49,235 bases of DNA from a bacterium (GTDB taxonomy: Bacteria; Fidelibacterota; UBA2242): positions 1 to 49,235 of the forward strand of contig JAHJGX010000018.1 in the NCBI GenBank assembly GCA_018824205.1, given 5' to 3'. A program made the translations under genes and the position numbers. Below, piece after piece: positions 1-49,235 of this stretch. The stretch's first letter is position 1; the number at the start of each line of letters is the position of its first letter. The notes under the pieces were generated by a model. That model was not told where the DNA came from. It was given only the letters and a program-made list of their open reading frames with translations, and did no database searches.

Positions 1-1155
1 ACACTGTTCACGAAATGCATGCAGGAGCACGTAAGCGATACTATGCAAAAACAGTCGGAACTGGTTGGCCAAAAAACGGGTACAGGAGGTCTTATCCGAG
101 CGAAGATGATTCTTGTGCTCTTTGATTAACAGTTCCATAGCACCGCGGCCACAATAAATTAGATTATAGACCATACTGCGGTGCCTGTTTTCCAGATTGG
201 TGACAATAAACCGGAGATTGGAACCCTTCGCATTATGTTCCGCTTTATAAATCACCCGCCGGAGTATGGTCCAACTACTGGCCTGATAGGTAAACTCTCC
301 GAAAAGTTTTACCGGCTGCTTATCTTTTAAAAAGAACATTTCAGCCTGTTTAACAAGGCCGGCCGATTGTTTCACCATAGGGTCTTTTGTCGTCAGTCCG
401 AAAATGTATTTGAGCCCCAAGTGCTCACAGTAATCCATAAGCTCCTTGTATGCAAAATGGGAATCGCCTCTGACAAGGATACCTACTTCCGGCCAGGCTT
501 CTCGTATGCGATCGATGATGCGTTTCAGAATCATCATAATCTCGCTGCCGGTTGGGCGTTTGCCGGGGCGGAGAATCGTGGTAATCAATTTACCGCTTTT
601 GCCTTCGTAGATGTGAAGCGGCAAATAACAATAATTGTTATAATACCCATTGAAAAGGATCAATTGTTGAGCACCGTGGGTCGGATCTTCCGTATCATCC
701 AAATCCAGTAAAATGGCTTTGGGCGCTTTTTCATAGGAATGAATAAAATTATCCAAAAAAGCTTGCGCAATACGGTAAAGATCGGTTCGGGAAAAGCCGT
801 TTTCAAAACGGCTCATCGTCGGTTGACTGGCCAGGGAGTCTTTTAAGCGATTACAAGCAATCTTCAGAACAGGATCATCTTTCAGGTGATCAGAATCATT
901 GGCATCTTCATATCCGGCGGCAATTTGAAAAACACGTTGCGTCAGCAGTTGGTTGATACTGTGTTGAACATAACTCTGATGCCTGCCATCGGGAAGTACA
1001 TCTGCGATACGCTGTATTATACCCAGTCTCGACTCCACTTCCCGGAGAAATAGCAATCCGGCATCAGAAGTGACATTGCCACCATTAAAATCAGCAATCA
1101 CTTTTTTTCCAGAAATTGCTTTAAAATGAAAGGCTTGTTTTGTATCTTTTTCCAT
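1..1155 (-). CDS. IS1380-family transposase (C-terminus runs off the window edge)
   Basis: Reverse-strand frame open from ATG at 1155 to base 1; translates MEKDTKQAFHFKAISGKKVIADFNGGNVTSDAGLLFLREVESRLGIIQRIADVLPD...KAILLDLDDTEDPTHGAQQLILFNGYYNNYCYLPLHIYEGKSGKLI..., typical of IS1380 DDE transposases. Missing from the ORF track because no stop lies in the window. Confidence 0.93.
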   Translation of the reverse strand, partial: MEKDTKQAFHFKAISGKKVIADFNGGNVTSDAGLLFLREVESRLGIIQRIADVLPDGRHQSYVQHSINQLLTQRVFQIAAGYEDANDSDHLKDDPVLKIACNRLKDSLASQPTMSRFENGFSRTDLYRIAQAFLDNFIHSYEKAPKAILLDLDDTEDPTHGAQQLILFNGYYNNYCYLPLHIYEGKSGKLITTILRPGKRPTGSEIMMILKRIIDRIREAWPEVGILVRGDSHFAYKELMDYCEHLGLKYIFGLTTKDPMVKQSAGLVKQAEMFFLKDKQPVKLFGEFTYQASSWTILRRVIYKAEHNAKGSNLRFIVTNLENRHRSMVYNLIYCGRGAMELLIKEHKNHLRSDKTSCTRFLANQFRLFLHSIAYVLLHAFREQC

Positions 1156-1235
1156 AGCTGTTTGTCCAATTTTGTTTTGTTAATTATCTATAATAACTTA
1201 ATTTAAAACAATACTTTATTGGATCAAACAGCTAT
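1154..1235. repeat. Near-perfect inverted repeat overlapping the transposase start codon
   Basis: atagctgtttgtccaa (1154-1169) versus ttggatcaaacagctat (1219-1235); arms differ by one inserted base. Confidence 0.7.
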
Positions 1236-1418
1236 TTTATGAATTATTCAGGTTTGAAAAATAGTTAAAGATTTTTACATGAAATAATTCTATATAATGG
1301 TCGCCGGAGCGGACTATGTAGAGTATGATGTTAGCAGTATTATTTTTTGTACCTATAAAGAAAATCAGTCTTGTGATTTGCAATGAATTAATATATATTC
1401 TCCTTTGTCAAGCAATAA

Positions 1419-3998
1419 ATGAGGAAAAGAATGAGCTATAGTACGTTATTAAAAATAAAAGTCGCTGATTTAAGCACAGAGGCTGAAGTAGAAACCAGAT
1501 TACTTGCTAAATTATTCAGAGATTTAGAATATCCTGACACCCATATCATACCAAAAAAAAGATTAAAACCACTAGTTATATTCGATGGCTCCAAACGCTT
1601 ATCTGTTGAAACCGATTTTTTATTGCTGGGTAATGATAAAAATGCAAAAATAATCGTTGAAGCGAAAGATCCTAAAATAAACGTTCAATCTGCCTGGGGA
1701 CAAGCGGCCAGCTATGCACTAAGTTATAATCGTGATAAAAATGATAACGAAAAAATTAATTGGCTTTTAATCAGTAACGGACACATTACATCATTATTCC
1801 GCCATGATTCTGATGTTCCAACAGTCACTCTTCGTCTTTCTGACTTTGCCAGTGGCTCCCCGCCTTATGTAACTTTAAGGTCACATATAAAATTTAAAAG
1901 CGTTACTACTGTTGAAATTGGCGGAATACCTTTTGAAAGCATCCCGCATGACAAATTAAATCAATTGTTTTTCCAGTGTCACGATCTTGTATGGAAAAAA
2001 GAAAAACTAAATCCAACCGATGCATTTTTTGAATTTTGCAAATTCATATTTATTAAAATCAAGGAAGACAAAAAGCGTGAAAAGCAAACATCAAATATCA
2101 ATGCATATCAAATACCATTAACAATTGAATGGCTTAATACGCAGGAATTAATATCCAAACATCCTGTAAGAGATATTCTTTTTGCCGATTTGCATAAAGA
2201 ACTTGAAGTCGCAATCTATAAAGAAAAGAAGAAGAGAATTTTTGAGCCTAATGAAACTCTTAAATTAAGTGCTTCGACATGCAGAGAATTAATAAAATAT
2301 TTTCAATCTATCAATCTAAGTTCCATTGATGAAGATTTAAATGGACGCATGTTTGAAGTATTTTTAGCTGCGGCTATCAGAGGAAGGGCGTTAGGGCAAT
2401 ATTTTACACCACGGCCTGTGGTCGATTTTATGACCCGCATTGGTTTGCGTAATTGTACTGCTTTAAATCCTCCATCTGTAATTGATGCATGTTCTGGTAC
2501 GGCAGGATTTCTTATCGAAGTCATGGCTTATTTACTGTCTGGTTTAAGAGAAGATTCCCGCTTTAATCAGCAGGAAAAGGATGAAATTAGAAATAATATA
2601 TGCAATTTGCGTCTCTATGGTATTGAAGCAAACGAACGTGTAGCCAGAATTGCCCGTATTAATATGTATTTGCATGGAGATGGCGGCAGTCATATTTTTC
2701 ATGGTGACGGCTTGGATAGTAAACCCTTCATAACCGAAGATATGACAGGTGAGCGAATTGATGAGGTAAAGGACCACATAAAAAAAATTACAAATGAATC
2801 ATTTGATTTGGTTTTAACTAATCCGCCATTTAGCATGAATTATAGTATTGATAATGATGATGAAAAGCGAATACTTAGACAGAGAACATTGGCTCATGGT
2901 GCAAAATCTGCAAAATCAAATTTATTATTTCTTGACCGTTATCATGAGTTATTAAAACCAGGTGGAGAAATTTTAATTGTTTTGGATGATACTATTATCA
3001 ACGGAAAATCTTACCTTCCAGTAAGAGAATGGATAGTTGAAAAATTCATTATTTTAAGTATTCATTCACTACCTTTTAATGCTTTTTTTAAAGCAAAAGC
3101 AAACATTAAAACATCAATTCTTCATCTTAGAAAGAAAATAAATATTCATGAATCGCAAGGTTATGTTTTTATGTCTATTAGTAATAATATAGGACATGAC
3201 AATGCCTTGCGTGACACATTAAATAAAAACAACTTACCGGACATTTTAACTACATATCTTGAGTGGCAACGTACTGGCATTATGCATGAAATAATTAAAA
3301 ATAATCAAGACGTTAATGAAAATTTAGAATGCCCTGAACAAATATGGCTTATTCCTCCTGAAGAATTAAAAATTGAGCGGTTTGACTGTTTTTACTATTC
3401 CCCTGATTTAAAAAATATTTTTAATATTCTCAAGAATCGTCAAAAATCAGGAAAGATTGAAATTAAGTATGGTTGTGACTTTAAAATAAAGACGAAACTT
3501 AATAAAAATACAAAACAAGCTCTTATAAATTCGCAACAAGTTTTAAAATATATTGAAATTGGCGATGTTACAAGATATGGCCTTATAACAAAATGTATTA
3601 CAGGTACTTTTGACCAGCTACCGTCTCGTGGCGAATACCAAGTTAGAAAAAATGATTTATTATTAGCAATTAATAATAGTTCCAGAGGTACAGTCGTTAA
3701 GGTTCCTGAAGAATTTGATGGCGCAATATGTACGTCTGGTTTTTTAGTCATTACACCTAAAGACGAAAATGAATCTGATCTGTTATGGTATTCCTTACGA
3801 AGCGAATACTGCCGGGGCCAAATTTACTATCTATCTCAAACAGCAAGCCAACCTGAGTTAAAATTGGACGCTTGGAAAAAATATTTTATGGTTCCGTTAC
3901 CGACGGGCCAATACAAGGGAAAAGCTATAGAAGAATCAAAATTTTTCAATGAGCATTTACGATCTGTCTTAAACGCTGATCAGTGTAGGCTACAGTAA
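1419..3998 (+). CDS. Single-chain restriction-modification-like protein: HsdR_N-like PD-(D/E)xK N-terminus, N6-adenine methylase, C-terminal TRD
   Basis: 859 aa; ETDFLLLGNDKNAKIIVEAKDPKI (D...ExK), GQYFTPRPVVDFM, motif I-like DACSGTAGFL, TNPPFSM (NPPF motif), C-terminal HsdS-like segment KYIEIGDV...RKNDLLLAINNSSRGTVVKVPEEFDGAICTSGFLVI. ATG at 1434 is an alternative start. Confidence 0.8.
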   Translation: MRKRMSYSTLLKIKVADLSTEAEVETRLLAKLFRDLEYPDTHIIPKKRLKPLVIFDGSKRLSVETDFLLLGNDKNAKIIVEAKDPKINVQSAWGQAASYALSYNRDKNDNEKINWLLISNGHITSLFRHDSDVPTVTLRLSDFASGSPPYVTLRSHIKFKSVTTVEIGGIPFESIPHDKLNQLFFQCHDLVWKKEKLNPTDAFFEFCKFIFIKIKEDKKREKQTSNINAYQIPLTIEWLNTQELISKHPVRDILFADLHKELEVAIYKEKKKRIFEPNETLKLSASTCRELIKYFQSINLSSIDEDLNGRMFEVFLAAAIRGRALGQYFTPRPVVDFMTRIGLRNCTALNPPSVIDACSGTAGFLIEVMAYLLSGLREDSRFNQQEKDEIRNNICNLRLYGIEANERVARIARINMYLHGDGGSHIFHGDGLDSKPFITEDMTGERIDEVKDHIKKITNESFDLVLTNPPFSMNYSIDNDDEKRILRQRTLAHGAKSAKSNLLFLDRYHELLKPGGEILIVLDDTIINGKSYLPVREWIVEKFIILSIHSLPFNAFFKAKANIKTSILHLRKKINIHESQGYVFMSISNNIGHDNALRDTLNKNNLPDILTTYLEWQRTGIMHEIIKNNQDVNENLECPEQIWLIPPEELKIERFDCFYYSPDLKNIFNILKNRQKSGKIEIKYGCDFKIKTKLNKNTKQALINSQQVLKYIEIGDVTRYGLITKCITGTFDQLPSRGEYQVRKNDLLLAINNSSRGTVVKVPEEFDGAICTSGFLVITPKDENESDLLWYSLRSEYCRGQIYYLSQTASQPELKLDAWKKYFMVPLPTGQYKGKAIEESKFFNEHLRSVLNADQCRLQ

Positions 3999-4252
3999 AA
4001 CCCACTAACGAACATGAACTACTTCGTAATTGAACATGTATCTTCAGAGTGCTTCATGAGAGTACACGAAGGGACAAGCAGGGGTTGCTATCCCGATGTG
4101 GGCAGGAACGAAGCCATTTATAAGGAATTTGCATGGTTTTGAGATATGCTGATAATTAGTGATAAACAGGTGGGATATTCAGATCATCGCAGCAGTATTA
4201 ACCATAAATTGTGTTTTACCTGATTAATTGACGAGATTGTGAATAATGTAAG

Positions 4253-4426
4253 TTAATGAATCAGCCATTGATAGAGGCGATCCGAGCTGCGAATGAAACA
4301 AGCGGCGGCCAGCAGTAAAAACGGCATCGTCGGTAACAAAGGCAGAAGAACTCCCAGAGTTCCTAACCCGATGGAAATTACACCGATAATAATATAAAAT
4401 ACCTGACTCGCTTTTCGTTTAGGCAT
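4253..4426 (-). pseudogene. DUF454 (YbaN-like) membrane protein, apparently C-terminally truncated
   Basis: Manual translation: MPKRKASQVFYIIIGVISIGLGTLGVLLPLLPTMPFLLLAAACFIRSSDRLYQWLIH*. Matches the DUF454 N-terminal half but stops straight after WLIH. Below the ORF-track length cutoff. Confidence 0.65.
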
Positions 4427-4450
4427 GATATCTAATTTTGAATGTGGTGA

Positions 4451-5620
4451 TCATCTGAAAATTGCGATAAAGACGCCCGCTGCAATCGCCGAACCGATCA
4501 CGCCGGCCACATTCGGCGCCATGGCGTGGAACAGCAGGTAGTTATCCTTGTCGTATTGGCGGGCGAAATGCTGGACCACCCGGGCGGAATCCGGCACTGC
4601 AGAGACACCGGCGGCCCCGATCAGCGGATTCATTTTTTCTTTCAGGAAGAGGTTCATGAATTTGGCAAAGACCAATCCGCCAAACGTGGCGATACTGAAA
4701 GAAAATAGCCCGAGAAAAAATATCCCCAGCGCTTTCGGTGTCAGAAATCCGACATTGACGCCATCCACATAGCGGCTGGCCTGGGTAGAGGCGCCGACGG
4801 CAAAGGACAGTAAAATTGTACAAATGTTCAACAGGGAATTTCCGGCGGTTTTACTAAGGCGGTCCGTAACCCCGCTTTCTTTCAGTAAATTTCCCAGCAT
4901 TAACATCCCGACAAGCGGCAATGAACCCGGTGCGATCAGGGCGGCGACAATGACCACAATGATGGGGAAAAGGATTTTTTCCCTTTGTGATACCCTGCGG
5001 GCCGGTTTCATCCGGATTCTTCGTTCTCTTTCAGTGGTCAGCAGTTTCATAATAGGCGGTTGAATCAAGGGAACGAGGGCCATGTAGGAATAGGCCGCGA
5101 TGGCAATTGGTCCCAGCAGGTGCGGCGCCAATTGCGACGACAGGAAAATCGACGTCGGACCATCTGCGCCGCCAATAATACCGATAGACGCAGCTTCCTG
5201 ATTTGTAAATCCCAGCATTAATGCGCCAAGATAGGTGACAAAGATACCCAGCTGGGCCGCGGCCCCCAGAAGTACGGATTTGGGGTTGGAAATCAGCGAT
5301 GAGAAATCGGTCATGGCGCCGATGCCGAGAAAAATCAAGGGCGGAAAAACACCCGACGTGACGCCATAATATATCAGGCTGAAGACGCTGTTTTGCGGAG
5401 CGCCGTTTGTCACAGTATCATAGACGCCCAAAGGCAATCCGGAAATATAGGGAATATTGCCGACGATGACGCCGAATCCGATTGGTAGCAGGAGCAGGGG
5501 TTCATATTTTTTCACGATTGCCAGGTAGATGGCAATACATCCCACGACAATCATAATCACATTGCCCCATTGCAGGTTTGCAAAGCCGGTGGTCTCGATA
5601 ATCTGAAGAATCATATCCAT
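4451..5620 (-). CDS. Sodium-translocating decarboxylase beta subunit (OadB/MmdB family)
   Basis: 389 aa polytopic protein; GGADGPTSIFLSSQLAP, GASTQASRYVDG and AMAPNVAGVIGSAIAAGVF are characteristic. Confidence 0.93.
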   Translation of the reverse strand: MDMILQIIETTGFANLQWGNVIMIVVGCIAIYLAIVKKYEPLLLLPIGFGVIVGNIPYISGLPLGVYDTVTNGAPQNSVFSLIYYGVTSGVFPPLIFLGIGAMTDFSSLISNPKSVLLGAAAQLGIFVTYLGALMLGFTNQEAASIGIIGGADGPTSIFLSSQLAPHLLGPIAIAAYSYMALVPLIQPPIMKLLTTERERRIRMKPARRVSQREKILFPIIVVIVAALIAPGSLPLVGMLMLGNLLKESGVTDRLSKTAGNSLLNICTILLSFAVGASTQASRYVDGVNVGFLTPKALGIFFLGLFSFSIATFGGLVFAKFMNLFLKEKMNPLIGAAGVSAVPDSARVVQHFARQYDKDNYLLFHAMAPNVAGVIGSAIAAGVFIAIFR

Positions 5621-5633
5621 TACAATTTACTCC

Positions 5634-6110
5634 CTACGCCAGTTCGATCAGGACGTCGCCTTCGTTTGCCGAATCACCCACTTTAATCAGAATGGATTTG
5701 ACAGTTCCATCTCCGGGCGCCTGGACGTCGTTTTCCATTTTCATGGCTTCCATGACCACCAGGTTCTGCCCGGCCTTGACAGCATCGCCGGGTTTGACGT
5801 GAATCTTCAGAATTAAACCGGGCAGCGGAGCGACAATCGATGAGGCGCCGGCAACAGGTACTGGTTTTTTGGGCGCCGGACCGGTAGATATAACGGGCGC
5901 CGGACTGCTTATCGGGGAAGCTGAAATAACGGCAGTTTCAACTGCGCTCCGGGGTTGCAGGTCGGATACCTGTTCGATTCCAAGATCTTTAAGTCCGACC
6001 GTATAGGTCTTATCATTCAAAGTAACAACTGCCTCATAAGCGCTGAATTCGTTTATCGTAACCGTATAATCTTTTCCGTTTATCTCCAGTTTCAGGGTCT
6101 TTTCTCGCAT
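5634..6110 (-). CDS. Biotin/lipoyl carrier protein of the decarboxylase complex
   Basis: C-terminal biotinyl domain VVMEAMKMENDVQAPGDGTVKSI; Pro/Ala-rich linker. Confidence 0.9.
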   Translation of the reverse strand: MREKTLKLEINGKDYTVTINEFSAYEAVVTLNDKTYTVGLKDLGIEQVSDLQPRSAVETAVISASPISSPAPVISTGPAPKKPVPVAGASSIVAPLPGLILKIHVKPGDAVKAGQNLVVMEAMKMENDVQAPGDGTVKSILIKVGDSANEGDVLIELA

Positions 6111-6124
6111 TGGGAATACCTTCT

Positions 6125-6490
6125 TTATGTCCGTTTAATAATGTTCAGCCGCTGTCCGAATTTCTGACCGCTTTTCCAGACGGTTTGCTGTTCGCCGCGC
6201 TTAAAGGTGATCTGGGTTTGCAATGACTCAAAATGGATTTTTCGGTAACATTCAATCGCCGTGGCGATGGCAACCAAATCATCGTCTGCAAGTTGGATAA
6301 CCTTTTTTATGCTGGACTGCCGAGGAATATCGGGTTGCGAAATATCATTATTTGCGGTGCGGTGCAGCCGTCCAAAAACCTTATTGAACAGGTGGATCGT
6401 GAGTGCAATCAGAATCAGGCCGGCGAATACGACAATGATCCCACTCAGCGCAATATTAAATCCGTTGTTTTGAATAATGTTGTCGATCAT
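6125..6490 (-). CDS. OadG-family decarboxylase gamma subunit
   Basis: 121 aa with one N-terminal TM helix (GIIVVFAGLILIALTIHLFNKVFG), placed between carrier and carboxyltransferase genes. Confidence 0.75.
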   Translation of the reverse strand: MIDNIIQNNGFNIALSGIIVVFAGLILIALTIHLFNKVFGRLHRTANNDISQPDIPRQSSIKKVIQLADDDLVAIATAIECYRKIHFESLQTQITFKRGEQQTVWKSGQKFGQRLNIIKRT

Positions 6491-6501
6491 TATGGTCTCT
6501 C

Positions 6502-8052
6502 CTACAGCGGAATATTGCCATGTTTCTTGGGCGGGTTGTCGTCCCGTTTATTGGCCAGCATTTCCAGGGCCTTGATCAATTTATAGCGGGTTATTTTTGG
6601 CTCGATCACTTCATCGATATACCCTTTGGCCGCTGCGACGTAAGGATTCGCGAATTTGTCCCGGTACTCTTCAATCTTTTCCTGGAGTTTTTCTGCCGGT
6701 TTTTCCGCCGCTTTGATTTCCTTTGAAAAAATAATTTCACTGGCGCCTTGTGGTCCCATTACCGCGATTTCCGACGACGGCCAGGCATAAGTATAATCAC
6801 CCCGCAGCTGCTTGGAATTCATTACACAAAATGCGCCGCCGTATGCTTTGCGGGTGATGACGGTGATTTTTGGAACGGTGGCCTCCGCATAGGCGTAAAG
6901 CATTTTGGCACCGTGTTTGATGATGCCGTTGAACTCCTGGACCGTTCCGGGCATGAAACCGGGGACGTCTTCAAAGGTGATTACAGGTATATTGAACGCG
7001 TCGCAGAAGCGGACGAACCGGGCGGCTTTGTTGGAAGCATTACTGTCAAGAACACCGGCGAGGTGTTTCGGTTGATTGGCGACGATGCCCACGGATTTTC
7101 CGTTCAGGCGGCCAAACCCTATAATAATATTTAGTGCGTATAACGCCTGAACTTCCAAAAATTCGCCGTTGTCCAGAATCCGCCCCAGAATTTCTTTCAT
7201 ATCATAGGGCTTATTGGCATTATCGGGTACGAGATAATTCAGTTCCTCGTCAATTCGATCCGGGGAATCCTGATTGGGAATGACCGGCGCTTCTTCCATA
7301 TTGTTTTGAGGAATATAGTTGATCAATGTGCGAATACCCTCGAAGAGACTTTGTTCATCGTCATAAGTGAAATGCGTAATGCCGCTTTTCGAAGCGTGCG
7401 TATCAGCGCCGCCCAATTCCTCGGCGGTGACGTCTTCATGGGTAACGGTTTTGACGATTTTGGGACCGGTCAGAAACATGTAGGCAGTTTTACGAACCAT
7501 AAAGATAAAATCCGTCAGCGCCGGGGAATAGACCGCACCGCCGGCACAGGGCCCGACGATTGCGCTGATCTGGGGAACCACGCCGGAGTAAAGAACATTT
7601 CGTAAAAATATTTCCGTGTAACCGGCCAATGAATCGACGCCTTCCTGAATGCGAGCGCCGCCGGAATCATTAATGCCAATTACCGGAGCACCGACTTTAG
7701 CCGATTTTTCAAGGACTTTGACGACTTTATCCGCTACGGTTTTGGAGAGCGAACCGCCGAAGACGGTGAAATCAAAGGCATAGACAAAAACCAGGCGACC
7801 ATGAATGGTGCCGTAGCCGGTGACCATTCCGTCGCCGAGGATTGTTTTCTTCTGCATATCGAAATCCGAACATTCATGCAACCGGAACATGTCCATTTCT
7901 TCAAAACTGTTTTTGTCCAGCAGCAGATCGATCCGTTCCCGGGCGGTTAATTTACCACGTTCGTGCTGTTTGTCAATCGCCGGATCGCCGCCGCCGCGCT
8001 GGGCTTTATCGATTTTTTCTTTTAATTCAAGGATTTTCCGTTCTCTACTCAT
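6502..8052 (-). CDS. Acyl-CoA carboxyltransferase / methylmalonyl-CoA decarboxylase alpha subunit
   Basis: 516 aa; GGGDPAIDKQHERGKLTARERIDLLLD, GINDSGGARIQEGVDSLAGY, ITRKAYGGAFCVMNSKQLRGDYTYAWPSSEIAVMGPQGA. Confidence 0.95.
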   Translation of the reverse strand: MSRERKILELKEKIDKAQRGGGDPAIDKQHERGKLTARERIDLLLDKNSFEEMDMFRLHECSDFDMQKKTILGDGMVTGYGTIHGRLVFVYAFDFTVFGGSLSKTVADKVVKVLEKSAKVGAPVIGINDSGGARIQEGVDSLAGYTEIFLRNVLYSGVVPQISAIVGPCAGGAVYSPALTDFIFMVRKTAYMFLTGPKIVKTVTHEDVTAEELGGADTHASKSGITHFTYDDEQSLFEGIRTLINYIPQNNMEEAPVIPNQDSPDRIDEELNYLVPDNANKPYDMKEILGRILDNGEFLEVQALYALNIIIGFGRLNGKSVGIVANQPKHLAGVLDSNASNKAARFVRFCDAFNIPVITFEDVPGFMPGTVQEFNGIIKHGAKMLYAYAEATVPKITVITRKAYGGAFCVMNSKQLRGDYTYAWPSSEIAVMGPQGASEIIFSKEIKAAEKPAEKLQEKIEEYRDKFANPYVAAAKGYIDEVIEPKITRYKLIKALEMLANKRDDNPPKKHGNIPL

Positions 8053-8067
8053 ATATTTTCCTCAATT

Positions 8068-8139
8068 GACATGATTAACATGATGTTCAGGATGTTTATT
8101 TTTATTGTTCGACAGGATTAACAGGATGTTCAGGATTGT
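8068..8139. repeat. Two direct copies of a 9-nt-period repeat (AACAGGATG-like)
   Basis: GACATGATT AACATGATG TTCAGGATG (8068-8094) and GACAGGATT AACAGGATG TTCAGGATT (8111-8137). Confidence 0.8.
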
Positions 8140-8172
8140 TGTTTCCTCCTGGTTTTTGCTTAGAGAGTGCTT

Positions 8173-8580
8173 TCACTTTTCTTTTACCTGGCAGATTTCG
8201 GTCAATACTCGCCCCGATGATTTTGGATGTAGAAAGGCGATTTTACTGTCATGAGCGCCGCTTCGGGGTTTTTCATCGATCATCCGGATATTTTTTGAAA
8301 TGAATTCCCGTATATCCGATTCAATAGCATCGGTCTGATAGGCGATATGATGAATGCCTTCACCTTTTTTCTCAATGAATTTAGCGATTGGACTCTCCGG
8401 TGATGTGGGTTCGAGCAGTTCAATCTGAACCTCTCCAACCTGAAACATTGCAACTATTACTTTCTGCTCCGGAACTTCGTCTTTGCCTCTGAACTCCAGT
8501 TGCAAGACATCCCGATAGAAGGGGATATGGTCTTCCAGGCTGGAAACCGCAATTCCGATATGGTTTATTTTGCTAATCAT
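8173..8580 (-). CDS. mce: Methylmalonyl-CoA epimerase
   Basis: INHIGIAVSSLEDHIPFYRDVLQLEF, GEGIHHIAYQTD, IAFLHPKSSGRVLTEIC (VOC fold). Confidence 0.93.
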   Translation of the reverse strand: MISKINHIGIAVSSLEDHIPFYRDVLQLEFRGKDEVPEQKVIVAMFQVGEVQIELLEPTSPESPIAKFIEKKGEGIHHIAYQTDAIESDIREFISKNIRMIDEKPRSGAHDSKIAFLHPKSSGRVLTEICQVKEK

Positions 8581-9569
8581 TGCCAGTTTATCTCCTGTAA
8601 AAAATCGCCGATTTTCTTATTTAATAATTTATAAGGGCTGACCTTTTTCTGAAACACTTCTTCGACCCAGCCGTTCAGGCGTTGATCAATATTGAGAAAG
8701 CGATTGGCGCTTGCCATGATCTTTGTTGTGGCGATATGCTTTAATTCTTTCTCAATGCGTTCTTTACGTTTTTGAGCCAGTCTTCCGTCATCACGCAGAC
8801 CTGCAAAATAAGAATTAATTTGCGAAAGTGCGTTACCGATTCCGTCGTTTTGAGTAGCGGAAGTCATGCAGATCGGGTGCTTCGAATCGGATTCGATACT
8901 GTCCTTTAAACTCAATACATATTCGACTTCACTTTTAAGACGGTCGGCGCCGTCCAGATCTTTTTTATTGATAATGAAAATGTCGCCGATTTCCATTACT
9001 CCGGCTTTCAGAGCCTGAATTTCATCACCCAGCCCCGGAACCAGCACCAGCAAGACAATATCAGAGAGTTCCATGACTTCGATTTCGGTTTGCCCGACAC
9101 CGATGGTTTCAATGATCACATAGTCGAAACCGGCAGCGTCGAATATTTTAATCGCATCTGCGGTCGCACCGGCAACACCGCCCAGATGTCCCCGGGAAGC
9201 CATTGACCGGATGAAAACACCATCGTCGGTTGCGTGTTTCTGCATACGAAGACGATCTCCTAAAAGCGCTCCGCCGGAGAAAGGTGAACTGGGATCCACG
9301 GCAATAACGGCGACTGTCTTATTGTCTTGCCGTAAATGTTCGATAAACCGGTCCAGTAAGCAACTTTTGCCGGCGCCCGGCGGCCCGGTAATTCCCCAGA
9401 CGATTGCATTCCCGCAATGGGGGTGAAGCGTATCAATTAATGCCTCTTTTTGGGTAATGTCGGTTTCGTTTTCAATCAGGCTGATACTCCGGGCAATTGC
9501 CCGAATATCCTGCTTTAATACCTGCCTGGCTAAATTTTGCATAATTCGTTCACTATTTAGCCGATTCAA
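8577..9569 (-). CDS. meaB: Methylmalonyl-CoA mutase-associated GTPase MeaB (ArgK family)
   Basis: [67 protein letters not shown]. Confidence 0.95.
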
Positions 9570-9942
9570 TATATGCGATGATGTCTTTAATCGGTGTTCC
9601 CGGCGTAAAAACTGCCCGAATACCGTTTTCTTTCAATCCGGGAATGTCACTTTCCGGAATGACGCCACCGCCGAAAACAATGATATCGTCGGCATTTTTC
9701 GATTTTAGCAATTCTACGACTTTTGGAAACAACTCATTGTGTGCGCCGGACAACAGGCTGAGCCCGATAAAATCAACATCTTCCTGAATCGCGGTTTTAA
9801 CAATGGCATCGGGAGTTTGTCGGATTCCGGTATAAATAACTTCGTAACCGGCGTCTTTCAGCGCCCGGGCCACATATTTAGCGCCGCGGTCATGGCCATC
9901 AAGGCCCGGTTTTGCGATGAGAATTCGTATTTTTTTCATCAT
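9553..9942 (-). CDS. Methylmalonyl-CoA mutase small subunit, cobalamin-binding
   Basis: [35 protein letters not shown] (DxHxxG B12 motif), 129 aa. Confidence 0.94.
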
Positions 9943-9950
9943 AGTCTATC

Positions 9951-11624
9951 CTATAAAACAATGGATTCCTGATATTCGCCAAATACTTCCCGGAGAATGT
10001 TGCAGATTTCTCCAAGCGTGGCGTATTCTTTAACAGCTGCAACGATGGTGGGCATCAGATTTATATCCGGATCCTGAGCCGCCAGGCGAAGCTCGTTCAG
10101 TTTTTGAGTGACGTTTTCATTATTGCGAAGTTTTTTTATCTCCGACAATTTATTGATCTGCAGATCTCGCAGCTTCGGATCGACTTTAAGGATGTCTGAC
10201 GGCGGATTTTCTTTGATCGTAAATTTATTGACGCCTACCACGACCCGTTCACCGCTTTCCACTTCCTGTTGATAGCGATAAGCAGCATCCTGAATTTCTT
10301 TTTGAACATAGCCGTTTTCAATGGCCCGCACCATACCGCCAATATCTTCGATTTTATTCAGGTAATGCCAGGCTTGCGCTTCGATTGTATCCGTTAATTT
10401 CTCGATGGTATAACTGCCTGCAAGGGGATCAATTGAATTGGTAACACCGGATTCATGAGCGACGATCTGTTGAGTCCGCAGGGCGATTCTTACAGAATCC
10501 TCGGTTGGTAAACCCAGCGCTTCGTCCCTTGAATTAGTATGCAGGCTTTGAGTTCCTCCCAATACCGCCGCCAAGGTTTGAATTGCGACCCGGACGATAT
10601 TGTTATCCGGCTGTTGAGCAGTCAGGGTACTGCCGCCGGTTTGAGTATGAAAGCGCAACATCATAGATGTTGGCTTTTGGGCGTTGAATTTTTCTTTCAT
10701 AACTTTGGCCCAGATACGGCGGGCCGCACGGAATTTCGCTACCTCTTCCAGAAGATCATTGTGGGCATTAAAGAAAAATGAGAGGCGATCGGCGAAACTG
10801 TCGATATCCATACCGACTTTCAGGGCAGCCTTTACATATTCGATACCATTCGCCAGGGTGAATGCGATTTCCTGAACTGCAGTCGAGCCGGCTTCCCGGA
10901 TGTGGTAGCCAGAAATGCTGATCGTATTCCATTTAGGTACCTCAGCGCTGCAATATTCAAAAATGTTGGTGATTAATCTCAAGGAAGGTTTTGGCGGGAA
11001 AATGTAGGTTCCCCGGGCCATGTATTCTTTCAGGATGTCATTTTGAATGGTGCCGGTGAGTTTATCACGTGAAACGCCCTGTTTTTCAGCCACCGCAACG
11101 TACATTGCGAGGAGGACCGCTGCCGGGGCATTAATCGTCATAGACGTAGAAACTTTGTCCAGTGGAATTCCATCAAATAAAATTTCCATGTCCTCTATGG
11201 TATCGATAGCGACACCAACTTTCCCGACTTCACCTTCAGCAATGGGATCATCGGAATCGTAACCGATTTGTGTTGGCAGATCAAAAGCGATGGAAAGTCC
11301 GGTTTGTCCCTGCTCCAGGAGAAACTTATAGCGCTCATTGGATTCTTCAGCGGTTCCAAATCCGGCATACTGGCGCATTGTCCAGAAGCGGCCCCGGTAC
11401 ATGGTCGGCTGTACGCCGCGTGTATAAGGATATTCGCCGGGAAATCCCAGTTTATCAGAATAATTGTCAAAATCACCGCTTTCGGGTATATCGATTCGAT
11501 CCGCCGGAATCCAGGAGCTGGTCGCGAATTCTGTTTTTCTTTCCGGAAAGCGGTCAGTCGTTTTTTTGACCGTTGTATCTTCCCAGTCTTTGCGACGCTT
11601 TTGAAAGTGCTCATCTTTTGACAT
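9951..11624 (-). CDS. Methylmalonyl-CoA mutase large subunit
   Basis: 557 aa; [81 protein letters not shown]. Confidence 0.95.
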
Positions 11625-11826
11625 TACGTCCTCTCCTCTTCTATGATAAGACCGAACATGCGTTTTGTCATAACAGTTGCCGATTTATTATATTCGAATG
11701 ATGAAAAGAATCCGGTACGAAAAAAATCGAATCACTGTTTGACAGATAGGGTACCAAATAGATTATCCCACTTCATCGATATTCTGCCTTGTTATAAAAC
11801 TTAAAAAATTAAAGAGGATTCTCGAG

Positions 11827-11853
11827 AAAAACAATAAATACTATTGTTTTTTT
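11827..11853. terminator. Perfect A/T-rich hairpin with U-tract in the divergent mcm/OMP intergenic region (candidate attenuator or terminator)
   Basis: aaaaacaata - aatac - tattgttttt followed by tt; 10-bp perfect stem, T-rich on both strands. Confidence 0.4.
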
Positions 11854-12053
11854 GCCCGAAAAATCAGAATTGCGGTTTTCTTATTTTGAAGAATATAGCC
11901 GGATTACAAGATAAAAGTTAGGTATAGCGAAAGCTTATCGATTTTTGATCAAGGTCACAACTATTCCAACACCATTTTTGCATTGACAACTATCGAATTC
12001 CCGATTCATCCAACAGACGTGTAAATCATGAATTAAACAAAAAAGGAGATATC

Positions 12054-12680
12054 ATGAAAACAGTTAGAGTTATAGCAGTAGTGGTTTTATTGGCGACAGT
12101 GATGTTTGGCCAGGACAATTTTGAACAAAAGACCCTTTTTCAAAAGGGCACAGTGCTGGGTGGCTACGGCGGACCGGCTTTGTCCATTGGAAAACTCAAT
12201 GGTAAATATGCGGTGTTCACCGGAGGCGCTGGCGCTTTGGTGTTGAATCATCGGTTTATTATCGGTGGCGCCGGATATGGTTTAGTGAACAGAATTGATA
12301 TCAGTCAGGAAGGCACACCGGAAGATTCTTCAAGATATTTGAATATGGGTTACGGCGGACTGGAATTGGGATATATCATTGCACCGTCACAGCTGGTCCA
12401 TATTAAAGTATCATCACTATTTGGTGTTGGCGGCATGGGATCACATGGTTATATTGATATTTGGGACGAAGATTATGATGAAAATGATTTTGACGTATAT
12501 CAGGACGTTTTCTTTGTCTTGCAGCCGACCGTAGCTCTTGAATTGAATGTTGCCAAATTTTGCCGGCTTGATGTCGGGGCTACGTACCGTTACACATCGG
12601 GTTTCGATTATAAAAGCCTGAAAACCGGTGATCTTGATGGTTTGGAACTGAAAGTAGCGGTCAATTTCGGGCTATTTTAA
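12054..12680 (+). CDS. Secreted/outer-membrane beta-barrel-like protein, function unknown
   Basis: Signal peptide MKTVRVIAVVVLLATVMFGQ, alternating Gly/aromatic strands, C-terminal Phe (VAVNFGLF); RBS aaaggagatatc before ATG. Confidence 0.7.
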   Translation: MKTVRVIAVVVLLATVMFGQDNFEQKTLFQKGTVLGGYGGPALSIGKLNGKYAVFTGGAGALVLNHRFIIGGAGYGLVNRIDISQEGTPEDSSRYLNMGYGGLELGYIIAPSQLVHIKVSSLFGVGGMGSHGYIDIWDEDYDENDFDVYQDVFFVLQPTVALELNVAKFCRLDVGATYRYTSGFDYKSLKTGDLDGLELKVAVNFGLF

Positions 12681-12707
12681 AAATAATTACCCTTTGCATT
12701 ATCGCAT

Positions 12708-12738
12708 AAGCGTCCTCAAAACGGGGGCGCTTTTTTTT
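12708..12738 (+). terminator. Rho-independent terminator
   Basis: aagcgtcc tcaaaacg ggggcgctt followed by a T-run, just downstream of the 12054-12680 CDS. Confidence 0.8.
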
Positions 12739-12866
12739 GTTTGATTCATCTCTGATTCTCAGAAAACCACGAAGTAGCTTTATTTCTAAATGAATAATAG
12801 TAAATTTACAGGGTATTTGAATTCATTTGATAACAATGCGATAAGAAAGAAGTTGTTGACAAACCA

Positions 12867-14732
12867 ATGAAAATATATGTGCGAATGCTAAAATGGGTGA
12901 AGTCCTATTGGAAGGTGCTGACCATCGGTCTGCTCTCATCATTATTGTTTGTGATGTTTAACAGTGCCTCAGTCTGGCTGACAGCTTCGTTTGTAAATGT
13001 GATCTTTCCACAAAAATACCAGGAGGTAGTTCAGGAACAGGATAGCAAAGACACAATTCAGGAAAAAAGTAATCTCAATACCCGGATAAAAAATTATACA
13101 AACAAAATACTCATCAAAGATAATCCCTACGAATCTTTAAAAATGCTCTGCATTATCATCATTCTGACATTTATCATGAAGAATATTTTCTTTTATTTGA
13201 AAAGTATATCCTTTGGTTATGTGCAGTTGAAATTGATTATGAATATTCGGAACCAGCTGTATGAGCATCTTCACAAGTTGTCGCTGTCCTATTTTCACCG
13301 GAAAAAAGGCGGTGAACTGATGTCCATCGTTTTGAATGATGTCGGAGTCATGCGGCGGGCTTTTACGGTCAGTTTTGACAAATTAATAGTGGAACCGATC
13401 AATATTCTGACATTCACTGCTTTGATGTTTATCATCTCCTGGCAATTAGCATTGCTGGCCTTTATCATTTTGCCGGTTACGATGTTTATGATATCGAAAA
13501 TCGGACAGAGTATTCGTCGCAAATCCGTCAGGACATCCAAAAAAATCGCGGGTATTACAGCCATTTTAAATGAAACGATCAGTGGCATTCGGGTCGTCAA
13601 AGCATTCGCGATGGAAGCTTTTGAAAAGCGTCGGTTTTTTAATGAAACCATGAATTATTTTCGGCTGACATTTAAACGCCGCCGTCTCAGGGCAATCTCA
13701 ACACCCGTCAGTGAGAGTTTTAGTGTCGTCGTTGGAGTAATTTTGCTCTGGATTGGCGGGAGCCAGGTGTTGAGTGGCAGTGGCATTGAAGCCGAAGATT
13801 TCATCCGTTTTATTATTTTATTGTTTGCAATTCTGACGCCTATTCGATCATTGAATATGGTCAATGTGGATCTTCAGGAAGGCATTGCCTCGGCCCAACG
13901 GGTCTTTTCCATACTGGATGAAAAACCGGATATTACCGAAAAGCCCAATGCAATTCAGTTGACGAGTTTTGATTCAATAGTCAGGTATCAGAATGTTGGA
14001 TTTCAGTATAATGAACATGATGGGGACGTTCTGAAAAATATCGACCTGGAATTGAAAAAAGGTGAAATTGTCGCCATTGTCGGGCATAGTGGGGCCGGAA
14101 AGTCAACTCTGGTGGACTTATTGCCACGGTTTTATGATATTCAGAGCGGGAGTATAAGCATTGATGGTGTCGATGTCCGCGATGTATCATTGGCATCATT
14201 GCGTTTACTGATGGGAATCGTCACTCAACAAACCATTTTATTTAACGATACAATTTTCAATAACATTGCCTATGGAATGTCCGACGCTGATCCGGAGCTG
14301 GTTATCACTGCAGCAAAAGCAGCCAATGCCCATGAGTTCATTGAGGAGTTTCCCGATAAATATGAAACAGTCATCGGTGACCAGGGATCCAGACTGTCCG
14401 GCGGTCAGGCCCAGCGGATCGCAATTGCCCGGGCATTGTTGAAAAATCCGCCAATTTTAATCCTGGACGAAGCAACGTCATCGCTAGATACGGAATCCGA
14501 GCTGAAAGTCCAGTCCGCCATAGACCGGTTAATGAAAGACCGGACAGTATTTGTGATTGCTCATCGCCTCACAACAATTCAGTCCGCCAATAAAATAATT
14601 GTAATGGATAAAGGTAATATTGTGGAACAGGGAACCCATCAGGAATTGTTGGATAAGGCTGGAATATATCGCTATCTTTACGATATTCAATTCAATAATA
14701 TTAATGGTACGGTAGAATCATATAAATCATAG
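12867..14732 (+). CDS. ABC transporter, fused permease/ATPase (MsbA-like exporter)
   Basis: 621 aa; six-TM domain, Walker A GHSGAGKSTLVDLLPRFYD, signature LSGGQAQRIAIARALL, Walker B ILILDEATSSLD. Confidence 0.92.
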   Translation: MKIYVRMLKWVKSYWKVLTIGLLSSLLFVMFNSASVWLTASFVNVIFPQKYQEVVQEQDSKDTIQEKSNLNTRIKNYTNKILIKDNPYESLKMLCIIIILTFIMKNIFFYLKSISFGYVQLKLIMNIRNQLYEHLHKLSLSYFHRKKGGELMSIVLNDVGVMRRAFTVSFDKLIVEPINILTFTALMFIISWQLALLAFIILPVTMFMISKIGQSIRRKSVRTSKKIAGITAILNETISGIRVVKAFAMEAFEKRRFFNETMNYFRLTFKRRRLRAISTPVSESFSVVVGVILLWIGGSQVLSGSGIEAEDFIRFIILLFAILTPIRSLNMVNVDLQEGIASAQRVFSILDEKPDITEKPNAIQLTSFDSIVRYQNVGFQYNEHDGDVLKNIDLELKKGEIVAIVGHSGAGKSTLVDLLPRFYDIQSGSISIDGVDVRDVSLASLRLLMGIVTQQTILFNDTIFNNIAYGMSDADPELVITAAKAANAHEFIEEFPDKYETVIGDQGSRLSGGQAQRIAIARALLKNPPILILDEATSSLDTESELKVQSAIDRLMKDRTVFVIAHRLTTIQSANKIIVMDKGNIVEQGTHQELLDKAGIYRYLYDIQFNNINGTVESYKS

Positions 14733-14758
14733 GCATTAAAGGCAGTTTAGGAAAGCGA

Positions 14759-15520
14759 ATGAAAAAATCGTCGTACATCGGTCCCTCGATTAGCCGCTAT
14801 CAGTTTGAGGGTTTGAAAAACAAAGGGTGGATTGTTGAATATGCGATTGAGGTGTATAAACGTCGGCCAAATATTGTTGCTCTTATGGAATTGGATATCG
14901 GCAGCCGGTTCCAGAAAGTCGTTGTTAAAAGTTTTGGCTGGCGGGATGCAAGAGCCCCGTTTATCAGTCCCTTTAAAAAATCCAGAGCAGAAATGGCCTG
15001 GGATGCGACTCACAGGTTGATGGATGCCGGTCTGCCGGTACCAAAGCCGGTAGCTGTTTATACCGCCCGCCAGGCGGGGTTCATTGACTTAAACATCTTT
15101 ATCACTGAATATATTGGAAAGCATCAAAAAAGCAGCCGGGTTTTTGAAAGTGAGATTATTGACTTTGCCCGCAAACGTGATGTTGCCATGAAGATCGCTG
15201 AAATCGTTTCAGCGACCCATAAAGCGGGATTTATTCACCACGATTTCGTTAAAGATAATTTTCTAGTATCCGATGCTGACAGCCGTTCAGTGTTCTTAGT
15301 CGATCTTACTCTCGTGGAACAAAAGAAGAAGATGACTATAGCAGAACGAATGGAGGACATTGCCAAACTGAATCTGTGCAGCTGTAATTTAGATCACGAC
15401 CATGAGGACTGCTTATGGCTATATTTCATCCTCAGTTACGATTCTGAAAACGCTGAAAACATACTTGTCCATTTGAAAAAAAGTATCCAAAAATTACAAA
15501 AAGCCCGAAAATCCACATAA
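14759..15520 (+). CDS. LPS core kinase-like (Kdo/WaaP family) protein
   Basis: Kinase-like FIHHDFVKDNFLVSDADSRSVFLVDLTLV (HxD...N...D); follows an MsbA-like gene. Confidence 0.65.
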   Translation: MKKSSYIGPSISRYQFEGLKNKGWIVEYAIEVYKRRPNIVALMELDIGSRFQKVVVKSFGWRDARAPFISPFKKSRAEMAWDATHRLMDAGLPVPKPVAVYTARQAGFIDLNIFITEYIGKHQKSSRVFESEIIDFARKRDVAMKIAEIVSATHKAGFIHHDFVKDNFLVSDADSRSVFLVDLTLVEQKKKMTIAERMEDIAKLNLCSCNLDHDHEDCLWLYFILSYDSENAENILVHLKKSIQKLQKARKST

Positions 15521-15554
15521 AAACACCGAAACCTATTCAACAGAAATACCAGGA

Positions 15555-16292
15555 TTGAAAACAAATAAAGCATTCATTACTGCAATCATTTGCCTTCTGC
15601 TTCTATGTCAGCTGACGATGGCTCAGTCCGGTCATTCATTTCTAATTGGTGAAAAATTGAACTATTCTGCGTGGTTTAATTTTATCAAGGGTGGTGAATC
15701 ATCTCTCGAACTTCTGGGTATTGAAGAAATTAATGGTATTTCGACCTATCATATCCGGTCGGTTACCGAATCCCTGCCTTTTTTTGATCGATTCTACAAA
15801 GTCCGTGATTACATGGACTCGTGGATTGATACATCCGGACGGTTTTCTCATCGGTTTTCCAAATCACTCAGGGAGGGCAGGTATCGAAAAAAATATTCTG
15901 TGGATTTTGATCACCAGGCTGGTTTGGCCATTTCCAAAAATAACCGGAATTCGATCCCCGATATGGTCCAGGATGGCCTGTCCATGTTCTATTATGTCCG
16001 TACGCTGGATTTAACAGTAGGTGATATAGTCGAGATTAACTATTTTGATAACGATTCATTAAGGCCGTTTTTAATTAAAGTTGATAAGATTGAATCAGTG
16101 AAAACACCGATCGGGGAAATGGAATGTTTCGTTCTGGCGCCTTATCTGGAAACCGGAAAACTGCTGAAACACAAAAGTAAAGTGACTATTTATCTTAGTA
16201 CCGACCCGCGACGAATACCGGTGATGATTTCCAATGAAGCCCGCTTTGGATCGTTGATTCTGAAATTGGAATCAATCGAAAAGCCCAATTAA
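15555..16292 (+). CDS. DUF3108 domain-containing protein (TTG start)
   Basis: Signal peptide then GEKLNYSAWFNFIKGGESSLELLGIEEINGISTYHIRSVTESLPFFDRFYKVRDYMDSWID, typical DUF3108. Confidence 0.85.
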   Translation: MKTNKAFITAIICLLLLCQLTMAQSGHSFLIGEKLNYSAWFNFIKGGESSLELLGIEEINGISTYHIRSVTESLPFFDRFYKVRDYMDSWIDTSGRFSHRFSKSLREGRYRKKYSVDFDHQAGLAISKNNRNSIPDMVQDGLSMFYYVRTLDLTVGDIVEINYFDNDSLRPFLIKVDKIESVKTPIGEMECFVLAPYLETGKLLKHKSKVTIYLSTDPRRIPVMISNEARFGSLILKLESIEKPN

Positions 16293-17254
16293 TAATAGGT
16301 ACACTCATATTCAGTTTTTTGGAGGATGGTTTTTTTACCGTCGGTGAGATCAAAAATAAGATCACTGATAGGTTTTCCCTTATTATCCAGGTGATGTTCT
16401 GATAGAGTCTTATGCGGAGGACCTGATTGACGGGAAGGAACAGTCCGAATCTGAACAATTAACTGATTGTTCAGATTATATTCAAACCTGTCAATATTAC
16501 GGATGCGATCATCCCGGATTGTCGTTCTTTCAATAATATTGCCGTTTTTAATTTTTTTAAGAAGTGTGAAGGAAAGTGAATCATTTTCAGGAAGATAGTA
16601 ACTTTCTTCGATAAGGTCATCAGTTGGATAAAAATAATTTACCACAAACAAGGTGTCGCCGTTTGGATAGCAGCGAATTCTCTGTGTATGTTTCCCTTCC
16701 GGATTAATCGTATACGTGTCTTTAATCTTTAACTCTCCATTCCAGTAATCCTGAAACTCAGTAATAATACCGTTGGAGTTGTAGGTGTAGATTTCGCGAT
16801 CTTGTGATTTACTTGCTTTTGAGAAATTTGATTTCTCCAGCAGAAGGCCATTTTTATCGTAATGATATTTTATTGTTCGCCGGAGTTTGTGGGGAGATTG
16901 ATAATATTTGGATATTATTAATCGGGAATTCCGGTCGTATTTATTTGTTTCCCAATCTATCAATGAGTCATTTTCACCAAACCATTGAGTTTTAATCTTT
17001 TGCCCGAATTTATTATAATGATCCACCCAATATTTAGATCCAATTGGACATCGTGTCATTGCGTATATTCGATCATCGGGGAATGTCCATAAGGTGTCGC
17101 CATCAATGATACTAGATTGAAGTGTTTTTATCAGGGCTGTTTTAACACCCAGATACGGATTATTGGGATCAATTTCCGGCTTTGAACATTCATACAGTAA
17201 ACTAAAAAGCAACAATAACAGAAACGCGAAATAAATCACTTTTTTATAGATCAT
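16289..17254 (-). CDS. Hypothetical lipoprotein, MORN/YwqK-like repeats
   Basis: Start at the internal Met (MIYKKVIYFAFLLLLLFSLLYEC) gives a lipoprotein signal; repeated NG...E...Y units. Confidence 0.65.
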   Translation of the reverse strand: MIYKKVIYFAFLLLLLFSLLYECSKPEIDPNNPYLGVKTALIKTLQSSIIDGDTLWTFPDDRIYAMTRCPIGSKYWVDHYNKFGQKIKTQWFGENDSLIDWETNKYDRNSRLIISKYYQSPHKLRRTIKYHYDKNGLLLEKSNFSKASKSQDREIYTYNSNGIITEFQDYWNGELKIKDTYTINPEGKHTQRIRCYPNGDTLFVVNYFYPTDDLIEESYYLPENDSLSFTLLKKIKNGNIIERTTIRDDRIRNIDRFEYNLNNQLIVQIRTVPSRQSGPPHKTLSEHHLDNKGKPISDLIFDLTDGKKTILQKTEYECTYY

Positions 17255-17402
17255 GATTTTTCCTTTTCCATTGTATTTATTCAATAATAAACAATAAAAT
17301 CCAAAATATTTTTCAAATCTACCATGTATCAAAAAACTAAGGTATTTCTACAGTATTGTCAATAGAATTGATGGTTTTCTGATCCTACTGTAAAAGAATT
17401 AA

Positions 17403-18767
17403 CTATTGATTATTGATTGGCAGTTTGATAGTAAACGTCGTGCCTTTGCCGACAATACTATCTACGATGATGCTTCCGTTATGTGCTTCGATTATTCGGC
17501 GAACAATCGCCAGACCCAAACCGGTACTTTTTTCGCCACCCGTCGGACGAACACTGGTTTTACTAAATTCCTTGAATATTTTCGAAATTTCGTTTTCCGG
17601 TATTCCCTGACCCTGATCGGCAACGGATATTTCAACAGATCCATCGGATTTTCGGGCGCTGAGAGTGACGGTAGTATTGGGATAAGAAAATTTAATCGCA
17701 TTGGTCACCAGGTTATCCAGTACCTGCATAATACGGTTGGAATCGACATTGATTTCCGGCAATTTCAATTCAATATCCAGTTTAAGTTCAATCTGTTTTT
17801 TCTCGGCCAGAGATTTGGTCATGGACTCGTAGGTATGAAAAAATTTATGGAGATCAAGTGCCTCGAGCTTCAATTCCAGGTTGCCGGATTCAATCGCACT
17901 GAAATCCAGAATATTATGAATGAGATTCAACATGCGGTCACAGTTTTTATCCATGGTATTCAGAACTTCGCGTTGCTTCTCGTCGATTTCACCCAGATAG
18001 CCGTTGAGAAAAAGAATGATGAAATTTTTGACAACACCGATAGGGTTGCGCAGATCGTGGGCGGCAATTCCGAGGAATTTATTTTTCAGGTCATTTAACT
18101 GAATTAATTCTTCGTACATCCGGCTTTTTTCAAAAATCACTGATAATTGCCGGGCGATTTTCTGGAATACATCGGCGTGAAGGTCTTTGTAAGTATTTAT
18201 CTGCATACTGGAAAAGAAAATAAATCCTACCGGCTTATTAGTAGCGATCAGGGGGCAGGTGAGACTGGATTGCATTCCTTCTTCGACGATCAGGCGGGTT
18301 GAGATTGAATCGGGATGACTGTTCAGGTAATCGGGCAGGTTGTTGATGATTCTTGGTTCACCGGTATCGATAATCGTTGCCAGGCTGCTGTCCAGAATCG
18401 GGGCTGAATACCCAGTGCTGATCTTGATGGTTTTTGCATCCGAGCGGGTACAGCAGGCCCGCACAAGTCCTTTGTCAGTATCGATTAATGCGATACCAAT
18501 TCGGTTATAAGGAATGATTTCCCTGAAGGAATCAAATACATGGTCTAAAATACCAGTCAGCAGCAGACCGTCATTGATTTTTTCAGTAATTGAAGCCAAA
18601 GTGCGTTGCTCTTTGCAGCGATTTTCGAAAGATTCACCTACCGATGAAATTGCCTTGGCGAGTTTATTAAACTCACCGGAATCCTTAATCGACAATTCAG
18701 GGTGAAAATTTCCCTGGACCATTTCTTCAAGAGCAATGATCAATTCATCGAGCCGGCGTTTATCCAT
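17403..18767 (-). CDS. GAF-domain sensor histidine kinase
   Basis: H-box AAHDLRNPIGVVKN, N-box DNLVTNAIKFS, G-boxes DQGQGIPENEI and STGLGLAIVRRIIEAH. Confidence 0.92.
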   Translation of the reverse strand: MDKRRLDELIIALEEMVQGNFHPELSIKDSGEFNKLAKAISSVGESFENRCKEQRTLASITEKINDGLLLTGILDHVFDSFREIIPYNRIGIALIDTDKGLVRACCTRSDAKTIKISTGYSAPILDSSLATIIDTGEPRIINNLPDYLNSHPDSISTRLIVEEGMQSSLTCPLIATNKPVGFIFFSSMQINTYKDLHADVFQKIARQLSVIFEKSRMYEELIQLNDLKNKFLGIAAHDLRNPIGVVKNFIILFLNGYLGEIDEKQREVLNTMDKNCDRMLNLIHNILDFSAIESGNLELKLEALDLHKFFHTYESMTKSLAEKKQIELKLDIELKLPEINVDSNRIMQVLDNLVTNAIKFSYPNTTVTLSARKSDGSVEISVADQGQGIPENEISKIFKEFSKTSVRPTGGEKSTGLGLAIVRRIIEAHNGSIIVDSIVGKGTTFTIKLPINNQ

Positions 18768-20505
18768 GTTTGCGTTTCCCCTTTTGATACTGTAAGTGCG
18801 ATTTCGATGTTAAAATAGCTTTTTGCCTGTTTTTAGCGTTTAAATCTTTGACAACCGAGAGTGTTTTTAAGGTGAATGGATCCAGGCCGGTGTAATACGC
18901 CAGACTGGAATATGTGGATGGCAGGGGCGTATAAATCTGAACCTGTTCCGGGTTTATGTGAAGTTCTCGCATTGCGAAATCTTTTAGCGACCGCATATCC
19001 TCTTCAGTACAACCTGGATGGGCGGCAATAAAATAGTATGTCAAAAATTGCCGCTTTCCGGACGATTCTGAAAATCTATCAAATTGCTGCTTAAATTCAA
19101 GCAAAGAATCAACTCCTGGTTTACCCATTTGATCGAGAACGTGGCTCTCGCTGTGCTCCGGAGCGATCTTCATTTGTCCGGATGTGTGATGCTCGGCGAC
19201 ATCTTTAAGGTATGTCTTGCCATATTTCCGATCATTTATCACCATGTCATAGCGAATTCCGGAACCGATAAATATGTGTTTAATGCCGGGAATTTGGCGC
19301 AGTTTTTTCAGCAGATTGATTTGAATGTTGTGGTGTACGGGTAGCTGCGGACACTTTTCAGGATAGAGACAACGCTTATCTTTGCAGGCGCCGCTTTTTA
19401 GTTTTTTTTGACATTCAAAACCGTACATATTGGCGGTCGGTCCGCCGATATCATTGATTGTACCTCTGAAATCCGGAAGTTCCGAGAGCTGCCTGGCTTC
19501 ATCCAGGATTGATTTTTCACTCCGCCAGCGGACTGTACGACCTTCATGGACACCAATGGAACAGAAATTACACTCTCCGTAACAGCCCCGGTGGGAATTA
19601 ATTGAAAATTTGATGGTGTCCAAGGCCCTCACATTGCCCTGCTTTGCGTAATAAGGGTGAGCGGCTCGTTCAAAACCCAGAGTGTAGATTTCGTCTATCT
19701 CTTTCTGACTCAGGTACAATTGAGGCGGATTCTGAACAAGGAACCGGGTGCCGATTTTCTGAGCCAGACCGAATGCATTTAGCGGATCACTGTTTTTGTA
19801 AAATTCATGGAACATTTGAATAAAGGTCTTTTTATCCTTTTGAACTGCTTCAAAAGATGGCAATTCCAGGTAGTTTTCCGGTACGATATCGGAAATATAA
19901 CTAACTCCTCTGATGTGACGAGGCTCTTTCGTGAATTTTAATGAATCCGCCATCTCAATAATTGTCTTTTCGGCCATGCCATATACTAAAAAGTCGGCTT
20001 TGGCATCAAAAAGAATCGGACGACGCAGTTTATCTGACCAGTAGTCATAATGCGTGATTCGACGCAGGCTGGCTTCGATTCCGCCCAGTACAATTGGTAC
20101 GGTGTTTTTATAATACTGGCGAATCAGATTTGTATAGACAATCACAGCCCGATCGGGACGGCGATCATTAATGCCCCCGGGAGTATAATCGTCCTGTTTC
20201 CGGAATTTTTTCAGGGCGGTGTGATTGGCAACCATCGAGTCAATGCTGCCGCTACTGACACCCCAGAAGAGCTTTGGTTCACCAAGACGAGCGATATCTT
20301 TGGCACTGTCGATATCCGGCTGTGCAATAATGCCGACTTTGTAGCCGTTCTTTAACAGTTGTTTTCCAATGACGGCAATCCCGATTTGCGGACTATCGAT
20401 ATAGGTGTCGCCGGTGACTAGGATTACGTCCAGTTGAGACCAGTTGCGTTGTTTAAGTTCTTCAGGTGTTGTTGGTATGAACATTGGAATAATATAAAAT
20501 TTCAA
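18760..20505 (-). CDS. ygiQ: YgiQ-family radical SAM protein (UPF0313)
   Basis: INSHRGCYGECNFCSIGVHEGRTVRWRS (CxxxCxxC), APEHSESHVLDQMGKPG, QIYTPLPSTYSSLAYYTG. Confidence 0.94.
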   Translation of the reverse strand: MKFYIIPMFIPTTPEELKQRNWSQLDVILVTGDTYIDSPQIGIAVIGKQLLKNGYKVGIIAQPDIDSAKDIARLGEPKLFWGVSSGSIDSMVANHTALKKFRKQDDYTPGGINDRRPDRAVIVYTNLIRQYYKNTVPIVLGGIEASLRRITHYDYWSDKLRRPILFDAKADFLVYGMAEKTIIEMADSLKFTKEPRHIRGVSYISDIVPENYLELPSFEAVQKDKKTFIQMFHEFYKNSDPLNAFGLAQKIGTRFLVQNPPQLYLSQKEIDEIYTLGFERAAHPYYAKQGNVRALDTIKFSINSHRGCYGECNFCSIGVHEGRTVRWRSEKSILDEARQLSELPDFRGTINDIGGPTANMYGFECQKKLKSGACKDKRCLYPEKCPQLPVHHNIQINLLKKLRQIPGIKHIFIGSGIRYDMVINDRKYGKTYLKDVAEHHTSGQMKIAPEHSESHVLDQMGKPGVDSLLEFKQQFDRFSESSGKRQFLTYYFIAAHPGCTEEDMRSLKDFAMRELHINPEQVQIYTPLPSTYSSLAYYTGLDPFTLKTLSVVKDLNAKNRQKAILTSKSHLQYQKGKRKHG

Positions 20506-20513
20506 ATTTCAAA

Positions 20514-21779
20514 TTATATATTTTTATTTGCCGAGATTCCTGCCAGAAACCCGGTTGAAAATGCGGCCTGGAGATTATATCCGCCAGTGTCGGCATCGAT
20601 GTCAATAACTTCTCCTGCAAAGAATAGTCCGCTGACCAAGCGGGATTCCATTGTTTTCGATTGAATTTCTTTAACATCGATTCCACCAGCTGTGATGATG
20701 GCTTCTTCAATCGGACGATAACCGATAATGTTAAATTGAAGATCCTTGAGCCAGTTGCGGAGAGTTTGACGTTCTTTAGATGTAATATCACTGACTATTT
20801 TTTCAGAAGGAATTTCAGTCAAATCGATACAAATCGGAATCAGACTGCTGGGCAACAGGGATTTTAAAATTGTCTGGAATTGTTGCTTGGAATGTTCACC
20901 GAAATCCCGTAATAATCTGGCATCAAGTTTTTGATAGTCCAAGGCCGGTTTCAGATCAATGGAAATTTCAACGATTGATTTTTGGTCGAGTGCATCCACA
21001 GCTTGCCCGGAGAGTGTCAGGATAATTGGTCCGGTGAGACCAAAATGGGCAAACAGCATCTCACCGAATTCTTCTGCCTGCTTCTTTCCGTCTTTCCACA
21101 ATGACGCCGATACATTTTTCAGGCTGAGTCCCTGAAGTTGCCGGGCCGTATTACCGGTCGTTTCAAGGGGGATTAGTGCCGGACGAATATTTATGATTTT
21201 ATGACCGGCTTCCAGCGCCAGTTTATAACCATCTCCGGTGGAACCGGTACGGGGATAACTTTTTCCACCGGTAGCCAGAATTACAGCATCGGTTGGGAAA
21301 TACTCTTTTCCGTTGGATTGCAGGGATTCGACGCCAACAATTTTACGGTCGATAATATTCAGTCTGGAAACTGCAGACCCGGTCTTGATTTTGCTACCTG
21401 TTTTTTCAAGCCATCGAATCAACGCCTCGGTGACCAAAGGGGCGCTTTCACATTCCGGGAAGATCCGATTACCCCGTTCAACAATCGTTGCAATCCCATT
21501 TTGAGCCAGTAATTCCCGGAGATCATTGACGAAAAAGCTGTATAATGCCGGTTTCAAGAACCGTCCGTTTTTTCCAAAATGGTAAATGAAATCATCGATA
21601 GTGGTATCGTTTGTCAGATTACAGCGGCCTTTGCCGGTAATGCGGAGTTTGCGGCCGAGGCGTTCCATTTTTTCGAGCAGTAAAACCTTTTTGCCTCGCA
21701 GCGCTGCCTGACCGGCAGCCATTATTCCGGCCGGTCCACCGCCAATAACAATAACGTCGTATTTATTTTGATTTATCAT
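20514..21779 (-). CDS. NAD(P)/FAD-dependent oxidoreductase, HI0933/YhiN family
   Basis: VIVIGGGPAGIMAAGQAALRGKKVLLLEKMERLGRKLRITGKGRCNLTND; C-terminal FAGEVIDIDADTGGYNLQAAFSTG. Confidence 0.94.
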   Translation of the reverse strand: MINQNKYDVIVIGGGPAGIMAAGQAALRGKKVLLLEKMERLGRKLRITGKGRCNLTNDTTIDDFIYHFGKNGRFLKPALYSFFVNDLRELLAQNGIATIVERGNRIFPECESAPLVTEALIRWLEKTGSKIKTGSAVSRLNIIDRKIVGVESLQSNGKEYFPTDAVILATGGKSYPRTGSTGDGYKLALEAGHKIINIRPALIPLETTGNTARQLQGLSLKNVSASLWKDGKKQAEEFGEMLFAHFGLTGPIILTLSGQAVDALDQKSIVEISIDLKPALDYQKLDARLLRDFGEHSKQQFQTILKSLLPSSLIPICIDLTEIPSEKIVSDITSKERQTLRNWLKDLQFNIIGYRPIEEAIITAGGIDVKEIQSKTMESRLVSGLFFAGEVIDIDADTGGYNLQAAFSTGFLAGISANKNI

Positions 21780-21787
21780 ACTTGAAA

Positions 21788-22486
21788 TTAATTAACGCCA
21801 TTTGACTGTTTATAAGGGTCCTTTTTCCAAATAATATATGAATAGGCAAAGGAGATGATTACCGTTCCAAAGACTGAGTAAAGTAAAATGGCCATTGTCA
21901 CTTTTCCGGTACTCAACAGACTGCTCAGGACAATCAAAAAACCTGAAAGGATAAACAGTCGTCCACTGAGCCGGTGAGTTTTATTCCAGGACAGTTCACT
22001 GGAAAGTGTCCACGGAGTTTTAATGCCGAGCATAAAATTACTGCGGACCTTGCCCATATAATTTCCAATGACAATAAAGAGTGCTCCAATCAATGCGGGG
22101 ACGATTTTATCGATGCTGAATGCTTTTCCCAGGGCATTCATAACGACAATGATATGCAGAGTGGCAAAAACAAGTACAATGCTGATCAAAATCAGGTTAT
22201 ACGCTTTCATCGACATTTTGATATGTTTTTTTCGGGGTTCAATGTTAGGAACCAAAACCAATAATATGCTGATAAAGAACACGACAATTGGCATCATAAA
22301 AAGGCCGAGGAATTTTCCGGCGTAGCGGTCTGGCTGTCCATTGACATTCAAATGCACCGGCAGCCGTGTATCGGCAGGTATTTGTTGCACTGCCCATCCT
22401 GCAAACAGTGCCATAATGAAGAAAATGACGATCGCGGTCACTAATGCGGGTTTGAGCTTGTCGAATTGTTTTTTTACGGGTTCCAT
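21788..22486 (-). CDS. SdpI-family membrane protein (DUF1648)
   Basis: PVHLNVNGQPDRYAGKFLGLFMMPIV; MLGIKTPWTLSSELSWNKTHRLSGRLFILSG. Confidence 0.9.
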   Translation of the reverse strand: MEPVKKQFDKLKPALVTAIVIFFIMALFAGWAVQQIPADTRLPVHLNVNGQPDRYAGKFLGLFMMPIVVFFISILLVLVPNIEPRKKHIKMSMKAYNLILISIVLVFATLHIIVVMNALGKAFSIDKIVPALIGALFIVIGNYMGKVRSNFMLGIKTPWTLSSELSWNKTHRLSGRLFILSGFLIVLSSLLSTGKVTMAILLYSVFGTVIISFAYSYIIWKKDPYKQSNGVN

Positions 22487-22768
22487 TTATTTTTCCTCCT
22501 TTAGTTTAAATGTATCCATTAAGGCCATTAACGCTTCTTCAAGCACGGAGACATTTAGATGATAGATGATGGTCGTACCATCACGGTCGCTGTGTATCAG
22601 ATCAGCATCACGCAGAATGCCGAAATGTTTGGAAAGGGATGGCTTGGTGATATTGAAATGTTCAGCGATTTCGCCAGCGCTCATGTCCTTATCTCTAAGC
22701 AATTTAAGGATTTTGCGTCGGGTGGGATCGGCTAAAGCTTTGTAAATCAGGTTCATATCAATACTCAT
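22487..22768 (-). CDS. ArsR-family transcriptional regulator (SdpR-like)
   Basis: KALADPTRRKILKLLRDKDMSAGEIAEHFNITKPSLSKHFGILRDADLI; directly upstream of the sdpI-like gene. Confidence 0.93.
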   Translation of the reverse strand: MSIDMNLIYKALADPTRRKILKLLRDKDMSAGEIAEHFNITKPSLSKHFGILRDADLIHSDRDGTTIIYHLNVSVLEEALMALMDTFKLKEEK

Positions 22769-22793
22769 TTTTCTTTGTTAGCCACCTTTCTAA

Positions 22794-22809
22794 TTAGCCA
22801 ACAGGCTAA
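22794..22809. promoter_or_regulatory. Candidate ArsR/SdpR operator
   Basis: Perfect dyad ttagcc-aaca-ggctaa 25 bp upstream of the regulator start; related half-sites gttagcc (22778) and tttagct (22821). Confidence 0.5.
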
Positions 22810-22947
22810 ATATATCAATTATTTAGCTGTATGGCAAATAATATTTTATAAAAATACTTAGTCGCAAAAATGTCAGATTTTAATTTCTTTTCACAGCAGG
22901 ATTACGTTATTGTCATTTAATATCACATCTCTAAAGTGAAATTAAAA

Positions 22948-23100
22948 ACATTAACCACTCAATTTATTGGGTGGTTTTGATGCTTCCTATAACTCAAACC
23001 GAATTAATTCGGTAAATCTCCCGACTAAAGTCAGGACGAAAGGCGGAAGTCATTTTACCCCATCGAATAAATTCGATGGTTAATATTTTTCTGGAGCTGC
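22948..23100. repeat. Multi-hairpin repeat element, copy A
   Basis: aaacattaacc leader; hairpins aaccactcaa-ttta-ttgggtggtt (22953-22976), accgaattaattcggt (22998-23013), cccgac-taaa-gtcagg (~23020-23035), ccatcgaat-aa-attcgatgg (23060-23079); ends tctggagctgc. Confidence 0.75.
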
Positions 23101-23181
23101 ACTAAGTGTTGCCCCTTAGATAAACCCCTGAACAAGAATTAATTTTACTTACTTGTTTTTAAAATGTGAAAAAAGTGTTTA

Positions 23182-24492
23182 TCAGTTTGAATTAGTAAGG
23201 AGAAATTCCTTAAAATCGGTGTATTGGTTTGATAAGGCGTGCGTCTGTATTTCACGGGTTAGAAAATCCGCCAACCGTTCCGGAATCTCAACAGAATCCT
23301 GAATGACCGGCTCGACAATGTCTTTGAATTTCGCCGGATGGGCTGTTTCGAGGAAAAGCCCGGTATCCACTTCCTGATGTTGTGTAAGGTATTTTTTCAG
23401 TCCCAGATACCCAACTGCGCCGTGAGGATCGAGAGTATAGCCGGTGATTTTCTTGACCGAAGTTATTGCCTGCCTGGTTTCATCGTCGGTAAAATAGACA
23501 CCCTGGATATCCTCCTTGATTTTTTTCCAGGATGAATCGTACAGGTCGAGAATCCTTGAAAAATTGCTGGGATTGCCCACATCCATGGCATTAGAAATTG
23601 TCTGAATGGATGGTTTTGGTTCGAATTTTCCGCTATTCAGGTAATCCGGTACAACATGGTTAACATTCGTTGCCGCAATGAAACGCTGAACCGGAAGCCC
23701 CATTCGTTTGGCTATTAATCCAGCTGTCAGGTTACCGAAATTTCCGCTGGGCACAGAAATCACGATGGACCTGGATCTGAAGTTTTCAATCTGGCGAAGG
23801 GCATTGAAGTAATAAAATGTTTGAGGAATCAGACGGAAGATATTAATGGAATTCGCCGATGTCAGCATCAAAGATTTTTTGATATCCGGATCAACAAGCG
23901 CCGCTTTCACCAGTCGCTGACAGTCATCAAATGTTCCATTGACTTTCAGATCTGTGATATTTTCACCTAAAGTAGCCATTTGTTTTTCCTGAATCAGACT
24001 GATTTTTCCAGCGGGATAGAGGACAATGACATCGATTCCCGGAACGCGATAAAAGCCATTTGCCACGGCGCCGCCGGTATCGCCGGATGTTGCCACCAGG
24101 ATTGTCAGTTTATGGTCAGAATCTTTGACCAGATAGGCCATCAACCGGGACATAAAGCGGGCGCCGACATCCTTGAATGCCAGAGTCGGACCATGAAAGA
24201 GCTCCAGTGTTTTTATGCGATCTTCGATGTCAACGAGCGGTGTCGGGAAGTTGATCGCTTCATGAATAATGTCCTGTAACACCGAAGCAGGAATGTCACC
24301 GCTTAAAAATTGCCGGGCGATTTCAAAAGAAAGGGATTGATAATCCATTGACGTCATGGATTTGAAAAAGGATTCCGGCAACCGGGGAATGGATTCCGGC
24401 ATGTAGAGCCCGTTATCATTCGGCATTCCGCTCAGAACCGCTTCCCTGAGTGAAACGAGGTTGGATTTATCGGCGGTGCTGTAAAACTTCAC
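23182..24492 (-). CDS. thrC: Threonine synthase
   Basis: MKFYSTADKSNLVSLREAVLSGMPNDNGLYMPE; ELFHGPTLAFKDVGARFMSR (PLP Lys), ATSGDTGGAVANGFY. Confidence 0.95.
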   Translation of the reverse strand: MKFYSTADKSNLVSLREAVLSGMPNDNGLYMPESIPRLPESFFKSMTSMDYQSLSFEIARQFLSGDIPASVLQDIIHEAINFPTPLVDIEDRIKTLELFHGPTLAFKDVGARFMSRLMAYLVKDSDHKLTILVATSGDTGGAVANGFYRVPGIDVIVLYPAGKISLIQEKQMATLGENITDLKVNGTFDDCQRLVKAALVDPDIKKSLMLTSANSINIFRLIPQTFYYFNALRQIENFRSRSIVISVPSGNFGNLTAGLIAKRMGLPVQRFIAATNVNHVVPDYLNSGKFEPKPSIQTISNAMDVGNPSNFSRILDLYDSSWKKIKEDIQGVYFTDDETRQAITSVKKITGYTLDPHGAVGYLGLKKYLTQHQEVDTGLFLETAHPAKFKDIVEPVIQDSVEIPERLADFLTREIQTHALSNQYTDFKEFLLTNSN

Positions 24493-24494
24493 TT

Positions 24495-25436
24495 TCAGGC
24501 CTTCTCGTCCAAAATCCGCGCACCGGTCTGATTGATTTTCGAAATGTATACCTGATTTTCGATAGAATACCGGGTAAAGACATTACGCATTGAAACCGCG
24601 ATTGTTTGGGCATTTTTAAGAGATGGCGACAAAGCAAAAATCGAAGGCCCTGAACCGGAGATACTGCAACCGATAGCGCCGCTGGTAATTGCTGTTTTTT
24701 TAACTTCATCAAAGTGCGGAATCAGCCTTGCCCGGCGTGGTTCAATGATGTGATCGGACATGGATCGACCTATCAATTCCAGATCATTTTTATATAATCC
24801 GGCAACCAGTCCGGCAGTATTAGCCCACTGTTTCACCGCATCGGCAAGTGGAATAAACGGTTCGATTATTTTGCGGGCGTTCAGGGTTTTTATTTCAATT
24901 TCGGGATGAATGACTGTGCAATGGAGATTTTCGGGAACCGGTAATTCGACGATATCCGGTGGGTCGTTTTCCCGGATCAGGATAAAACCACCGAACAGCG
25001 CCGGGGCGACATTGTCGGCATGCGCGGCGCCGCAGGCCAGTTTTTCGGCTTCTATGGCGATAGTCAGCAACGCGGATATTTGCACCGGTTCGTCAAACAG
25101 ATGATTCACGGCTATCAGGGCCGCTACCGAACTCGCGGCGCTGGAACCCAGCCCGCTGCCCAGTGGAAGCTGCTTTGTCAATTTAATGTCGATTCCCTGT
25201 TTGGATTGAATTTTTTCCAGGAATCGGATCACCGCAAATCCGGCGGTATTTTGTTCTGCTTGTTTTGGCAAACGGCCGCCATCACCGGTTATTTCCGATA
25301 TCCTGACTCCGGCGGTTTCACTCCGTGAGACACTGACGATATCTCCCGGCTCATCGATCGCGAAGCCGAAAATATCATAACCGCAGCCAACATTGGCGAC
25401 GGTTGCCGGGGCAAATGCGGTGACCGATTGTTTCAT
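24495..25436 (-). CDS. thrB: Homoserine kinase
   Basis: FAPATVANVGCGYDIFGFAID; KQLPLGSGLGSSAASSVAAL; GSISGSGPS-type motif GCSISGSGPSIFAL. Confidence 0.95.
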   Translation of the reverse strand: MKQSVTAFAPATVANVGCGYDIFGFAIDEPGDIVSVSRSETAGVRISEITGDGGRLPKQAEQNTAGFAVIRFLEKIQSKQGIDIKLTKQLPLGSGLGSSAASSVAALIAVNHLFDEPVQISALLTIAIEAEKLACGAAHADNVAPALFGGFILIRENDPPDIVELPVPENLHCTVIHPEIEIKTLNARKIIEPFIPLADAVKQWANTAGLVAGLYKNDLELIGRSMSDHIIEPRRARLIPHFDEVKKTAITSGAIGCSISGSGPSIFALSPSLKNAQTIAVSMRNVFTRYSIENQVYISKINQTGARILDEKA

Positions 25437-26473
25437 GGTTTAATATAGCCTTTTTTGACCATCAATTCCGCATTCAGAATCGCACCGCCGGCGGCTCCAC
25501 GGATGGTATTGTGCGAAGTGATAACGAATTTGTAATCCAGAATCGGATCTTTCCGTAAACGACCAACATGGACCGCCATGCCTTTATCCACATTGCGATG
25601 CAGCTTCGGCTGCGGGTAATTATTCTGCTCGTAATAATAAACCGGCCGGAGTGGTGCGGTGGGTAAATTTAATTTTTGAGGTTCGGCGGAAAAGGATTTC
25701 CAGGCGTCGATGATTTCGGCTTCAGTCGTTGGGCGTTTCAACTTTACCGAAATGCATTCTGTATGCCCGTCGATAACCGCCACACGGTTGCATTGGGCGC
25801 TGATAGTTAAATCACAATTCACGATTTTTCCGTTTTCCAGCGAACCCAGAATCTTCAGCGGTTCGGTTTCCATTTTCTCCTCTTCGCTACCGATGTAGGG
25901 AATGATATTGTCGATAATATCCAGGGATGCCACGCCGGGATAACCGGCGCCGGACAGCGCCTGCATCGTTGTGACACTCACGGTTTTTATTCCAAATTGA
26001 TCCGCCAGCGGTTTCAACGCTAGTACAAGGCCAATCGTCGAGCAATTGGGATTTGTGATGATACAGCCTTTTCCGAATTTTTGCTGCCTGATCAGTTCCA
26101 GATGATCGGGATTGACCTCGGGAATCAGCAACGGAACATCGGGATCGAAGCGGTGATTCCGGGAGTTTGAAACCACAATATAACCTGCTTTTGCAAATTT
26201 GGATTCAATTTCTCCGGCAACGCTGGAATCCAGCCCGGAAAATACAATTTTACAGTTGAGATCAGGTTTGCATCCATTAATGATCATGGATGAGATGGTT
26301 TCCGGAATCGGCCCGGTCATGAACCAGTTAGCCGCTTCCGAATACTTTTTCCCGGCAGATCGCTCCGAGGCACCGAGTGCGGTAATTTCAAACCAGGGAT
26401 GGTTTTCCAACAGTTGAATGAATTTTTGGCCGACGCTTCCGGTGGCGCCTAATATGCCAACAGGTATTTTCAT
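25433..26473 (-). CDS. asd: Aspartate-semialdehyde dehydrogenase
   Basis: GILGATGSVGQKFIQLL; GCIITNPNCSTIGL (catalytic Cys); VAVIDGHTECISVK. Confidence 0.95.
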   Translation of the reverse strand: MKIPVGILGATGSVGQKFIQLLENHPWFEITALGASERSAGKKYSEAANWFMTGPIPETISSMIINGCKPDLNCKIVFSGLDSSVAGEIESKFAKAGYIVVSNSRNHRFDPDVPLLIPEVNPDHLELIRQQKFGKGCIITNPNCSTIGLVLALKPLADQFGIKTVSVTTMQALSGAGYPGVASLDIIDNIIPYIGSEEEKMETEPLKILGSLENGKIVNCDLTISAQCNRVAVIDGHTECISVKLKRPTTEAEIIDAWKSFSAEPQKLNLPTAPLRPVYYYEQNNYPQPKLHRNVDKGMAVHVGRLRKDPILDYKFVITSHNTIRGAAGGAILNAELMVKKGYIKP

Positions 26474-28943
26474 CAGAAACTCCGTTTCTTTATCACAGAA
26501 TTAGCAATTTTAAATATGTCCGCCAGGACACCGGCTGCGGTGACTTCAGCTCCGGCCCCGGCGCGCCTTTGATCACCAGCGGATTTTCGGCGTAGCGGCT
26601 GGTGGTAAACGCAATGATATTGTCGCTGCCTTTCAGGGAATGGAACGGATGAGCAGCGTCAATTTCTTCAAGCCCGATGGCCGCAGTATTGTTTTCAAAA
26701 TTCGCAATATACCGTAATACTTTTCCCTTTGCAGTGGCATTATTAATCAGCGCATCGAAATGCGGATCTGATTTTTCAAGTTCATGGCAAAAAGCGTCCA
26801 CGGATTCGGCTTTTTGACAATTTTCCGGCAAGATCGGATCAATGTGAATATCGGCCAGCTCCATCGGAATTCCAATTTCCCGTGCAAGAATCAGCAGTTT
26901 CCGGGCAAAATCCTGACCGCTGAGATCATCTCTTGAGTCGGGCTCGGTATAGCCTTTTTCCTGCGCTTCCTTCACAACCGAACTGAATTTCTTGCCGGGC
27001 TGGAAATTATTGAAAATATAACTGATTGTACCGGAAAGGATGGCTTCAATCTTGATGATCCGGTCGCCGGAATTGATCAGGTCCCGCAGGGTGCTGATAA
27101 TCGGCAGGGCAGCCCCGGCATTGGTTTCATACAGAAAATATACATTTTTTTCCTTTGCCAATTGCCTGAATTTTTGATACTGCGAATAGGGACCGGTATT
27201 GCCCAGTTTATTCGCCGCAACGATGGATGTACGGGCCGTCAGGAATTGCTCATAAAACATTACCAGCTCGGTGCTGGCGGTGCAATCCACAAGGACATTA
27301 TTGTTCAGATTAAGATGGCGGATTTCTGCCAGTAGTTGATTCAAATCGGTCTTTTTGAGTGAATCATCAAGCGCTGTTTTCCATGAATCGAGGTTTATCC
27401 CGGCTTCATCAATCAGCATTTTCCGGCTGTTGGCAATTCCGACGACCTTTAAATCGAGTGCGTGTTCGCTAAGGAGTGTCTGATAATTATCTCTAATTTG
27501 TTTGAGAAGTGTCGAACCAATCAATCCGACTCCCATTATGAAAAGATTAATTTGTGACTGTTTAGCGAAGAATGCGTCATGGATGGCGTTCAGCGCCATG
27601 AGTTCGTCTTTTTTATCAATAACGATGGAGATATTCAGTTCCGAAGAACCCTGGGCAATGGCTGCCACGTTGATGGCTTTTTCGCTAAGCGTATTGAAAA
27701 GACGACCGGCCAGACCGGTGGTTTTGCGCATCCGTTCACCAACGACCGCCAGGATTGTCAGGTCGTTTTCAACAATCACCGGGTCTAGCATGTGGGCGGC
27801 GATTTCCAGGGCGAATTCCCGTTCAATGGCTGATTTTGACTTCTTGACAGAATCCGGTGTAATGGCAACACAGATCGGGTGTTCCGACGACGCCTGGGAA
27901 ATCAGAATCACGTTGACTTCCGCTTTTGCCAGCGAACCAAACAGCCGGGATGAGACGCCGGTGACGCCGACCATGCCGCTGCCCTGAATCGTCAACAGCG
28001 AAATATTACTGATGGAGGTGATGCCTTTGACAAAGCCGCCATTGCCGACGGGATTTGATTTAATCACCGTGCCCGGAAATTCCGGGTTAAACGTATTCAT
28101 AATTCGGACCGGAATATGTTTATCCATGGCCGGCTGAATTGTCGGTGGATGCAGGACCTTCGCGCCGAAGTGACTCATTTCCATGGCCTCTTCGTAGCTG
28201 AGTTCCCGAAGCGAAAATGCCTCCCTGACTTTGTGGGGATCGGCGGACATGACGCCATTGACGTCGGTCCAGATCTGGACCTCTTCGGCATCGACAGCCG
28301 CGGCGATAACAGACGCTGTGAAATCCGAACCGCCCCGTCCCAGAGTGGTGGTTATGCCCTCTTCAGTGGCGGCAATAAAACCGGTGACAATCTGAATTTC
28401 GGAACTGGAGCGATAGTAATTCCGGATTTTTTCGACTGTTATATCCATTTGAATCCGGGCTGCCCCGAAATTATCATCGGTGACAATCAATTGACGGGCA
28501 TCGACGTAGTTCACGGGCAATCCCAGCGATTGACCATACCGGGCTATGATGGTATTGGACAGACGTTCTCCGAAACTCATCACCAGGTCGAGCGAACGAT
28601 TGGATAATTCTTTCAGCAAAAAAATGCCGTGAACAATATCCCGTAATTCGGTGAATAAGAGATCGATGGTATCAACTAATTCCGGCTTTATTTCATCGGG
28701 GAAAAGCGGTCCGATGAATTGTAAATGCCGGTCACGCAGCGAATCGATTCGAGCTTCATAGCTGCGGTCTCGGCTGGCGGCCAGACGGCTGATATGAATG
28801 AGTTCATCAGTGGCGCCGGACAACGCTGAGAATACCGCCGTCAGCGCGTTATCATTTTGATAGAAATCAGTGATAACCCGAAAGATAGTATTGAGATTTT
28901 CCGGTTTTCCGACGGAAGTACCGCCGAATTTAAGTACTTTCAC
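26473..28943 (-). CDS. thrA: Bifunctional aspartokinase / homoserine dehydrogenase with an apparent C-terminal frameshift (ORF as read ends at 26493)
   Basis: MKVLKFGGTSVGKPENL, TTLGRGGSDFTA, MGVGLIGSTLLKQI, YETNAGAALPIISTL, LSGTISYIFNNF. Conserved C-terminus GAGAEVTAAGVLADIFKIAN is in another frame downstream of 26560-26567. Confidence 0.93.
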
Positions 28944-29184
28944 GCGAGGCCTTTCTGCCTGTTATTTGACTTAATTGCACAAATTACTCCCCGCAGTAAT
29001 ACCGGGGAAAGGCGAGAATAAAGATTTTTAGTCATCCGCTTTTTATGGGCGGACAGGGTGACAATCTAAAGGAAGCAATGAAGTCTATTTGAAAAATCCT
29101 ATCGAATCTACAAACCCACTGACAAATTGAAATACTAATATAGCTGTTTCCTCGTAAAATGGAAGAAAAATATTCAAAGAATGG

Positions 29185-29360
29185 GGTGGTGGAGTACCGG
29201 AGTATTGGAGTAATGGTCTTCGCGAGCGATCCCGGCGCTTCGGGAGAGTGACGCGATCTGTCGGGATCGGAGCCGGAGCACTGGCCATCAGGGATTCCTT
29301 CACCCCGATCCACCGGGGCTCGGAATGACACAGCTGCCGGGGCAATTCATAAATTGCCCT
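29185..29360. repeat. Composite intergenic repeat/hairpin cluster
   Basis: tggagtac cggagtat tggagtaa (8-nt period) ~29190-29215; cgatccc...gggatcg arms; ccccgatccaccgggg; perfect hairpin gggcaatt-cata-aattgccc (29340-29359). Confidence 0.65.
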
Positions 29361-29526
29361 CTGATTTATGCACGGCCTCGCTCCCGAGTAAAAAAGTTAT
29401 CCGATCCTGGTTCGCATCGTTTACAATGCCCGTAGAATCCTCTGGGATTAATCATTAATTATCACCATATTATGGCACTTTATTGATACCACTCTAATAA
29501 CAATTAAATAAGACAGGAAATGAAAT

Positions 29527-30654
29527 ATGCATATCAGGAATTATACATTCGTGCTGGTTTACGGGTTGATATCCGGCCTGTTTCTCAGCTGCGAAAAGGA
29601 TACTACTTCAACTGACACAGAGAATGAACAACTCATTAACCGTCTGGAAGCGGCAGCAGATTCCATCGTCGCCCATACTCACGTACCGGGCATTGTCGCA
29701 CTGGTCAATGATAATGAACACGGCATCAAGTGGGTTTATGCGACGGGCTTATCGGATATCGAGAACAATATTCCCGCCAACGTCAACCATACTTTTCGGA
29801 TTGGCAGCAATACAAAAACCATGGTCGGGACAGTGCTTCTGCAATTGGTAGACGATGGGGAAATCAGCCTGGACGACAAACTTTCCGTCTACTTTCCCGG
29901 TTATCTCAAAGCCGACAGCGTCAGTATCCGTATGCTGGCTAATATGAGCAGCGGCATCGGCAATTACACGGAGAACGACGAATGGGTATCCATGATTCTG
30001 GCCGATCCGCAACGGGTCTGGCAACCGGAAGAACTGGTTGACTACGGTTTTTCTCTCGGCTACTATTTTGAACCCGGCACAGGCTTTCACTATTCCAATA
30101 CTAACACGATTCTGCTCGGCATGATTATTGAGGAACTTACGGGTAACAGCCTCCAGGAGGAAATCGAAGATCGCATTTTTGAACCGTTAGACCTGAATCA
30201 GACCGGTTTCCTGACGACGGGAGTTTCCCTGCCCGGAACGCACGGAAAAGGGTACTACTTCGGACAATACGAACCCGGCGAGGAGTCAACAGAGTTCATA
30301 GATGTCTCCTGGGCCTGGGCGGCGGGCTCCACCTATTCAACGGTATCAGATCTGCAAAAATATGTGGAACGGCTGGTAGAGGGTGGATTTTTATCCGACG
30401 AACTCCAGGAGGAGCGCCTGACTGATCTTCCGGTTGTATCTACCACTCCGGAGAGAGCCTACGGTCTTTGCCTCCTTCGTTACCAGTCATTTTACGGCCA
30501 TAACGGTGGCATTTTCGGCTATACCTCTTCCATGGTTCACAGCCGGGAACACCATTGCTCGGTCATTATCTGGTACAATTGCCATCTTCAAGACGACGGT
30601 ATTCATCCCGATCAATTGCTCTATGAATATATCGATATACTCTTCGGTGAATGA
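29527..30654 (+). CDS. Serine hydrolase, beta-lactamase class C-like, putative lipoprotein
   Basis: Lipobox GLFLSC; SNTK (SxxK) in RIGSNTKTMVGT; YSN in FHYSNTNTILLG; GHNGGIFGYTS. Confidence 0.9.
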   Translation: MHIRNYTFVLVYGLISGLFLSCEKDTTSTDTENEQLINRLEAAADSIVAHTHVPGIVALVNDNEHGIKWVYATGLSDIENNIPANVNHTFRIGSNTKTMVGTVLLQLVDDGEISLDDKLSVYFPGYLKADSVSIRMLANMSSGIGNYTENDEWVSMILADPQRVWQPEELVDYGFSLGYYFEPGTGFHYSNTNTILLGMIIEELTGNSLQEEIEDRIFEPLDLNQTGFLTTGVSLPGTHGKGYYFGQYEPGEESTEFIDVSWAWAAGSTYSTVSDLQKYVERLVEGGFLSDELQEERLTDLPVVSTTPERAYGLCLLRYQSFYGHNGGIFGYTSSMVHSREHHCSVIIWYNCHLQDDGIHPDQLLYEYIDILFGE

Positions 30655-30837
30655 TAATAAAAAAGGTCACCATTCCCCCACAGAATACCAAATCTTCGGG
30701 ATATTGGAAAAATCCTGGGTTTATTGACAGCTCTTTCCATGGATTTATCCGCTTAGCTGAGCTATTCAGTAAAATAAAACAGAATTAAAACACAATATAG
30801 CTGCGAAACAACAACGATAAATAGGATAAAACGAAGT

Positions 30838-31980
30838 ATGAATATTCAAAAATCGATGATATTAATGGTTCCTATCGTACTTTCAAGTATATTTCTTACC
30901 TGTGACAGCGATGAAAATGGTCCGAGTGCTCCCCAACTGTCCGAAAATATAGCCGCGCAGATTGATTGGATTGTCGATAGTGTAATGACTGCCGATAATT
31001 TGCCCGGTGTCTGTATCGATATCCGGATTCCCGATCAGGGCAATTATATCAAGGCTTATGGTTTGGCGAATCTGACCGGGGAAATCCCGCGCACTGTGAA
31101 CGATCCCTTCCGTGCTGCCAGTATTACCAAGTCTATGGTGGCTACAGTGATTTTGACCCTGGTGGATGATGGGTTGCTCAACGCCAGCGATCCGGTTTCC
31201 GACTATCTGCCCGATTTCCCGAATGGCGAAACCATTACGGTTCGTAATCTATTACGTATGCGCAGCGGGATTGTCGATTATGCTGATGAAGAAATGCTGG
31301 CTGAATGGTATGCGGAACCGACCAAAGAATATGTCGTCGATTCCCTGATTGCACTCTCCGCTGCTCAGCACAGCAATTTTTCTCTTGCCGGTAACCAAAC
31401 GGTCTATTGTAATGTAAATTACAGTATCCTGGGCTGCATCGCCGAGCAAGTTACCGGAAAACCGATTCGCGATCTGCTACAGGAACGGATTTTCAATGTT
31501 CTTGGAATGAATGACAGCTTTTACCCGGAATATACAGATATCTCGCTCGATGGTACTAACCACGGCTATTGCCGGGATAGCTCGACCGGGGATTTTGTCG
31601 ACAAAACCGAACTGAATACCAGTTGCGGCAATAGCGCCGGGGCGGTGATCTCTACTCTGGCAGATTTACAGGTTTTTGCCTGTGCTCTCTATAGTGGTAT
31701 GCTCCTGTCCGAAGCGACCCAACAGAGCCGGTTGGAGGCTATTCCTTTCGCCGGTTCGCCTGAATTTATTGGGTATGGAGAAGGTATTATGAAATTGTCC
31801 CATTTCTGGGGCCACAACGGTACAATTTTCGGTTTCAGTTCGGAGATGTTTTATCTGCCGGAAGAGGATGCTACGATCATCATCAGCGTCAATCGCCTGG
31901 ATCTGGATGATCATAGTCAATCCACTTATCTATTTTTGCTTCTCAGTCGCGAGCTTTTCCCTGATTATGTAGATTGGTAA
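30838..31980 (+). CDS. Serine hydrolase, beta-lactamase class C-like, putative lipoprotein (paralogue of the preceding gene)
   Basis: Lipobox IFLTC; SITK (SxxK); YCN in VYCNVNYSILG; GHNGTIFGFSS. Confidence 0.9.
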   Translation: MNIQKSMILMVPIVLSSIFLTCDSDENGPSAPQLSENIAAQIDWIVDSVMTADNLPGVCIDIRIPDQGNYIKAYGLANLTGEIPRTVNDPFRAASITKSMVATVILTLVDDGLLNASDPVSDYLPDFPNGETITVRNLLRMRSGIVDYADEEMLAEWYAEPTKEYVVDSLIALSAAQHSNFSLAGNQTVYCNVNYSILGCIAEQVTGKPIRDLLQERIFNVLGMNDSFYPEYTDISLDGTNHGYCRDSSTGDFVDKTELNTSCGNSAGAVISTLADLQVFACALYSGMLLSEATQQSRLEAIPFAGSPEFIGYGEGIMKLSHFWGHNGTIFGFSSEMFYLPEEDATIIISVNRLDLDDHSQSTYLFLLLSRELFPDYVDW

Positions 31981-32214
31981 TAGCTATCGGGATCAATACG
32001 ATTCGGTAATACTTCTAAAAAGCCAAAAAGTTGTAAATAAAAACCTCCCGGAGGATATTCTTTTACAAATGACAACATTATCAACACTGAATTCCTGGGT
32101 AGATAGTAAAATGCTAGGGGCGAATGGTTCGGGCTTATTGCGGATGGCATACAGCATGTAGGCAGGAAGCCTGTGGTAGGTTTATTAGAAAAAAAGGGGT
32201 ACGGGATTCTGCAA

Positions 32215-32256
32215 AGGGGCAGTAGAGGCATCCCGACCGAACGGGACAGTGCCCCT
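32215..32256. repeat. Intergenic hairpin within repeat-rich spacer
   Basis: aggggca (32215-32221) / tgcccct (32250-32256) with inner cccg...cggg. Confidence 0.55.
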
Positions 32257-32492
32257 AGGATGTAAATAAAATCTCTGTGTCTCCCCGCCTAAATGACACC
32301 AATCGGGCAGGAGCTGCGGTGCTCAGCCCCACAGCCAGAGGTAAAAATCTTTGCGTTCTTTGCGAGAGAATAATTGAATCCTCTGTATCTCCGTGCCTCT
32401 GTGGCAAAGATTCCAACGCGTTTCACAGCAAAGACTGCCGGGATGCTAATCCCTATTGATTCTAATCCTTTATCGACGTAAATTCTGCCGAA

Positions 32493-34505
32493 ATGGCAGA
32501 GTTTAAACTTCATACGAATTTCGAACCGACCGGAGATCAACCTCAAGCGATCCGTGAATTGACCGAAGGCGTCCGTCGGGGAGATAAAGCCCAGACCTTG
32601 CTGGGAATTACGGGCAGCGGTAAAACCTTTACCATGGCCCATGTCATACAAAATGTCCAGAAACCGACGCTGATCATTTCCCATAACAAGACCCTTGCGG
32701 CACAGCTCTACGGCGAGTTTAAGTCCTTTTTTCCCCAAAATGCCGTGGAGTTTTTCATCAGTTTTTACGATTATTACCAGCCGGAAGCCTATCTGCCGGT
32801 GACGGATACCTTTATCGAGAAAGATTCATCGATCAATGACGAGATCGACAAACTGCGCCTGAAAGCCACGAGTTCCCTGATCAGCCGCAAGGATGTCATT
32901 GTGGTGGCCAGTGTCTCCTGTATTTACGGGATCGGTTCGCCCGATGAGTACAGCAAGTATATCGTCCTGATCAAAAAAGGCGACCGGGTCGGAATCCGCA
33001 GCCTGTTTTCAAGGCTGGTGGATATATTTTATTCCCGGAATAATCTGAGCCTGGAACGGGGTACGTTTCGGGCACGGGGCGACATCATTGAGATCCAACC
33101 GGCCTATGAGGATTTTGCCTATCGCATTGAATTTTTCGGCGACCAGGTAGAAAAGATATACTCCTTCAATACCCTGACCGGCGAAATCATTGAAGAAATG
33201 CCGGCGGTGGTCATTTACCCGGCAAAGCATTTTATTTCATCGGAAGAAACCATAAAACGGGCGTTGGTGACCATCGAATCCGAACTGGTAGAACGACTAT
33301 CCGATATGCGGGAAGCGGGAAAACTGCTTGAGGCCCAGCGCCTGGAGCAGCGCACGAAGTTCGACATGGAAATGATCGATGAAGTGGGCTACTGTTCGGG
33401 GATCGAAAACTATTCCCGGCATTTTTCCGGCCGCAAACCGGGTGAGCAGCCCTATACGCTGCTGGATTTTTTTAAAGATGACTGGCTGTTAATGATCGAC
33501 GAATCCCATGCGACGATTCCGCAACTGCGGGCGATGTATAACGGGGACCGTTCCCGGAAAGAGACGCTGGTGGAGTATGGCTTTCGATTACCTTCCGCAC
33601 TGGATAACCGGCCGTTGAAATTTAATGAATTTGAAAAAATGGTGAAGCAGATTGTGTTTGTATCGGCGACGCCGGCGGATTATGAAATTGAACAATGTCA
33701 TGGAGTTGTTGTCGATCAGATCATTAGGCCGACAGGCCTGCTGGACCCGGAAATAGTGGTAAAACCGACGAAGCATCAGATTGATGATTTAATCGAAGAG
33801 ATTGCAGCCGTTACAAGGCGGAAAGAGCGGGTTCTGGTGACGACATTGACCAAACGGATGTCCGAGGATTTATCGGAATATTTGCGCGGATTGGGTTTGA
33901 AAGTACGCTATCTGCATTCCGAGATCAGAGCCCTTGAGCGGGTTGAGATACTCCGCGATCTGCGGCTGGGCGAATTTGATGTGCTTGTGGGGATCAATCT
34001 GCTCAGAGAAGGTCTGGATCTTCCGGAAGTGTCATTGGTGGCAATCCTGGATGCCGACAAAGAGGGTTTTTTGCGGTCTGAACGGTCACTGATGCAGGTC
34101 TCCGGCCGGGCAGCGCGGAATATCAACGGCAATGTCATTTTTTACGGCGATAATATCACAAAATCAATGGCAAAGGTGATTGAGGAGGTCAACCGGCGTC
34201 GTAAAATACAGTTCGACTACAATCAGATGCACGGCATTACACCGAAAACCATCTATAAATCAGTTGAGGATGTCATGTCCGCGACTACCGTCGCCGATAT
34301 CAGGCCAGGCGGATTTTCCGGCGAAAAAGTATCCGCTTCCGATCAATTTCGGAACAAAATGGACCAATCGGAATTATTAGAGCTGCTGAACCGGGAGATG
34401 CTTAAAGCAGCCGAGGCCCTGGAGTTCGAAAAAGCGGCTGAATTGCGGGATGAAATTACCAGGCTGACTGGAAGCAAGAAGTCAATTTTAAATAAGATGG
34501 TCTAG
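32493..34505 (+). CDS. uvrB: Excinuclease ABC subunit B
   Basis: [78 protein letters not shown]-terminal UVR motif. Confidence 0.97.
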
Positions 34506-34532
34506 GGTAGATATAACCGGAAAGATGTAAGA

Positions 34533-35819
34533 ATGAAGATTTTAGTAATTGGCAGTGGCGGCAGAGAGAGTACTCTCGTCTGGAAACTGTCTCAATCCGA
34601 TAGTGTCACAGGGATATATTGTGCTCCCGGAAATGCCGGCACCGCTTGTTATGGGGAAAATGTCGACATTGCTGAAGGTGAATTTGACCGGCTGATTGAA
34701 TTTGCTCAGGAGAAAAATATTGATCTGACTATTGTTGGCCCGGAGCAACCATTAGTGGATGGAATTGTGGACAGGTTCCACAGTCATCATCTGCCGATTT
34801 TCGGACCGACCCGGAGTGCTGCGGCGCTGGAAGGCAGCAAGGTATTTGCCAAGAAACTGATGTCCGAGTATGATGTTCCGACCGCAGCTTATGATATTTG
34901 TGAAAGTCAAAGTGCACTGGAAGAGATCACTTCGGAAAAACCGTTTCCCTATGTGATCAAAGTTGACGGACTGGCCGCCGGTAAAGGCGCTCTGGTCGTT
35001 CAGAATGACGATGATCTGAAGCAGGCAATTCGGGACATTTATGAAGACGACAAATTTGGAGCGGCAGCGGATACGGTGATCGTTGAGGACTTTCTGGAGG
35101 GTGAAGAGCTGTCGGTATTCGCGTTGACTGACGGGAGCAATTATGTACTGTTGTCTCCGGCCCAGGACCATAAACGGGCCTTTGACAATGACGAAGGGCC
35201 GAATACGGGAGGCATGGGCGCCTATGCTCCGGCTCCTCTGGGTACGCCAACGGTTTTACAGAAAGTGGAGGAGCGGGTCATTCAACCTGTTTTAAAGGGC
35301 ATGAAAGAGCGCGGAACTCCTTTTGTCGGTGTTCTGTATTGCGGATTAATGATTCACGACGGCGAGCCCTGGGTCATAGAGTTTAATGTACGCTTTGGTG
35401 ATCCGGAAACCCAGGTCGTTGTTTCGCTGATTAAATCCGATTTGGCCGATCTGCTACTCAGTATTGCAAAGGGACAACTGGAAATCAGTGGATTTGAACT
35501 GTCCGACCGGTACGCAACTTGCGTAATTCTGGCTTCCGAAGGCTATCCGGGAGCCTATGAAAAAGGAAAAGTTATTACTGGCATTGAGCAGCTGTTTCAG
35601 AGCGGCAAAGCCCAACTTTTTTTAGCCGGCACTAAGTTCGACGGTGAGAATTATCTGACCAATGGTGGCCGGGTGATGGGAGTGGCCGTTGTTTCAAAAA
35701 GTTTGAATGATGCGGTTTTGAGCGTATATCAATATGTTAAAGTGATCGAATATGAAGGGAAACAATACCGGGCCGATATCGGTTTCCGGGCCCTGAACAA
35801 AACGGTTAGAGTTCAATAA
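34533..35819 (+). CDS. purD: Phosphoribosylamine-glycine ligase
   Basis: MKILVIGSGGREST, VKVDGLAAGKGALVV-like segment, AQDHKRAFDNDEGPNTGGMGAYAPAP, EFNVRFGDPETQV. Confidence 0.96.
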   Translation: MKILVIGSGGRESTLVWKLSQSDSVTGIYCAPGNAGTACYGENVDIAEGEFDRLIEFAQEKNIDLTIVGPEQPLVDGIVDRFHSHHLPIFGPTRSAAALEGSKVFAKKLMSEYDVPTAAYDICESQSALEEITSEKPFPYVIKVDGLAAGKGALVVQNDDDLKQAIRDIYEDDKFGAAADTVIVEDFLEGEELSVFALTDGSNYVLLSPAQDHKRAFDNDEGPNTGGMGAYAPAPLGTPTVLQKVEERVIQPVLKGMKERGTPFVGVLYCGLMIHDGEPWVIEFNVRFGDPETQVVVSLIKSDLADLLLSIAKGQLEISGFELSDRYATCVILASEGYPGAYEKGKVITGIEQLFQSGKAQLFLAGTKFDGENYLTNGGRVMGVAVVSKSLNDAVLSVYQYVKVIEYEGKQYRADIGFRALNKTVRVQ

Positions 35820-35827
35820 AGGAGAGG

Positions 35828-37051
35828 GTGAACGAGGTGACTATGGATGAAACTCGTTTGAATAAAATGCAACAAAGTTTCGGCATTATTGGCGAATCGG
35901 AAAAGATTAAAGAGATCATTGAGACAATTGATCAGGTCGCTTCGGCGGATATTACAATTCTGATTGCCGGTGAGAGCGGAACCGGTAAGGAACTGATTGC
36001 AGATGCACTGCATAAGCGCAGCTTGCGTAAGCACCATCCTTTTGTGAAAGTCAACTGCGGAGCGATCCCGGCCGGTATTCTGGAGAGCGAGCTGTTTGGG
36101 CATGTTAAAGGATCTTTTACCGGTGCAATTGAAGACCGTAAAGGTTATTTTGAAACGGCCAATAACGGCACAATCTTTCTCGATGAAATCGGCGAAATGC
36201 CACTGGAAACCCAGGTCAAGTTGCTGCGGGTTCTGGAATCCGGCGAGTTTTTACCGGTCGGCGGTTCTCAGAGTAAGACAGTGGATGTCCGGATTATCGC
36301 AGCAACTAACAAGGAATTATTTGAAGAAATAGAAAAAAAGAATTTCCGCAAAGACCTCTATTATCGTCTGAAAACAATCACTATAATCGCTCCGGCCCTG
36401 CGGCAGCACAGCGAAGATATTCCCCTGCTGATTGAGCGCTTTGCACTGGATTTTGCAAACCGGAATAACATTCCGTTTAAAGGCTTTTCACCCAATGCAA
36501 TCCATATCCTTGAGAACCACAGCTGGCCGGGCAATATTCGGGAACTGAAGAATTTTATTGAAAGTATGATTGTTCTGGAAAAAGGTGAAGTCATTAACAG
36601 TGCTATGGTATCGAAGCGCCTGGGCGTCGAAAAACGGCAGATATCCACAAATCTTCCAATGAAGGTTTCAAGAAGTGTCGACCAGGCCGAGCGGGAGCTG
36701 ATTCTACAGCAGATCCTGCTGATGCGGCGGGATATTGCCGATATCAAAAATGCCGTTATCAGCGATTTTAACAATATCTCACTGGAACCGGCGCCGCGGA
36801 CAACCGAACTTCAACGCTATATTGCCCCGGTTCACGAAGAAGAAACCAATGAAAGCGAACCGGAATACGAGGTGGCTCAGGATTATATGGTCAATCCCAA
36901 TCTGCTGGGCAAGGTCTCACTGGAAGAGGTGGAGAGGGAACTCATCGAAAAGACATTAAAGAAATTTCATAACCGGAAACGTCAGACCGCCACCGCCCTG
37001 AAAATCAGTGAACGCACCTTATATCGAAAAATTATAGAATATGGATTATAA
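35828..37051 (+). CDS. Sigma-54-dependent Fis-type transcriptional activator without an N-terminal sensory domain
   Basis: AAA+ starts within ~20 aa: GESGTGKELIADALHKRS, HVKGSFTGAIEDRKG (GAFTGA variant GSFTGA), C-terminal HTH RKRQTATALKISERTLYRKI. Confidence 0.92.
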   Translation: MNEVTMDETRLNKMQQSFGIIGESEKIKEIIETIDQVASADITILIAGESGTGKELIADALHKRSLRKHHPFVKVNCGAIPAGILESELFGHVKGSFTGAIEDRKGYFETANNGTIFLDEIGEMPLETQVKLLRVLESGEFLPVGGSQSKTVDVRIIAATNKELFEEIEKKNFRKDLYYRLKTITIIAPALRQHSEDIPLLIERFALDFANRNNIPFKGFSPNAIHILENHSWPGNIRELKNFIESMIVLEKGEVINSAMVSKRLGVEKRQISTNLPMKVSRSVDQAERELILQQILLMRRDIADIKNAVISDFNNISLEPAPRTTELQRYIAPVHEEETNESEPEYEVAQDYMVNPNLLGKVSLEEVERELIEKTLKKFHNRKRQTATALKISERTLYRKIIEYGL

Positions 37052-37057
37052 GAGCAT

Positions 37058-37579
37058 ATGATTACCAAAACAATCAAAACAGTTTTCTCATTGCTGCTTG
37101 TTCTGGCGCTGTTGACCGGTTCCGCGTGCTGGTTTTATTCCTTTAAAGGGACACTGCCGCCGCACATCAAAAATATCGCGATTCCGCTGTTCAGTGACCG
37201 TACCGCTGAATTCAATATTCAGCAGAGCGTTACCGACCAGATCAGAATTGGATTTATTAAGGAAAATATTCTGAAATTAGTGGAGGAAGGAAACGCGCAT
37301 TCCGTACTCTACGGCTCGATTCAGAGTATTCAGGACCAGCCGCTGGTCTACACCGGCGGTGAAACCGGCGAGGCTGTGACTGAATATCGACTGACTCTAA
37401 AAATCGAAGCGGAATGGTACGATAAAGTCGAAGACAAAGCAGTTTTTAAGAAGACGTTTACCGCCTATAGCGAATACGATCCGACCGGTGCGACGGACCG
37501 GACCCGGGACCTGGCGCTGACGGAGGCGGTGGGCCAGATTACCGAAGATATTGTCAACCAGATATTGTCCGGTTGGTAA
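37058..37579 (+). CDS. lptE: LptE-like LPS-assembly lipoprotein
   Basis: Lipoprotein-type N-terminus, then FKGTLPPHIKNIAIPLFSDRTAEFNIQQSVTDQIRIGFI, typical LptE family. Confidence 0.8.
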   Translation: MITKTIKTVFSLLLVLALLTGSACWFYSFKGTLPPHIKNIAIPLFSDRTAEFNIQQSVTDQIRIGFIKENILKLVEEGNAHSVLYGSIQSIQDQPLVYTGGETGEAVTEYRLTLKIEAEWYDKVEDKAVFKKTFTAYSEYDPTGATDRTRDLALTEAVGQITEDIVNQILSGW

Positions 37580-37636
37580 AATGGTTTTATTTTGTATTAA
37601 TATTGATATGTGACATTCAGGAAGAAAGAGGATTCA

Positions 37637-38932
37637 ATGGACTGGGTATTTATTAAAGATGTAAAAGACCATAACGACAAAGAAGTGACCCTGAAAGGCT
37701 GGGTGTATAATAAACGATCCAGCGGAAAAATCTGGTTCCTGATCATGCGGGACGGGACCGGTATAATTCAGGGGGTTGTTCTGAAAAATGAGGTCAGCGA
37801 GGATGTTTTCAATAAAAAGGACGAACTGACACAGGAATCATCTATTATTGTCAGAGGATTAATTCACGAAGATAAACGCTCGCCCGGTGGCTATGAACTG
37901 GTCGTTCGGGACATTGAGGTTGTTCAGATTGCCCCGGAATACCCGATTACCCTAAAAGAGCACGGAGTTGAATTTCTGATGGACAATCGCCATCTCTGGC
38001 TGCGTTCCAGTAAACAGTGGGCAGTGCTGCGGATTCGGCATACGGTATATTATGCGATTACCGAGTACCTGAATCAGAATGGATTTTTTCGCTTTGATTC
38101 GCCGCTGCTGACCCCCAATGCCTGTGAAGGTACAACGACGCTTTTTACCGTTCCCTATTTTGATCTCGGAAATGCCTACCTGTCCCAGAGTGGGCAGTTG
38201 TATCTGGAAGCGGGAATTATGAGCCTCGGTCGCGTGTACGACTTTGGACCGGTTTTTCGGGCGGAGAAATCCAAAACCCGTAAGCATTTGACGGAATTCT
38301 GGATGATGGACGCGGAAGCGGCGTTTGTCGAGCATGATGAGAACATGAAAATCCAGGAAGAACTCATCCGGTTTGTAATTAATACGGTTCTGGAGAAGCA
38401 CCTGGCCGATCTGGAAATTCTGGAACGGGATATTGACCAATTGAAAAAAGCGGACGCCCCGTTTAAACGAATGACTCATAAAGAAGCGATCATTTTTCTG
38501 CGCACAAAAGGTTCTGAAATTGGCGATAAAGATGATCTGGGCGCAAAGGATGAAGTAATGTTGACTGAAAACTCCGATGTGCCGGTTTTTGTGGAAAAAT
38601 GGCCCAAGGAGATCAAAGCTTTTTATATGAAACGGGACAAGGATAATCCGGATCTTGTATTGGGCGCCGATCTGATTGCGCCGGAAGGTTTTGGCGAAAT
38701 TATTGGCGGTTCCCAGAGGGAAGATGACTACGATCTGCTTTACAAGCGCATGGTGGACGAGAATATGCCGCTGGATGATTATCAGTGGTTTCTGGATTTG
38801 AGAAAGTATGGTTCCGTTCCCCACAGTGGTTTCGGAATTGGTCTCGAGCGTCTGGTTCAGTGGATGTCGGGAACCAAGCAAATTCGCGAAGTTATCCCCT
38901 TTGCCCGGACGATTTACCGGTTGAAACCATGA
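37637..38932 (+). CDS. asnS: Asparagine-tRNA ligase
   Basis: KGWVYNKRSSGKIWFLIMRDGTGIIQGVV; FDSPLLTPNACEGTTTLF; FRAEKSKTRKHLTEFWMMDAEAAF; GFGIGLERLVQWM. ATG at 37637 preferred over GTG at 37610. Confidence 0.94.
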   Translation: MDWVFIKDVKDHNDKEVTLKGWVYNKRSSGKIWFLIMRDGTGIIQGVVLKNEVSEDVFNKKDELTQESSIIVRGLIHEDKRSPGGYELVVRDIEVVQIAPEYPITLKEHGVEFLMDNRHLWLRSSKQWAVLRIRHTVYYAITEYLNQNGFFRFDSPLLTPNACEGTTTLFTVPYFDLGNAYLSQSGQLYLEAGIMSLGRVYDFGPVFRAEKSKTRKHLTEFWMMDAEAAFVEHDENMKIQEELIRFVINTVLEKHLADLEILERDIDQLKKADAPFKRMTHKEAIIFLRTKGSEIGDKDDLGAKDEVMLTENSDVPVFVEKWPKEIKAFYMKRDKDNPDLVLGADLIAPEGFGEIIGGSQREDDYDLLYKRMVDENMPLDDYQWFLDLRKYGSVPHSGFGIGLERLVQWMSGTKQIREVIPFARTIYRLKP

Positions 38933-39393
38933 CAATGTCTAAAAAAATTATTGCCGTTATCGGCGGCCGGAGTTGTACTGATGCCCAGTATCAGATCGCC
39001 CGGGAAGTCGGACGACATATTGCAGAAAACAATGCGGTCCTGGTTTGCGGTGGCCGTACGGGAATTATGGAGGCCGCCTGCCGCGGTGCTGCCGAAGCCG
39101 GTGGAATTACCGTCGGTATTTTGCCGGGAGATGATAGTCGGGATGCTAACGATTGGGTAACGGTGCCGATTGCGACGGGTATCGGTTTGGCCCGGAATGC
39201 GATCATCATCAGGTCCGCATCGGCTGCCATTGCCATCGGAGGGAGTTACGGAACACTGTCGGAAATTGCCTATTGTAAGCAATTCGGAGTACCGGTGTAC
39301 GGAATTCAGTCATGGGATATTGAAGGAATACCAAGTATCGAATCCCCGGAAGAAGCAGTTCGGTTAGCTTTTGATACGGCAAAATCAGATTAG
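38929..39393 (+). CDS. TIGR00725/LOG-like family protein
   Basis: KKIIAVIGGRSCTDAQYQIAREVGRHIAENNAVLVCGGRTGIMEAACRGA; ATG overlaps the asnS stop. Confidence 0.82.
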   Translation: MTMSKKIIAVIGGRSCTDAQYQIAREVGRHIAENNAVLVCGGRTGIMEAACRGAAEAGGITVGILPGDDSRDANDWVTVPIATGIGLARNAIIIRSASAAIAIGGSYGTLSEIAYCKQFGVPVYGIQSWDIEGIPSIESPEEAVRLAFDTAKSD

Positions 39394-39501
39394 AAGTTTT
39401 GAGAGAGTTCTATAATATTAATAGAAAGTGCCGATAAATTGATTTGGAAATGCACTATCAGTAAAAAAATCGTGATTGATTACCGTAAAAGGTTTTAATT
39501 T

Positions 39502-40592
39502 ATGTCTGATATCATGCCTGAGATAAAAGACAATTTCAATAAAACCTACGACAATATTCGTAGTATTCTACTTGAAGCACGCACAAAAGTTACTCACGCG
39601 GTCAATTTTGCAATGGTACAGGCTGGAGTATTGGGAAGAAAATCGTTGAGGAGGAGCAGCATGGTAAAAAACATGCTGAATACGGCAAAGCATTAATCAA
39701 GGAGTTATCCATCCTTTTAACTAAAGAATTTGGTAAAGGATTTTCCGAGCAGAGTTTGAGAAATATAAGGCAGTTCTATTACTGTTTTTCAATCCGCTCC
39801 GCAGTGCAGAGCGAATTGTCAAATAGTAATGATAAAACAAACGACAAACACTCCGCGCTGCGGAGTGAATTATCATGGACACATTTTAAATTGCTTTTAA
39901 GAATAGAAAATCCTAAGGCACGCGAATGGTATATGAATGAAGCTGCTGATTGTGGTTGGAGCACAAGAGTACTGGAACGTCAGATTAACTCATTTTATTA
40001 TGAAAGGCTATTGAACAGTAAAGATAAAAGTATTGTCAAGAAGGAAGCTGAGGAAAATATTTCCAAATTGGAACCGGAGAATATTCTAAAAGACCCTTAT
40101 GTTCTGGAATTTCTGGATTTGAAAGACAGAACTTCTTATCGCGAATCCGATCTGGAACAGGCACTAATAGACAGGCTTCAAGAATTTCTTCTGGAACTTG
40201 GTAAAGGATTCTGCTTCGTGGACAGACAGAGGCGGATATCTGCAGAAGATGAATATTTCCATATAGATTTGGTTTTTTACAATTACCTGTTAAAATGTTT
40301 TGTTTTAATTGACTTGAAAATCGGTAAATTGACACATCAGGATATCGGACAAATGGATATGTACGTCCGACTTTATGAAGACAGGTATAAAGTCAAGGAG
40401 GATAACCCTACTATTGGTATAATCCTTTGTTCCGAAAAAAATGATGCCATAGTCAGATATTCCGTTTTGCAGGATAGTAAACAAATTTTTTCGTCCAAGT
40501 ATCAGCTTTATTTACCAACTGAAGAAGAGTTGATTGGAGAACTTAAACGAGAGCGGACACTTTTAGAACAAAAGAGTACTTTTAGTGATTAG
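39502..40592 (+). pseudogene. YhcG-type PDDEXK nuclease (DUF1016), frameshifted
   Basis: N-terminal ORF 39502-39696 and C-terminal ORF 39756-40592 are two parts of one family; missing middle WSIGKKIVEEEQHGKKHAEYGKALIKELSILLTKEFGKGFSEQSL is intact in the downstream frame from ~39624. Confidence 0.88.
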
Positions 40593-40638
40593 AGATAAAA
40601 CATATATCTTACTATATTTTAATATGGATTGAATTAGA

Positions 40639-40914
40639 ATGCAGATTCATGCGGAAATAGTAATTAGCGGTATGGTCCAGGGAGTCGGGTACCGGTATTT
40701 TGCCCAGCGAAAAGCCCGTCAGTACAATCTGCCCGGCTACATAAAAAACCTGCCCAATGGCAATGTGCTCTGTGAAGTGGAGGGCGATAAAGGCATTATC
40801 CGCGACTTTATCAAAGAACTAAAAATCGGCCCGTCATTTTCCGGGGTATCAGGAGTAACGGTGAATACATCTCCCGACTTTTATGGGTACAAATCCTTTG
40901 AGGTGCGATTTTGA
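40639..40914 (+). CDS. Acylphosphatase
   Basis: 91 aa; VISGMVQGVGYRYFAQRKARQYNLPGYIKNLPNGNVLCEVEGD. Confidence 0.95.
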   Translation: MQIHAEIVISGMVQGVGYRYFAQRKARQYNLPGYIKNLPNGNVLCEVEGDKGIIRDFIKELKIGPSFSGVSGVTVNTSPDFYGYKSFEVRF

Positions 40915-42548
40915 GTAAGATTCTGAAAATAGGTATGGCCCAGCTGAATCCGATCATCGGTGATATCGACGGAAATGTTGCCAAAATCATCGAAACGATT
41001 CACCGGGCCATTGACGAAAATATTGAGCTGCTGGTGTTTCCGGAGATGACAATTACCGGCTATCTGCCCCAGGATTTACTGTTCAGCAAACATTTCATTG
41101 CCGACAATCTTAAGGGCTTGAACAAAATACTGCGGTATGTTCCCGAAAAGATGATTACGATTGTCGGTTTTGTTGACCGGATTGATGGAAAGGTTTACAA
41201 TGGGGCTGCACTGATCCAAAGTGGAAAAATTATTGATAAGCGCTATAAAACACTGTTGCCTAATTACGATGTTTTTGATGAGAAACGTTATTTTACACCG
41301 GCCGAATCCAATATGCCGGTTCCCCTTGAAATCAACGGAAAGACATTTCTGCTTGGAGTGGAAATTTGTGAAGATCTCTGGGATGCCAATTCTGAAGTAA
41401 AAATCACTGAGCAATTGGCTGGTCAGGGCGCCGAACTGATTGTGAATCTGTCGGCGTCGCCCTTTGAATACAATAAACGGGATCTGCGCCGGGAATTAAT
41501 TTTCAGTAAAGTGGGAAAAATTAAAAAGCCCTTTATGCTGGTCAATCAAATCGGCGGCCAGGATGAATTTGTTTTTGATGGTAACTCCATGATGCTGGAT
41601 GCAGCGGGTCAGCTTATCGGCTGGGGTAAAGAATTTGTTGAATCCTTGACCGCAATAGATATTGATTTGGAAACGGGGTTAGGAGCGCCGGTTGAAGTCC
41701 CCGAAATTCGCCGGGAAGAGCGCATTTTCAATGGTTTGGTCATGGGAGTCCGGGATTATTTTCGGAAGACCGGTTGTACGGAAGCGGTTTTGGGACTGAG
41801 CGGTGGCATCGATTCGGCGCTGGTCGCCTGCATCGCGGCGGCGGCTCTTGGACCGGAAAATGTCACCTGCGTGGCGATGCCCGGCGCTTATACTGCGGAT
41901 ATGAGCAACGAGGATGCAAAGAAATTAGCAGATAACCTCGGCGTTAAATTTCTATCGGTTCCCATCAAAGCAGTTGCCGATGCTTATGAAAAAGAATTAA
42001 CTGAGATTTTTCATGGTTTGCCGGCTGACATTGCCGAAGAGAACATTCAGTCCAGAGTCCGCGGCAATATTCTCATGGCTATTGCGAATAAATTTGGGTA
42101 TTATGTATTATCGACCGGCAACAAGACGGAATTGGCATTGGGATATTGTACGATGTACGGCGATATGGCCGGTGCGCTGGCGGTTATTTCGGATTTGAGT
42201 AAACTCGACGTTTATGCAGTTGCGCGGTTTGTGAACGAGAAACAGGGCGGGAAAATTATTCCTGAGCGAATTTTTCAGCGCCCGCCCAGTGCCGAATTGA
42301 AAGATAAACAGGTTGATCCTTTTGATTATGAGATTGTCAGTCCGCTGGTCGATGCGATCATCAATGATCAAAAGTCCTACGACGAACTTCTCAAGATGGG
42401 TTATGAAGAAGAATTGATAATTGATATCCTGAATAAAATCCGTCTGACGGAATATAAACGCCGGCAGGCAGCGCCGGGTTTGAAAGTGACGGGAAAAGCC
42501 TTTGGTATCGGACGTCGTTTTCCGATCATTAACCGGTATAAAAAATGA
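40911..42548 (+). CDS. nadE: Glutamine-dependent NAD+ synthetase (TTG start)
   Basis: N-terminal nitrilase domain (FPEMTITGYLPQDLL, GVEICEDLW) plus synthetase GLSGGIDSALVACIAAAALG, STGNKTELALGYCTMYGDMAG. Confidence 0.95.
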   Translation: MSKILKIGMAQLNPIIGDIDGNVAKIIETIHRAIDENIELLVFPEMTITGYLPQDLLFSKHFIADNLKGLNKILRYVPEKMITIVGFVDRIDGKVYNGAALIQSGKIIDKRYKTLLPNYDVFDEKRYFTPAESNMPVPLEINGKTFLLGVEICEDLWDANSEVKITEQLAGQGAELIVNLSASPFEYNKRDLRRELIFSKVGKIKKPFMLVNQIGGQDEFVFDGNSMMLDAAGQLIGWGKEFVESLTAIDIDLETGLGAPVEVPEIRREERIFNGLVMGVRDYFRKTGCTEAVLGLSGGIDSALVACIAAAALGPENVTCVAMPGAYTADMSNEDAKKLADNLGVKFLSVPIKAVADAYEKELTEIFHGLPADIAEENIQSRVRGNILMAIANKFGYYVLSTGNKTELALGYCTMYGDMAGALAVISDLSKLDVYAVARFVNEKQGGKIIPERIFQRPPSAELKDKQVDPFDYEIVSPLVDAIINDQKSYDELLKMGYEEELIIDILNKIRLTEYKRRQAAPGLKVTGKAFGIGRRFPIINRYKK

Positions 42549-43006
42549 AAAGATACACACCGTATATTATCATTTCTTTGATTCTCTTTTCCGGCATAAA
42601 TAAGCTGTTTGCCCAGCAGGAGAGTACTATTACCGGTGTGATCTGGAGCCGGATGAAAACAGATAATAAAATGTATTATGTCACCGGGTTCCTGAATGGA
42701 CTTGAAAAAGCGGAAAATATTCTTGATATTAACGTAAGAATACAGGAAAAGAATGAATTTGCTTTTACCGAACCATTTTATATCCAACGTACGCGGGAAC
42801 GCATTAATAACTACATTCCCGACGATAACAATCGAATTAATTTGGTAATAGATTTAGTGGATATTTTTTACAGCGATCCGAATAATCTGAAAATTTCATT
42901 TGAAGCAGCTGTTCGAATTGCTCTGGCCCGAAATGCGGGCGACATTGAAAAAAGTGATATGTGGCTTCAGGAAGCCAGGCGAAAAATTGCCTATAAAGGC
43001 TATTAA
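42545..43006 (+). CDS. Hypothetical secreted protein
   Basis: Signal peptide MKRYTPYIIISLILFSGINKLFAQ; ATG overlaps nadE stop. Confidence 0.65.
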   Translation: MKRYTPYIIISLILFSGINKLFAQQESTITGVIWSRMKTDNKMYYVTGFLNGLEKAENILDINVRIQEKNEFAFTEPFYIQRTRERINNYIPDDNNRINLVIDLVDIFYSDPNNLKISFEAAVRIALARNAGDIEKSDMWLQEARRKIAYKGY

Positions 43007-43014
43007 ATAAGCAG

Positions 43015-43557
43015 GTGTTTATGAATGCGCAAATCCCCGATGAAGAAATTCGTTTTGGAACACAACTATACGGTTATCTGCTGACAATCGCAATTGCCGG
43101 ATTCGGTCTCTTTATGGTTGTAATTGAGCCGAATATTCTCCAACAGTTCCGGTTTTGGATTTCTGCCGACACATTTAATGACCTGCTGCTCAGCTGGTTT
43201 GCTGTCAGTACGATTACCGCGCTTTACCTGTTTTTTGCCAGTGTTCTGATCAGCCTATTGCGAAAGGGGACGAATATATCTTTCTTCTTCTGGTATTATG
43301 TGATTTTAGTTGGAAGTCTGCTTTTTTCAACAATTTTTTATGACCTTATTGTTGGCCCGAAGACCACTGTCTTTTTCGCCGGTCTTGTTATTTTAATTGC
43401 TTCCAACCTCGCCACTATTTTTACAACTGCGGTCTTTTTTTATCTGCATTTTGTTAACAGGCATAATTTTTACCCCTTTGTGATCGGGATTATGGGCATT
43501 ACAACAGCCTATACCTGGTTTTACCTGAATTTTATCAGCAAAATATCTGTCATCTGA
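43015..43557 (+). CDS. Hypothetical four-TM membrane protein
   Basis: 180 aa with several hydrophobic helices; closely spaced between neighbours. Confidence 0.65.
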   Translation: MFMNAQIPDEEIRFGTQLYGYLLTIAIAGFGLFMVVIEPNILQQFRFWISADTFNDLLLSWFAVSTITALYLFFASVLISLLRKGTNISFFFWYYVILVGSLLFSTIFYDLIVGPKTTVFFAGLVILIASNLATIFTTAVFFYLHFVNRHNFYPFVIGIMGITTAYTWFYLNFISKISVI

Positions 43558-43594
43558 CGATAGATTTCAAGATAATTTAAATTATCTTAAACTG

Positions 43595-45961
43595 ATGTTA
43601 CATACAATTATAAAACGGTCACCGTTAGCGTTTCTGATTATCTGGTACTTCGCCGGGATAATCGTGAACAGGTATGCTGACATTGATGTAAGATACTGGT
43701 TATTGACCAGTTCCGTGCTATTAACGGCCGGATTCATTCGGATTAAAAACGATTATTCAATACTGCTTATACTGACGTTAATGATCAGTCTGGGTGGACT
43801 GAATCACAGTTTGAGAATTCAGAAAGAGAATAATCACATCAGCCATTTTATCGACGAAACCGAAAAAAATATTATTGCGGTGGTCGAGTCCTCGGAAGCA
43901 TATTCCGATGGCAGACAGAAGATTATTGCCGGAGACCTGATAATCAACGAACCAAGCAGTATCCAATGCAGTGGTAAAGTTCTTCTCAGAATTAAAAACA
44001 GTTCACGCCGCTATTTTTTTGGGGATAGTCTGGTCTTTAGTGCGATTCTCCGCGAACCTTCGTCCAGGCGGAATCCCGGGGAATTTGATTACCGGAATTA
44101 CCTCGCGAATCACCACATATATGCTCTGGTTTATCTGGAAGAAAACCAAATCCAGGTAATTGAACCCAGACAGCATGTGTTATTACGTCGTTTCGCGAAC
44201 CGGTTAAAATATGGGATTCAGGACTTGATCAACCGGTCGATGGAAGGTGAACCCGCTGCGATTCTCCAGGCGCTGCTGGTAGGTGTCCGGGGAGAAATCA
44301 GCGATGAAACCGAACAGGCGTTTGTGGATTCCGGGGCGATTCATGTCCTCGCAGTATCGGGCCTGCATGTCGGGTATGTGACTTTGGCATTTTGGGTGAT
44401 AACCGGTTTTCTGAGGCTGCCGTTAAAGCCCAGAGTGATCATAACGATTCTTGTTTTAGTGATGTATATACTGGTCGTGGATGTGAAGCCATCGGTGATG
44501 CGGGCGGTTATTATGGCGTCGATGGTGCTCATTTCCAAAGGCTGGGAAAAGCAGGTAAATGTTTTCAATTCTCTGGCAGCGGCGGCGCTGATTCAGACGC
44601 TGATTGATCCTCTGCAACTCTTCGATATGGGTTTTCAACTGTCATTTACCGCCGTTTTTTCAATCGTCTATATTTATCAACGCATTGAAACCCTGCTTCC
44701 TGAAAAAATCAAACCGTCGGAATTACACAACAATGCGGTCAAATATGTATTTCAGATGTTCCTGGTATCTTTGGCGGCGTTGATCGGAACTGTACCGATA
44801 ACTATATTTTATTTTAACCGGATTCCGATTATTTCGATGCTGTCGAACATTGTTATTATTCCCCTGATCGGTGTCATTGGCGCGTTGGGATTTGCACAAG
44901 TGATTTTAGGATCTATCTGGAACTGGTTTAATATTGCGTATGGTGAGATTGAAACGGTTCTGCTTATAATTCTGCAGAAAATTGTCACCCTTTTTTCGGG
45001 CATTCCGGGCGCCTATATCACGATAGCGCAAATTTCGATGGGGACTTTGATTTTATTGTATATTTTCATTTTTCTGCTACTCAATACGGATAAAATGAAA
45101 ATCAGAAAAGGCTTGGTTTTTGGACTGTTGATAGCAGGAAATATTTTCATATGGAAGACCGTATTTGAGAAACCCCAAATGACAGTCACGTTTCTGGATG
45201 TCGCCCAGGGAGATGCGGCGCTGATAAAACTACCGGACAAACGGACGATTTTGATTGACGCCGGCGACCGGACGTTCCACCGGGATTATGGCGAGCTGGT
45301 TGTGGCGCCCTTTTTAAAACGGGAAGGAATCAGACAGATCGATTTATTGATTCTCACCCATCCCCATAGCGATCATATTGGCGGAGCACCGACGATTATT
45401 CGAAATTTTAAAGTCGATCAGATTTGGGAGAGTGATATTGCAGCCGGATCAAGAATTTACCAGGAAATTCATGCTCTGGCCGATTCCCTGAATATTCCGG
45501 TATTGACCCCAAACTCCGGTGATATGGTCACTATTTCTGATAATCTGAAATTGTACTTTCTGCATCCGTCGGAACGCTTTCTGGAAAAGCATCAACGGAA
45601 TTACAACGACGGCTCATTGGTCTGTAAACTGGTTTTTGGCGATATCAGTATTCTGTTTACCGGTGATGCTGAAGAGGACTCCGAAGATTATTTATGCTAC
45701 TGGGACGATTTCTTAAAATCAACCATCATAAAAGTGCCGCATCACGGCAGTAACACGTCGTCAACGGCACACTATGTGAATCTTGTCGACCCGGAGTATG
45801 CCATCGTCTCGGTGGGACTGAACAACAAATTTAAGCATCCAGCCCAATCAACACTGCAACGATACCGGAATCTTGGATCGACGATTTACCGAACAGATGT
45901 AGAACATGCCATTCAATTTCAATCCAACGGAAAAATTGTGAAAATCATCGATTGGGAATAA
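43595..45961 (+). CDS. comEC: DNA internalization competence protein ComEC/Rec2
   Basis: DUF4131-like N-terminus, competence domain (AVSGLHVGYVTLAFW, MRAVIMASMVLISK), C-terminal MBL domain (TFLDVAQGDAALIKLP, LTHPHSDHIGG, KVPHHGSNTSS). Confidence 0.94.
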   Translation: MLHTIIKRSPLAFLIIWYFAGIIVNRYADIDVRYWLLTSSVLLTAGFIRIKNDYSILLILTLMISLGGLNHSLRIQKENNHISHFIDETEKNIIAVVESSEAYSDGRQKIIAGDLIINEPSSIQCSGKVLLRIKNSSRRYFFGDSLVFSAILREPSSRRNPGEFDYRNYLANHHIYALVYLEENQIQVIEPRQHVLLRRFANRLKYGIQDLINRSMEGEPAAILQALLVGVRGEISDETEQAFVDSGAIHVLAVSGLHVGYVTLAFWVITGFLRLPLKPRVIITILVLVMYILVVDVKPSVMRAVIMASMVLISKGWEKQVNVFNSLAAAALIQTLIDPLQLFDMGFQLSFTAVFSIVYIYQRIETLLPEKIKPSELHNNAVKYVFQMFLVSLAALIGTVPITIFYFNRIPIISMLSNIVIIPLIGVIGALGFAQVILGSIWNWFNIAYGEIETVLLIILQKIVTLFSGIPGAYITIAQISMGTLILLYIFIFLLLNTDKMKIRKGLVFGLLIAGNIFIWKTVFEKPQMTVTFLDVAQGDAALIKLPDKRTILIDAGDRTFHRDYGELVVAPFLKREGIRQIDLLILTHPHSDHIGGAPTIIRNFKVDQIWESDIAAGSRIYQEIHALADSLNIPVLTPNSGDMVTISDNLKLYFLHPSERFLEKHQRNYNDGSLVCKLVFGDISILFTGDAEEDSEDYLCYWDDFLKSTIIKVPHHGSNTSSTAHYVNLVDPEYAIVSVGLNNKFKHPAQSTLQRYRNLGSTIYRTDVEHAIQFQSNGKIVKIIDWE

Positions 45962-45973
45962 GTTATCGGTAAA

Positions 45974-46534
45974 TTGGAGAGAATTATGAAGCGAATTTCA
46001 ATTTCACCGAAAGATTTTCAGACAAGGATACATCATCTCTGGTATCATCAATCGCTGTTATTGAGCAGTGGTGATTTTAGCAAAAATGAATTTAACTGCA
46101 TGACAGTTGGCTGGGGCAGTATCGGGACGATGTGGTCAATGCCTTTTGTGCAAGTTGTCGTTCGGCCGACGCGTTACACCCATCAGTTTATGGAAAAATA
46201 TTCGGATTTTACGGTTTCTGCGTTTGGCCGCGAATATCAAAAAGATCTGAATCTACTAGGTACCAAATCCGGTCGTGATGGCGATAAACTGGCTGAAACG
46301 TCACTGACGCCCATTAAATCGTCTATTGTGGCAGCGCCCGGATATGCAGAGGCAGAGTTGGTCATTGAATGCAAGAAAATGTTCAGTAGTACATTTAAAC
46401 CGGAGGAATTTTTCGATCCGACGATTGAAGATAAATATCCCAACAAAGATTATCATACCGTTTATTACGGAAGTATTAAAGCGATTTTCGGAACCGAAAA
46501 ATACCTGGCAACGAACATTAATAGTGATTCTTAA
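45974..46534 (+). CDS. Flavin reductase family protein
   Basis: LLLSSGDFSKNEFNCMTVGWGSIGTMWSMPFVQVVVRPTRYTHQFMEKYSDFTVSAF. Confidence 0.85.
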   Translation: MERIMKRISISPKDFQTRIHHLWYHQSLLLSSGDFSKNEFNCMTVGWGSIGTMWSMPFVQVVVRPTRYTHQFMEKYSDFTVSAFGREYQKDLNLLGTKSGRDGDKLAETSLTPIKSSIVAAPGYAEAELVIECKKMFSSTFKPEEFFDPTIEDKYPNKDYHTVYYGSIKAIFGTEKYLATNINSDS

Positions 46535-46576
46535 AAGTATTGTCATATAAAACAATGTTTTAATTATGCAAAAATA

Positions 46577-46645
46577 TTAAGCTCCCCTCAGTCCCCTCCC
46601 CGCCTGCTCCCGGAGGGCGGGGAGAGGAAAAAGGGGTGGTAGATT
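46577..46645. repeat. GC-rich intergenic inverted repeat
   Basis: cctccccgcc-tgctcccgga-gggcggggagagg, flanked by cccct...aggggtgg; between flavin reductase gene and sucC. Confidence 0.6.
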
Positions 46646-46749
46646 TGTATAGGCAGATGGCGAAAGATTCTGAATGTAAAAAATTTGAGGATTTATTTTC
46701 ACAATACACTTATATTGTTAAGACGATTTTAAACTACTGGAGGGAATAA

Positions 46750-47918
<1,169 letters not shown>

Positions 47919-47922
<4 letters not shown>

Positions 47923-48788
47923 GCATTCTTATTGATGAAAATACACGGGTCATTGTCCAGGGAATCACCGGGAAAGAGGGGGCGTTTCATACGGCCCAGA
48001 TGCTTGAATACGGAACTAAGGTTGTTGGTGGAGTTACTCCGGGAAAAGGAGGTCAAAAATCCGAACACGGTTTGCCGATATTCAACTCTGTGAAGGAAGC
48101 AGTCATTAAGACAGGAGCTAACGCAAGTGTTGTATTTGTACCGCCCCGTTTTGCCGCAGATGCAATCCTGGAATCCGTGGATGCGGAGCTGGATCTTGTC
48201 GTCTGTATCTCCGAGGGCATTCCGACCGAAGATATGGTTAAGGTCAATTATATTTTAAAGCAATCTAAGACCCGCCTGATCGGGCCTAATTGTCCGGGGA
48301 TTATCTCGCCGGGAAAATCTAAAATCGGCATTATGCCCGGATTTATTCATCAGAGAGGCTCAATCGGCATTATTTCCAGAAGCGGAACCCTGACCTACGA
48401 AGCGGTCCACCAGGTTACTCAACTGGGTCTGGGTCAATCGACCTGTATCGGGATTGGTGGTGATCCGATCATTGGCTGTACATTTCTGGATTTATTGCCG
48501 CTGTTTGAAAAAGACGCTGAAACCGAAGCCGTGATAATGATCGGTGAAATCGGTGGAACTGCCGAGGAGGAAGCGGCTGAGTACATTCAGGCCCATTTTT
48601 CAAAACCGGTAGTTGCATTTATCGCAGGAGTCACAGCGCCTCCGGGTCGCCGGATGGGGCACGCCGGGGCGATCATTGCCGGCGGCAAAGGAACCGCCCA
48701 GGAAAAAATCGAAGTATTACGGAATGCCGGAATCACCGTAACACTAAACCCGGCAGAAATCGGGAAAGCCCTCACTTCTGTTTTATAG
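47919..48788 (+). CDS. sucD: Succinyl-CoA synthetase alpha subunit
   Basis: [67 protein letters not shown] (His motif). Confidence 0.96.
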
Positions 48789-48940
48789 TCGTATATAAAT
48801 ATTAATTGAGGCGGATGAATTTCTAAAATTCACCCTTCCAAAGCTTATTTTTCTTTGGATATTTAATTATACAAGGATAAACGCCATAGCAATGCAATAC
48901 CCTATTTGCCATATACCATCCAATAAATTGCCCCCCAAGG

Positions 48941-49235
48941 GGACTGGAGTGGACAACATTTGGAATGATATGTCGTGAATAAAAACTCAAAAACATTAAC
49001 CGCCGGATTTATCCGGTGGAGTGGAAATCCCTTTCTGTCACATACCGACTAAAGTCGGTGCTTTGGGTTTGTGACACAGTACCACTCATTAAAATGCCTG
49101 CCTGGTCGTCAGACAGGAGTGGTTAACCTTTGGAGACGATATTTTTTATGATCTATGATTAGAAACGTTAACCGCTGGCTTTTCCGCAGGTCACAGGGGA
49201 CTCCGATTTATCGGAGAACTCCCGGGGGAGCTGCC
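48941..49235. repeat. Multi-hairpin repeat array, copies B and C (runs off window)
   Basis: Units offset by ~170-172 bp: ggagtgg(ac/tt)aac..tttgga at 48946 and 49116; aaac(a/g)ttaacc at 48991 and 49163. Hairpins ccgccgga-ttta-tccggtgg (49000-49019), accgac-taaa-gtcggt (49044-49059), tgtcaca/tgtgaca (49036/49070), accactc/gagtggt (49081/49117), ctccga-ttta-tcggag (49201-49216); ends ggagctgcc. Confidence 0.75.

Follow-up and report, generated by a model that had tools for sequence, protein, structure and literature searches.

The window, that is, the whole stretch of 49,235 nucleotides that was analysed, corresponds to contig C172 in a Candidatus Neomarinimicrobiota MAG of 3.89 Mb and 275 contigs. 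Its last 320 bases, which follow sucC and sucD, are filled by a hairpin array (Table 1). An earlier note on this DNA had begun the array at 48941 and described two units about 171 bp apart; that spacing is borne out by direct repeats offset by 170 bp (48942-48964 / 49112-49134) and by 172 bp (48991-49010 / 49163-49182), and the start is moved to 48916, where hairpin B1 begins. Covariance model R1 matches B1 with 76.5 bits, and folding of the array as single-stranded DNA gave z = -4.2, a fold that no shuffle out of 200 equalled.

Table 1. Positions of genes and hairpin features in the window.
Feature	Position	Strand	Description and basis
Second copy, left end	22944-22974	+	Guide AAAAACATTAA and hairpin C (CCACTCAATTTATTGGGTGG); R1 match
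Second copy, hairpin D	22998-23013	+	ACCGAATTAATTCGGT; fold
Second copy, hairpin A	23020-23035	+	CCCGACTAAAGTCAGG, imperfect
Second copy, right end	23060-23090	+	Hairpin B (CCATCGAATAAATTCGATGG) and inverted guide TTAATATTTTT; R1 match
sucC	46750-47922		Upstream of sucD
sucD (succinyl-CoA ligase alpha)	47919-48788	+	Host gene upstream of the array; Pfam CoA_binding and Ligase_CoA
Hairpin B1 (element right end)	48916-48952	+	CCATCC..GGAGTGG with nested CCCC..GGGG palindrome; sequence
First junction spacer	48953-48999	+	Element right tail and next left tail; ends in guide AAACATTAA
Hairpin C1 (left end)	49000-49019	+	CCGCCGGA-TTTA-TCCGGTGG, 8-bp stem; guide TTAA at foot
Inner hairpin	49036-49076	+	Clamp TGTCACA/TGTGACA around ACCGAC-TAAA-GTCGGT (49044-49059); replaces D/A in its element copy; DNA fold
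Hairpin B2 (right end)	49082-49122	+	CCACTCATTAAAATG..AGTGG; nested palindrome CCTGCCTGG..CAGACAGG; fold
Second junction spacer	49123-49171	+	TTAACCTTTGGAG..AGAAACGTTAA
Hairpin C2	49172-49235	+	5' arm CCGCTGGC at 49172-49179; loop enlarged by nested insert

The first hairpin of the second unit, previously taken for degenerate, is a C hairpin whose loop has taken up other palindromes, and the CTCCGATTTATCGGAG sequence (49201-49216) that had been read as the second hairpin of that unit is part of this insert. The 3' arm of C2, GCCGGTGG, is missing because the contig stops at 49235, inside the outer stem; C2 is intact, with this arm, on contig C156 of the same genome. The two contigs share a 119-bp end, which makes their adjacency plausible. 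The last ten codons of sucD and the downstream spacer recur after the C156 array (L016:363-391, G000:C156), and this recurring tail is closer to that of G003 (87%), a genome of the same genus in which sucD is present without an array, than to the spacer behind sucD in the window. Because this tail is repeated beyond the C156 array, the sucD site does not serve as a clean comparison of empty and filled states. Hairpin arrays also occupy the 3' spacer of sucD in genomes of two other genera (L151 in G011 and L146 in G013), the one in G011 belonging to another stem family, as though elements had landed at the end of sucD more than once.

The composition of the repeat unit is apparent from solitary copies, which occur in the window at 22944-23090, elsewhere in the same genome (L123-L125) and in genomes G009 and G015 (L130-L134). 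Four hairpins follow one another in the order C-D-A-B, the outer hairpins C and B enclosing the shorter D and A, and the unit spans about 150 bp between its two guides. Hairpins C and B are 20 nt long, with an 8-bp stem, a TTTA or TTCA loop (TAAA or TGAA on the other strand) and, at the outer foot, AAAC(A/G)TTAA, in which the guide TAR points outward; D and A have the same loops. The inverted hairpin pair with outward 5' guides that characterizes a REPIN is found in the solitary copies (22944-23090; L123-L134). A unit B-spacer-C, our first working definition, was rejected because solitary copies show C-D-A-B; the unit boundaries of the earlier note are likewise shifted, and its conserved leader is the junction between two units. 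Model R1 spans this B-spacer-C junction and also detects solo ends. From the foot of B to the foot of C, tandem arrays keep a constant distance of 51-53 nt while the middle varies, and a constant combined length of right tail and left tail would explain this. The 22.9-kb copy folds with z = -3.8 and is missing from the same spacer in four same-genus genomes (G001-G004), the insertion being longer than the hairpin core; in some element subfamilies, conserved tails of about 65 nt are found.

Palindromic inserts starting C(C)TGT.. are present in at least three genomes, always just 5' of a AATTTATT-type core, in the guide-side arm of a hairpin. They were seen in the window at 48930-48946 and 49097-49117 and at loci L039, L040, L049, L055, L081, L089 and L091, and perhaps form another family of repeats, nested within the first one.

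Variation of the stems with pairing kept, as had been noticed from the two units in the window, extends across genomes. Over 50 places in 12 genomes, counted on one strand each for 16 stem pairs, 95.0% of cells are paired, two-sided changes are seen in 14 of the 16 pairs, and 115 cells are changed on both sides, compared with 37 on average and at most 54 in the shuffles; the alignment, being fitted to the model, is biased towards structure, and much of this bias is controlled by the shuffles and by slides, since sliding the partner by one column abolishes the signal. Such covariation, together with the strong fold, might suggest a structured non-coding or cis-regulatory RNA array after sucD that is selected for its RNA fold, a possibility the earlier note had raised, and three terminator-like matches in 48700-49235 versus 0.7 expected are compatible with it. 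However, no Rfam match was found, the units are found beside numerous unrelated genes as well as around a transposase, the covariance matches lie on both strands, the unit being nearly palindromic, and the same-genus G003 lacks the array behind its sucD. Furthermore, G-T wobbles make up 25 of about 690 cells and are not commoner than mismatches, unlike the case for RNA genes, a low share that would fit a DNA hairpin better than an RNA hairpin. Overall, selection for an RNA fold is a distinctly improbable reading of the array.

Further copies in the genome, which the earlier note had anticipated, are plentiful: the array stretch gives 15 blastn matches and R1 gives 54 matches (both strands counted), including the copy at 22944-23090. 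The genome has about 22 element copies, dispersed over about 20 contigs. None of the 22 sites checked in this genome overlaps an ORF of at least 100 aa. Among 61 genomes searched, R1 matches occur in 12 and none in the other 49, and the element is common in its lineage. Tandem hairpins with GTTAAC-like boxes could also be seen as an integron-type attC array, in line with the recombination array proposed in the earlier note, and the genome does encode an IntI-type integrase (G000:C153:978-1922, L210; 466 bits, above the NCBIfam cut-off). However, neither window array nor the vicinity of intI contains a complementary RYYYAAC/GTTRRRY box pair, there are no cassette ORFs, and the copies are scattered over about 20 contigs, so that the likelihood of an integron is close to nil.

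The search for a cognate Y1 transposase, which the earlier note had proposed as a check, was successful. Seven Y1_Tnp genes are present in the genome, and one intact tnpA (G000:C166:381-833, 151 aa) has the element hairpins on both sides, in the order C-D-tnpA-A-B, a finding that supports the suggestion of a REP/BIME-like non-autonomous element. Close homologues in the same arrangement occur in G011 and G009 (87% identical each) and in G006 (67%), where locus L044 is a solitary C-D-tnpA-A-B with unrelated flanks; element repeats thus flank the Y1 gene, as in a REPtron, at C166, L042, L043 and L044. On contig C39, tnpA is cut to its first 26 codons and A-B follows directly. The six other Y1_Tnp genes of the genome (C98, C93, C212, C96, C198 and C273) have different flanking repeats, for example ACCTCCGGGAGG- or AACCTTCGGAAGGTT-like ones and ACACGAACA..TGTTCGTGT hairpins, and no flanking hairpins with a TTYA-type loop were found at them.

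The closest named relatives of the C166 TnpA are from Candidatus Neomarinimicrobiota MAGs. This protein has matches to Pfam Y1_Tnp and, by sequence, to structures of IS608 TnpA (PDB); among the NCBIfam models, it exceeds the cut-off of the one for IS200/IS605 transposases and does not exceed that of REP_Tyr_transpos. An H-x-H and a Tyr are invariant in an alignment of 15 TnpA relatives; the HuH residues are NHVH in the C166 TnpA, with D, E or N in relatives, and its Tyr motif is YIKNQDKHH, the Y..NP motif of TnpAREP/RAYT being absent from this protein. Members of subclass 1.2 of TnpAY1 have about 148-150 aa, Y...Q..HH, HuH residues DH[IV]H, a conserved C-terminal extension and low copy number, and are mostly found in Cyanobacteria and Bacteroidetes; they are reported to lack REPs and, in general, IS200-type ends as well (Quentin et al. 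2018; PMC6006769). The C166 TnpA resembles them in length, Y...Q..HH, C-terminal extension and low copy number, and by its motif (YIKNQ..HH) appears to fit subclass 1.2; it differs from the subclass as published in being flanked by hairpins and in belonging to Neomarinimicrobiota, and at the HuH residues this copy has NHVH where DH[IV]H is listed.

These matches to the IS200/IS605 model and to IS608 TnpA, along with subterminal hairpins at the ends and a HUH and Tyr transposase, might suggest an ordinary IS200/IS605 insertion sequence of subclass 1.1 with decayed copies, rather than anything REPIN-like. However, one intact tnpA stands against about 20 gene-less sites, and YIKNQ..HH with a C-terminal extension is a feature set of subclass 1.2 (PMC6006769), which leaves an ordinary insertion sequence unlikely. 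The element shares with IS608 and other IS200/IS605 members hairpin ends and a homologous transposase with HUH and a single Tyr, but differs from IS608 in that gene-less copies outnumber the gene and in that each end has two hairpins.

The hairpin pattern is also seen at related TnpA genes. At 17 Neomarinimicrobiota TnpA loci, 32-100% identical and picked as those most similar to the query, TTYA-type hairpins (stem of at least 8) occur on at least one side in all 17 and on both sides in 13; of the hairpin loops with a stem of at least 7, 54 of 58 are TTYA or its complement, and the guide is TAA or TAG in 41 of 50, one locus (L109) having GTAG. The stem sequences are wholly different between loci. 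In control flanks of other genes, any hairpin was found in 7 of 66 segments. More distant TnpA loci (L110-L122) lack the full hairpin pattern, and in the Saprospiraceae group it is patchy (4 of 22 readable loci). Plasmid TnpA relatives were considered for comparison and proved too distant to help; in a Persicobacter plasmid copy (L177), hairpins of 8 bp with a TAG guide are present, but their loops differ.

Overall, we consider the array to be, very probably, a tandem series of one REPIN/MITE-like non-autonomous element that would be moved in trans by a Y1 (HUH) TnpA. As in the REPINs or REPs of Proteobacteria and their RAYT (TnpAREP) proteins, there is an inverted pair of hairpins whose 5' foot carries a short guide (PMC3116915, PMC6006769, PMC8266576), dispersal outside genes, tandem clustering and the same repeats around a single-copy Y1 gene. 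Unlike REPIN/RAYT systems, the element has four hairpins, free stems and a loop fixed as TTYA; its guide is TAA/TAG instead of the canonical GT[AG]G, and its TnpA is of the IS200-like subclass 1.2 type (Y...Q..HH) rather than a RAYT. The TAR guide in place of GT[AG]G, the fixed TTYA loop and the free stems are new here. The gene-less copies look like two joined ends of the tnpA-bearing element, and may derive from loss of tnpA. For family f1, element matches occur in four of four genera with a TnpA more than 60% identical and in none of three genera without, in what is a small sample; G013 and G015 have 33-34 element matches and no TnpA above 41% identity, these MAGs possibly being incomplete.

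A mechanism can be proposed by analogy with IS608 and TnpAREP (PMC6006769, PMC8266576), in which hairpins would be recognised as single-stranded DNA and the cut sites set by the guide. The outer hairpins would fold on the single-stranded template during replication, and TnpA would recognise them by the TAR guide, the TTYA loop and a stem of 8 bp, whatever its sequence. It would cut beyond C and B at set distances and, as with IS608, rejoin the ends via single-strand circles. The TnpAREP of Marinomonas needs T, T and A at REP loop positions 1, 2 and 4, with any base at position 3 (PMC8266576), a requirement that, by analogy, fits TTYA here.

More broadly, an IS200-like TnpAY1 lineage of the subclass 1.2 type may run a REPIN-like system apart from the GT[AG]G REP/RAYT ones, in which a TAR guide and an invariant TTYA loop are combined with free stems. 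Such a system would extend across Neomarinimicrobiota, with a patchy occurrence in other groups, and would explain orphan REP-like palindromes such as that of Caldithrix; we see this wider proposal as evenly poised between right and wrong. The known REP/REPIN elements mostly go with GT[AG]G guides and RAYT proteins, and here, in a marine bacterium, hairpins flank a TnpA that by its motif fits a subclass reported without REPs. If the proposal is true, REPIN-like systems arose or diversified outside RAYTs, and subclass 1.2 TnpA proteins gain a likely substrate. The REP-like 18-mer of Caldithrix abyssi, aAACCGTTgaAACGGTTt, had been reported as an isolated repeat that lacks a transposase (PMC5317091); the very same 18-mer is found next to TnpA genes at G039:C15 and G015:C494, as an inner-type hairpin, and few exact copies occur among the 61 genomes searched. 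The possible link between this repeat and the present elements is a lead only.

Finally, it should be noted that the tnpA leader GTCGGTAAACAAGGAG is found in identical form before a nitroreductase gene (PF00881) at L020:2413-2458 and L043:3293-3338, where the left end of the element seems to supply the ribosome-binding site of that gene in two genomes.
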